Source: Singulisphaera sp. GP187 (GTDB lineage: Bacteria > Planctomycetota > Planctomycetia > Gemmatales > Gemmataceae). From it: 44,773 nt of DNA. Under the pieces are notes generated by a model. The model saw only the letters and a program-made list of their open reading frames with translations, ran no database searches and was not told the DNA's origin. The position numbers and the translations under genes are program-made. Numbering within the stretch: position 1 is the first letter of the stretch; each line of letters opens with the position of its first letter. This document shows, piece after piece, positions 1 through 44,773 of this stretch. The stretch is taken from NCBI GenBank assembly GCA_945905925.1, contig CAMDQN010000050.1, positions 1 to 44,773 on the forward strand, read 5' to 3'.

Positions 1-31
1 CGGGTGCCTCTCAACAGTTGAGAGGCACCCG
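1..31. terminator. Hairpin at window start, probable terminator of an upstream gene
   Basis: A near-perfect palindrome: positions 1-15 are the reverse complement of 17-31, with a single central base. As RNA it would fold as a stem of about 12 bp with a 7-nt loop. No clear T-tract follows, so it may be a transcription end, an RNA-stabilising 3' hairpin, or one of the palindromic elements common in this window. The gene it belongs to lies outside the window. Positions 32-199 hold no convincing gene. Confidence 0.55.
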
Positions 32-199
32 CCGCGCGTTCTTGTTTCTCGACCCTCGGGTCCGACGCGAAACATTTCAGAACACTTTTCCGAGTTCCCG
101 AGTTGAAAGACGGGCGTTTTCGGCGGCCAGCGCCTTGCTTTGGTGTCGCGCTGCGCTCACACTGAAACACCCCTTTTAACTTGGAACGTGGAACTCCCA

Positions 200-1138
200 A
201 TGGCTGAACCAATTACGATTGCCACCTGGCCGTTCGGCCGAACTGCGGTCGAGACCGCGATGAAGTTGCTCGCGAAAGGCGAACCGGCCCTCGACGCCGC
301 GCTCGCCGGCGCGCAAGCGGTGGAGGACGACACCAGCATCCGCAATTCGGTGGGGTTTGGCAGTTTACCGGACCGGCTCGGTCGGCTCACGCTCGACGCG
401 TGCGTGATGGATGGGCGCACGCTCGCGTGTGGTGCGGTCGCGTGCGTCGAACACATCAAGCACCCGGCCGCACTCGCGCGCCGCGTGATGGAGAAGACAC
501 CCCACGTGCTGCTCGTGGGCGAAGGCGCCAAGTGGTTCGCGCTCCAACAGGGATTCCCGTTGGAGGTGCCATACACCGCCGAGAGTATCAAGGAATGGCT
601 CGAATCGCACCCCGATAAGAAGAAGCCTGACGCGAAGGATAAGGCACCGGTGCGAGCCGATGGTGCGTCGAGCATCAACGTCGACGAGTTCAACCACGAC
701 ACGGTGACGGTGCTGTCGCTCGACAAGAAAGGGCACCTCGGCGGGGTCTGCACCACGAGCGGACTGGGTTACAAGTTGCCCGGCCGCGTCGGGGATTCGC
801 CGATCATCGGGGCCGGGTTGTACGTGGACGACCTCGCGGGCGCAGCCGGCGCAACGGGGGTAGGTGAAGAAATCATCCGCATCGGCGGGAGCCTGTTCAT
901 CGCCGAACAGCTTCGCGCCGGCAAGTCGCCGCAAGAGGCGTGCGAACTGGCTTGCAAGCGCGCGAACGCCGCGTCCGGCCGGCGCGGTGTTCACCCGGCG
1001 CGGGTCGCGTTCCTGGCACTGGACCCCAAGGGCAACGTCGGCGCGGCCTGCACCGAAAAGACCGGGTTCAAGTACGCCGTCGGCCGCGGCGACAAGGTCG
1101 AACTGCTCACCGCGAAGGAGATCGGACCACAGGCGTGA
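200..1138 (+). CDS. N4-(beta-N-acetylglucosaminyl)-L-asparaginase (glycosylasparaginase family)
   Basis: A 312-aa N-terminal-nucleophile hydrolase. The family hydrolyses the GlcNAc-Asn bond of glycoasparagines or isoaspartyl/asparagine amides, after self-cleavage in front of a threonine that becomes the nucleophile. The cleavage motif HDT is visible with Thr at about residue 168. It is followed by the expected beta-chain motifs GDSPIIGAGLY and GATGVGEE, which hold the substrate-binding and oxyanion residues. A Lys/Asp-rich linker before the cleavage site matches the removable end of the alpha chain. I chose the ATG at 200 rather than the in-frame ATG at 140, because family proteins begin just before the ITIATWPFG segment. 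No export signal is evident. Length is normal. The specificity (glyco- versus isoaspartyl) cannot be told from sequence alone. Confidence 0.88.
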   Translation: MAEPITIATWPFGRTAVETAMKLLAKGEPALDAALAGAQAVEDDTSIRNSVGFGSLPDRLGRLTLDACVMDGRTLACGAVACVEHIKHPAALARRVMEKTPHVLLVGEGAKWFALQQGFPLEVPYTAESIKEWLESHPDKKKPDAKDKAPVRADGASSINVDEFNHDTVTVLSLDKKGHLGGVCTTSGLGYKLPGRVGDSPIIGAGLYVDDLAGAAGATGVGEEIIRIGGSLFIAEQLRAGKSPQEACELACKRANAASGRRGVHPARVAFLALDPKGNVGAACTEKTGFKYAVGRGDKVELLTAKEIGPQA

Positions 1139-1148
1139 GGAGACTGGA

Positions 1149-1205
1149 CAGAGAACAAAAGGCGGTGTTAACCCTCTCTGGGTTAACACCGCCTTTTGTT
1201 CTCTG
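1149..1205. terminator. Perfect 26-bp inverted repeat with 5-nt loop
   Basis: Positions 1149-1174 are the exact reverse complement of 1180-1205, separated by TCTCT. The hairpin starts 10 nt after the stop codon of the glycosylasparaginase gene and is the obvious candidate for its terminator. The distal arm ends in a T-rich run. The right arm also overlaps the putative -35 of the next gene. Confidence 0.75.
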
Positions 1206-1225
1206 TCGCCGACTCTTGGTATAAT
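1196..1225 (+). promoter_or_regulatory. Putative sigma70-like promoter
   Basis: TTGTTC at 1196-1201 and a perfect TATAAT at 1220-1225 are separated by 18 nt, about 34 nt before the ATG at 1259. The -35 hexamer lies inside the right arm of the 1149-1205 hairpin, so termination and initiation share bases. This is a consensus match only. Confidence 0.5.
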
Positions 1226-1258
1226 TCGCTTATTCCACTTCGAGCTAGAGGGGGCGGA

Positions 1259-2410
1259 ATGTCGTTGGCGGTAGTCCGGTGCCCGGCGTGCAGGGGCGAG
1301 TCCCGCGTTCCGACAGACGCGATTGGTCAGATGGTCGGGTGCCCGCTGTGTCAGACCCCGTTCGTGGCGGCCGAAGACGCGACGGAGACGCCACTCCCGT
1401 CGCGCACCGGTAACCCGCCCGCGCGCACCAGACCCACGCGCGGCGCCGCGCCTCGCCCGGCCGCGGTCATTCCCATTGCGCCCCCGCGCCAGCCCCGAAC
1501 CAAACCGCCACAAGAACCAACGGAACCGCAACCGGGATCGGGACCAGTACTCGCGACCGAAGTGCCCGACCCGGAACACGACCCGCATTCGCCGCCAGTC
1601 GGTGGGCTGCCGGTGTCGGTGTTGGTCGGCTTCGCCCTCATGCCCTTCGGCATTCCGCTACTGTGGTACGTCGGTCCGCTGGTCAGCGGCAAGGAGGCGT
1701 CGCTTTCGCTCGCGGTGCCGGTGTCGCTGGCGGTCGCGGCGGCGGCGCTGTGCCTGGGCATCGTCTACACCATCGACTGGACTGCCGCCACGCGCATCAA
1801 GGGCGTACTGATGCTCGTGGGTCTGGCGTATCTCAGCGCAGCAGGCCTGTACTTCCTGAAAAAAGACCTGATGGACCGGTTCCAAGGGTTCTTCAACCGG
1901 TCGAACGACTGGCGCGTCGTTCAAGCAAGGGATCGGAGTTGCCAGGCCGAGATGCCGGGTCGGGCGTGGTCGGACCGGGACAAGCCGCCGCTTTCGGGAC
2001 TGGTGCCGTTGAGCGATAACTGGAAGGCGATGCACTTCGTCGAAACCCAACCGGAGCAGGCTCACGAGTATCAGTTCGCGGTCAGCAAACCGGACGCGGG
2101 TCCGCCGGGCAGCGGATGGTTCGCCCAGATCCGCGAACAGGTGTGGTTCGCCCGGGTCGGCGAAGAACTGAAGAGCAAGGGCGGGAAGGTGGTCGGTGAG
2201 GCAAAGCCAGTCCGGGGTGGAGCCTCGCCCGAACCCAACGGGCGTCAGTGGATCTTCGAGTGCGAACGAACCGTTCGGATCGTGCGCGTCTTCCTCATCA
2301 AGAATCGCGTGTACTACCTGTCCGCCGAAGGGCCGGGGCTGGAACCCGACAACGAGTACGCCAAACCGTTCTTCGACTCGTTCGAGATACTCCCACCGAA
2401 GAAGAAGTGA
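1259..2410 (+). CDS. Zinc-ribbon membrane protein of unknown function
   Basis: A 383-aa protein. The N-terminus carries a CPAC...CPLC zinc-ribbon (MJ0042-like) in the first 40 residues. A Pro/Arg-rich disordered linker follows (about 45-110), then three hydrophobic segments typical of membrane helices (about 118-143, 147-175, 180-200). A soluble C-terminal domain of about 180 aa completes it, probably outside the membrane core. I place the start at 1259 because the zinc ribbon begins directly afterwards and a GGGGCGG purine-rich stretch precedes it. A longer in-frame start at 1196 would run through the terminator hairpin. Such zinc-ribbon plus membrane proteins are common and uncharacterised in planctomycetes; I cannot name a function. 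Confidence 0.75.
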   Translation: MSLAVVRCPACRGESRVPTDAIGQMVGCPLCQTPFVAAEDATETPLPSRTGNPPARTRPTRGAAPRPAAVIPIAPPRQPRTKPPQEPTEPQPGSGPVLATEVPDPEHDPHSPPVGGLPVSVLVGFALMPFGIPLLWYVGPLVSGKEASLSLAVPVSLAVAAAALCLGIVYTIDWTAATRIKGVLMLVGLAYLSAAGLYFLKKDLMDRFQGFFNRSNDWRVVQARDRSCQAEMPGRAWSDRDKPPLSGLVPLSDNWKAMHFVETQPEQAHEYQFAVSKPDAGPPGSGWFAQIREQVWFARVGEELKSKGGKVVGEAKPVRGGASPEPNGRQWIFECERTVRIVRVFLIKNRVYYLSAEGPGLEPDNEYAKPFFDSFEILPPKKK

Positions 2411-2425
2411 GGAGTGTCTGGGTGA

Positions 2426-2493
2426 TTTGGTTAGCCGCAACCCCGCAGGGGTGCGCGACGCGCACACTCGCCTTCGGCTTGCGGCTAACCAAA
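2426..2493. repeat. Intergenic palindromic repeat, TTAGCCGCAACC family (copy 1)
   Basis: A 15-bp perfect stem (2426-2440 with 2479-2493) encloses a GC-rich centre. The element occupies the gap between the zinc-ribbon gene and the cysteine-cluster gene. Its interior matches, in reverse complement, the interior of the element at 38420-38487, and a partial copy lies at 37446-37475. It could act as a terminator or RNA-stabilising element. Confidence 0.75.
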
Positions 2494-2522
2494 CACACCA
2501 ACACACCAAACACGAAAGAAGA

Positions 2523-3794
2523 ATGCAAGTCCGCTCGCTACCCGTGTTGCAGAACTGGGATTGCCACTCGTGTGGCGATTGCTGTCGCTCGTATGCGGTC
2601 CCGGCGACCGCCGACGAGCGGCGCCGCATCGAGGGCCAAGGGTGGGAGGCGCTGCCGGAGTTTCAGGGCGTGCCGTTCTTCGTAAAGCGTGGCGGCGAGT
2701 TCTTCCTGAACCACCGCGGCGACGGTGGATGCGTCTTCCTCGGCGCGGACAATCTCTGCCGCATTCACGGGAAGTTCGGCTCCGCCGCGAAGCCGCTCGC
2801 GTGCCGCATCTACCCGTTCCTGCTCGTGCCCGCGGGCGACCACTGGAACCTCGGCTTGCGGCTCGCGTGCCCGTCTGCAGCCGAGAACAAGGGCCGCGGA
2901 CTGAGCGCCCAACTCGGTGACGCCCGCGAGTACGCCGCGTTTTTCGAGAGTACCGCCGCGAAGGGATCGCTCGAAGCGCCCCCGCCCCCGCTCCACGGTT
3001 CGCAGGTCGTTCCGTGGGGCGATGTGAGCCGCATCGCAATCGCGTTCTCGAAGATGCTCGCGAACGAAGAAGACCCGTTCGAGCGCCGCTGGCGCAAGAT
3101 TCTTTTCATCATCGCGATGCTCAAGAAGGCGACGTTCGACGGCGGCGACGACGCGAAGAAAGCCGTGACCGGCGGCAAGTTGAGCGAGATGCTTCACGTG
3201 TTGGGCCTCGCGGCCGACGACGACGAACCCGAAACTGCGGCGGAAGTGAAGCGTCCGGGTTGGGCCGGGCGCACTGTGTTCCGGCAGCTCGTCGCGGTGT
3301 TCTCGCGCAAGGATCACGGCGCGGAGAAGGGAACCGCGCAGCGTGGCCCGGTGCGCCGGTTCGTCTCCGCGGTGAAGTTCGCGAGCGGGCGCGGGCGCGT
3401 TCCAAAAGTTCACGCGGTGCTGACCGACGCGGCCACGTTCGCGGCCGGTGAGGTTCCACTCGGCGCGCTGAGTGACACCGCGGCGTCACTGCTTTCGCGA
3501 TGGCACCGGGTGAAGGTCGAATCGCTTCAGTTCTGCGGCGCGCCGAACTTCGGCTTGAGCGTGTGGGAAGGCCTCGAATCACTGGCGCTGACGTTCCCGG
3601 CCGCGATGTGGCTGGCCCGCGTGCTCGTCGCCGGGGGAAAGACGCCCGACGCGGCCGTGACACAGGCGGTGCGAATGGTGGACGACAACTTCGGCTTTAA
3701 TCCTTTGCTCGGCTCGATGCGCCAGAAGTTCGCGCTTCGGCTCATCGCGAACCGCGGCGACCTGTCGCGTTTGGTCGCGTGGTACGGCCGGTAG
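2523..3794 (+). CDS. YkgJ-type cysteine-cluster protein
   Basis: A 423-aa protein. The N-terminal domain has the zinc/iron-chelating cysteine pattern of the YkgJ family: C14, C17, C20 and C21 (motif CHSCGDCC), then C70, C79 in NLCRIHG, and a Cys in ACRIYPF. These cysteines would bind a metal or an Fe-S cluster. The remaining 300 residues have no recognisable domain. They are mostly helical-looking, with a Lys/Arg-rich stretch near the middle. The start at 2523 is chosen because the cysteine cluster begins 14 residues later. Upstream in-frame sequence reads through the palindromic repeat and is not credible. Biochemical role unknown. Confidence 0.8.
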   Translation: MQVRSLPVLQNWDCHSCGDCCRSYAVPATADERRRIEGQGWEALPEFQGVPFFVKRGGEFFLNHRGDGGCVFLGADNLCRIHGKFGSAAKPLACRIYPFLLVPAGDHWNLGLRLACPSAAENKGRGLSAQLGDAREYAAFFESTAAKGSLEAPPPPLHGSQVVPWGDVSRIAIAFSKMLANEEDPFERRWRKILFIIAMLKKATFDGGDDAKKAVTGGKLSEMLHVLGLAADDDEPETAAEVKRPGWAGRTVFRQLVAVFSRKDHGAEKGTAQRGPVRRFVSAVKFASGRGRVPKVHAVLTDAATFAAGEVPLGALSDTAASLLSRWHRVKVESLQFCGAPNFGLSVWEGLESLALTFPAAMWLARVLVAGGKTPDAAVTQAVRMVDDNFGFNPLLGSMRQKFALRLIANRGDLSRLVAWYGR

Positions 3795-3876
3795 AATCGG
3801 TTATGCTAATGGGCGATCCGCGACGCTTTTCACGCGAAAGAACCACGGCCCACGGCCTACTCACCGAAGGTGCCCC

Positions 3877-5415
3877 ATGCTCGCCCAGCTTCGCACCTTC
3901 GCGCTGCTTGGCATCGACGCGGTGCCGGTGGACGTGGAGGTGGACACGTCGCCAGCCCAACAACCTCGCACAGTAATCGTCGGGCTGCCGGAAGCGGCCG
4001 TGCGAGAGAGCATTCACCGCATCGAACGCGCACTGGTGAACCTCGGCTACCGCTTGCCGTTCGGCCGCACCGTCATCAACCTCGCGCCCGCCGATTTGCG
4101 CAAAGACGCGGGCGCGTTCGACCTGCCCATCGCGCTCGCGCTAATCACCTCGATGGGACAAATCACCGCGGATCAACTCGACACGTTCGCGATCGTGGGC
4201 GAACTCGCCCTTGACGGGAGTGTGCGGCCCGTCGTGGGCGCGCTGTCGATGGCGATGGAAGCCCGCACACGCGGCATCGCGAAGTTGATCGTTCCAGCCG
4301 CGAACGCGCGCGAGGCGTCGGTCGTGCGCGAGGTGGAAGTATACGGTGTCGGCTCGCTCGCGGACGCGGTCGGCATCGTGACGGGGCTGGCGCCGATCGA
4401 CCCGGTTTCGCCGCCGACCGACGACATCGAAGCGAAGCTCAATAAATACGCAATCGACTTCGCGGACGTGAAGGGACAGGAGTTCGCGAAGCGCGCGCTG
4501 ACGGTTGCCGCGAGCGGCTCGCATAACGTCATCATGCTTGGAAGTCCTGGCAGCGGGAAGACGATGCTCGCGCGCCGGTTGCCGACGATTCTGCCGCCGC
4601 TGACGCCGGACGAGAGCCTCGAAACGACGCGCATTTACTCTGCGGTCGGGAAGCTCGCGCCCGGCGAATCGCTGCTGTGCGTACGCCCGTTTCGCAGCCC
4701 GCACCACTCAATCAGCGGAGCCGGGATGGTCGGCGGCGGAAGCGTTCCACAACCGGGCGAAATCTCACTCGCCCATCACGGCGTTCTGTTCCTCGACGAA
4801 CTCCCGGAGTTCAACCGGAACAGTCTCGAAGCGCTGCGACAGCCACTAGAAGAGGGAAAGGTCACGATCAGCCGTGCGGCACACAGCGCCACGTTCCCAG
4901 CCGACTTCGTGCTGTGCGCCGCGATGAACCCGTGCCCGTGCGGGTTCCTGGGCGATCCAAAGAAGCCGTGTAAGTGCGCGCCGATTATGGTGGAGAAGTA
5001 CATGGGTCGGATCAGCGGCCCGCTGCTGGACCGCATCGACCTGCACATTGAAGTTCCGCCGGTTCCGTTTGAAGACCTGTCGAAGCCCGGCGACGGCACC
5101 GGCAGCGTAATGATGCGCGAGCAGGTGTTCGCGGCGCGGGCGATTCAAGCCAAGCGATTCGGCACGAAAGCCGGCGGCTTGAACGGCCGGATGACCTCGA
5201 AGCAAATCCGCGAACACTGCGTTCTCGACGCTGACGGCCAAACCACTTTGAAGGAAGCGATGGAAGCGATGGGCTTATCGGCGCGAGCGCACGACCGCAT
5301 CTTGCGCGTGGCACGCACGATCGCGGACCTGGTCGCGAGCGACAAAATCACCCAGGACCACGTCGCGGAGGCGATTGGGTTCCGGGCGCTCGACCGCAAA
5401 CTGTGGGAGTGCTAG
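3877..5415 (+). CDS. YifB/ComM family Mg-chelatase-like AAA+ ATPase
   Basis: A 512-aa protein, full family length. Residues 1-170 form the Lon-protease-like ChlI domain. The AAA+ core has a Walker A motif GSPGSGKT at about residue 222 and a Walker B FLDELPEF at about 305. The cysteine motif CPCGFLGDPKKPCKC follows, then the C-terminal Mg_chelatase_C domain (about 410-505). In Gram-negative bacteria ComM is a hexameric helicase that extends branch migration during natural transformation. That role is inferred here only from family membership. The gene stands alone in its orientation, with 82 bp upstream holding no clear promoter. Confidence 0.93.
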   Translation: MLAQLRTFALLGIDAVPVDVEVDTSPAQQPRTVIVGLPEAAVRESIHRIERALVNLGYRLPFGRTVINLAPADLRKDAGAFDLPIALALITSMGQITADQLDTFAIVGELALDGSVRPVVGALSMAMEARTRGIAKLIVPAANAREASVVREVEVYGVGSLADAVGIVTGLAPIDPVSPPTDDIEAKLNKYAIDFADVKGQEFAKRALTVAASGSHNVIMLGSPGSGKTMLARRLPTILPPLTPDESLETTRIYSAVGKLAPGESLLCVRPFRSPHHSISGAGMVGGGSVPQPGEISLAHHGVLFLDELPEFNRNSLEALRQPLEEGKVTISRAAHSATFPADFVLCAAMNPCPCGFLGDPKKPCKCAPIMVEKYMGRISGPLLDRIDLHIEVPPVPFEDLSKPGDGTGSVMMREQVFAARAIQAKRFGTKAGGLNGRMTSKQIREHCVLDADGQTTLKEAMEAMGLSARAHDRILRVARTIADLVASDKITQDHVAEAIGFRALDRKLWEC

Positions 5416-5691
5416 CCACGGCGCGATTCCAGGTTGTTGATGAGGCCTCTTGGCTGTCGTGTACTGTAGTCCGACACACCATCGGCCGCCGCCATGCCGT
5501 GCTCGCACCGCCACCAGCACCGTCACGTTGGCGTCCGAGGGGGCGAGTGACGCCAACGGCGAAGGGCGTCCGCTCCAGCACGGGATCCAACAGCATCGCG
5601 ACTCTGACGCCCACCTAATTCCTGTACCAAGAGGCGATTCCGCTACCGCAACGTGAGTTGAAAGACCGGCCTTGTCCCACCCGACAAAACC
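5416..5691. other. Intergenic region between convergent comM-like and cheB-like genes
   Basis: No convincing gene is present in these 276 bp. A 10-bp perfect stem (5526-5535 with 5549-5558, 13-nt loop) could terminate transcription from either side. Short open frames here lack family features and a ribosome-binding site. Confidence 0.55.
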
Positions 5692-6720
5692 TCACCGGCG
5701 ATTCTGGGCGAGCAACTTGGCGACGATGTTCGCGCCGATGTTCGAGATCGGCAGTACTTCGACGGCGGCGCGATTCTCGACGGCTGCCTTTGGCATCCCG
5801 TAAACGACGCTCGTGGTCTGGTCCTGGGCGATCGTGTGCCAGCCCGCGGAGCGAAGCCGCAACAGCCCAGCGGCCCCGTCGTTGCCCATCCCGGTGAGCA
5901 GCGCCGCAACACCGAGTCTCGCGCTGTGGGTCGCGACGCTGGTAAACAGTACGTCCACCGAAGGGCGGAACGGCGAACTGCGCGGGTTCGCCGTGTACCG
6001 CAGGAGCCGGTCGGCGCCGAGTTCCAGGTGGTCGTTGGTGACCGCGACGTACACCGTTCCGGCCACGGGTACGTCGCCGTCGCGCGCGGCCTTGACTGGG
6101 AGCCGGGAGCACAGCCCAAGCTGTTGCACCACCCCCATCGCGAAGTCCGCGCCGATGTGCAGGCTGATGATCACCGCGGCCGGCAGGTTGGCCGGGAACA
6201 CGCGGACCACATCCACCAGTGCCTGCGGCCCACCCGTGGAGGCGCCCAAAAGCACCAGCGGCGGCAGAGTGCCCGACGTGGAACTGAGCGGGGACACGGT
6301 CATGGTCATGCTCGAGCCGCTCATCTCGTTGAGCGCGGCTTCGAGTTTGAGCAGCCGCGAGACCAACTTCTCGTGGTTCTGAATCGTTCCGCTTCGGCCG
6401 ATTGTGGGGGCGTCCACGGCGTCCACCGCGCCCACGTTGAGCGCCTGGAACACGAGCGGGAAGTTCGTCGCCACGCTCGACGTAACGACCAGGATCGGGC
6501 ACGGCGAATGCCGCATGATCTGGCTTGTGGCCTCGACCCCGTTGACCCGCGGCATGACGAGATCCATGAGGATCGCATCGTGCCGGTCGGTTGCGGCCTG
6601 GCGGACGGCGTCGTCGCCGTCTTCGGCGACCCACGCGACCGTGTAGCCCGGTATGGTGGCGACGGTGCGCCGAAGCACCTCTCGCGCCAGCGCCAGATCG
6701 TTGACGATCCCGATACGCAT
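5692..6720 (-). CDS. CheB/WspF-like protein-glutamate methylesterase (REC-CheB)
   Basis: A 342-aa protein: receiver domain (1-120) plus CheB methylesterase (about 152-340). Seen directly: phospho-acceptor Asp53 in AILMDLVMP and the catalytic triad Ser161 (GASTGG), His188 (ISLHI) and Asp281 (GMGNDGA). The enzyme removes methyl groups from glutamates of the chemoreceptor, and phosphorylation by the kinase relieves autoinhibition. The N-terminus MRIGIVNDLALAREVLRR has VND where CheB proteins usually have VDD, a feature I associate with WspF. It is the last gene of the chemosensory operon, 99 bp after the cheA-like stop. Confidence 0.92.
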   Translation of the reverse strand: MRIGIVNDLALAREVLRRTVATIPGYTVAWVAEDGDDAVRQAATDRHDAILMDLVMPRVNGVEATSQIMRHSPCPILVVTSSVATNFPLVFQALNVGAVDAVDAPTIGRSGTIQNHEKLVSRLLKLEAALNEMSGSSMTMTVSPLSSTSGTLPPLVLLGASTGGPQALVDVVRVFPANLPAAVIISLHIGADFAMGVVQQLGLCSRLPVKAARDGDVPVAGTVYVAVTNDHLELGADRLLRYTANPRSSPFRPSVDVLFTSVATHSARLGVAALLTGMGNDGAAGLLRLRSAGWHTIAQDQTTSVVYGMPKAAVENRAAVEVLPISNIGANIVAKLLAQNRR

Positions 6721-6819
6721 CCCGATGGCCCCCCTCGTCCGTGGTCAGAGAGGTGAACGTTTAGCATCGGATCTGGCGGGGGCGTCCGCCAAGGCGAATG
6801 ATCCATTGACGACGAACTA

Positions 6820-9800
6820 CTACCGACCGTTTGGGGCGCCGATCAGATCGATTACCGTATCAATGAACCGGTTGTCGTGGAAACTGCTCTTGGTTAGGTA
6901 AGCGTTGGCCCCGACTTCCAACCCACGGATCCGATCTTCCTCGCGCTCTTTGTAGGAAACGATGATAACGGGCAGTTCGCGGAGCCGGTCGCTGGCCCGG
7001 ACTGCCTGAACCAACTGTAGCCCATTCATGCGGGGCATGTCGATATCACTCACGAGCAGGTCATACTCCTCGGCCCGCACCTTGTTCCACCCGTCCATCC
7101 CGTCCACCGCGACCGCCACCTCGTAGCCCTTGTGTAACAGCAACTGGCGTTCAACTTCGCGTACAGTAATCGAATCGTCCACCACTAGCACGCGCTTTTT
7201 GCGATCGACTTCGGATGCGCGTGTCTCGCACTGCACGAGCGATCCCGTCTGGATGAACTGATCCATCGACCGGAACAGGTCTTCCACGTCAACGATGAGC
7301 ACGGGTGCGCCGTCATCGAGGATCGCGGCGGCGCTGAGATTCGGCACTTTCCCCAACCGCGCGTCGAGCGGACGCACGACGAGATCCTGTTCCCCGCGGA
7401 ACGCGTCCACGACCAACCCGTAGGTGCCGGTGCCGTCGCTCAGGAGCACGACCGGGACTTCGGCGTCCGTGGGCATTGGGGCAGGCATGTCGAGCAACTG
7501 CGCCGCCATCACCAGACCAACGTTCTGCCCGTCCACTGTCACAAACTGTCGGTGTTCAATCGACTTCACTTCGTCGCGTGACACGCGGATCAGCCGGTCG
7601 ATGCGGGTGTGTGGGAACGCGTAGGGTTCGCCGGCCACATCGATCACAACGGCGCGGATCACCGAGAGCGTGAGCGGCAGTTGGAGGTGGAACGTGGTCC
7701 CGGCGCCGCGCGTGGTCGAGATGCGGACGTTGCCGCCGACCTTGCGGATGGTGTCCTGAACCACGTCGAGGCCGACGCCGCGGCCGGAGAACTCGGTGAC
7801 CTCCGACGCGGTGCTGAAGCCGGGCAGGAACAGGAATTCGAGCAACTCGGCTTCCGTCGATTTCGCGACCATCTCGACCGAGTTCAGTCCACGCTCGACG
7901 ATCTTCTTGCGGATCCGGTTCAGATCGACCCCGGTGCCGTCGTCGGAGACGGACACGAGGAGCATCCCGGCCCGGTGCCGCGCCTCCAGGGTGATCGTGC
8001 CGCCGGCCGGTTTACTCGTCGCGGTGCGCACGTCGGCCGTTTCCAGCCCGTGGTCGATCGCGTTGCGGATCAGGTGTGAGAGCGGCGATTCGAGCTTCTC
8101 CAGAATGTCGCGATCGACCTCCGTGTGTTCGCCCACGATCACGAGTTTGGCTTCCTTGCCAAGCGACCGCGCCATGTCGCGCACCATGCGCGGAAGGCCG
8201 TGAACGCCGTCGCCGAAGGGCCGCATCCGGCTCGCGATGACCTCGCGGTAGAGGCGAGCGTTGAGGTCTTCGGCGCGGGCCGCGTGTTCGTCGAAGCTCG
8301 AGGTCTTTTCGCCCAGTTCCTGCCGGTAGGTGGTCCATTGGCGCCGGGTGTCGGCGAGCAGGGCGGCGATCTGGTCCGGGGGCATCCCGCCGGCCGCGGC
8401 GTGGTAGGTTGCGTCGAGCGTCGAGGCGAGTTGGTCGTGTTGCTTCCGCAGTTTGAGTAGCGCGGTGGAGAACGACGGGAGCCACCGCGCTTGCACGAGC
8501 GATTCGCCCGCCAGTCCCATGAGCCGGTTGAGGCTCTGCGCACTGACTCGCACGACCGGTTCCGTGGCCGGGGGCGAAGAAGGTGTGGTCACGAGCGGCG
8601 CGGCGGGTTTGATCTCTCGCCCGACGCCCCGGTCACGGGGGGCGTCCGGGAAACTTCTCACGAGCGGGACCGGTGCGGCGGGCGCATCGCTGACCGAGTC
8701 GGGGTAAAGTTCGGACAGCGGGCGAACGCGTGCCGCGTCCTCTTTGCCCTGTGCTGCCCCGCTCGCTGGGACGATGATCGGCTCCGCGACCGGGGTCGGC
8801 GAGGCACTCGGAACAGTCGCCGGCGGCGGAGTGGGGGCGGGCTTGCGCTCGCCCGCAGCACGGGTGAACGTGTCCGCGATGGTGACGATCGCGGCCCGCG
8901 ACGTTCCGACCCAGTCGTGGAACGTCTCATCGTCGGTCGTCAGTGCGCCGGCGAAGGTCGCGAGCGCGTACCGGGTCCAGTCGGCGGCGAGTGGTGGGAA
9001 CGGGGTTTTCGCCTCGCGCGTCGCCCGCAGGAACGCGCCGATTGCGGTGGCCGCGTCCGCGACGGGGGCACACTTCACGAGCCTGGCCGCGCCGCGCAAC
9101 TGCTTGAGACACTCGAGGACCGGATCGGCGGCGGTCGGGTCGGTGGCCAGATTCGGGATCGCCTTCGCGACCGCGTGCAGGTACTCGCGTGTCTCTTCGC
9201 GGAACAGGTCGAGCATCGAGTGGTCGGACCGCAGCACGAACGACGCGGAGGGAATGTTGGCCGGCTCGAACGTGGGCACGGGGGGGAAGGCGGAAGAACC
9301 TCTCCCCCCAACCCCCTCCCCTAAGAAGGGAGGGGGAGCCGGATTTAGCCCCTCTCCTTTTAGGGGAGGGGTTGGGGAGGGGTTGCCTTCAGAACCTCTC
9401 CCCCCAACCCCCTCCCCTAAGAAGGGAGGGGGAGTACCGCTCGCTGTGCTCGCGGACTCAGAAGGCACGGCGCCAGCCGCGCCGCTCTCTCTGTCTCCCC
9501 CTCCCTTCTTAGCGGAGGGGGTTGGGGGGAGGGGTTGTCTTGCGGCCGGTGGCGCTGGTGTTTTCCCTTCGGCCACCGCGATCAGGAGCGGTTCCAGTTG
9601 CTCCACCGCCACGGTGTTGTCCGTTTCCCACTTGGCGATGGTTTCCGGCGTGAGCGTCGCCAGGCCCGCGAGCACGTCGGAGCCACGCAGCAGGATGTCG
9701 ATGTCCGCGGGGCCGAGCCTAATCTTGCCGTCCTGCGCCGCGACGAGTGCGTCTTCCATGACGTGCGCGAGTCGTACGGCGGTGTCGATGCCGACGATCC

Positions 9801-9963
9801 TCGCCGCGCCCTTGATGGAGTGGGCCGCGCGCATCAACTCTTCGAGCAGCGAGGGGTCACTGACGCGCGAATCGGCGGCCACGAGGCCGGCGCCGAGGGT
9901 GTCGGCGTGGGCCTTCACCTCTTCGCGGAAGAGTTCGAACATGGAAGCGTCGATACCGATCAT
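6820..9963 (-). CDS. Hybrid CheA/WspE-like histidine kinase with C-terminal receiver
   Basis: A 1047-aa hybrid chemosensory kinase. Domains in order: HPt with phospho-accepting His48 (AHSIKGAARIVG); a Pro/Gly-rich linker (about 142-223) encoded by palindromic repeats; a second HPt-like domain whose motif reads KQLRGAARLV, so the His is lost; a dimerisation region; and the ATPase core with N box HLIRNAIDHG (about 630), G1 SDDGTGVD and G2 GRGVGLD (about 728). A CheW-like domain and a receiver with Asp at about 973 (LLVSDIDMP) follow. The ATG at 9963 is chosen because it gives a 4-nt ATGA overlap with the preceding cheW-like stop; the frame stays open further upstream without homology. It should phosphorylate the CheB, the REC-PP2C protein and its own receiver, as WspE does. 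Confidence 0.93.
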   Translation of the reverse strand: MIGIDASMFELFREEVKAHADTLGAGLVAADSRVSDPSLLEELMRAAHSIKGAARIVGIDTAVRLAHVMEDALVAAQDGKIRLGPADIDILLRGSDVLAGLATLTPETIAKWETDNTVAVEQLEPLLIAVAEGKTPAPPAARQPLPPTPSAKKGGGDRESGAAGAVPSESASTASGTPPPFLGEGVGGRGSEGNPSPTPPLKGEGLNPAPPPFLGEGVGGRGSSAFPPVPTFEPANIPSASFVLRSDHSMLDLFREETREYLHAVAKAIPNLATDPTAADPVLECLKQLRGAARLVKCAPVADAATAIGAFLRATREAKTPFPPLAADWTRYALATFAGALTTDDETFHDWVGTSRAAIVTIADTFTRAAGERKPAPTPPPATVPSASPTPVAEPIIVPASGAAQGKEDAARVRPLSELYPDSVSDAPAAPVPLVRSFPDAPRDRGVGREIKPAAPLVTTPSSPPATEPVVRVSAQSLNRLMGLAGESLVQARWLPSFSTALLKLRKQHDQLASTLDATYHAAAGGMPPDQIAALLADTRRQWTTYRQELGEKTSSFDEHAARAEDLNARLYREVIASRMRPFGDGVHGLPRMVRDMARSLGKEAKLVIVGEHTEVDRDILEKLESPLSHLIRNAIDHGLETADVRTATSKPAGGTITLEARHRAGMLLVSVSDDGTGVDLNRIRKKIVERGLNSVEMVAKSTEAELLEFLFLPGFSTASEVTEFSGRGVGLDVVQDTIRKVGGNVRISTTRGAGTTFHLQLPLTLSVIRAVVIDVAGEPYAFPHTRIDRLIRVSRDEVKSIEHRQFVTVDGQNVGLVMAAQLLDMPAPMPTDAEVPVVLLSDGTGTYGLVVDAFRGEQDLVVRPLDARLGKVPNLSAAAILDDGAPVLIVDVEDLFRSMDQFIQTGSLVQCETRASEVDRKKRVLVVDDSITVREVERQLLLHKGYEVAVAVDGMDGWNKVRAEEYDLLVSDIDMPRMNGLQLVQAVRASDRLRELPVIIVSYKEREEDRIRGLEVGANAYLTKSSFHDNRFIDTVIDLIGAPNGR
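9296..9536. repeat. Cluster of four GGGGAGGG-type palindromic repeat units inside the cheA-like gene
   Basis: Four units in two inverted pairs: 9296-9336 (forward) with 9348-9384 (reverse), and 9392-9432 (forward) with 9494-9536 (reverse). The core is CCCTCCCCTAAGAAGGGAGG. The same core occurs at 16275-16407 and 35444-35537 between genes. Here it is read in frame on the minus strand, giving peptides such as PPPFLGEGVGGRG and SPTPPLKGEG. It lengthens the linker after the first HPt domain without breaking the frame. Confidence 0.9.
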
Positions 9964-10631
9964 CGGAGTCGCTCCCGCAGGGTTTGAAACAGTCGCGCGT
10001 CGTCGAGCAGGCCAACCGACCGGTTCGCGTGCGGGAACACCCCGCGGGTCAGCCGCCCGTGCGACCGCGCCAGTGTCGGCGCGGCGCTCGTGAGGTCCGG
10101 GAGCAGCACGCGGTGAACCTGATCGACTTCGTCGGCCGCGAACACCCAGCCCTCGGTCTCGCGCCGGATCACGACCAACCGGGCCAGGTCCGGGTCGGTG
10201 TTTGGGGGGGCGGTGACGCCGAGAATCAGGTCGAGGCGCATGCAGAGGTGGAGTTCGCCACGGATGTTCGCCATCCCCGAGAGCAGCCCGGCGCGGTGCG
10301 GGATTCGGTGCAGGGTGCGCGGGCGTGTGACCTCGACGAGAACCGTGACCGGCAGCGCGAGCCACTCGTTGCCGAGGCGGAACACAAGGACACTCGATTC
10401 GTCGCCTTCGCGGTCCTCGTCGCGAGCCGAGAGTCGGGCTGTCCACTCGGAGAGGTATCCCTCGGGGGACGGCGCGTCGAGGAACCGCCGGCCGGCGGCG
10501 GCGAACACCGGGCAGTTGTTACAGTGCGTGACCTTGAGCAACTCCGGGCACGACCGGTCGCCGCGCACGCCGATGAGGTTCCAGCATTGGGGGTCTCCCG
10601 GGACGATCACGTCAAGCGCGCGAGCGATCAT
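9960..10631 (-). CDS. CheW/WspD-like scaffold protein with Cys-rich N-terminus
   Basis: A 223-aa protein with a CheW domain at about 80-215 that couples receptor to kinase. The N-terminal 50 residues carry a cysteine pattern (CWNLIGVRGD, SCPELL, HCNNCPVF) which, from memory, is typical of WspD-type CheW proteins and absent from ordinary CheW. This may be a metal-binding or structural knot. The ATG at 10631 overlaps the cheR-like stop by 4 nt (ATGA), and its own stop overlaps the cheA-like start the same way, implying translational coupling. Two different CheW proteins flanking cheR is the wspB-wspC-wspD order. Confidence 0.9.
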   Translation of the reverse strand: MIARALDVIVPGDPQCWNLIGVRGDRSCPELLKVTHCNNCPVFAAAGRRFLDAPSPEGYLSEWTARLSARDEDREGDESSVLVFRLGNEWLALPVTVLVEVTRPRTLHRIPHRAGLLSGMANIRGELHLCMRLDLILGVTAPPNTDPDLARLVVIRRETEGWVFAADEVDQVHRVLLPDLTSAAPTLARSHGRLTRGVFPHANRSVGLLDDARLFQTLRERLR

Positions 10632-11800
10632 GTTCCCTCCGGGGCGAGCCGCGCAAGGTGGTTGCGTAAGGCGGTGGCCCGAGCCTCGTAGCCGCGGCGC
10701 TCGCACAGCCCGATCATGTGGCTGATCGCTTCAATGTGGTCGGGGGCGAGGTAGAGCGCCTTGCCGAACGCGTCGTAGGCCGCGTCCGCGTTCCCGGCGG
10801 CAAGGTGAACCACGCCCAGAAGCGAGAACGCGTCGGCGTTGCTGGGGCGCTCGCGGATCAGGTTTTCGCTGGCGACCCGCGCCTCGGCGAGTTGGCCGGA
10901 GTCCGCGAGCCGGCGCGCCGCCGCGAGTGTGGTCGTGGCGGCTGGGGCCACCGCGGGCGCCGGGGCGGCTAGTGTGGGCGCGGCGAGCGGGGCGTGGGTC
11001 TTCGAGGGCGAGACGGCGGCGGGAAGCCCGTTTCGTTTGTAGAGACCGAACTCGGCCGACCCTTCGGGGACGAACCGCCCAGGCGGGAGTCGGTCGGCCT
11101 CGGCTGGCGTGACGCACAACCGGCCGTCGGGCGCGAGCAGTCGGTCGATGTTCGCCATTGCTCGCTGCTTGGCGTCGGGTGTGAAGTAGATGAACACGTT
11201 GCGGCACAGGATCAGGTCGTAGGGTCGTTCGTATTCCAGGAACTGCGGGTCCGTGAGGTTGCCAGTGCGGAACCGGACCGCGGCGCGGATGCGAGGGATT
11301 ACTTCCCAGTTGTCGCCCGTCTTGCGGAAGTACGCGGGTCGCGGGTCTGGGCCGGGTTCGCGGAACGCGGACGGGGAGTACCGCGCCTCGGCGGCTCGCA
11401 CGAGGTTCCGCTCGGACAGGTCGATCGCGTCGATCGTGGCCCCGCCGGAGTTCTTCAGGGGTGATTGGAACGTCATCGCCAACGAGTACGGCTCCTCGCC
11501 AGTGCTGCACGGAGCGCTGAGAACCCGCACGCCGCGCCCGAGGCCGACCACGAACGCGGCGAGTCGGTCGAACAGCGCGTGCCCGCCGCGGAAGAACCAC
11601 GTCTCGGGCACCACCATTTCGATCGCGAGCGCATCGCGTTCGCTCGCCTCGGTCATAAGCCGGGCCACATAGAGCGACGGGTCCGTAATTCCGCGAGCGA
11701 TCATGCGAATTTCGATGGCGCGGACCAGGACGTTCGGTCCCAGAGACGCGGCGTCTAGCCCCAACCGCTCGCGGACGACCTTTTCGACGGCAGCGATCAC
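10628..11800 (-). CDS. CheR/WspC-like chemoreceptor methyltransferase with C-terminal TPR
   Basis: A 390-aa protein: CheR N-terminal helical domain (1-75), an S-adenosylmethionine-binding methyltransferase core (about 80-265, motif SAPCSTGEEPYSLAM, later LILCRNVFIYF), an Ala/Pro linker, and TPR repeats (about 290-380). It would methylate glutamates of the operon's receptor; the TPR part probably docks partners, as in WspC. The start is read as GTG at 11798-11800 because this GTG overlaps the upstream cheW-like stop (GTGA). The frame stays open further upstream, but there it only covers the antisense of cheW-like coding sequence. Confidence 0.92.
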   Translation of the reverse strand: MIAAVEKVVRERLGLDAASLGPNVLVRAIEIRMIARGITDPSLYVARLMTEASERDALAIEMVVPETWFFRGGHALFDRLAAFVVGLGRGVRVLSAPCSTGEEPYSLAMTFQSPLKNSGGATIDAIDLSERNLVRAAEARYSPSAFREPGPDPRPAYFRKTGDNWEVIPRIRAAVRFRTGNLTDPQFLEYERPYDLILCRNVFIYFTPDAKQRAMANIDRLLAPDGRLCVTPAEADRLPPGRFVPEGSAEFGLYKRNGLPAAVSPSKTHAPLAAPTLAAPAPAVAPAATTTLAAARRLADSGQLAEARVASENLIRERPSNADAFSLLGVVHLAAGNADAAYDAFGKALYLAPDHIEAISHMIGLCERRGYEARATALRNHLARLAPEGT

Positions 11801-12258
11801 GATGCGAACCCCACTTCGATCAGCCCACCGGACCCGGCCGCGACTTGCGCGAGCAGCCAGTCCGGGTCGAGGAGGCGAAGGATCCCCTGTCCGTCGGCGA
11901 GCGCCGGGCCGAGGCTCGGGCGCCCGGGCGGACCGGGGATTGGCTGGGCGATACCGGGGCGAATCTCGCGGATCTCGGCCACCTGCGTCGCGAGCAACCC
12001 GACGAGCGATTCGGGTACGTCGAGCGGATACGGGAATAGGATGATGCGGCTGCTCAGGTGCATCGGGCACTCGCCGACCCCCGCGAGCGCGTGCAAATCG
12101 ACGACCGGAACGACTCGCCCGTGGTACACGAACACGCCCGCGACCCACCCCGGCGCGCCTTGCACCGCGGTGAGTTGCACGCGTGGCACGACCTCGCGGA
12201 CGCGGCGCACGTCCACCGCGACTTTGTCCGGGCCGACCTGGAAGACAAGCCCCAACAT
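11797..12258 (-). CDS. CheW/WspB-like coupling protein
   Basis: A 153-aa CheW-domain protein: the start LGLVFQVGPDKVAVDVRRV, the VAGVFVYHGRVVPVVDL core and the C-terminal strand match the family fold. It links the receptor to the hybrid kinase. It lies between the receptor gene (126 bp upstream, across a half palindromic element) and the cheR-like gene (GTGA overlap). Length is typical for a minimal CheW. Unlike the second CheW of the operon, it has no N-terminal cysteine extension. Confidence 0.92.
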   Translation of the reverse strand: MLGLVFQVGPDKVAVDVRRVREVVPRVQLTAVQGAPGWVAGVFVYHGRVVPVVDLHALAGVGECPMHLSSRIILFPYPLDVPESLVGLLATQVAEIREIRPGIAQPIPGPPGRPSLGPALADGQGILRLLDPDWLLAQVAAGSGGLIEVGFAS

Positions 12259-12324
12259 CGTCAGTGGCCCTTCGTCAGGAGTCTATTTGCCCCAGGAATT
12301 CGTTCTTGGTGCGACGAGTTTCGC

Positions 12325-12356
12325 CCCCTCCGGGGCGAACGCTAAACGGCCTTTCC
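12325..12356. repeat. Half palindromic element, CCTCCGGGG...GCTAAACG family
   Basis: The sequence around 12325-12356 contains a CCTCCGGGGCGAACGCTAAACG-like string that matches one arm of the elements at 26984-27059 and 30386-30485. The partner arm is not obvious, so this is a solitary or decayed unit. It sits between the cheW-like start and the receptor stop. Confidence 0.6.
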
Positions 12357-12383
12357 ACTTTCCCAACGACCGAGAACCAACGA

Positions 12384-14039
12384 TTAAGTTTTGAACTGCG
12401 CAATCTCCTCGTTCAGTCCTTCGACCGAGGCGCGGAGGTGCGCGGCGGTCTTCTCGAACTCCTTCACCGACTGTGCGCTGCGGTGGGTTGCGTCCGCGAT
12501 CTGTGTCATCGCGTCGTTGATCTGCTGCGCACCGGTCGTCTGGTTCCGCATCCCCTCGTTCACCAAACTGAACCGCCCGCTCAAGCTCTGCACCTCGGTG
12601 ATGATCTCCCACGTCATCTGGTTGATCTTCGTCACCTGCCCCACGCCGGACCGCACCTCGTCGGCGAATTTGTCCATTTGCATCACGCCAGCACTCACCG
12701 CATCCTGCATCTGCCGCACCATCGTTTCGATGTCCAGTGTGGCGACCGCGGTCTGGTCCGCGAGGCGGCGGATTTCGCGCGCGACTACCAAGAACCCGCG
12801 ACCGTACTCGCCGGCCTTTTCCGCTTCGATCGCGGCGTTGATCGACAACAGGTTGGTCTGGTCCGCGACCTTCGTGATGGTCGTTACTACCGCGTTGATG
12901 CTATCGGCCTTCTCTCGAATCATACCCAGTTTCGTGGAAACACTCGCGGTCGACTCCACCAAGTTCTTCATTTCGGTCGCCATCTTGGTCGTGTTGTCGC
13001 GCCCGCTGGTGGCGAGATCGGCCGCGTGAGTGGCGGTCTGGCTCACCTCGTTCATCGTGCCGGACAGGTCTTTGCTCGTCGCGGACACCTGGCGCACGGA
13101 GGCTGCGACTTCCGTCGTGGAGGCGCTGAGGTTGTTGACTGTTTGTTCCTGGGTTCTCGCGTTCGTGGCGATCTGCGAGGCGATGGAGAGCAACTGGAGA
13201 CTGGACTCGCGCGCCTTGCTCACAATGCCCTGAATTTTGCCCACGACGGCGTTAATGCCTTCGGCCATTTGCCCCATCTCGTCCTTGCCCTCGACCGCGA
13301 GCCGCTTGGTCAAGTCACCGGCTCCGCTCGCCATTTGCCTGATGCGTTCGATCAGGTGGTCCGCCGACTGGGTGATGCTTCGGATGATGTACCACCCGAT
13401 CAAACCAAAGAACCCGAGTGCCGCGAACGCGACTACGAGGGTCACGCCCTGCCAGAAGTTGATCTGGGTCACGGCGCGGGCCTCTTCGATGTCCGTGGCA
13501 GCTTCTTCTCGCTTGGCGGCCTCCTGGATGAGCCGGCTCTGTTCCCGGTAGACCGGTGCAATCTGTTCCCGGAGTACCTTCGTGGCTTTCGTCCTCGCTG
13601 CGGCATCGCCCTTGGTGAGGGGCAAATAGTCCTCGTTCGCGAGTCGGAAGAAATCGACCGCCGGCTGGTGGGCGGTGACCTCGATGGTCTGGCGGGCCGG
13701 ATGGTCTCGCGCCAGTTTCTGTAGCCAGAGATCGCGGCTCTGCAGGTACTGTGTTTCGTATTCCTTGAACAGTGTTGTGAGTCGGCGGAGTTCGGCCGCG
13801 TCGGTGGTCACTTCCATTTCGTGAAGCATCAGGTAGGGTCGGCCGATCAGCAGCGGCGGCGGCAGCATGTCGATGACCAGATCCTTCCGCTGGGTTAACC
13901 CCTTGTGGACGGAACCGCCGATGCTGTACTGGCCGAGCAGGTAGGATCTCACACCGAGGACGGCCGCCATCGTGATGGTGTACGCGATCAACAGGGTGTG
14001 GAGTTTGGTGCGCAGCGAGACATCGTTGAGGCGAAGCAT
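12384..14039 (-). CDS. Methyl-accepting chemotaxis protein (WspA-like receptor)
   Basis: A 551-aa transmembrane receptor. A first membrane helix (about 13-35) is followed by a mainly helical ligand-binding region of about 165 aa. A second membrane helix (about 200-222), a HAMP domain and a long coiled-coil signalling domain complete it. The conserved hairpin tip INAAIEAEKAGEYGRGFLVVA lies near residue 400. The sensory region is long enough for a four-helix bundle but I cannot name a ligand; Wsp receptors respond to surface contact. No C-terminal CheR-docking pentapeptide is visible (the protein ends EEIAQFKT). It is the only receptor in the operon, 130 bp after the REC-PP2C gene. Confidence 0.94.
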   Translation of the reverse strand: MLRLNDVSLRTKLHTLLIAYTITMAAVLGVRSYLLGQYSIGGSVHKGLTQRKDLVIDMLPPPLLIGRPYLMLHEMEVTTDAAELRRLTTLFKEYETQYLQSRDLWLQKLARDHPARQTIEVTAHQPAVDFFRLANEDYLPLTKGDAAARTKATKVLREQIAPVYREQSRLIQEAAKREEAATDIEEARAVTQINFWQGVTLVVAFAALGFFGLIGWYIIRSITQSADHLIERIRQMASGAGDLTKRLAVEGKDEMGQMAEGINAVVGKIQGIVSKARESSLQLLSIASQIATNARTQEQTVNNLSASTTEVAASVRQVSATSKDLSGTMNEVSQTATHAADLATSGRDNTTKMATEMKNLVESTASVSTKLGMIREKADSINAVVTTITKVADQTNLLSINAAIEAEKAGEYGRGFLVVAREIRRLADQTAVATLDIETMVRQMQDAVSAGVMQMDKFADEVRSGVGQVTKINQMTWEIITEVQSLSGRFSLVNEGMRNQTTGAQQINDAMTQIADATHRSAQSVKEFEKTAAHLRASVEGLNEEIAQFKT

Positions 14040-14169
14040 GGGTGCGAGCCCGTGTTGGTGCGGGAGTCCTGCACAGGCGATAGTACCCGGCCGGCGGTAT
14101 CAGTCCAGCGAGTTAACCCAAACACCGGAATTTACCCACTTTAAGCGCTTGCGCCGACGGTATAAGCGC

Positions 14170-15330
14170 TCAGAACCGAACGTCCATCATCGAGAAGTCG
14201 TCCGCGAGAACCTCCTTGCCACCGAGCGCGCGGACGTAGTCCAGGTGCCGGCCGATCAGGTCGCCGGGCACCCCGAGTTCGATCTGGAGGTGCTCCAGGA
14301 ACTCCGAAAACGGCCACATCGAACCGTCAACCTTCTCGATCTCCAAAATACCGTCGCTGAACACGAGGAGGCGTGCACCCTCGGTGAGGGTCACGGTTCG
14401 CGTATCGAAGGGCATCTCCGGCATCATGCCGACAGCCGGTGAATCGGCTTCGAGCGAGTGGAACGTGCCGCCGGACAATAGCAGTGCGGGCGGGTGGCCG
14501 GCGTTACAGTACGCGAGCGTCTTGCTCGCGGGCTTGTACACCCCGTACCAGATGGTGAAGTACTTGCCGTCCTGCCGGTCCATCTGGAACATGTCGTTGA
14601 GCTTGGTGACGACCGCGCCGGGGTCACGCGGGTCGGCGCCCGGGATCGAGTTGGACGAGAGCACGTTCCCGGCCGACACCGCGAGCAGCGCGGAGCCGAC
14701 GCCGTGCCCGCTCACGTCCAGCAGGTACAGCGCGAGGTGTTTCTTGTCGATCCAGTGGTAGCCGAACATGTCGCCCGCGAGTTGCGTGGACGGCACGAAC
14801 TTCCACGCGACCTTGATCGCGCCGGTGGTGAGCGGGGCGGGCAGAAGCGACTGAACGTAGCGTGCGGCGCGAGCCAGTTCCGCGGCCACTTCACGCTGGG
14901 TCTCCGCGAGTTCCTGGTACGCTTCGTTCCGCTCCAACAGCGCGACGTAGCCTTTCGAGTGGTACTTGATGCGGGCCACGACTTCCAGTTTGTCGGGCAA
15001 CTTCACCATGTAGTCGCTGGCGCCGAGGCTGAACGCCTTCGCCTTGACGGTCGGGTCTTCCTTGCTGGAAAGCACGATGAGCGGCACTTCGCGTGTGCCG
15101 GGGTTGGCGCGGAAGTATTTGACCAACTGAAGCCCGTCGATATCGGGCATCACGAGGTCTTGCAGAATGACGGTGGGCTTGAACTCGTTGGCGATGTCAA
15201 TGGCGGCGGCCGGGTCGGGGCAGAACCGGAATTCGAGTGTCGGTTCGTCGGCGAGCATTCGGCGCACGGTTTCGCCGACCATCGGTTGGTCGTCGACGAG
15301 CAGAACCTTGATGGGGTGGGCTTCGAGCAT
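14170..15330 (-). CDS. Response regulator with PP2C/RsbU-type serine phosphatase output
   Basis: A 386-aa protein: receiver (1-125, acidic pair DD13-14, phospho-acceptor Asp58 in VILQDLVMP, Lys in YMVKLPD), a short coiled-coil linker, and a SpoIIE/RsbU PP2C phosphatase (about 150-386). Metal-binding PP2C motifs seen are GDMFGYHWID, LDVSGHGVGSAL, NAGHPP, FSDGI and ADDFS. The receiver strings KPTVILQDLVMP, IVLSSKEDP, SDYMVKLPD and VARIKYHS closely resemble the receiver of WspR as I know it, but WspR carries a GGDEF domain instead. The likely output is dephosphorylation of an anti-sigma-factor antagonist. The start at 15330 is chosen because the receiver begins 8 residues later. It is the first gene of the operon. 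Confidence 0.92.
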   Translation of the reverse strand: MLEAHPIKVLLVDDQPMVGETVRRMLADEPTLEFRFCPDPAAAIDIANEFKPTVILQDLVMPDIDGLQLVKYFRANPGTREVPLIVLSSKEDPTVKAKAFSLGASDYMVKLPDKLEVVARIKYHSKGYVALLERNEAYQELAETQREVAAELARAARYVQSLLPAPLTTGAIKVAWKFVPSTQLAGDMFGYHWIDKKHLALYLLDVSGHGVGSALLAVSAGNVLSSNSIPGADPRDPGAVVTKLNDMFQMDRQDGKYFTIWYGVYKPASKTLAYCNAGHPPALLLSGGTFHSLEADSPAVGMMPEMPFDTRTVTLTEGARLLVFSDGILEIEKVDGSMWPFSEFLEHLQIELGVPGDLIGRHLDYVRALGGKEVLADDFSMMDVRF

Positions 15331-15412
15331 CGGCCTATTTGACTCTGATAAACTGGGTAAGGGAAGAGATAGTTTAGCTACGAGCCACCAGACTGCACCT
15401 GGTAAAGCGATT

Positions 15413-16339
15413 ATGTCGGTTCTGCGGCGCGATTTGTGGCTGGGGCAGCGGGCCGCGTACCTCGCGCGTGTCGCGCAGTGGGCGGAGGACCGCACCGCGC
15501 GGATGGCTCGCGGCCAGAAGCACCCGGTCTACGATTTCCTGTTCGAGTACTACTCGTGGCGCCCGGCGCACCTACTCCGATGGACGCCGGGCTTCGGCGT
15601 GCCACTCGAAGGCGCGACCCGCGAGGATATCGCGTGGGCCGAGTTTATTTCTAGTGACAACGGGCTGTCACTGCCCGCGAGTGCATTCCCGGAACACCGC
15701 GTCTCGTACCTCCGGTGGGCGGTCGAGTACCTCGGTGCGGTTCTGTTGCGCGAGCCATCGTTCGCGTGTTTGGGGCTGCACGAGTGGGCGATGGTGTACC
15801 GCGACCTCCAAGTACGGCACCCCGACGTTCCGCTTCGCTTGTCGCGCGACGAAACGGACGCGGTGGTGGACTCGCAGCGGCTGTGCTGTACGCATTACGA
15901 CGCGTTTCGCTTCTTCACGCCGGCCGCAGTGCCACTGAACCGCTGGGAACTCACGCGGGCCGCAACCCCTGAGCACGACCAACCGGGTTGCATCCACGCG
16001 AACATGGACCTGTACAAGTTCGCGTTCAAGATTGCGCCATTCTGTCCCTCTGAAGTGGTCGCGGACGCATTCGAGGTGGCGCGGTTCGCACGCGAGATCG
16101 ACATGCGCGCCAGTCCCTACGACCTGAGTGCGTACGGCTTCGCGCCGATCAGGGTCGAAACGCGAACCGGGCGCGAGGAGTACGTCGAGTTGCAGCGCGG
16201 AGTGTACCTGCGGGCGCAACCGGTGCGCGAGCGTGTGCTCGATGTTTACGCGAGCTTGCTTGGCGCTGCGAGAAGAAACCTCTCCCCCCAACCCCCTCCC
16301 CTAAGAAGGGAGGGGGCTTCAGACATTTGCACTTCGTAA
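15413..16339 (+). CDS. Conserved protein usually annotated as 3-methyladenine DNA glycosylase
   Basis: A 308-aa protein. Conserved blocks include HPVYDFLFEYYSWRP, LHEWAMVYRD, THYDAFRFFTP, QPGCIHANMDLYKFAFK and EIDMRASPYDLSAYGF. These match a family that genome pipelines label 3-methyladenine DNA glycosylase, chiefly in actinobacteria. I do not know of biochemical proof, so treat the function as provisional. The start at 15413 is chosen because an 82-bp divergent intergenic gap separates it from the REC-PP2C gene; the longer frame overlaps that gene. The last 22 or so residues (NLSPQPPPLRREG and following) come from a palindromic repeat, whose loop also supplies the TAA stop. Confidence 0.75.
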   Translation: MSVLRRDLWLGQRAAYLARVAQWAEDRTARMARGQKHPVYDFLFEYYSWRPAHLLRWTPGFGVPLEGATREDIAWAEFISSDNGLSLPASAFPEHRVSYLRWAVEYLGAVLLREPSFACLGLHEWAMVYRDLQVRHPDVPLRLSRDETDAVVDSQRLCCTHYDAFRFFTPAAVPLNRWELTRAATPEHDQPGCIHANMDLYKFAFKIAPFCPSEVVADAFEVARFAREIDMRASPYDLSAYGFAPIRVETRTGREEYVELQRGVYLRAQPVRERVLDVYASLLGAARRNLSPQPPPLRREGASDICTS

Positions 16340-16407
16340 ACGTTCACGGCGCTCGAAGGTTTGAAGCCCCCTCCCTTCTTAGGGGAGGGGGTTGGGGGAG
16401 AGGTTTC
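16275..16407. repeat. Large GGGGAGGG-family palindromic repeat
   Basis: Arms 16275-16321 and 16362-16407 are reverse complements except for one extra C in the left arm; the loop is 40 nt. Each arm also contains its own small hairpin (CCCTCCC...GGGAGGG). The left arm and loop are translated as the tail of the upstream gene. As a hairpin it would separate that transcript from the retron locus that begins at about 16439. Confidence 0.9.
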
Positions 16408-16438
16408 TTCGTCGCTGAAAAAATGCGCACTACGGCGC

Positions 16439-16467
16439 TTGCTCTCGCTTCTCACGTCGTTTACAAC
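16439..16467 (+). promoter_or_regulatory. Possible promoter of the retron locus
   Basis: TTGCTC at 16439-16444 and TACAAC at 16462-16467 are 17 nt apart, a weak sigma70-like match. Transcription would start near 16474, which coincides with the first base of the a1 arm of the proposed ncRNA (16473). The position is more persuasive than the hexamer scores. Confidence 0.4.
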
Positions 16468-16472
16468 CTCCC

Positions 16473-16748
16473 TACTTCCGAGACGCAGACGAGGGAAAAG
16501 TCGTTTAGCTCGCTGCTTTGCAGCAGGGTGATGTTGCGTCACCCGAGCGCTTGCCTTGCGATACGACTCGAGGAAGGCTGTTCCAGCACCGCTATCGCCG
16601 CCAGGGGGCCTGGTACGACATCGGTCTGGATCAACCCCGCGGTTCGTGGTTCCGATGTCGTACCAGGCCCCCTGGCGGCGGCGGTGCCGTGAGCCTTCCG
16701 CGATCCAGGTTAGGTAGTAGACGCGTCCCTCGTCTGCTCTCGGAAGTA
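16473..16748 (+). ncRNA. Putative retron ncRNA (a1-msr-msd-a2)
   Basis: The layout is as expected for a retron template RNA. The a1 arm 16473-16496 pairs with the a2 arm 16726-16748 over 23 bp with a single bulged C. After a1 comes TTTAGC; the G at 16508 is the candidate branching guanosine. Two small msr-like hairpins follow: 16512-16524 (5-bp stem, TTT loop) and 16526-16544 (6-bp stem, 7-nt loop). Then comes a long msd-like hairpin, 16572-16699, of 44 paired bases: 8 bp, an internal loop, 7 bp, a 3-nt bulge, then a perfect 29-bp core 16596-16624/16652-16680 with a 27-nt loop. The a2 arm ends 4 nt before an AGGAG ribosome-binding site for the gene at 16766. The retron-type RT is encoded 12.3 kb downstream in the same direction. 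The structure is seen; the function is inferred. Confidence 0.75.
16572..16699 (+). other. msd-like long hairpin inside the ncRNA
   Basis: The 5' stem 16572-16579 pairs with 16692-16699, 16586-16592 with 16681-16687, and 16596-16624 with 16652-16680. The terminal loop is 16625-16651. If reverse transcribed from near a2, the DNA product would be roughly 130-150 nt, within the range known for msDNA. Confidence 0.65.
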
Positions 16749-16765
16749 AATCAGGAGCCTCTCCG

Positions 16766-19700
16766 ATGGCGGCTGTTTTGACGCTGGACGATGTCCGCAA
16801 GGCGTGGGACGCACGCGATCCGCGACTCATCACGCTCATCGAACAACTCTGCACCCAACCGGTACCGGCGCCCGAAACGCCCATCCGCGACGGTGCGCTC
16901 ACGTTCGACAAGTTCCTCTACCAGCTCCGCGACTACCGCTATCGGCAGAAGTCGAAAGAGGAACAGGCGCACTACCGCACCGAAACGCTCAAGGCGCTCG
17001 AAGACCCGAAAGCGGAAGTGCCGCTCGCGGACAAGTTGAAGGTTCACGAGGTCATCTTCGCGCTGTGGGAATCGAACGACGGGCTGGCCCGCGATTACCT
17101 CTTGCGCATCATCGCGCGAGTGCCGCTCGTGTACGGGCCGTGGAAGGCCATCAAGAAGATCTTCAAGGAGTCCGAGGCGAAGAACGACACCGAGATTTAC
17201 GGCGCGATCGCGGCTCGGCTCGACATGGCGCACGCGGGCGCCGCTTACGGCAAGCAAGTCAGTGGCGCCACCATCGCGTACTGCGTTCGTCGCGCGTGGC
17301 GCTACCTGCGGCGAGTTGGGCTGCACCTCCCCGCGACCTATCCCGATGTCGCGTGCGAGTTCCTCGTGAACTACACCGACGGCGTGCGGCTCAACGGTTC
17401 GTGGGTGTTCAACCACATCCTGTATCACGACTCCAAGAAGTACGGGCGGTCCAATTTCCGGTTCGGTTGGAACGACAAGACCGCGGACCCAACCAACCTC
17501 AAGAACCGCGCTTATGGCGACACTTGGAAGCGCAGTCACCGCCCGCTGTTCTCGCTCCTCGAACGCGCGAAGTGCGACGCAGTCCGCGACTACGCGACCA
17601 CCGCGCTGAAGACCGACTTCCGTCAGGTGCTTCGCGATACGGAACCGTCGTGGGTTGTGCGGTTGGTCGCGGTGCCGAGTCGCGCGATTCACGACTTCGT
17701 GGTGTGGTTGCTCCAGAACGTGCCGAAGTTCGAGCAGAGCGCGTTCCGCACGCTCGGGCTTCACGACGCGGTGTTGAAGTTGTTCGATTCGCCCTCGGCG
17801 GATGCGCGGAAGTACGCCGCGAACTACGCACGCACGCACGCTCGCGATTTGCCCGTCAGCGAACTCATCAAACTCGCGAACAACGACAACGACGACGTGC
17901 GGAAGCTCGCTCGCGACCTTCTCGGCGAGAAAGACCCGCGAACTGGTGTGGGTCTCGACGCGTGGGGTCAGTTGCTCGAAACCGATCACGGACACAAGTT
18001 CGCGGCGGAGTCGATCACCAAGCACTTCGGCGCGAAGGAACTCACACCCGAATGGTTTTCGGGCCGGCTGCTTTCGGACAGCGACGCCGCGTTCAAGTTC
18101 GCGACGCAGTTGTTGCCGAAGGTTCACAACCTCAAGGAACTCGGCCCGGCGTTCTTCGCGACGCTGCTTCAGAAGTTGAACCCAGACGACGACAAGACCG
18201 ATCGCGTCGTGAGTTACGCCGCCGGTGAACTCGCAAAGTTCGACCTGAACGCGCTCGCACCGGACCTGCTCAAGTGGCTCGCGCTGTTCCCGCCGACGGA
18301 CGATTACGTCATCACGTGGGTGAACCAGGGCAAGTTGAAGGCTCAGACGCTCGGTATGGACTTCTGGAAGATGATGGCGTTCGCGCCCGACTGGGACGCG
18401 AGTCCGTGGCTCGCCGCGTTCAAAGTTGCGAATGGCGCGTGGGCGAAGGAGTTGACCTTCGACGACAACCGCGCCGCGAACGTGCTGAAATGGTTCGCGG
18501 ACGTGCGCAAGTTCACGACGACTGAGTTGAGCTTCGAGTGGCTCATGCGACTGGTGGCGCGCAGCGAGCCGATGTACCACGACTTCGCCAGCGATAGGTT
18601 GATTCGCACCTTCTTGCCTTCTGATTTCGCGCCGAAGCAAGCCCCACCTGCCGCAGCAGGTAAGCTCGAAGCGCCTGGTGTTACTGCTGATCTCAAGGGG
18701 GCGTCGTTCCTATTTACCGGCAAGATGGCGTCGATGACGCGCGACGAGGCCGAGAAGCAGGTGAAGGCCGCGCACGGCACCGTCGCCGGGTCGGTGTCGC
18801 CCAAATTGCACTACCTGGTGATCGGCGACGATGGCTCTCCGCTGTACGGGCAAGGCGCGAAAGGCAGCAAGCAGACCAAAGCCGAGGAACTGAACGACAA
18901 GGGCGCGAACATCAGCATCATCTCGGAGACGGCGTTTCTCCAGATGGTCTCCGGCGAACGCCCAGCTACTGCGTTGGCTGGGGCATCGGACGCGGTCACG
19001 GTGGGCTGCGAACGGTTGTGGCAACTCGTCATCGCGCCCGGGCCGGCGGACGCGCCCGTCGGCCGCTTCGCACGCGAATACGTCCGCAAGCACCACACCG
19101 AAATCGCGCAGAAGTTAACCGAGCGACCCGTCGATAAGGGCGCGGAAATCCCGGCGTCGTTCCTCTCGCTGGATCGTGTACTCCCGCTGTTCAGCGAGAG
19201 CCGCAAGCCGCTGCGTGAGTTCGCGCTCGAACTCGCGAGTTGGGAGTTCGCCCGGTGGAACCCCGGCGTCGATCACCTCGTGAACATGGCCGACATTCCG
19301 TTCATGGACGTGCGGCGGTTCGTCGCGAAGTCGCTGCTCGCGGAAGACACGCCGCCGAACCGCCCGTTCCGGCTCGACCCCGCGAAGCTCGAAGCGAGTG
19401 CCGTCTACCGGTTCTGCGAATCGAACGACGAGGAGACACGCGCCCTCGGCATGGAACTCATCAACCGCCTGCCGAAACTGCGCGTGCCGGAAGAACTGTT
19501 CCGCCTCTCGGAAAGCCCGGACCGCAAGGTGCGTGCGTTCGTGATTCGCGCGCTCTGGACCGTCTACCGCGATCGCGGTTTGACGCCGGACTGGAAGCCG
19601 CCGCTGCCACCCAAGCCGACCGTCGGCGCGAAGGCGAAAAAAGACGCGGAGAAGGCCGCGCAGAATCGCGGTGACGGCATCCCGCACAAACCCGAGCAGT

Positions 19701-20062
19701 GGCCCGCCGCGAAGCCGACGCTCTCGGAGTTCCTGCGGCGCATCCTGTTCGAGATTCCGCCGGGGCGGCCGGAGAAGTCGCGCGACGCCGTTGAGGATAG
19801 CGAACCGAACCCCGCGGACCCGAACGCGAAGAAGCCCGACAAGGTCGTGAGCGTGAAGCCGCTTCCGGCGCGCCGAGCGAAACTCGATTTGGTCGAGGTG
19901 ATGCGCGACATGGGCATTGAAGACAAGGAGTTCGGCGGCGGGATTCTTCCGCTGCTCGACGAATTCATGCTGTCGCGCGGGCCGAGCGAACGCGCCGCGT
20001 GCCTGGTCGCCGTCACCCGCATTCGCCACAAATTCCCCGAACTGAAGAAGGGGGACGCCTAA
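16766..20062 (+). CDS. HEAT/ARM-like repeat protein with internal BRCT domain (retron-associated)
   Basis: A 1098-aa protein. Residues 1-630 and about 750-1098 are helical and repeat-like, suggestive of ARM/HEAT solenoids (for example NNDNDDVRKLARDLLGE near 370-390). Residues about 638-728 look like a BRCT domain: LKGASFLFTGKMASMTRDEA, then HGTVAGSVSPKLHYLVIGDD, a Lys-rich connector and ISIISETAFLQMV. That is the fold used in DNA ligases and damage-signalling proteins to bind DNA ends or phosphopeptides. A Pro/Lys-rich linker lies near 950-970. AGGAG 8 nt before the ATG at 16766 supports the start. The stop is followed after 1 nt by the next ATG, so the two proteins are translationally coupled and probably form a complex. 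I recognise no enzyme motif. Confidence 0.8.
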   Translation: MAAVLTLDDVRKAWDARDPRLITLIEQLCTQPVPAPETPIRDGALTFDKFLYQLRDYRYRQKSKEEQAHYRTETLKALEDPKAEVPLADKLKVHEVIFALWESNDGLARDYLLRIIARVPLVYGPWKAIKKIFKESEAKNDTEIYGAIAARLDMAHAGAAYGKQVSGATIAYCVRRAWRYLRRVGLHLPATYPDVACEFLVNYTDGVRLNGSWVFNHILYHDSKKYGRSNFRFGWNDKTADPTNLKNRAYGDTWKRSHRPLFSLLERAKCDAVRDYATTALKTDFRQVLRDTEPSWVVRLVAVPSRAIHDFVVWLLQNVPKFEQSAFRTLGLHDAVLKLFDSPSADARKYAANYARTHARDLPVSELIKLANNDNDDVRKLARDLLGEKDPRTGVGLDAWGQLLETDHGHKFAAESITKHFGAKELTPEWFSGRLLSDSDAAFKFATQLLPKVHNLKELGPAFFATLLQKLNPDDDKTDRVVSYAAGELAKFDLNALAPDLLKWLALFPPTDDYVITWVNQGKLKAQTLGMDFWKMMAFAPDWDASPWLAAFKVANGAWAKELTFDDNRAANVLKWFADVRKFTTTELSFEWLMRLVARSEPMYHDFASDRLIRTFLPSDFAPKQAPPAAAGKLEAPGVTADLKGASFLFTGKMASMTRDEAEKQVKAAHGTVAGSVSPKLHYLVIGDDGSPLYGQGAKGSKQTKAEELNDKGANISIISETAFLQMVSGERPATALAGASDAVTVGCERLWQLVIAPGPADAPVGRFAREYVRKHHTEIAQKLTERPVDKGAEIPASFLSLDRVLPLFSESRKPLREFALELASWEFARWNPGVDHLVNMADIPFMDVRRFVAKSLLAEDTPPNRPFRLDPAKLEASAVYRFCESNDEETRALGMELINRLPKLRVPEELFRLSESPDRKVRAFVIRALWTVYRDRGLTPDWKPPLPPKPTVGAKAKKDAEKAAQNRGDGIPHKPEQWPAAKPTLSEFLRRILFEIPPGRPEKSRDAVEDSEPNPADPNAKKPDKVVSVKPLPARRAKLDLVEVMRDMGIEDKEFGGGILPLLDEFMLSRGPSERAACLVAVTRIRHKFPELKKGDA

Positions 20063-20063
20063 C

Positions 20064-23000
20064 ATGGCCTCGCAGAAATGGACCCCGTTGATCGCCCGGC
20101 TTCGCAACCTGTTAACGGTTCTGCGCGCCTTGGCGAAGCACAAGGAACAGGTCACCGAGGATCGCTTCGACGAAGCGTTCAGCGAACTCGACGACATGCT
20201 CTACTCGTTCCCGGACGATGTCTACGAAGAGCTGTACACCGAACTGAGCGCGATCGGTGAGGCCGAAAACGGGGCCGCCGTGGAAGCCACCGGCACGGTT
20301 GCGCCGCTGGCGCTCGGCGCCGCGCTCGACGCGACCGTGAAGGACTTCATGGCGCAGATCGAGCGTCTGAACGACGCGGTCAACAAGCTCTCGAACAGCG
20401 ACGAAGACGAAGAAAGCGGCGACGAGGACGATGACGACGGTGAAGGCGACGAGGAGGCAGGTGGGGACAAGCCAGAGGAACCGAAAGCGACCAAGTCGCT
20501 CGGCGAATCCGGTCCGGGCAAGTCGCAGACGTACCGCGGCGACGTGAAAGCGGTGGTCGGCGTCGGCGGGTCGCTCGCGTTCGTCACCGTTCACCCGGAA
20601 GGCGTGCCGACGGCGCTCTACTGGCTCGACGTTGACAAGCTGAGCATGCAGCAGGACGCGCTGCCGTGTGGCGGCGTCTCGCTCGCGGCCGACGGCAACA
20701 CGGTCTACGTCGGTGGCACCGACAAGCACCTCTACGAGTGCAGCAAGAAGGCGCCGAAGGTTCTCGCGGGGCCGTTTGCATCTGACATCGTCGCAATCGT
20801 TCCGGTCGCGAAGAAACGCATCGCGGTGATGCACGGCAAGCAGATCGACATCATCTCGGACAAGGACGGCAGCGCGAAGCAGACGCTCGAACTCCCCGAC
20901 ACCGGGACGTGCCTCAGCGCCGACAAGAGCGGCTTCTGGCTCGCCGCGGGCACCACAAAAGGCATCGTCGCGGTGTTTGAGGGCGAAGGCAAAGACGAGT
21001 TCGAGCCAAGCGAGTCCGCGAAGCTCCACGACGGCGCGGCAACGGTTGTCGCGTTCGAGCAAGAAGAGCTGCGGTTCTTCTCGTCGGGCGCGGACAACAA
21101 GCTGCTCACCACGTTCGCACGCGGCAGCCTGGAGCCGGAAGACAAGGGCCGCGCGAACATGCACGAGGACGTGCTCACGTCGCTCGTGTTCGTGCCCGGC
21201 GACCGCATCGTGACCGGTTCGCGTGACACCACGCTCAAGAACTGGCCGCGCGGCGGCGCGATCAAACCGAGCACGCTGAAGGACACGGTCGGGCGTGTCA
21301 TCGGGATGGCTGTCGTCACGGTTTATAACCAGCCGCACGTCGCGGTCGCGTCGGACGACAACAGCATCCGTCTCGTCAAACTCGCACCCGATGGCAAGTT
21401 CCCGGACGACGACGTTGTGACCGCGAAGGTCACCGGCGCCGCGGACTGGGTGCAGAACGAACTGAGCCAGAAGCACGACCCGAAGCGCCGCGAGAAGGCG
21501 CTGAAAGTTCTCGCGGAGTGGAAAGACTCCGCGAGCATCGATATCCTCGGCGAGCAACTCACCCGCGACCCGGATAACAAACTCCGCGAACTGATCGCGG
21601 AATTGCTGGTCGCGAGCGACAACCCGCGCGTTGGGAAGATTCTCGAACGCGCCATCGGGCACAACGACGGCAAGGTTCGCGTGATCGCGTTCGAGGGGCT
21701 TCACAAGCGGTCGAAGGGCGACCTCGGACCAATCGACCTCGCGCTGAAGACCGGGCAGGCCGATGTCGGCGTGAAAGCGGTCAAGGCACTCGAACCGCTC
21801 GCGAAGGACGACGACCAGGCGCTCACGCGCCTCGTGGATGCGCTCAACGCTTCGACGTGGGACGTGCGGAAGGCGACGCTCGCGGCGCTCGAAACGGTTT
21901 ACGACGCGAAGGCGCCGACCGCGAGCCTCACCGCGCTCACGTCGAAACACGGCGACATCCGCCGCGAATCGCTCATTCGCACTTACGAGCGATGGCTGCT
22001 CGAAGACCCCGCGGTTCAGTCGGCGATTCGCCGGCGCCTCGAAGACGAAGACGCGGGCGTGCGCAAAGTTGCGTTCTTGCTCTCGGTGGAGTCGAAACCG
22101 GACCTCGCCGCGGTGCTGCGCGCACTCGACCCCGAACTGCACCGGCAGTTGAAGGAACTCGAAGCGCCGCCGAAGTCCGACAAGGACAAGACCGACAAGA
22201 AGGACGACGACAAGACCGTACCGCCGGTCGTTCCGGGCGCGAAAGAGAAGCTCACACCCAACGATTACGACACGCTGCTTCAAGCCACCGCGAGCCGCGC
22301 CCTTGACACCTGTTTACGCGGCGCTCGCGGCCTCGCGGTGTTGGGCGACCCGCGTGCGTTCGGGTTGTTGTTGCAACTGAGCCGCGAAGAAGACGTGAAC
22401 GCGCGCGTCGATGTGTGCCGCGCGCTCGCGGCCCTCGACGACGAACGCGCCGTGAACCGGCTCCGCTCGATGCTGTTCGACCCGCAAGCATCGGTGCGCG
22501 ACGCGGCGTACACCGCGCTCGTGAAGATCTTCGACAAGACGCCGCTGTCGGTCGCGGAGTCGGGACTCACCGCGGCCGAGGAAGACGTGCGCCGCCGCGG
22601 TTTGGAAACACTGATCCAGACCGTCAAGAAGAAGAAGCCGACCGCGCACGGCGAACCGGGCTGGGACTTGCTCGTTCGCGCGCTCAACGACAGCGCTCGC
22701 GGGGTGCGCAGCGAAACGTTCAAGGCCTCGCTCAACCTGAAGATCGCCGGCGGCGGTGCGGACACGCTCCGCTTCACGCTGCAGTCCATTCACCCGGACG
22801 TGCGCCGCGAAGCACTCACCGAAGTCACGGCGCAAGAGAAGGAAGAGTGGGCGTCGCCGCTCTTGTACGAGTTCTTCAACGACGCCGACCCGGGACTTCG
22901 CAAAGAGGCGTTCGAGTTCGCGACCAAGAAGAACAAGGAAATCGCGGTCCTCGAAACGGCACTCAAGTCGCGGTTCCCCGACACACGCAAGCTCGCGGTC

Positions 23001-26000
23001 GAAGGGTTAATCAAGAAGCACTCGAAGGCGGCGCAACAGGTTCTGCTGAAGGTGATCGACGACGTCGACCGCGACGTGCGCCTGATCGCGGTCAACGCGC
23101 TGGTGGACGACGACGCGAAGGCGCCGCTCAAGGAGGCGATGAAGAGCGAACGCGCCGACATTCGCGTGCGCGCAGCGGCGGCGCTCGCGAAGCACGGCGA
23201 TCCTTCAACGTACCCGGTGCTGATGGCACTGGCGGAGACACCTGAACCGCAGTTGAGCGAGCGCGTTTCGGACTGGCTCGACGCGACCGCCAGCGCGCTC
23301 TTCGGTCTCGGCGAACTCGGCGACCCGCGTGCGCTGAGTATCGTTCTCCCGCTCACAGACAGCAAACACGCGAGGCTCCGCAAGGCGGCGACTCACGCGC
23401 TCGTGTGGGTCGCGAAGGCCGACACAACGGCCGCGCTTCGCGCGGCGCTGCAAAACTCCGACCCCGAGGTGAAGTACCGCGCCGCGCTCGGGCTCGCGTA
23501 CCTCGGCGATGCCACCGTCGTTCCGCTTATTCGCTCGGTCGAAGGCAGCAAGATCGTCACGCCGGCGGAGCAATTCACCGCGACCGTGTCGCTCGGCGCC
23601 GCGGCCGGCGTGCAGGGCACCGTGTACCTCGATAGCCCCGAAGAGAAGCTCCGCGACCGCGCCTTACTCGCGACGCTGCTCCTTGAGTTGAAGGACACCG
23701 ACGGGCAACCGGAGAAGTGCATCGAGTGTGTTTCCGCGAAAGGCGCGCGGTTCCGCTTGACCGGTGCGCAGGCGCTCGAAGCGTTCGCGGATCGCGCCGC
23801 GTTCCGCGACTTCGTCATCAAGGAGGTGAACGACCGCGGCGAAGACACGCCTTGGAAGGTCACGCCCGAAGTGGTAGACGATTTCGCGAATCTGCTCGCG
23901 TTCGCCGAACCGCAGTTGAAGGCAAAGACCTCGCTCTTGTTGTCGTTGTTCGACATCAAGGAACAAGCGGAGTGGAACGCGGCGTGGAGCGTTCACAGCG
24001 CGCGATACGCGAACGAAATCAAGGCCGCGAAGGATGCCGCGACAAAGGCCGGTGTGCCGGTCGCGTCGAAGCTCACGCCGGAGCAACTCCGCGAACTCGC
24101 GTTCGGCGGCTACGTCGGTCTGGTGCGCGAACAGGGTGCCAGCAGTGGCGGTCAACCCATCGGCAAGGTGCGGCAGACGGCGCTGTCGCGCATCTTCGCC
24201 ATCGCGTCGAAGGACGCGACCTACAGTCGCTCCGCGCAGCCGGTTCTCGCGCAGGCGATGGGCGATCCCAATCAACCGGTTCGCACGCAAGCGTTCGAGC
24301 ACCTGCAAGCGCTCGGAATGGACAAGGCCCAACTCGGCGCCGAAGCACTCGAAGCCGGGTTCACCGACCTCGGCGTGAAGGGTTTGGAACTGCTCACCGA
24401 CGGCGCCAGCGCGAAGAAAGGCGAAGCGGTCCTTGAGCGCGTGATGCTCGCGCGGTCCGACGAACTCTCCATCGAAGCCGCGAAGTTGCTTCGCGACCGA
24501 CGCGGCAAGGTGGTCGTCGCGCAGAAGGCGCTCGACGCCGTTCATGAGCCGATGCGATTGACCGCGGTCGAGTGGCTCGCGTCCGAATACGAGAGCAGCG
24601 CGGACGCGCAGAAGTCGCTTCGCGGCGCGGTCGAATCGCGATACCGCAAGGTGCGCGAGAAGGCCGCGTTCGAGTTGGCCGGCAAGAAAGACCCAGTCGC
24701 GTACGACACGCTCGCGAAATTCCTCCGCGACGCCAGCGATTACGGCCGTCAGAACGCCATCGTGCAGGCGCTTCGCGGACTCGGCGACAAGCGGGCCGCG
24801 GATGCGTTCCTCGACCGCGTCGAGAACGACCCGGCCGGCACCGCGGAAGTCGAAATGCTCCTCAACGCGGCGGCCGAGTTCCGCGTCCCCCAGACCGCGG
24901 ACCGATTCTTCCTGCTGCTCGACAAACTGAAGGACTGGCAAGAGACGATTAACGGCGCGATCCTCACCGTCAGCGGGCACGATCAGTACGTCGGCGATTC
25001 GGAGGACGAAAGCCCCAACGACCGCGCCGCGTGGATGAAGGACCAATACCCGCGACACGACACGATTCTCGCGCGGCTGATGGAGAGAGCGTTCACCACC
25101 GGCGACCCAGATTACATCACCGGCTCGCTGCTCGAAGCGGCGAGGTGGTCGCTCGGCAAGGACGTGGACGCAGTGTTCGCCACGCTCTGCACCAGCCCGA
25201 ACGTCGATCTGCGCGACGCCGCGATTCAGGCCTACGGCTGGCGGTTCCGCAAGCGAGCGGCTTCGCCCGAACCGTTGCTGAAAGCGGTGAAGCACAAGAA
25301 CCCGGTCACGCAGTTCATCGCGGCGGAAGGCCTGGCTCGCGGCGGGCGAGTCGAAGGGATGCAGGTTCTGCTCTCGGGCATCGAGTACCTCGAAGACACT
25401 TCGCACCGGGTTCGCGCGGTGCAGGCGCTCGGCGAACTCGGCGACCCGCGTTCGGTCGATAAGTTGCTCTCGCTCGCCACCGAAGACGGCAACCCGCTGC
25501 AACAGGCTGCGACCGAAGCCATCGGCCACCTGAAGAAATCTCCTCAGGCCGACGCCGTGTTCAGGCTGCTCGAAAAGCACGTGAAGAACCAGAACGATTA
25601 CAACCTCTCGCAGCGCGCGATCGTCGGCTTGCGATACTTCGACACGCCGAGCAGTTGGGATCTGGTCCGCGCGAAGGTGAACGCGAAGGGCTACGGCTGG
25701 TGGCTCACGCGCCTGAAGGCCACGGCAGCGGAACAACTTGGTTACAACGACGACCCCGCCACACGCGACCTGCTCTTGAAGTTGCTCCGCACGAACACCG
25801 ACGACGAACTCGCGATGGCGGCGTACAAGAGCGCCCGCCGGTTGTGGGGTAAGGATTCGCTCGAACCGAACTACAACCTGATCCAGAACCCGAACGCGAG
25901 TTCGTTCGTCGATGACACTGGCGAGGATGGTGGTGCGCTCGAGCCGGTCGTCAAACGGGGCGACGCGCTCAGGATGATGGAGCTGTTCCCGAACTGCCAG

Positions 26001-26957
26001 CCTGACATTCAGGAACAACTCGAATCGGCGCTGCTCACGCGACCGAACCTACCCGTAAAAGAAGCCGTCGCGTCGATGAGCCACGCGGACGAGGGGACGG
26101 TCCGCCTCGCAACGCGGCTGCTCGGGCGCGTGCCGAACCCGGACGCGAGTGTGAAGGACGCCATCGGCTCGGCGCTCACGAAGTGGTGGACGACATGGCA
26201 GGAGCGGCGCAACAAGGCGCTCAAGTCCGCGGACGCGCTGGATAAAGCCGGTGCTCTGGTCGAGAGTTTGCTGTTCACGGCGGGTCGCGTCGGGGTTCCG
26301 ACAGAGTCGATCGCGAACGTCGCGAAGTCGCGACCCGATGATCCTCTGGCGCGCGGTATCAGGCTCGAAGCGGTGCGATGTCTCGCGATCGGCAAAGTCA
26401 CGCCCGCGGTTCTCGACACGCTCGAATCGCTCGCGGTTGGCCCGGATGCCGACGTTCGCGTGCTGAGTGCCGAACTGCTCGCCAGGTTCGACCCGAAGCG
26501 TGCCGCGAAACTCGCGGAGAAGATGCTCTCGGACCGCCCCGGCTTCAACCGGCTCGTGATTGCGAAGGCCGTTTCCGCCGCGAACGTAACCAGCGCCGCC
26601 GCGAACGTTCACCTTCAGCCCGTTGCCTTGCCAGTGTTCGTCGCCGAGAAGGACGTGACCACGCTCGCGGCAGTCGCGAAGGATAAGAAGGCGAACGAAG
26701 TTGCCCGCCTCGGCGCGGTGGAAGGCTTGGGTGTGATGGCCGTGGAAACCGCGGAGAAGGTGCTGGTGGAGATCGGCACCGCGAAGGACGACGAGAAGGA
26801 ACTTCGCAAGGCCGCGTGGCGCGCGCTGCGGCGATCGAAGCGCGCGAGGGCACGCGGCGCAGCGAACACGCTCGCGACGATGCCGAAGGCGCCGAAGAAG
26901 GCGAAGAAGGCTCCAGATGCGAAGGGTGGCGCGAAAGTGGACGAGGGTGAGGAGTAG
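20064..26957 (+). CDS. Giant beta-propeller plus HEAT-repeat protein (retron-associated)
   Basis: A 2297-aa protein, no signal peptide. An N-terminal helical segment (1-110) is followed by a very acidic stretch (about 112-145). A WD40/propeller-like region (about 150-465) has recurring units such as GNTVYVGGTDKHLYEC, GDRIVTGSRDTTLKNW and PHVAVASDDNSIRLVKL. From about 470 to 2240 there are dozens of HEAT-type units with the recurrent pattern GDPRAxxxLxxLxxDxxxxVRxxAxxAL. A charged linker lies near 705-730 and a Lys-rich tail (KAPKKAKKAPDAK) ends the protein. This looks like a large scaffold or sensor. It lies 1 nt after the BRCT protein gene. In the retron type I believe this resembles, an ARM-repeat protein accompanies the RT; here the array is very long. 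Confidence 0.88.
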   Translation: MASQKWTPLIARLRNLLTVLRALAKHKEQVTEDRFDEAFSELDDMLYSFPDDVYEELYTELSAIGEAENGAAVEATGTVAPLALGAALDATVKDFMAQIERLNDAVNKLSNSDEDEESGDEDDDDGEGDEEAGGDKPEEPKATKSLGESGPGKSQTYRGDVKAVVGVGGSLAFVTVHPEGVPTALYWLDVDKLSMQQDALPCGGVSLAADGNTVYVGGTDKHLYECSKKAPKVLAGPFASDIVAIVPVAKKRIAVMHGKQIDIISDKDGSAKQTLELPDTGTCLSADKSGFWLAAGTTKGIVAVFEGEGKDEFEPSESAKLHDGAATVVAFEQEELRFFSSGADNKLLTTFARGSLEPEDKGRANMHEDVLTSLVFVPGDRIVTGSRDTTLKNWPRGGAIKPSTLKDTVGRVIGMAVVTVYNQPHVAVASDDNSIRLVKLAPDGKFPDDDVVTAKVTGAADWVQNELSQKHDPKRREKALKVLAEWKDSASIDILGEQLTRDPDNKLRELIAELLVASDNPRVGKILERAIGHNDGKVRVIAFEGLHKRSKGDLGPIDLALKTGQADVGVKAVKALEPLAKDDDQALTRLVDALNASTWDVRKATLAALETVYDAKAPTASLTALTSKHGDIRRESLIRTYERWLLEDPAVQSAIRRRLEDEDAGVRKVAFLLSVESKPDLAAVLRALDPELHRQLKELEAPPKSDKDKTDKKDDDKTVPPVVPGAKEKLTPNDYDTLLQATASRALDTCLRGARGLAVLGDPRAFGLLLQLSREEDVNARVDVCRALAALDDERAVNRLRSMLFDPQASVRDAAYTALVKIFDKTPLSVAESGLTAAEEDVRRRGLETLIQTVKKKKPTAHGEPGWDLLVRALNDSARGVRSETFKASLNLKIAGGGADTLRFTLQSIHPDVRREALTEVTAQEKEEWASPLLYEFFNDADPGLRKEAFEFATKKNKEIAVLETALKSRFPDTRKLAVEGLIKKHSKAAQQVLLKVIDDVDRDVRLIAVNALVDDDAKAPLKEAMKSERADIRVRAAAALAKHGDPSTYPVLMALAETPEPQLSERVSDWLDATASALFGLGELGDPRALSIVLPLTDSKHARLRKAATHALVWVAKADTTAALRAALQNSDPEVKYRAALGLAYLGDATVVPLIRSVEGSKIVTPAEQFTATVSLGAAAGVQGTVYLDSPEEKLRDRALLATLLLELKDTDGQPEKCIECVSAKGARFRLTGAQALEAFADRAAFRDFVIKEVNDRGEDTPWKVTPEVVDDFANLLAFAEPQLKAKTSLLLSLFDIKEQAEWNAAWSVHSARYANEIKAAKDAATKAGVPVASKLTPEQLRELAFGGYVGLVREQGASSGGQPIGKVRQTALSRIFAIASKDATYSRSAQPVLAQAMGDPNQPVRTQAFEHLQALGMDKAQLGAEALEAGFTDLGVKGLELLTDGASAKKGEAVLERVMLARSDELSIEAAKLLRDRRGKVVVAQKALDAVHEPMRLTAVEWLASEYESSADAQKSLRGAVESRYRKVREKAAFELAGKKDPVAYDTLAKFLRDASDYGRQNAIVQALRGLGDKRAADAFLDRVENDPAGTAEVEMLLNAAAEFRVPQTADRFFLLLDKLKDWQETINGAILTVSGHDQYVGDSEDESPNDRAAWMKDQYPRHDTILARLMERAFTTGDPDYITGSLLEAARWSLGKDVDAVFATLCTSPNVDLRDAAIQAYGWRFRKRAASPEPLLKAVKHKNPVTQFIAAEGLARGGRVEGMQVLLSGIEYLEDTSHRVRAVQALGELGDPRSVDKLLSLATEDGNPLQQAATEAIGHLKKSPQADAVFRLLEKHVKNQNDYNLSQRAIVGLRYFDTPSSWDLVRAKVNAKGYGWWLTRLKATAAEQLGYNDDPATRDLLLKLLRTNTDDELAMAAYKSARRLWGKDSLEPNYNLIQNPNASSFVDDTGEDGGALEPVVKRGDALRMMELFPNCQPDIQEQLESALLTRPNLPVKEAVASMSHADEGTVRLATRLLGRVPNPDASVKDAIGSALTKWWTTWQERRNKALKSADALDKAGALVESLLFTAGRVGVPTESIANVAKSRPDDPLARGIRLEAVRCLAIGKVTPAVLDTLESLAVGPDADVRVLSAELLARFDPKRAAKLAEKMLSDRPGFNRLVIAKAVSAANVTSAAANVHLQPVALPVFVAEKDVTTLAAVAKDKKANEVARLGAVEGLGVMAVETAEKVLVEIGTAKDDEKELRKAAWRALRRSKRARARGAANTLATMPKAPKKAKKAPDAKGGAKVDEGEE

Positions 26958-26983
26958 AGGCGCAGATTTGGCGATTGAGAGAT

Positions 26984-27059
26984 CGTTTAGCGTCGGCCCC
27001 GCAGGGGGCACGCTGCCTTGAAATCAAATACTCGGCCCCTCCGGGTCCAACGCTAAACG
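26984..27059. repeat. Imperfect palindromic repeat, CGTTTAGCG...CCGGAGGGG family
   Basis: The left arm begins CGTTTAGCGTCGGCCCCG at 26984; the right arm 27034-27059 ends CCAACGCTAAACG. The arms match imperfectly. It fills the 138-bp gap between the giant HEAT gene and the SWIM gene and is homologous to the near-perfect element at 30386-30485. Confidence 0.75.
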
Positions 27060-27095
27060 GACGGGGCGACTCGCCTGTGATGGGAGATTGAGGTT

Positions 27096-28958
27096 ATGGC
27101 GACAGACGTTGTTGAAGACACCACAGGCGACGCCCCGCCACCAGCGCCGGCCAGCGGCGCGCACCTGTCCTACGGGGGTGCGAGTCGCGTCCTCACCAGC
27201 GGGAACACCGCGCAGGTGGAGATGTTTGGCAACCTCGACCGCACGCCGGTGCGATTCGAGGCGACGATCAAGAATCCACTGCGGTTCCGCGAAGCGCTGT
27301 CCGCGCTTTATGGCGTCATCGGCAGCGACTACCGGTACGCGCCGAAGGACCGCACGCAGTACATCGCGTACCTGCGTCTGAAGCGCGACGCGGCCCCCCT
27401 CGGCGTGTGGCACGCGCAACAAGCGTACTTCGCGTGGATGCTCCGCAACGACCCGACCGCGCTCACGATCCTCGATCCGGTCGTGAGCGTCCACCCGGAT
27501 CAGATCACCTTTGAGGTGTTCGGCAAGGACGAAAGCACCTACGCGTGCCTGGCGTTCAAGCAAGAAGCCTTCGCGGGTCTCGGCAAGACTGAGAGCGGCA
27601 CCACGAACATCGACTTCAGCGACGCCTTGTATTCGAGCATGCAGCAGATTCGCGGTTACCGCGAGACCAAGTTCGCGATCGGGCACGACGGTACGAAGCC
27701 GACTTCCGAAGGACGCAAGGAAGTGCTCGAAAAGAAAATTCAGGTGCCGGACTCGTGGCTCCGCGGGTTCCTGCAAGTGCAGTCCGCCGCGACACTGCCG
27801 TTCGACCACGTGCAACTCTCGCCGATGGACCTGTACAACGTGTTGCGGCACCTCCGCATGAACGGCGACCGCAAAGGCAAGAAGCGAGGTTTACGTTTCG
27901 AGTTGGTCCCGGCACAGCAACCGCGAATCGTCGCGGAACCGTGGGAAACGGTGTTCACCACAACCGGCGATGTGTTCCGCGGAAAGGCCGCGCGACTCAT
28001 TCGCGTGTGGGGCCGCCGGCGTCTCATGACCATGAAGCGCCTCCTGCCGTTCGTGCAGAGCGTTGACGTTTACCTGTTGGGGAGCGGGCTTCCGAGCTTC
28101 TGGGTGTTCCGGTGCGGTGACATCACGTTGACACTCGGCATGACCGGGTTCACCTCCGCGAACTGGTCGAGCGCGCTCGGTTTCGACTTGCTGCTTCCGC
28201 GAAACACTCAGGACGGCGAGCCAACGAAGAAGGTGGTCGCGTACCTCGCGGACCAGTGGAAGGCGACCGCGAAGGAACTCTCGCAACAAACCGGCATCAA
28301 GGGCGCGGCGCTCGTCGAAGCGGTGCAGGTGGGCTGTCAGAACGGCGAGCTGATGTACGACATCGCGAACGCGGTGTACCGGTCTCGCCCGCTGACGGCG
28401 AAGCCACTCGACCTCGCGCGGCTTCAGTTCCGCAATCAGCGTGAGAAGATCGCACACGACCTTCTCACTCGCCGCGGCGCGGTGCGCATCACGGGCGAGA
28501 ACCGGATCGCGGGCATCGGCCTGGAACTCACCGGCACCGTGAGCGTCACCGAAGACAAGCGCGACTACCGCCCGCAAATGGTCATCGCGGACGAAGGGCA
28601 AGTTCGCAAAGTGACCTGTACGTGCGCCGGGTTCCGCAAGCAGGGCATCAAGGCCGGACCGTGCATTCACTTGATCGCGCTGCGCCTCGCGTTCGCGGAG
28701 AAGGAATCGAAGAAGGCGAAGAGCGACGACGCGGTGAAGTTCGAGACACGCGCGTTCGCGAAGCGCGACGGCGAGGTCGAGAACGTCGTCCAGATTTCGC
28801 TGGAGCGCGACAAGATCAAGTACCGTTGGGGTCTGAGCGGGCAAACGATGCGGCTCCAGACGCTGCGGTTCAACAGCGACGTGGACGCTCGCCAGGCGTA
28901 TTTCGCCAAACTCGCGGACCTCGACGCGAAGGGCTATTTGGACGCGATCGCGGAATAA
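27096..28958 (+). CDS. SWIM zinc-finger protein (WHSWIM-like, retron-associated)
   Basis: A 620-aa protein. A SWIM zinc finger with the CxC...CxH pattern is visible near residues 508-526 (CTCAGFRKQGIKAGPCIH). Upstream, about 387-435 (WKATAKELSQQTGIKGAALV and following), is a plausible winged helix-turn-helix. The first 350 residues are a beta-rich region I cannot assign. SWIM fingers bind nucleic acids or proteins. A winged-helix plus SWIM protein is a known companion of one retron RT type (type XIII as I recall). The start ATG at 27096 follows a GAGG-type ribosome-binding site by a few nt. The gene lies between the giant HEAT gene and the RT, each separated by a palindromic repeat. It could bind the msDNA or act as the effector; neither is shown. 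Confidence 0.85.
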   Translation: MATDVVEDTTGDAPPPAPASGAHLSYGGASRVLTSGNTAQVEMFGNLDRTPVRFEATIKNPLRFREALSALYGVIGSDYRYAPKDRTQYIAYLRLKRDAAPLGVWHAQQAYFAWMLRNDPTALTILDPVVSVHPDQITFEVFGKDESTYACLAFKQEAFAGLGKTESGTTNIDFSDALYSSMQQIRGYRETKFAIGHDGTKPTSEGRKEVLEKKIQVPDSWLRGFLQVQSAATLPFDHVQLSPMDLYNVLRHLRMNGDRKGKKRGLRFELVPAQQPRIVAEPWETVFTTTGDVFRGKAARLIRVWGRRRLMTMKRLLPFVQSVDVYLLGSGLPSFWVFRCGDITLTLGMTGFTSANWSSALGFDLLLPRNTQDGEPTKKVVAYLADQWKATAKELSQQTGIKGAALVEAVQVGCQNGELMYDIANAVYRSRPLTAKPLDLARLQFRNQREKIAHDLLTRRGAVRITGENRIAGIGLELTGTVSVTEDKRDYRPQMVIADEGQVRKVTCTCAGFRKQGIKAGPCIHLIALRLAFAEKESKKAKSDDAVKFETRAFAKRDGEVENVVQISLERDKIKYRWGLSGQTMRLQTLRFNSDVDARQAYFAKLADLDAKGYLDAIAE

Positions 28959-29048
28959 GGCGAACCCCGCCCGCAAGGGCGGGGGTGTCGCACACTGTAA
29001 CCGACCACCGACGACCCGCACCCACCGCCCTTGCGGGCGGGGTTCGCC
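28959..29048. repeat. Perfect 24-bp inverted repeat between the SWIM gene and the RT gene
   Basis: 28959-28982 is the exact reverse complement of 29025-29048; inner bases extend the stem imperfectly. It starts right after the SWIM stop codon and ends 8 nt before the RT ATG (29057), so the folded RNA would cover the RT ribosome-binding region, where no clear Shine-Dalgarno is seen. It lacks the a1-msr-msd-a2 layout and is too short for a typical retron ncRNA. Confidence 0.85.
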
Positions 29049-29056
29049 GAGACACC

Positions 29057-30385
29057 ATGAGCACTACGACACCGACGACCGCTCCCGACAACGCGACCCT
29101 GTGGCGGCTGATCGTTCAGGCCGGCGGGATGAAGGCCTACGTTGACGGGCAACTCCGCGAGCGCGGGTTCCTCGTCACGCGCCGCGACGCGGACGCGATG
29201 TCCGACCGCGAAAAGGACACCTATAAAAAGTCGCTCAAGCAGGAAGCGGAAGAGCGTCGGAAGTTGCGTCGCGAGACGTGGGGCGCGTACAAGGCGAACC
29301 ACATCGTTCACCTCGGCGAAGGCGTGTTCTGGACCGACGAGCCGCGCGAAGATAAGTGGGACACGCCCAACAGCGAAGAGCGCGCGGCCGAGAACGAATT
29401 GCCCCCGCTCGACAAGGCGCAGCAACTCGCGGAAGCGCTCGGCGTGACCATCCCTCAACTGAAGGGCATGGCGTACCACCGCGACGCGGCCACGAGCCTG
29501 CACTACGTCCGGTTCACGATCCCGAAGCGAGACGGCACCGAGCGCCCCATCTGGGCACCGAAGAAGCGGCTCAAAGCGGCACAGCGGTGGATTCTGCACC
29601 ACATCGTCGAACGGTTGCCGGTTCACGGTTCTGCGCAAGGCTTCCTCGTGGGACGGTCGATCCTCAGCAACGCGCAGGTTCACGAGAACCCCAAGATTCT
29701 GCTGAAGATGGACATCAAAGACTTCTTCCCGACGGTGACGTGGAAGCGTGCGAAAGGCGTGTTCCGCAGGGCTGGTTATCGCGACGGTATCAGTACGCTG
29801 CTCGCGCTCATTTGCACCGAAGCGCCGCGCGAGATCGTGACCGTCGAAGGCAAGACCTACTACGTTTCACTCGGACCGCGCTGCTTGCCGCAAGGCGCGC
29901 CGACCAGCCCCGCGATCACAAACGCGCTGTGTCTGCGGCTCGACCGACGGCTCGCGGGGTTGGCGAAGAAGTACGGCTGGCGCTACACCCGCTACGCGGA
30001 CGACCTCACGTTCAGTCTGCCGATGGATCACAAAGGCCCGCCGAAGCTCGGCGCGATGATGGGGTGCGTGACACGCATCGTCGCGGGCGAGGGATTCGAG
30101 ATCAAGCAGGAGAAGACCCGCGTTCACCGCACCGGTGGCCGACAGAGCGTGACCGGTCTCGTGGTGAACGGCGATGGCCCGCCGCGCACGACGCGCAAGT
30201 TGCGTCGGCAACTCCGCTCCGCAATTCACAAACTGAAGACGAACAAGCCGCTACAGGAAGGCGAATCGCTCGCGAGATTGACCGGCTACGCGGCGTTCGT
30301 CTACATGACGAATCAGGAGCTGGGCCGCAAGATGTTGGCTGACATTCACGGCTTCGAGGGGAAGGAAGAAGGCGAAGAGAAGTGA
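29057..30385 (+). CDS. Retron-type reverse transcriptase
   Basis: A 442-aa RNA-directed DNA polymerase. Motifs seen: retron region X NAQVH (residues 205-209, fitting NAxxH) just before the first catalytic aspartate region LLKMDIKDFFPTVT; LPQGAPTSPAITN (about 278-290); the catalytic YADD (313-316); and retron region Y VTG (365-367) in SVTGLVVN. NAxxH plus VTG distinguishes retron RTs from group II intron and most other bacterial RTs. No maturase or endonuclease domain follows, which argues against an intron. The first 120 residues are a Lys/Arg-rich helical extension before the palm domain. It is the last gene of the putative operon. It should prime from the 2'-OH of a guanosine in the ncRNA and copy the msd. 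Confidence 0.93.
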   Translation: MSTTTPTTAPDNATLWRLIVQAGGMKAYVDGQLRERGFLVTRRDADAMSDREKDTYKKSLKQEAEERRKLRRETWGAYKANHIVHLGEGVFWTDEPREDKWDTPNSEERAAENELPPLDKAQQLAEALGVTIPQLKGMAYHRDAATSLHYVRFTIPKRDGTERPIWAPKKRLKAAQRWILHHIVERLPVHGSAQGFLVGRSILSNAQVHENPKILLKMDIKDFFPTVTWKRAKGVFRRAGYRDGISTLLALICTEAPREIVTVEGKTYYVSLGPRCLPQGAPTSPAITNALCLRLDRRLAGLAKKYGWRYTRYADDLTFSLPMDHKGPPKLGAMMGCVTRIVAGEGFEIKQEKTRVHRTGGRQSVTGLVVNGDGPPRTTRKLRRQLRSAIHKLKTNKPLQEGESLARLTGYAAFVYMTNQELGRKMLADIHGFEGKEEGEEK

Positions 30386-30485
30386 TGCGAAGAGACCGTC
30401 GTTTAGCGTTGGTCCCGGAGGGGCCATCTCTTTCGAGCGAAGACTGGCCCCTCCGGGACCAACGCTAAACGGCGGTCTCTTCGCA
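30386..30485. terminator. Near-perfect 41-bp palindromic repeat between RT and mnmE-like gene
   Basis: 30386-30426 pairs with 30445-30485 with one mismatch; the loop is 18 nt. It begins directly after the RT stop codon and its right arm contains the stop codon and last codons of the convergent mnmE-like gene. It probably works as a bidirectional terminator and is the best-preserved member of the CGTTTAGCG family in the window. Confidence 0.85.
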
Positions 30486-31580
30486 CGCCAGCGTTGTGCG
30501 AAGGTGCTGCTTTGCCCTGTCCCATTCGCTTCGAGATGCGCTCAAGAACGCGCTATTCACCACCTCGATGAGTGGCGGGGCGAAGGGCACGGCGGAGCCC
30601 AAGTCGGGCGGGTTTGATACCAATCGGTACGCGATCCACTCGGCAAGGTGGGGTACGTTCTCGCCGGTCGTCGCTGACAGGTGGATTGCTCCGGGAATGT
30701 CGTTCGGCAGCCAATCGAGGGACCGGTCCGTTTTGTTCATAACCAACACCCACCCCGTTGAACGCGGCAGGTGAATTGTTTCGTCTGGGAAGATCAAATC
30801 GCGGCTCGAAGCGTCAAGCACCCACACCACCAAATCGGCTTCGGCCAGTTCTCGCTCCGCTCGCGCGATTCCTTCTGCTTCCAAACCTTCGGCGTCTCGC
30901 AAGCCGGCGGTGTCGATTAACTCAATCGGCCAGCCGTCGAATGCGGTTCGCACGCTGACCGCGTCGCGCGTCGTGCCGGCTACTTCGGAAACGACCGAGC
31001 GCTGATATCCCGCGAGCGCGTTAATCAGCGAGCTTTTGCCGACGTTGGGTGGGCCGGCTACGACCACTTTCCACGGTTCGACCAGATGCCGCCCGACGGT
31101 GTTGCCGAAGTAGGCTAGTGTGTGAAGGGCTTGTGCGGCTGTATGTGGATCAGTGTCGAGCAGCGCGAGGATCCGTCGCACTTCGTTCGCGAACGCGCCG
31201 TTGAGTTGGTCGAGGATAATGCTCGCGGTGCGGAGCGTCGGGGCGCGTTGCAACAACTCGAACCCCTCGTCCAAAGGACGGGGGGTTCGTTCTTCGATAC
31301 ACCCATTCGCCAAGAATTGGTCCATCACCCAGCGCACGACGCGGCGCCCGCCGTGGCAGTGAACTTCGATTGTGTCATTCAACATGACCGCGAGAATCAC
31401 CTCGTCGCTACCGAGCGTGCCGAACCAGAAGCGATTCACTTCCGGCGATTCGGGCAGCGGCTTCCCCGCGGGTTTGAAGAGTTGTCGCACCAGTTCCCAC
31501 GCACGAGGACCGTGCACTTCCACCGTGGCAATCGCGCCGGTGCCGGGCGCGGTTAGCAGTGACACCACGGTGTCACTCAC
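30465..31580 (-). CDS. MnmE/TrmE-like GTPase, short form
   Basis: A 371-aa protein; typical MnmE is about 450 aa. The N-terminal tetrahydrofolate-binding-type domain (1-115, opening with TVVSLLTAPGTGAIATVEV) and the GTPase domain are present: G1 GPPNVGKSSL, G2 GTTRD, G3 DTAG, G4 NKTD. MnmE with MnmG modifies wobble uridine in tRNA. The family C-terminus C(I/L/V)GK, whose Cys is needed for tRNA modification, is absent. The protein ends CEETAV, encoded inside a palindromic repeat. The helical domain is also reduced. It may be a divergent planctomycete form or a paralogue with another role. The start is GTG at 31578-31580, overlapping the coaX stop (GTGA). Confidence 0.85.
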   Translation of the reverse strand: MSDTVVSLLTAPGTGAIATVEVHGPRAWELVRQLFKPAGKPLPESPEVNRFWFGTLGSDEVILAVMLNDTIEVHCHGGRRVVRWVMDQFLANGCIEERTPRPLDEGFELLQRAPTLRTASIILDQLNGAFANEVRRILALLDTDPHTAAQALHTLAYFGNTVGRHLVEPWKVVVAGPPNVGKSSLINALAGYQRSVVSEVAGTTRDAVSVRTAFDGWPIELIDTAGLRDAEGLEAEGIARAERELAEADLVVWVLDASSRDLIFPDETIHLPRSTGWVLVMNKTDRSLDWLPNDIPGAIHLSATTGENVPHLAEWIAYRLVSNPPDLGSAVPFAPPLIEVVNSAFLSASRSEWDRAKQHLRTTLACEETAV

Positions 31581-32323
31581 GGCAGGCCCTCCGCCGCGAT
31601 GCGGATTCCTTCGAGCGTGAGAGTCGGCATCCCTCGCGTGCCCTTAAACCGCGGGCCAAAGTTGAACTTGTCGAGATCGCCCGCCGCGCCCCCTGTGACG
31701 AACACCCACGGCGGTTCGGATTCGTTCGCGTAATGGTTGACGAGGAGAATTGTCGCACCGACGACCGCGGCGCGGATGCCGGCCAGGATCGCGTCTTGTG
31801 TGTTCGCGCCCGGTGCGACGACCGTCGGGAGCGTGTCGGCATCAACCAGCGGGAGTTTCGCGGTGTGTGCGTGAAGTGAGTACGCCATCAGTCGCGGGCC
31901 GGGGAAGATCACGCCGCCGTGGTACACGCCGGTTTCGTCGATGAAGTCGATCGTCGCGGCGGTGCCGACAGAGACTACAATCGCCGGGTGCGGATGCGCG
32001 ATGCAATGCGCCGCGAACGCGTTCAGGAGTCGGTCGATACCGACTTGTTCCGGGTAATCGACCGCGAAACTCAACGGCACACCGGTGGCGTCGATGAACA
32101 CCACTTCGTCGGTGGCCCACGTTTGGAATTGCTCGCTCACGGCCGGGTTCACGCTTGCGACGGCCCAGCGCGCCGATTCGGGTAACTCCCACGCGGTGAG
32201 TTGTTCATCCCACGCAGCCGGTTCATCGAGCGGAAGCGAAACCATCTCCGCAACGCGACCGCTCGCGCACCGGCCCCACTTCATTCGCGTGTTGCCGATG
32301 TCCACCACCACATCCGGCGTCAC
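31577..32323 (-). CDS. coaX: Type III pantothenate kinase
   Basis: A 248-aa ASKHA-fold kinase that phosphorylates pantothenate, the first step of coenzyme A synthesis. Motifs: the phosphate-binding DIGNTRMKWG at the N-terminus, GIDRLLNAFAA, the substrate-loop sequence SVGTAATIDFID and GGVIFPG. Length is normal. The start is GTG at 32321-32323, whose bases overlap the obg stop (GTGA); the stop overlaps the mnmE-like GTG start in the same way, so obg, coaX and mnmE-like are tightly coupled. Confidence 0.93.
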   Translation of the reverse strand: MTPDVVVDIGNTRMKWGRCASGRVAEMVSLPLDEPAAWDEQLTAWELPESARWAVASVNPAVSEQFQTWATDEVVFIDATGVPLSFAVDYPEQVGIDRLLNAFAAHCIAHPHPAIVVSVGTAATIDFIDETGVYHGGVIFPGPRLMAYSLHAHTAKLPLVDADTLPTVVAPGANTQDAILAGIRAAVVGATILLVNHYANESEPPWVFVTGGAAGDLDKFNFGPRFKGTRGMPTLTLEGIRIAAEGLP

Positions 32324-33435
32324 GGCTTGGCCTCGTCGGTGGGCGTGATGTTCGCCACGGAAGTGGTCTGGAAGTCTTCGGTGCGAATCACAGCTTCGGT
32401 CGGGAACTCCATCGGTTTCTTGCGCGCGGCAGCTTCGGCCTCGTCGCGCTTCAGGTCCGCGATCATTTGCGTGACGCGACCGACGACCAACTGAAGCCCC
32501 TGCCCCGTGACGGCCGAGATCAGCAGCACTTCGCGGCCCAAATCAGCGGCGAGTTTGTCGCGTACTTCCTCCGCGCCGGTGAGTTCGGCCTTGCTCACGC
32601 AGATCACTTCCGGTTTGCCGTCGAGCGGGATCGCGTAGTCGTGCAGTTCCTTGCGGATCGCGTGGTAGTTGTGAATCGGGTCGGCACCGTCGGATGGGAA
32701 TGGTTCGACCAAGTGAATCAGCACGCGTGTGCGCTCGACGTGCCTGAGAAACTCGTGCCCAAGCCCCACGCCTCGCGCGGCGCCTTCGATGAGGCCTGGC
32801 AAGTCCGCGAGCACGAACCCGCCGTCGCCGGCGGTGACGATGCCGAGATTCGGAGACTTCGTCGTGAACGGGTACGATGCGATTTCCGGCGTGGCCCGCG
32901 ACACGCGCGACAGCAGCGTGGACTTGCCCGCGTTCGGGAACCCCACCAAGCCCGCGTCCGCGATCACCTTCAGTTCGAGCGAAATGTGGCGCTCTTCGCC
33001 TTCTTCGCCCGGCTCGAACTCGCGCGGTGCGCGGTTGGTCGAAGTCTTGAAGTGGACGTTCCCGCGACCGCCGCGACCGCCCTTTGCCACAATGCATTCG
33101 TCGCCGGGTTGCACCAAGTCCTTCAGCACGTTACCGCGATCGCGGTCGCGGATGAGTGTGCCCGGCGGCACGAGCAGCACGATGTCGATGGCGTTCTTGC
33201 CGGCGCACCGCGAACCGCCACCGGCTTCGCCGTTCTTGGCTTTCCAGTGTTTCTTCATCGTGAGGCCGGCGAGGTTGTCCGCGTTCGGGTCGGCGCGCAC
33301 GATGACGCTGCCGCCGTCGCCGCCGTCGCCGCCGTCCGGCCCGCCCATCGGGATGTACTTCTCGCGCCGGAACGACGCGGCCCCGCGGCCACCGTCCCCG
33401 CCCTTCACGAACAGCTCCACGCGATCGACGAACAT
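32320..33435 (-). CDS. obg: Obg family GTPase
   Basis: A 371-aa protein. The glycine-rich Obg fold (1-158) shows FVKGGDGGRGAASFRREKY and GGPDGGDGGDGGSVI. The GTPase domain has G1 GFPNAGKST, a YPFTTKSPNLG switch, G3 DLPG, and SKAEL at the G4 position. Obg is essential for late large-ribosomal-subunit assembly and stress responses. It lies between argS (80-bp gap with a hairpin) and coaX (4-nt overlap). The usual rplU-rpmA neighbours are not in this window. Confidence 0.95.
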   Translation of the reverse strand: MFVDRVELFVKGGDGGRGAASFRREKYIPMGGPDGGDGGDGGSVIVRADPNADNLAGLTMKKHWKAKNGEAGGGSRCAGKNAIDIVLLVPPGTLIRDRDRGNVLKDLVQPGDECIVAKGGRGGRGNVHFKTSTNRAPREFEPGEEGEERHISLELKVIADAGLVGFPNAGKSTLLSRVSRATPEIASYPFTTKSPNLGIVTAGDGGFVLADLPGLIEGAARGVGLGHEFLRHVERTRVLIHLVEPFPSDGADPIHNYHAIRKELHDYAIPLDGKPEVICVSKAELTGAEEVRDKLAADLGREVLLISAVTGQGLQLVVGRVTQMIADLKRDEAEAAARKKPMEFPTEAVIRTEDFQTTSVANITPTDEAKP

Positions 33436-33449
33436 TTGAAGAGTCTCAG

Positions 33450-33509
33450 GTCACAAGTCGGCAAGTCTCAAGTCAGGATACACGAAAGTCCCGACTTGAG
33501 ACTTGTGAC
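33450..33509. repeat. Nested inverted repeats between argS and obg
   Basis: Two overlapping inverted pairs: 33450-33459 with 33500-33509 (10 bp) and 33463-33474 with 33493-33504 (12 bp). They are based on the repeated word AAGTC/GACTT, giving alternative hairpins. The location between the argS stop and obg start suggests a terminator or processing site. Confidence 0.6.
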
Positions 33510-33514
33510 TTTCG

Positions 33515-35347
33515 TTACATGCGCTCAACAGTTTTAATGCCGAGCAAATCGAGCGCCTGCTTGATGACGCGTCCGACCAGATCGACCAGCAACAACCGGC
33601 TGTCTTTCAACTCTGGCGTCGCGGCCTTCAGCACGTGGCACTCTTTGGTGTCGTAAAAGACGCTCGTCGCTTTTGCCAAATCCCACAGGTAAGCGGTGAT
33701 GATGTGCGGAACGTAGTCCGCTGCCGCGGCTTCTACCGCCTCCGGGAAGCGGAGTAGTTGGAGCGCCAGTGCGCGTTCCGCCGCGTGTGAAATCACCACC
33801 GAAGGCGGATTCGTGCGGAAGCGCGCTTCATCGATTTCGCCTTCGCGGAAGATACTGCGACAGCGCGCGTAAGCGTACTGCATGTACGCGGCGGTGTTGC
33901 CAATCGTGTTCGTCATCTTGTCGATGTCGAAGATGTAGTCCGTGGTGCGGTTCTGGCTCAGGTCCGCGTACTTCACGGCGCCGACACCGACGACCTCCGC
34001 GATCTCGTTCTTCTCCTCGGTGCTCGCTTCCCAAACTTTGTGTCCGACGGCGTGGCGCTCGGCCGTGTTTGCCTCGTATTTCTGCAAACTGAGACACACC
34101 GCGTCATCGAGAAGCGACATTAGCTCAATCACACCGCCCTTGCGGGTCGCAAACATCTTGCGGTCCGCTCCGAGCATCGAGCCGAACTGGACGTGCTGGA
34201 ATTCGACGCTGTCGTAACCCCAACGGCGAGCCTGGGCGAAGATCGTCTTGAAGTGGAGTGCCTGCGGTGCGCCCACGACATAGAGCATCGCGTCGGGCTT
34301 CCACGTCTCGGCGCGGTGCTTGACCGTCGCGAGGTCCGTCGTCGTGTACGTGAACGCCCCGTCCCGCTTGCGGATGATCGCGGGCGGGTCTTCCTTGCCT
34401 TGTTCCTCTTCCGTCTGCGGAACGATGCCTTTCGCGTTGGGAATCACCACCGCGCCCTTACTCTCGAAGGCGATCTGCTTCGCGAGCATGTCTTTGACAA
34501 TGCCCGGCAACATCGGGTTGTAGAAACTCTCACCGAGTGTCGAATCGATTCGCACGTCCAGGCGCTCGTAGATCGGGCGCAGCATCTCCAAGCACGCGGG
34601 CATAAACATCTGCCACAGCGTGACGTTCTCCGCGTCGCCAGCGTGGAGCCGCGATGTCTCCTCGCGACACGCTTGCATCACCGGGTTGTCGGTCGCGCCT
34701 TCTTCGTCTTCGCCGTCCGCCACCTTCGCCAAGTTGCGAATGTGAATGTAAAGGCGCGCCAGCTCGCGCACCGGGTCGGCTGCGAACGCCGCGTCGTCGC
34801 GGAAGTTCTTGTAGCCGTGTAGCAAGATGCCGAACTGCGTGCCCCAATCGCCGAGGTGGTTGTCACCGACGACGGTGTGACCCAGGAACCGCAAGATGCG
34901 GACGAGTGCGTCGCCGATGATCGTGCTGCGCAAGTGGCCGACATGAAGCGGTTTCGCCACGTTCGGTCCGCTCAAGTCGATCACGAATGTACGCGGCTTC
35001 TTCGCGTGTTCGACACCGAGTTTCGGGTTGGTCGCGATGCCCTGAACCGCTTTCGCGAGGAACTCGGACTTCAGGCGCAAGTTGATGAACCCCGGACCGG
35101 CGACCGTTGGCGGTTCGAGCGTGTCGTTCGCAGGGAGCGCCGCAATGATCGCCTTCGCCACGTCCGGCGGCTTCTGCCCCGCGGCGCGGTTTGCCATCGC
35201 CATCGCCATGTTTGCCTGGTAGTCGCCGTGGTCCGCGTTCGACGACGGCTTGATCGCGCCCAGGTAATCAGGCACCTTCGCTTTGTCCGAAGCAAGCGCC
35301 GTTAGCGCTGGCTCGAATAGCGAACGGAGTTGCGTTAACAGATTCAT
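33515..35347 (-). CDS. argS: Arginyl-tRNA synthetase
   Basis: A 610-aa class I synthetase that charges tRNA-Arg. The N-terminal Add1 domain (1-110) precedes the catalytic HIGH-like motif HVGH in PNVAKPLHVGHLRSTIIGD. The KMSKS region appears as KMFATRKGG, the reduced form common in ArgRS. The C-terminal DALR anticodon-binding domain (about 490-610) ends VKTVERM. Length and domain order are complete. It lies downstream of rsfS on the same strand; a palindromic repeat block separates them, so it may have its own promoter. Confidence 0.96.
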   Translation of the reverse strand: MNLLTQLRSLFEPALTALASDKAKVPDYLGAIKPSSNADHGDYQANMAMAMANRAAGQKPPDVAKAIIAALPANDTLEPPTVAGPGFINLRLKSEFLAKAVQGIATNPKLGVEHAKKPRTFVIDLSGPNVAKPLHVGHLRSTIIGDALVRILRFLGHTVVGDNHLGDWGTQFGILLHGYKNFRDDAAFAADPVRELARLYIHIRNLAKVADGEDEEGATDNPVMQACREETSRLHAGDAENVTLWQMFMPACLEMLRPIYERLDVRIDSTLGESFYNPMLPGIVKDMLAKQIAFESKGAVVIPNAKGIVPQTEEEQGKEDPPAIIRKRDGAFTYTTTDLATVKHRAETWKPDAMLYVVGAPQALHFKTIFAQARRWGYDSVEFQHVQFGSMLGADRKMFATRKGGVIELMSLLDDAVCLSLQKYEANTAERHAVGHKVWEASTEEKNEIAEVVGVGAVKYADLSQNRTTDYIFDIDKMTNTIGNTAAYMQYAYARCRSIFREGEIDEARFRTNPPSVVISHAAERALALQLLRFPEAVEAAAADYVPHIITAYLWDLAKATSVFYDTKECHVLKAATPELKDSRLLLVDLVGRVIKQALDLLGIKTVERM

Positions 35348-35378
35348 TGCAGAAGCTCAGGGGTCTTTGCAAAAGCGA

Positions 35379-35427
35379 CTGTCGGCCAGAACTGGCACCT
35401 CAATTAGAGGCGCAGTCTGGCCGACAG
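35379..35427. repeat. 12-bp inverted repeat upstream of argS
   Basis: 35379-35390 is the reverse complement of 35416-35427, with a 25-nt loop that contains a further CCTC...GAGG pair. It begins about 32 bp upstream of the argS start codon, so it lies in the argS leader and could influence argS expression. No T-box-like sequence was recognised. Confidence 0.55.
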
Positions 35428-35443
35428 GTTCGTTATAGGAAAG

Positions 35444-35537
35444 AACCCCTCCCAACCCCTCCCCTAAGAAGGGAGGGGCTTCAGACACGCGATTCTGAAG
35501 CCCCTCCCTTCTTAGGGGAGGGGTTGGGGAGGGGTTT
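35444..35537. repeat. GGGGAGGG-family palindromic repeat between rsfS and argS
   Basis: The left arm 35444-35485 and right arm 35494-35537 are almost exact reverse complements around CCCCTCCCTTCTTAGGGGAG, with an 8-nt loop. It ends 3 bp from the rsfS stop and probably terminates or stabilises the rsfS transcript. Same family as 16275-16407 and the copies inside the cheA-like gene. Confidence 0.88.
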
Positions 35538-35540
35538 TGG

Positions 35541-35954
35541 CTACTCTTCGTTTTCCCAGTCCACCTTCGGCGCGTCCGCCCACAGCTCTTCGAGCTTGTA
35601 GTAGTCGCGGGTGTCCGAGTCGAACACGTGGATCATGATGTCGCCGTAGTCCTGCACGATCCACTTACTCGCTTCGTATCCTTCGATACCGATGCGGGTA
35701 TCGCCCTCCGCGCGGAGCGCGGCGTCCGTTTCCTCCGCCAGAGTGTGAATCTGACGACGGCTGGTGCCGGTAGCGATGATGAAGTAGTCGAACAGCGGGG
35801 TACACGGACGCATGTCCAGTACCAAGATGTCGCGCCCCTTGTTGTCGGCGACAATTTTCGCCGCGACGCAGGCCCGGTGAAGGGCGCTGCTCAGAGGGCG
35901 GGACGGTTGCGGGACGGACACCAAGTTCACCGTGCTCAACGTGGCGGTGTTCAA
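35541..35954 (-). CDS. rsfS: Ribosomal silencing factor RsfS
   Basis: A 137-aa protein of the RsfS/Iojap family, which binds ribosomal protein uL14 and blocks subunit joining in starvation. Conserved strings: GRDILVLDMR, FDYFIIATGTSRRQ, ASKWIVQDYGDIMIHVFD and YYKLEELWAD. The start is probably TTG at 35952-35954: a strong AAGGAGG lies 4 nt upstream, and the family domain begins about 25 residues later. A longer frame starting at 36104 has no family similarity in the extra 50 residues. First gene of the rsfS-argS-obg-coaX-mnmE group. Confidence 0.9.
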   Translation of the reverse strand: MNTATLSTVNLVSVPQPSRPLSSALHRACVAAKIVADNKGRDILVLDMRPCTPLFDYFIIATGTSRRQIHTLAEETDAALRAEGDTRIGIEGYEASKWIVQDYGDIMIHVFDSDTRDYYKLEELWADAPKVDWENEE

Positions 35955-35958
35955 GTGA

Positions 35959-35965
35959 CCTCCTT
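35959..35965 (-). promoter_or_regulatory. Ribosome-binding site that fixes the rsfS TTG start
   Basis: The minus strand reads AAGGAGG here, a perfect Shine-Dalgarno core, 4 nt before the TTG codon at 35954. No ATG or GTG has comparable spacing. Confidence 0.7.
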
Positions 35966-36290
35966 CAGGGCATGGATGTTTGCCTCGGAGGTTCAGGGTG
36001 CCGCATACCAACAGGTGTGAATTGCACCGTTGTCGTGGGCCTTCCTCCGGGGTCGATCGACGACCGAGCCATGCCGGCTGATGTGTGGTGCGGGACATCC
36101 GCACCTTCTAAAGGTATCATCAGCCGGGTTGTGTCATGCGTCAAGCAACATGGCCTCGATTCCCCAAATGCGGCGCGTCAAGTGCGCCCCAGCCCTCACT
36201 TCCGACCCTCGGCCCTTAACGCGAGTTCGAAAATCGCGCGCCGAACACTTGGCGGGACGGACACCAAATGCTACTCGCGGGTTCGTTTGA

Positions 36291-36365
36291 AAGTAGTAGG
36301 CACACTCCATGTGCCGTCTCGACACGCCTCATCGAGCGACGGCACATGGAGTGTGCCTACTACTT
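36291..36365. repeat. Perfect 28-bp inverted repeat (GGCACACTCCATGTGCC type)
   Basis: 36291-36318 is the exact reverse complement of 36338-36365, with the inner bases TCGA also paired. It lies 71 bp upstream of the serA-like start. There is no transposase, so it may be a non-autonomous mobile or REP-like element. Confidence 0.85.
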
Positions 36366-36436
36366 TACACGGACACGAATCCGTATCCTGATCGCTAACT
36401 TTCTCCACCGTTCCGCCATCTCCCGGACCATCTGCT

Positions 36437-37450
36437 ATGAGTCGTCGCGTTCTGGTTGCCCCGGCCCCGCTTCGCGAGATCGAGTTCACCTATGGACCCA
36501 TCTTACGGGGAGCGGGATATACTATTGAATACCCCCCGCGAGACAACTTCCTAACCGAACAACAGATGAGCGTGGAGGAACTGCTCACGCAGTTACCCGG
36601 GTGCCTCGCGACGCTCGCCGGCAGCGAACCGTACACACGCGCGGTCATCGCAAAGGCCGCCGCCGCGGGGCTAAAAGTCATCGCGCGGGCCGGCGTCGGC
36701 TACGACGCCGTGGACCTCGAAGCGGCCACCGATCATGGTGTCGCAGTGTGTTTCGCGCCGGGCACGAACCAGGATGCCGTCGCCGAACACGCGTTCATGC
36801 TGATGCTCGCGCTCACCCGCAAGTTGCGCGAACAGGACACCGAGATTCGCTCGGGGCTGTGGCCCCGCCGGGCGGTCGGCAATCTTCGCGGCAAGACGCT
36901 CGGCATCGTCGGGATGGGCCGCATCGGAAAAGCAGTCGCGAAGCGCGCGATTCCGTTCAACCTGAACGTGATCGCGACCGAGATCGCGCCCGACCACGAG
37001 TTCATGAAGGCACACAACGTCACGCTCGTGCCGCTCGACGAACTGTTGAAGCGGTCGGACATCGTCACGCTGCACGTCCCAAAAACACCGCTCACGAAGA
37101 ACCTCATCAACAAAGACACGCTCGCGCTGATGAAGCCGACCGCGTTCGTGCTGAACACGTCGCGCGGCGGAGTGGTTCACGAAAAAGACTTGTACGACGC
37201 ACTCGTGGCGAACAAGATCGCTGCCGCGGGTCTTGATGTGTTTGAAGCCGAACCGCCGGGAGCAAACCCGCTGTTCACGCTGGACAACATCATCCTGACC
37301 GCGCACACGGCCGGTGTCGATCAACAGTCGCGGCAGGACATGGCGCGGCTCCCCGCGAACGCCATTGTGAAACTGCTCGCGGGCGAGTGGCCGGCCGACT
37401 GGATCGTGAACCCGCAAGTCAAAGAGAAGTTCTTCGCGCGCTCTGTTTAG
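36437..37450 (+). CDS. D-2-hydroxyacid dehydrogenase, SerA-like (phosphoglycerate dehydrogenase family)
   Basis: A 337-aa NAD-dependent dehydrogenase. The Rossmann motif GIVGMGRIGKAVAKRA lies near residues 155-170. The catalytic Arg is in NTSRGGVV, a Glu in DVFEAEPP, and the His in ILTAHTAG. The likely reaction is 3-phosphoglycerate to 3-phosphohydroxypyruvate (serine synthesis) or a related hydroxyacid. There is no C-terminal ACT/ASB regulatory domain, so it is the short form, and substrate specificity remains open. The TAG stop lies inside a partial copy of the TTAGCCGCAACC repeat. The ABC transporter ATPase gene follows after 26 bp. Confidence 0.87.
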   Translation: MSRRVLVAPAPLREIEFTYGPILRGAGYTIEYPPRDNFLTEQQMSVEELLTQLPGCLATLAGSEPYTRAVIAKAAAAGLKVIARAGVGYDAVDLEAATDHGVAVCFAPGTNQDAVAEHAFMLMLALTRKLREQDTEIRSGLWPRRAVGNLRGKTLGIVGMGRIGKAVAKRAIPFNLNVIATEIAPDHEFMKAHNVTLVPLDELLKRSDIVTLHVPKTPLTKNLINKDTLALMKPTAFVLNTSRGGVVHEKDLYDALVANKIAAAGLDVFEAEPPGANPLFTLDNIILTAHTAGVDQQSRQDMARLPANAIVKLLAGEWPADWIVNPQVKEKFFARSV

Positions 37451-37475
37451 CCGCAACCCGAAGGGGAGCGTGCGC
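37446..37475. repeat. Partial TTAGCCGCAACC repeat between serA-like and ABC ATPase genes
   Basis: TTTAGCCGCAACCC followed by a purine-rich GAAGGGGAGCG and GTGCGC matches the left half of the element at 2426-2493. It supplies the serA-like stop codon (TAG 37448-37450) and the GGGGAG ribosome-binding site of the ATG at 37477. Confidence 0.65.
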
Positions 37476-37476
37476 G

Positions 37477-38409
37477 ATGCCCGAAGACGCGATCGTGATC
37501 GACAAGTTGGTGGTGCGGTACCACGGGAAGTCGGCCCTCGACGGGCTGAACCTGTGCGTGCCGCGAGGCTCCGTTTACGCATTCCTGGGCGACAACGGCG
37601 CCGGCAAAACCACGACGATGAAGATCCTCACGGGCCAGACGCCGTCGAACACCGGGCACGCCACCATTCTCGGCCTCGACTGCTGGGCGAAGGCCACGGA
37701 ACTGCGGCACCGCGTCGGGTATATGCCCGAGCGCCCGCGGTTCTACGAGTGGATGAGCGTCAACGACATCGGCTGGTTCACGTCCGCGTTCCACAAGCCG
37801 GGGTTCCTCGACCGCTACCGCGAATGGACCGGCAAGTTCAATCTCGATTCCACGAAGCGCCTCAAAGACCTGTCGAAAGGTGGGTACGCGCGTGTCGGCT
37901 TGGCGCTCTCGCTTGCCCCGGACCCGGAAGTGTTACTCCTTGACGAGCCGACCTCGGGACTTGATCTGCTCACGCGGCGCGAGTTCCTCACGAGTCTCGC
38001 GGACCTCGCCGCGAGCGGGCGCACGGTGTTCATCACGTCCCACTCGATCGCCGAACTGGAACGTGCCTGCACGCACGTCGGGCTAATCCGCGACGGTCAG
38101 ATGATCCTTTCGGCCCCGCTCGATGAGGTGCGAAAGAAAGTCCGTCGGTTGAGTTTGCGGTTCGCCGACGGGCCACCGGACCCGACGGGATTGGGTACGA
38201 TCCTGGAGCGATACGGCACCGGGCACTACTGGCAGGTGTTGGTGCGTGACCCGAACCCAGACGCGGTTGCGGCGCTGAGCCGGCGCGGCGACGTGTCCGA
38301 CTTCGAGGACGTGGCGGTGTCGCTTGAAGAGGTGTACGCCGGGTTGATGGCGAAGTCGTCGCCGTCCGAGAACGGGGCGCTGCCGATGGTGCGTCGGATC
38401 GAGGAATAG
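37477..38409 (+). CDS. ABC transporter ATP-binding protein
   Basis: A 310-aa ATPase of the ABC-2 exporter class. Walker A GDNGAGKTTT, Q-loop region GYMPERPRFYEWM, signature DLSKGGYARV (a variant of LSGGQ), Walker B VLLLDEPTSGLD and H-loop ITSHS are all visible. A C-terminal extension of about 90 aa is typical of this class. The ATG at 37477 is preceded by GGGGAG. The cognate permease follows after a 125-bp gap holding a palindromic repeat. Confidence 0.93.
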   Translation: MPEDAIVIDKLVVRYHGKSALDGLNLCVPRGSVYAFLGDNGAGKTTTMKILTGQTPSNTGHATILGLDCWAKATELRHRVGYMPERPRFYEWMSVNDIGWFTSAFHKPGFLDRYREWTGKFNLDSTKRLKDLSKGGYARVGLALSLAPDPEVLLLDEPTSGLDLLTRREFLTSLADLAASGRTVFITSHSIAELERACTHVGLIRDGQMILSAPLDEVRKKVRRLSLRFADGPPDPTGLGTILERYGTGHYWQVLVRDPNPDAVAALSRRGDVSDFEDVAVSLEEVYAGLMAKSSPSENGALPMVRRIEE

Positions 38410-38419
38410 TGTTTGGTCT

Positions 38420-38487
38420 TTTAGTTAGCCGCGAGCCAAAGGCGAACGCGTGCGTCGCGCACTCCTGTAGGGTTGCGGCTAACTAAA
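38420..38487. repeat. TTAGCCGCAACC-family palindromic repeat (inverted copy)
   Basis: A 13-bp perfect stem (38420-38432 with 38475-38487). Its interior, CGTCGCGCACTCCTGTAGGG, matches the reverse complement of the element at 2426-2493. A-rich ACACCAAACAC-type words follow both copies. It lies between the ABC ATPase and permease genes. Confidence 0.75.
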
Positions 38488-38534
38488 CACGAAACACCAA
38501 AACACCAAACACGGACGAGCGAAGCGAGGAACCC

Positions 38535-41396
38535 ATGATCCGCGCCGTGGTGTGGAAGGAGTTCCGCGAGCAGTGGCTCATCGCGCTCACGCTGGTCGTG
38601 CTGGGCGGCGGGTTGATCGTTGGCGCCGCGACGCTCGGCGACCCGCCGACGCCGGGCGCGTCGCCCGGCGACGTGATCAAGTCGCTCGGCGTCGGGCGGT
38701 TGGTCACGCTCATGCTTGTGGTCACGTCCGGGATGGTGTGCGGCGGCGCGATGTTCGCGGCCGAGCGCGAAGCCGGGACGATGTCGTTCCTGGAAGTGCT
38801 CCCGGCCACGCGGTGGGCGCTGTGGCGGGCGAAACTGTTGGCCGGGGCCGCGCTGGCGCTAGTTCAGGCCGGCGCGCTGGTGGCGATCGCGGCGACCCTC
38901 GACCTGGCGGACCGGTCGTTCGCGATGCGGCTCGCGCTGTACGTGTTGTTGGCGTTTGCGTGGGGCACGCTCGGTTCCACACTCGCTCGGACCACGCTCG
39001 GTTCGGTCGGGATTGCGATCCCGACCGCGACGCTCGCGATGTTCGCGTTCCTCCTGCCCATCTGCATTATCTTCGCACCGGTCGGCTCGAACCTCCCGCG
39101 TCCGATCGGGTGGCTCGTGTTCGAGGTGCTCATGCTGGTCGCGCCCCTGGCGGCGTCGGGGTGGTGGTTCACGGCGCCCGACCGGGCGCGGGTGGTCGGG
39201 CACGGGCGCGGGGTTTCTGGAACCCGCGCGCTGGCGTGGCTGTGCTTGTCGCAGATGCGGGTGCTAGCGCTGGTGCTGTCGGCGTTCGCGTTCGCGCTCG
39301 GGTTCGTGCTGCTGGCGCCGGACGTGCGGGCCGTGTTCGTGTGGCCGGCGTTGGCGCTGGCCGCGGGCGCGCTGGCCGGAGTGACCGCGTTCGGCGACGA
39401 GCAGTCGCACCGGACCGCGCCGTTCTGGGCCGAAGGGAGGCTCCCGCTCGGGCGGGCGTGGTGGGTGAAGATCGGGCTGCACCTGCTCCTGGTCGGGTGG
39501 CTGCTGTTCCTCTTGGTGGTGCCGGCGGCGGTCCGCTCGCAGATTGAAACGCAGGCGCGGTTCGTCCACGGGCGCGGGGTGTTCGCCGCGATCTTCCGCG
39601 ACCGGTTGTTCGACGAACTGGGACAGCAGGTGTGGAAGTACCTGCTGGTGCCCGCGGTGTACGGGTTCGTGGCCGGGCACCTGTGCGGGTTGGTGTTCCG
39701 CAAACTGGTCGTCGCGTGCGGGGTCGCGATGATGGTCGGCGGGAGCCTGGCGGCGCTGTGGTGGCCATCGCTGCTGGCTGGCGGGCTGTCGCACTGGCAA
39801 GCGTGGCTCCCGGCGGTGGTGCTGTTGGCGAGCGGTCGCGTCGTCATCCGGTCGTGGGCGTCGGACCGGATCGCCGGGCGCGGCCCACTCCTGCGGCTGA
39901 TGGGCGGGACCGGCGCGGCGCTGCTCGCGTTCGCGATTGGCCTCGGATACCGGGTGTTGGAGGTGCCTGACCTGCCGGGCGGGGAGGACGACATTGCGTT
40001 CGTCGCCGCGCTGCCGAGCTACGACGAGAACGTCACCGGGCGCGAGTTCCGGTCCGCGTCCGAGCGGTACGCTCGGGTCGCGGCGGTGGTCACGCCGGAA
40101 CCGGAACGGGGGACCGACGGGCGCCGGCGCCCGCGGCTCGACGAGCGCCTCGAAGCCGTGTTCCGGCTCGGGTGGCCAGCCACCGACCCGGACCTCGGGG
40201 CGTGGTTGGACCGCGTCTTCAACGACGCGCAAGGCCCGCCGGGTGAGAGTTCCTGGCATGTGTCGGCCGCGCTGGCCGGGGCCTTGCCGGTTGGGGTGTT
40301 CGAGTCGCCCGTCCAGGTGAGTAGTTCGGCCGCGACCGCCGCGAGTCTGGAGAACGCACGCCGGATGTCGATCGCGCTGTTGGCCCGCGGCCTTCAGCAA
40401 CAGACCGTCGAGCCCGAGGCGTTCCCGCGCGCGTTCCGCACGGTCCTGGCCCTGTCACAGACCATGCGGAACGGGTCCGGGGTGTTGTCGTTGGTGGCCG
40501 GGTTTGAGGTCGAGCGACTGGCCCTCCTCGCCGCCGACCGGTGGCTGGAACGCGATCCTGGTCCCACCCCCGCGCTGCGCGCGACCGCTCGCGCGCTGGA
40601 ACACTACTACGGTCTGCCCGAATTCGCGGTGTGGGTGACGGACCCACTTCGCGTCCTGGTTGATGTGATCGAGCGCCGCGACGCTCCCGGCGAACTGGAC
40701 CCGCACCCGCATTACCTCGCGGACCGGTACGTACTCCGCGAACAGTTGACGGCCCCGACGCCATGGCTGGCGACCGGGCTGGCCCCGACCGGCGGAATCC
40801 CCGAACAGGGCACGGCGGGCGCGGATCTGGTCGCGTTCGCGTGGACCGTGTGGTGGGAGCGCGAGCGCACCCGCCGGTTGCTCGGCCTCGGGTTCGAGCA
40901 GGGCGCCAGCGGACCACATGGGCGGCAGATGGGGCTGCTGAGCGGGCGCCCGGGGGCTGGCCTGCTGCTCACCCGGAACCGCTCGGTTGGCGATCTGATC
41001 GAGACCGACCGACACCTCCGCACGCATCGCCGGGCGATGGCCCTCAAACTGGCCGTGCGCGCGTATCAAGGCGACAAGAACACAACTCCCGTGGCGCCAG
41101 CGGACCTCGTCCGGGATGGGTATCTCGGGGCGGTCCCGGCCGACCCGTACAACGAGACGCGGCCGATGAACTACCGCGTCGTGTCCGTTGACGGGGAGAA
41201 CCTGCGCGGGGTGCAGTCCCCGGGGCCGAGCCGGTCGGGTGAGGAGATCATGCCGTTTCCCGTGAAGCCCGGTCAGGTTCTGGTGTGGAGCATTGGGTTC
41301 GACCGCGAGGACCAGGGCGGCCGGGTCGCGCCGGGCGGCTCCCGCGCGGAAGATATCGTGTTCCTCGTCCCCACGCCCCTGGCCGCACCCAAGTAG
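38535..41396 (+). CDS. ABC-2 type permease with large C-terminal extension
   Basis: A 953-aa membrane protein. Residues 1-480 contain about 12 hydrophobic helices; the first 200 match the ABC-2 permease pattern (RAVVWKEFREQWLIALTL, then AAEREAGTMSFLEVLPATR). Residues about 490-850 are a soluble, mostly helical region of unknown role. The tail (about 857-935: RDGYLGAVPADPYNETRPMN, then VWSIGFDREDQGG) resembles the C-terminal half of GspG-type pseudopilins. A usual ABC-2 permease has 250-550 aa, so this is a fusion or expansion. It works with the ATPase encoded just upstream. The substrate is unknown. Confidence 0.85.
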   Translation: MIRAVVWKEFREQWLIALTLVVLGGGLIVGAATLGDPPTPGASPGDVIKSLGVGRLVTLMLVVTSGMVCGGAMFAAEREAGTMSFLEVLPATRWALWRAKLLAGAALALVQAGALVAIAATLDLADRSFAMRLALYVLLAFAWGTLGSTLARTTLGSVGIAIPTATLAMFAFLLPICIIFAPVGSNLPRPIGWLVFEVLMLVAPLAASGWWFTAPDRARVVGHGRGVSGTRALAWLCLSQMRVLALVLSAFAFALGFVLLAPDVRAVFVWPALALAAGALAGVTAFGDEQSHRTAPFWAEGRLPLGRAWWVKIGLHLLLVGWLLFLLVVPAAVRSQIETQARFVHGRGVFAAIFRDRLFDELGQQVWKYLLVPAVYGFVAGHLCGLVFRKLVVACGVAMMVGGSLAALWWPSLLAGGLSHWQAWLPAVVLLASGRVVIRSWASDRIAGRGPLLRLMGGTGAALLAFAIGLGYRVLEVPDLPGGEDDIAFVAALPSYDENVTGREFRSASERYARVAAVVTPEPERGTDGRRRPRLDERLEAVFRLGWPATDPDLGAWLDRVFNDAQGPPGESSWHVSAALAGALPVGVFESPVQVSSSAATAASLENARRMSIALLARGLQQQTVEPEAFPRAFRTVLALSQTMRNGSGVLSLVAGFEVERLALLAADRWLERDPGPTPALRATARALEHYYGLPEFAVWVTDPLRVLVDVIERRDAPGELDPHPHYLADRYVLREQLTAPTPWLATGLAPTGGIPEQGTAGADLVAFAWTVWWERERTRRLLGLGFEQGASGPHGRQMGLLSGRPGAGLLLTRNRSVGDLIETDRHLRTHRRAMALKLAVRAYQGDKNTTPVAPADLVRDGYLGAVPADPYNETRPMNYRVVSVDGENLRGVQSPGPSRSGEEIMPFPVKPGQVLVWSIGFDREDQGGRVAPGGSRAEDIVFLVPTPLAAPK

Positions 41397-41434
41397 AACG
41401 GGCCAGTTCGAGAAGGCGTGTCGTGTGTCGGTCG

Positions 41435-41694
41435 TTACTCGAAGAATTGTCGGATGAGCGCCGCGAACCCCGGCAAAACTTCCGGACGAATTCGCGAAGG
41501 GCGCTTCCCACGTTGAGACACACGAAGCCGTGGATCGAAGTCGGGCTGGGCATTTCGACTACCTTTCCGCGCACGAGTTCGGTGATTCGTCCGTCGTCGG
41601 GCAATGCGGAGTACTGCTCCGCGGTGAGCAGCACTTCGGTCGGCGGTGTGGCGGTCGCGGTCGTCTTGGTCTTGGCCCTCGTTCTTTCGCCCAA
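41435..41694 (-). pseudogene. Uma2/DUF820 family endonuclease remnant with internal deletion
   Basis: The minus strand from 41694 encodes a typical Uma2 start (LLTAEQYSALPDDGRITELV, RGKVVEMPSPTSIHG, then ALREFVR). It then jumps, in a shifted frame, to a typical Uma2 C-terminus (PEVLPGFAALIRQFFE, stop at 41435-41437). The central part with the PD-(D/E)XK catalytic residues is missing. The remnant is therefore two gene ends joined by a deletion. The literal open frame continues as unrelated Arg/Ser-rich sequence. Confidence 0.75.
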
Positions 41695-41730
41695 CTTTAC
41701 TCCACCACGGCGCGGTGGATCAACCTCGGT

Positions 41731-44553
41731 TCACTCCACGAATATGAACTCCTTCGCGTTGAGCAGGACGTGCGCAAGGTCGGCCCATGCCTTTGGGTGA
41801 TCGGGCTTGCCGTACTCCTTCGCCTGCTCCAGGACGAACTCGGTCGCGGTGGCGAGTTCGTCCTTCGTTGGAAGGCGGCCGAACGCGCTCAGGTACATTT
41901 GCGATACGCGTTCCTCCGGCTTCAGGTTCGGTGCCGCGAGGACTCGCTTCGCCCATAGCTCCGCTTGCTGAATTACGAACGGGTTGTTCAGCATCACGAG
42001 CGCCTGCGCCGGCACGTTGGACACGGTGCGCCGGCCGATGGTGGTGAACGGCGTGGGGTAGTCGAACGCGGTGAACATCGGGCTGATGAAGTTGCGGCGC
42101 ACCTGAAGGTAGACGCTGCGCCGACCGTCGCCGTCGAGCGGCCCGGACGCCGGACGCCCGCGGCCGACTTGGTGGTCGGTGAGGTGCGGCAGCACGCCCG
42201 GCCCTTCCATCTTTGGGTCGAGCCGGCCGCTGACCGCGAGGATGCTGTCGCGGATCGCTTCGGCTTCAAGGCGTTTCACGTTCTGGCGGTGCAGCAACTT
42301 GTTCTGCGGGTCGGCGGTCACGGCCTTCGCCGCTGTCGCGGGCGTCGCTTTGCTCGATTGACGGTACGCAGTGGAGAGCAACATCAGCCGGTGCATCGTC
42401 TTCAGGCTCCACTTCTTCTCGACCATCTCCGTGGCCAGCCAATCGAGCAACTCAGGGTGCGTCGGCAGTTGCCCCTGAAGGCCGAAGTCGTCGGTGCTGC
42501 GGACGATCCCCTCACCAAAGTGGTGCTTCCAGAGTCGGTTCACGATCACACGCGCGACGAGTGGGTTGGTCGGGTCGATGACGGTGCGCGCGAGTTCGAG
42601 GCGTCCGCTTCCTTTACCATCGAACATCGGCTTGCCGAACGCTTCAAGTGTCGCGCGTTGCGCCACCACGCCGGGGCTCTTGTGGTTTCCGCGAATGAAC
42701 ACACGCTCGTCGATGCCGTCGCCGTCGGTCATCGTGGGCGCTCGCCGCGCGTCGGGAATCTTCGCTTCGAGTTCCCGCACGCGGTCCATGAGCTTCTTCA
42801 CGTCGGGCTTGTCGGTCGCGGGCAGGTCGGGGGAGAGCACCTTTGTGCCCGGTTCGCCCGGCGGGGGAGCGTCCGCGAACCACGCCTCCGCGATCGCGAA
42901 CCAACTCGGTCCATCGTCGAGCAGTTCGAGGTACGCGGGCTGGCCCTTCCACATGCGCAAGTCGAACGTCATCCACTTGAGTTCTTCGCCGTGGTTGACC
43001 GATTGCGCGAGGCTGCCGTAGATCGGGTTCTGAATGAGTTGCAGACCGTTAAGCACGAGCCGCGCACGCGCGTTCTGCCCGGCGACGCGGATTGCGAGGT
43101 AGGGCTTGTCGATGGTGAACGTGGGGGAGCGGAGCGCGCCCATGAGCTTGCGCGATTCCAGACCGCTGTGCGGGAAGCCGTCACCGGTTTCCGGGAACGC
43201 CAGTCCGTCCGCGAACCACCGCTTCCGCCAATCGCCACCGAACCGGTCGAACTCAAGCGATTTCTCGCGCCAAGCCGTGCCCTGAGGCGTGCGGGGGGCG
43301 TCGGCACCTGGGTGCTTCGCTCTTCCCAAGACACGATCTAAATCCGCCCGGGTGCCCTTCAATTCTTCGAGTATCTTCAACGTGGGTCCGGGGTCACTCA
43401 CATCGGCGCGGTTGTAGCGCGAGCTGCTCAGCACACCGAACAGCGCGTAATAGTCCTTCGTCGCGATCGGGTCGAACTTGTGGTCATGACACCGGGCGCA
43501 ACTCACCGTGAGACCGAACACCGCCTTGCCGAACACGTCGATCTGGTTGTCGATGCGGTCCGCGTACTCGGCACGCGAATCGACCGGGGAGTGCTTCGCT
43601 TCGCCGAGCCACCAGAAGCCGGTCGCGACGAGCGAGTCGTTGGTGCCGTCCTTCGCTCGCCGCGGGTTCGGCAGTAAGTCGCCCGCGATGTGTTCGGTCA
43701 GGAACTTGTCGAACGGCACGTCCGCGTTGAGTGCGCGAACCACGTAGTCCCGGTAGCGCCACGCGTCGGCGATCTCGAAGTCGAACTCGTGGCCGTGCGT
43801 TTCGGCGTATCGCACGAGGTCGAGCCAGTGGCGTCCCCATCGCTCGCCGTACTGCGGCGACGCGAGCAACTTCTCGACCACCTTCTCGTAAGCCTCGGGT
43901 GCGTCGTCCTTCAGGAACGCGTCGATGTCCGCGGGCGACGGCGGAAGCCCGATCAGGTCGAAATAGACGCGGCGCAACAGCGTTTGCTTCTCGGCAGCGG
44001 GCGCGAACGTTAAGCCCTCCTTGTCGAGCTTCGCGAGCAGGAACCGGTCGATGTCGTTACGGATTTCGACTTTCGGGTTTCGGATTTCCGGTACGGCGCT
44101 TCGCCGCACCGGTTGGAACGACCAGTGCGATTTCGCCCGCGAGTGGAGGTCGAACTTCGCACCGACACCGACGGCACCGGCACCGGCACCATCGTTGGGC
44201 CATGGCGCGCCACCCTTCACCCATTCGGTAAGCGTGGCGATGTCTTCGTCGGCGAGTTTGCCCTTCGGGGGCATCTTGATTGCGCTCGCGTAGCCGACGA
44301 GTGTGACGAGTCGGCTCTTGGCCGGGTCGCCGGGCACAACCGCTTTGCCGCTCTCGCCGCCTTTCGCGAACTCGGCTTTCGCGTCGAGCCGCAACCCGCC
44401 CTTCTGCACCTTCGCGTCGTGACATTTGACACAGTTCACCACGAGAATGGGGCGGACTTTCTTCTCAAAGTAGTCGTTGTCCACCGGTTCCGCGGCGCGG
44501 CCGAGCGAAGCGGAAGCGAATAGCACGGAGGTGAGGAGGACGGCAACGCGCAT
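41731..44553 (-). CDS. PSCyt1/DUF1549/DUF1553 planctomycete cytochrome protein
   Basis: A 940-aa exported protein. A signal peptide (1-20, MRVAVLLTSVLFASASLGRA) precedes a cytochrome c domain with heme motif CVKCH (Cys41, Cys44, His45) and the axial Met in KMPPKG. A DUF1549 region follows (for example LRRVYFDLIGLPPSPADIDA and YGERWGRHWLDLVRYAETHG). A second heme-like CARCH motif lies near 355, and the C-terminal DUF1553 includes RVIVNRLWKHHFGEGIV. These proteins are abundant and characteristic of planctomycetes, usually beside a DUF1501 sulfatase-like gene; that partner is not seen here. Role: probably periplasmic redox or polysaccharide-related, unproven. Confidence 0.93.
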   Translation of the reverse strand: MRVAVLLTSVLFASASLGRAAEPVDNDYFEKKVRPILVVNCVKCHDAKVQKGGLRLDAKAEFAKGGESGKAVVPGDPAKSRLVTLVGYASAIKMPPKGKLADEDIATLTEWVKGGAPWPNDGAGAGAVGVGAKFDLHSRAKSHWSFQPVRRSAVPEIRNPKVEIRNDIDRFLLAKLDKEGLTFAPAAEKQTLLRRVYFDLIGLPPSPADIDAFLKDDAPEAYEKVVEKLLASPQYGERWGRHWLDLVRYAETHGHEFDFEIADAWRYRDYVVRALNADVPFDKFLTEHIAGDLLPNPRRAKDGTNDSLVATGFWWLGEAKHSPVDSRAEYADRIDNQIDVFGKAVFGLTVSCARCHDHKFDPIATKDYYALFGVLSSSRYNRADVSDPGPTLKILEELKGTRADLDRVLGRAKHPGADAPRTPQGTAWREKSLEFDRFGGDWRKRWFADGLAFPETGDGFPHSGLESRKLMGALRSPTFTIDKPYLAIRVAGQNARARLVLNGLQLIQNPIYGSLAQSVNHGEELKWMTFDLRMWKGQPAYLELLDDGPSWFAIAEAWFADAPPPGEPGTKVLSPDLPATDKPDVKKLMDRVRELEAKIPDARRAPTMTDGDGIDERVFIRGNHKSPGVVAQRATLEAFGKPMFDGKGSGRLELARTVIDPTNPLVARVIVNRLWKHHFGEGIVRSTDDFGLQGQLPTHPELLDWLATEMVEKKWSLKTMHRLMLLSTAYRQSSKATPATAAKAVTADPQNKLLHRQNVKRLEAEAIRDSILAVSGRLDPKMEGPGVLPHLTDHQVGRGRPASGPLDGDGRRSVYLQVRRNFISPMFTAFDYPTPFTTIGRRTVSNVPAQALVMLNNPFVIQQAELWAKRVLAAPNLKPEERVSQMYLSAFGRLPTKDELATATEFVLEQAKEYGKPDHPKAWADLAHVLLNAKEFIFVE

Positions 44554-44773
44554 GAGAAGAACTCGGAGGCGAGAGTAATCGGCAGGACTTTATCTTGCGG
44601 GAAATGTGTTGCGAGTGCAAGCTAAACGGAGGTTCTTGCGCGTTCCGGGCGTGGCTGGAATCGTAGGTGTTGGTGCGGATCGCAAAATCGTGTTACCCCC
44701 GTCTTCTTGGCGTTCAAGCGGTTTATCTCGTCTCGTCGATGATATTTCGTGATTTCTACCCCAGTCCCTCGGT
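44554..44773. other. Upstream region of the cytochrome gene at window end
   Basis: These 220 bp hold no gene. They should contain the promoter of the cytochrome gene (minus strand). An octamer GCTAAACG at 44621-44628 matches the word found in the palindromic repeats elsewhere in the window. No clear -10/-35 pair was singled out. Confidence 0.5.

What the first reader, a model, noticed from the sequence alone, without database searches (positions are those of the whole stretch)
16473..16748. Unannotated retron ncRNA 12.3 kb upstream of its RT
The segment has 23-bp complementary ends (a1/a2), a TTTAGC motif with a candidate branching G at 16508, two short hairpins, and a long hairpin with a perfect 29-bp core. 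A promoter-like sequence would start the transcript at a1, and a Shine-Dalgarno follows a2. Most known retron RNAs lie close to the RT gene; here the RNA precedes the accessory genes.
Basis: partly seen in the sequence, partly recalled or inferred. Interest (0 to 1): 0.92.

Follow-up and report, generated by a model that had tools for sequence, protein, structure and literature searches.

The report
Retron RNA with swappable hairpin library
The segment is the RNA template of a bacterial anti-phage-type retron, and the same genome carries sixteen further copies of it, most with a different, perfectly paired hairpin, which looks like a changing set of DNA baits served by one reverse transcriptase.

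Summary
Confirmed, and larger than reported. Window 16473-16748 folds as described: 23 a1/a2 pairs, a 29/29 Watson-Crick hairpin, a TTTAG(C) start. It heads the operon of a type XIII retron: HEAT-ARM_XIII twice, SWIM_XIII, RT_XIII. The RNA lies 11.7-13.5 kb upstream of the RT in 30 genomes (one, G166, only by an RT fragment); in Myxococcota-type loci the same RNA family sits directly 5' of the RT, the classic order. New: this genome holds 17 copies, 16 away from the RT, some decayed. Of 135 usable copies, 88 have a well-matched own a1/a2, 85 a promoter-like and 76 a terminator-like site. The scaffold is conserved, but the 29-bp arms differ between all copies compared within a genome, stay fully paired in 109 of 142, are enriched in even palindromes, and are mostly replaced wholesale at orthologous loci. 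SWIM_XIII has a predicted PCNA-like fold. Best reading: one RT makes a family of msDNAs whose fixed-length duplexes display changing dyad DNA sites as baits for invaders' DNA-modifying or DNA-binding proteins. Transcripts, msDNA and defence are untested.

The parts
16439..16467 (+). promoter-like TTGCTC-17-TACAAC ending 5 nt before a1
   Evidence: sequence; loose motif of this kind upstream of 85 of 135 copies, control 4 of 132; generic consensus scan negative
16473..16496 (+). a1, 5' arm of the closing stem
   Evidence: a1/a2 of RT-linked copies in other species also pair
16503..16549 (+). msr: TTTAG (G16508, candidate branch) C and two short hairpins enclosed by GCTCG/CGAGC
   Evidence: AG invariant in 12 copies, hairpins with compensatory changes
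16572..16593 (+). conserved msd 5' scaffold GGAAGGCTGTTCCAGCACCGCT
16596..16624 (+). hypervariable left arm of the msd hairpin (29 nt)
   Evidence: 29/29 pairs with 16652-16680; compared with other copies
16625..16651 (+). conserved 27-nt loop region of the msd hairpin
16652..16680 (+). hypervariable right arm
16681..16722 (+). conserved 3' scaffold GCGGTGCCGTGAGCCTTCC...AGTAGAC, inferred start region of reverse transcription
   Evidence: role inferred
16726..16748 (+). a2, 3' arm of the closing stem
16766..20062 (+). HEAT-ARM_XIII protein, 1098 aa, with BRCT domain at residues 643-710
   Evidence: PADLOC E=0; Pfam BRCT 2.5e-6
20064..26957 (+). second HEAT-ARM_XIII protein, 2297 aa, beta-propeller-like and HEAT repeats
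   Evidence: PADLOC E=0; Pfam
27096..28958 (+). SWIM_XIII protein, 620 aa; residues 53-358 fold like a PCNA sliding clamp (model)
   Evidence: PADLOC 2.6e-189; AlphaFold pLDDT 81.6; VIA Z 16.2 to 2ix2_B; Foldseek 5e-7
29057..30385 (+). RT_XIII reverse transcriptase, 442 aa, with NAQVH, YADD and VTG
   Evidence: PADLOC 4.4e-159; Pfam RVT_1; translation

Best explanation
The segment is the cis msr-msd RNA of a type XIII retron. One reverse transcriptase (29057-30385) primes on G16508 and copies the msd into msDNA whose core is a fixed-length hairpin duplex. The same RT is inferred to serve the intact ones among the other 16 copies in trans. The scaffold and the length of the hairpin are held constant for the RT and its protein partners (two HEAT-ARM proteins and a PCNA-like SWIM protein that could encircle the duplex). 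The duplex sequence is free to change as long as both arms match, and is enriched in even dyads, as expected if each msDNA displays recognition sites for dimeric DNA-modifying or DNA-binding proteins of phages or plasmids. Modification or occupancy of a bait would activate the effectors. Shown: RNA family, covariation, linkage to the RT, the copy family, promoter-like and terminator-like signals, arm hypervariability, dyad enrichment, arm replacement, clamp-like fold (predicted). Inferred: transcription, msDNA synthesis, service in trans, bait function, defence.
For: Structure and covariation. Co-occurrence: RNA hit in 30 of 38 family genomes with RT_XIII at E <= 1e-150, and in 1 of 57 without, that one at E 3.2e-4. 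Linkage on one contig and strand, 11.7-13.5 kb upstream (worked out by hand from the printed places): 12 of 17 genus genomes, 9 of 13 other family genomes, 9 of 10 in a second family, one of these (G166) only through an RT fragment at E 1.9e-4. RNA just 5' of the RT in 15 of 23 loci of more distant RT relatives, E 3e-28 to 1e-19; by record title 13 are Myxococcota groups and 2 Deltaproteobacteria. RT-adjacent R1-related RNAs in G043 (two in tandem) and G029. Own a2 best of 61 partners for 52 of 135 copies, among the best three for 88. Promoter-like 85 of 135 against 4 of 132; terminator-like 76 of 135 against 3 of 134. Orthologous loci: 6 of 58 pairs differ at 0-1 of 27 arm positions, 51 at 13 or more (pairs share loci and are not independent). 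RT-linked copies of G009 and G010 differ at 2 of 90 positions of the 5' scaffold and 4 of 43 of the 3' scaffold, but at 18 of 29 of each arm. Even palindromes of 8 bp or more: 63 in 100 non-redundant arms, 23.2 (sd 4.6) in dinucleotide shuffles. Precedent: in PMC12548924 (passages read) a phage N6-adenine methyltransferase triggers Retron-Asa1 and -Squ1; its GATC motif is on both ncRNAs and was confirmed as reverse-transcribed for Asa1.
Against: No RNA-seq or msDNA data. 8 of 38 strong-RT genomes lack an R1 hit; divergent R1-related RNAs were found locally in three of them, G029, G041 and G043. G175 has a second strong RT without an R1 hit. In G067 the RNA is on another contig although there is room upstream of the RT. 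In L256, L261 and L262 SWIM and RT lie close together with no R1 RNA between them. The RT-linked copies of G089 and G092 have collapsed hairpins (elements of 141 and 151 nt), as do two dispersed copies here (L012, L014), so a long stem is not indispensable at every copy. Some copies here are decayed or broken (L010, L014, L015, second L016). 48 of 100 arms have no even palindrome of 8 bp, and odd palindromes are not enriched against dinucleotide shuffles. No informative stem match in viral contigs or phages.
Confidence: 0.6

Rival explanations
1. The RNA beside the RT operon is the only working template; dispersed copies are retrotransposed or recombined relics, as the titles of the Nannocystis exedens papers propose for msDNA-like repeats there.
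For: Several copies are truncated, collapsed or decayed; large numbers are confined to one genus, others have 1-7 hits; Nannocystis titles in the reference list of PMC6868368.
Against: Well-matched own a1/a2 in 88 of 135, promoter-like sites in 85 and terminator-like in 76; arms fully paired in 109 of 142 although the sequences differ; a 5'-broken copy (L010) has lost pairing that L151, with nearly the same arm, keeps. My sample favours best-scoring copies, so decayed ones are under-counted.
Confidence: 0.2
2. The arms are kept complementary and dyad-rich by a mutational process (template switching, quasi-palindrome correction or gene conversion between copies), and their sequence carries no information.
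For: Wholesale changes; related arms at different loci (L073/L176; window arm and G013 C223 with 3 mismatches) point to exchange between loci; collapsed stems show instability.
Against: Exchange explains replacement but not the dyad excess, nor symmetric double changes inside arms (L182/L157 GGCCGGCC and GGGCGCCC; L103/L083 GGCCAG..CTGGCC and GGGCAG..CTGCCC; two examples picked by eye). No two arms within a genome are closer than 8 of 27 differences in 446 pairs, opposite to homogenising conversion.
Confidence: 0.25
3. The elements are DNA elements (MITE-, REP- or attC-like) unrelated to the retron.
For: Dispersed hairpin-forming copies.
Against: Co-occurrence and linkage with the RT, RT-adjacent homologues in Myxococcota-type loci, msr-like 5' part with compensatory changes, position at the head of the type XIII genes.
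Confidence: 0.03

Closest known systems
Retron type XIII (PADLOC models RT_XIII, HEAT-ARM_XIII, SWIM_XIII)
   Same: All four proteins match the models.
   Different: Here the RNA heads the operon 12 kb from the RT and the genus has many further copies with different hairpins. Whether the ncRNA of this type was described in the 2020 classification paper could not be read.
Classic msr-msd-RT retrons
   Same: a1/a2, UUUAG start (branch-site reading recalled from known retrons), msr hairpins, long msd hairpin; RT-adjacent homologues in Myxococcota-type loci.
   Different: Distance to the RT, copy number, hypervariable dyad-rich arms.
msDNA-like chromosomal repeats of Nannocystis exedens (Lampson and Rice 1997; Lampson et al. 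2002; titles seen, papers not read)
   Same: Repeated sequences resembling msDNA in one chromosome.
   Different: The titles speak of a partial copy and possible retrotransposition; here many copies are full length, with own a1/a2, promoter-like and terminator-like sites, and different hairpins.
Retron-Asa1/-Squ1 methyltransferase triggering (PMC12548924, passages)
   Same: A phage methyltransferase whose GATC motif is on both retron RNAs acts as trigger; the site was confirmed in the reverse-transcribed part for Asa1.
   Different: One motif; here a family of changing sites is proposed, untested.

Membership tests
Retron (general) | retron-type RT with NAxxH, YADD, VTG (motifs recalled) | tested here: met
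Retron (general) | structured msr-msd with complementary a1/a2 and branch-G motif | tested here: met
   (sequence and predicted structure only)
Retron (general) | branched RNA-DNA product | not testable with these tools
   no experiment
Retron (general) | RNA genetically linked to the RT | tested here: met
   30 genomes linked at 11.7-13.5 kb (G166 by a fragment); adjacent in 15 of 23 distant loci; exception G067
Retron type XIII | RT_XIII with HEAT-ARM and SWIM partners | tested here: met
Rfam families | match to a curated covariance model | tested here: not met
   window: none at gathering score; four loci to E 10: nothing near a gathering score, mostly miRNA-type hairpin noise
Sliding clamp (PCNA) fold, SWIM_XIII residues 53-358 | fold similarity to solved clamps | tested here: met
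   VIA Z 16.2, 213 aligned, rmsd 2.6; Foldseek 5e-7
Sliding clamp (PCNA) | ring assembly around DNA | not testable with these tools
   monomer model only

The most novel reading that the evidence does not exclude
A retron with an expandable, exchangeable sensor repertoire: one RT and one effector complex read a genome-wide library of RNA genes whose msDNA hairpins display different dyad DNA sites, and the sites are swapped between loci and species, so that the cell carries an inherited, evolving panel of baits against DNA-modifying or DNA-binding proteins of invaders, with a clamp-like protein gauging the bait duplex.
Probability: 0.4. Interest if true: 0.95.

Novelty: new variant of a known kind. 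Interest (0 to 1): 0.85.

Why it matters
Well-studied retrons pair one RNA with one RT (recalled), and what the msDNA senses is a main open question. Here 137 different arms in one scaffold were read, with nearly everything but the hairpin sequence held constant. That makes the link between msDNA sequence and trigger directly testable, gives a large set of natural templates for one kind of RT, and suggests immunity with a diversified DNA-bait repertoire.

Tried and rejected
Rfam scan of the window at gathering scores and of four loci at permissive scores: no retron family, mostly miRNA-type hairpin noise.

Capture of arms from viruses: exact scans of three 18-20-mers found nothing; a 16-bp palindrome gave 31 stretches, within a few-fold of chance in a collection that size (my own estimate); one window arm against phages gave only 17-base matches at E 3 in 31 records. 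These tests are weak. The window arm in 95 family genomes with up to 3 mismatches: itself and one decayed copy in G013.

A fixed DNA word as the target: rejected, the palindromes are of many kinds. A single fixed dyad centre: rejected, centres spread with two zones near 7-8 and 14-19.

Searches for print (open-access library only): 'retron'+'Nannocystis'+'msDNA' 1 paper, passages read; 'retron'+'type XIII'+'ncRNA' 0; 'retron'+'Gemmata' 0; 'retron'+'msr-msd'+'copies'+'dispersed' 1, passages read; 'retrons'+'tripartite'+'classification'+'SWIM', three of four terms, 610, 15 listings seen; six retron terms from 2023 on, 21 listings, one followed by passages; 'retron'+'Planctomycet' 10 listings; 'retron'+'msDNA'+'methyltransferase'+'palindrom' 9 listings; 'retron'+'ncRNA'+'in trans'+'copies of the ncRNA', three of four, 30, 10 listings seen; 'retron'+'sliding clamp' 7 listings. 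The 2020 classification paper is not held. So I do not claim that this is absent from print.

Limits of the counts: whole-genome scans lose weak matches. One search gave 0 for G407, G413 and G415, whose loci L257, L265 and L269 do hold the RNA by the local scan; one search gave 0 for G403, which has a hit, and hits in only 14 of 235 genomes of that phylum. Of 149 elements found by scaffold pattern, 142 with a loop region of 86-92 nt without N were used for arm pairing, 135 with both anchors and flanks for a1/a2, promoter and terminator counts, and 132 with exactly 89 nt for pair comparisons. The 149 come from fetched loci, mostly best-scoring copies, so decayed copies are under-sampled. Counts per genus genome (7-39) include antisense echoes; only for the window genome (22 rows, 17 real, four echoes and one weak hit) did I separate them by eye; one search shows one more fragment (C127) at a contig end.

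Full report
1. Observation. The fold is far stronger than 200 dinucleotide shuffles (z -14.2). The promoter-like site fails a strict sigma-70 consensus scan but fits the motif of the family.

2. The system. The ORFs at 16766-20062 and 20064-26957 match HEAT-ARM_XIII (E=0), 27096-28958 matches SWIM_XIII (2.6e-189) and the frame of 29057-30385 matches RT_XIII (4.4e-159) of PADLOC. The RT has NAQVH, YADD and VTG (meaning of the motifs recalled). So this is a type XIII retron operon headed by its RNA.

3. The RNA belongs to the RT. A covariance model R1 from 12 copies of this genome (A1) was searched in 95 family genomes: 31 have hits; 30 of these have RT_XIII at E <= 1e-150, the other (G036) has one hit at 3.2e-4; 8 of 38 strong-RT genomes have no hit. 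In 397 genomes of the class 40 have hits, 10 of them in a second family, all 10 with RT_XIII. On one contig and strand the RNA lies 11.7-13.5 kb before the RT in 12 of 17 genus genomes, 9 of 13 other family genomes and 9 of 10 of the second family (G166 only by an RT fragment), worked out by hand from the places. In most unlinked cases the contig ends too early (lengths; G025 and G227 judged from RT position or not checked); G067 is a real exception. In 15 of 23 loci around more distant RT relatives, such as Corallococcus, Myxococcus and Sorangium, the same RNA family lies just 5' of the RT, and in those compared it lies between SWIM and RT; in three loci (L256, L261, L262) there is no RNA there. 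In sister lineages G043 and G029, R1-related RNAs lie within about 100 nt of the RT match, in G041 about 2 kb upstream. So the distant position is one arrangement of an RNA that elsewhere has the classic retron order; that it is the derived one is inference, no tree was built.

4. A family of copies. This genome has 17 copies, at least four of them broken or decayed. Hits per genus genome run from 7 to 39, antisense echoes included; other genera of the family have 1-7. In 135 usable copies, promoter-like sites are found in 85 (control 4 of 132), terminator-like ones in 76 (control 3 of 134), and the copy's own a2 is among the best 3 of 61 partners of its a1 in 88. RT-linked copies of different species have different but matching a1/a2 (18 shown; one without anchors).

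5. The hairpin. 132 of 149 elements have exactly the same loop-region length. In 142 elements the arms are fully Watson-Crick paired in 109 and have at most one wobble or mismatch in 132, while positions 2-27 use all four bases widely and 28 mostly G. In 446 within-genome pairs the smallest arm difference is 8 of 27. At 58 flank-matched pairs the arms are either nearly identical (6 pairs) or about as different as unrelated arms (51 pairs with 13 or more differences), one pair lying between. Over 66 pairs of RT-linked copies in 12 genus genomes the arms differ at 62% of positions against 18-20% for scaffold and loop. Related arms occur at different loci, so exchange between loci is likely.

6. 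Dyads. Even palindromes of 8 bp or more number 63 in 100 non-redundant arms against 23.2 (sd 4.6) in dinucleotide shuffles; 52 of 100 arms have one, against 20.5 (sd 4.0) in shuffles and 6.7% of 27-mers from the fetched flanks. Odd palindromes are not enriched against dinucleotide shuffles. Some close relatives among arms show symmetric double changes that keep a dyad (two examples by eye).

7. Clamp. AlphaFold with 30 sequences gives SWIM_XIII at pLDDT 81.6. Residues 53-358 match PCNA (VIA Z 16.2, 213 aligned, rmsd 2.6; Foldseek 5e-7). A ring that reads duplex geometry would fit hairpins of fixed length and free sequence; this is inference.

8. Mechanism and rivals. I commit to the bait family served by one RT (0.6); the strong repertoire form gets 0.4. 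The phage methyltransferase trigger of Retron-Asa1/-Squ1 (PMC12548924, passages) is the nearest precedent. The chief rivals are relic copies and a mutational origin of the symmetry; what speaks for each is listed above.

9. Novelty. Membership in type XIII retrons is met on the sequence features tested; the product is untested. I found no description of the dispersed, hypervariable RNA family in the searches listed, with the Nannocystis repeats as nearest precedent (titles only).

Noticed in passing
window 27096-28958: SWIM_XIII protein of the retron has a predicted PCNA-like sliding-clamp fold (residues 53-358).
   Followed up: partly
window 16285-16398: Long inverted repeat (two 57-nt arms, 86% complementary) just before the retron promoter; a similar GGGGAGGGGGTTGGGG-type stretch precedes the copy in L003.
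   Followed up: no
G000:C46:23576-24694 (own genome): A second RT with a weaker RT_XIII match (6e-109); further RT subfamilies of this kind occur through the family, their RNAs not studied.
   Followed up: no
L226 13493-13564 and 15446-15517; L227 2456-2893 (-): Sister RT lineages also carry two hairpin RNAs near one RT, with different stems.
   Followed up: partly
L208, L173, L213 (G088): Copies whose hairpin loop reads NN, perhaps assembly joins inside the palindrome.
   Followed up: no
L012, L014, L205, L206: Copies whose variable hairpin has collapsed to a short stem while the scaffold remains; L205 and L206 are the RT-linked copies of G092 and G089.
   Followed up: no
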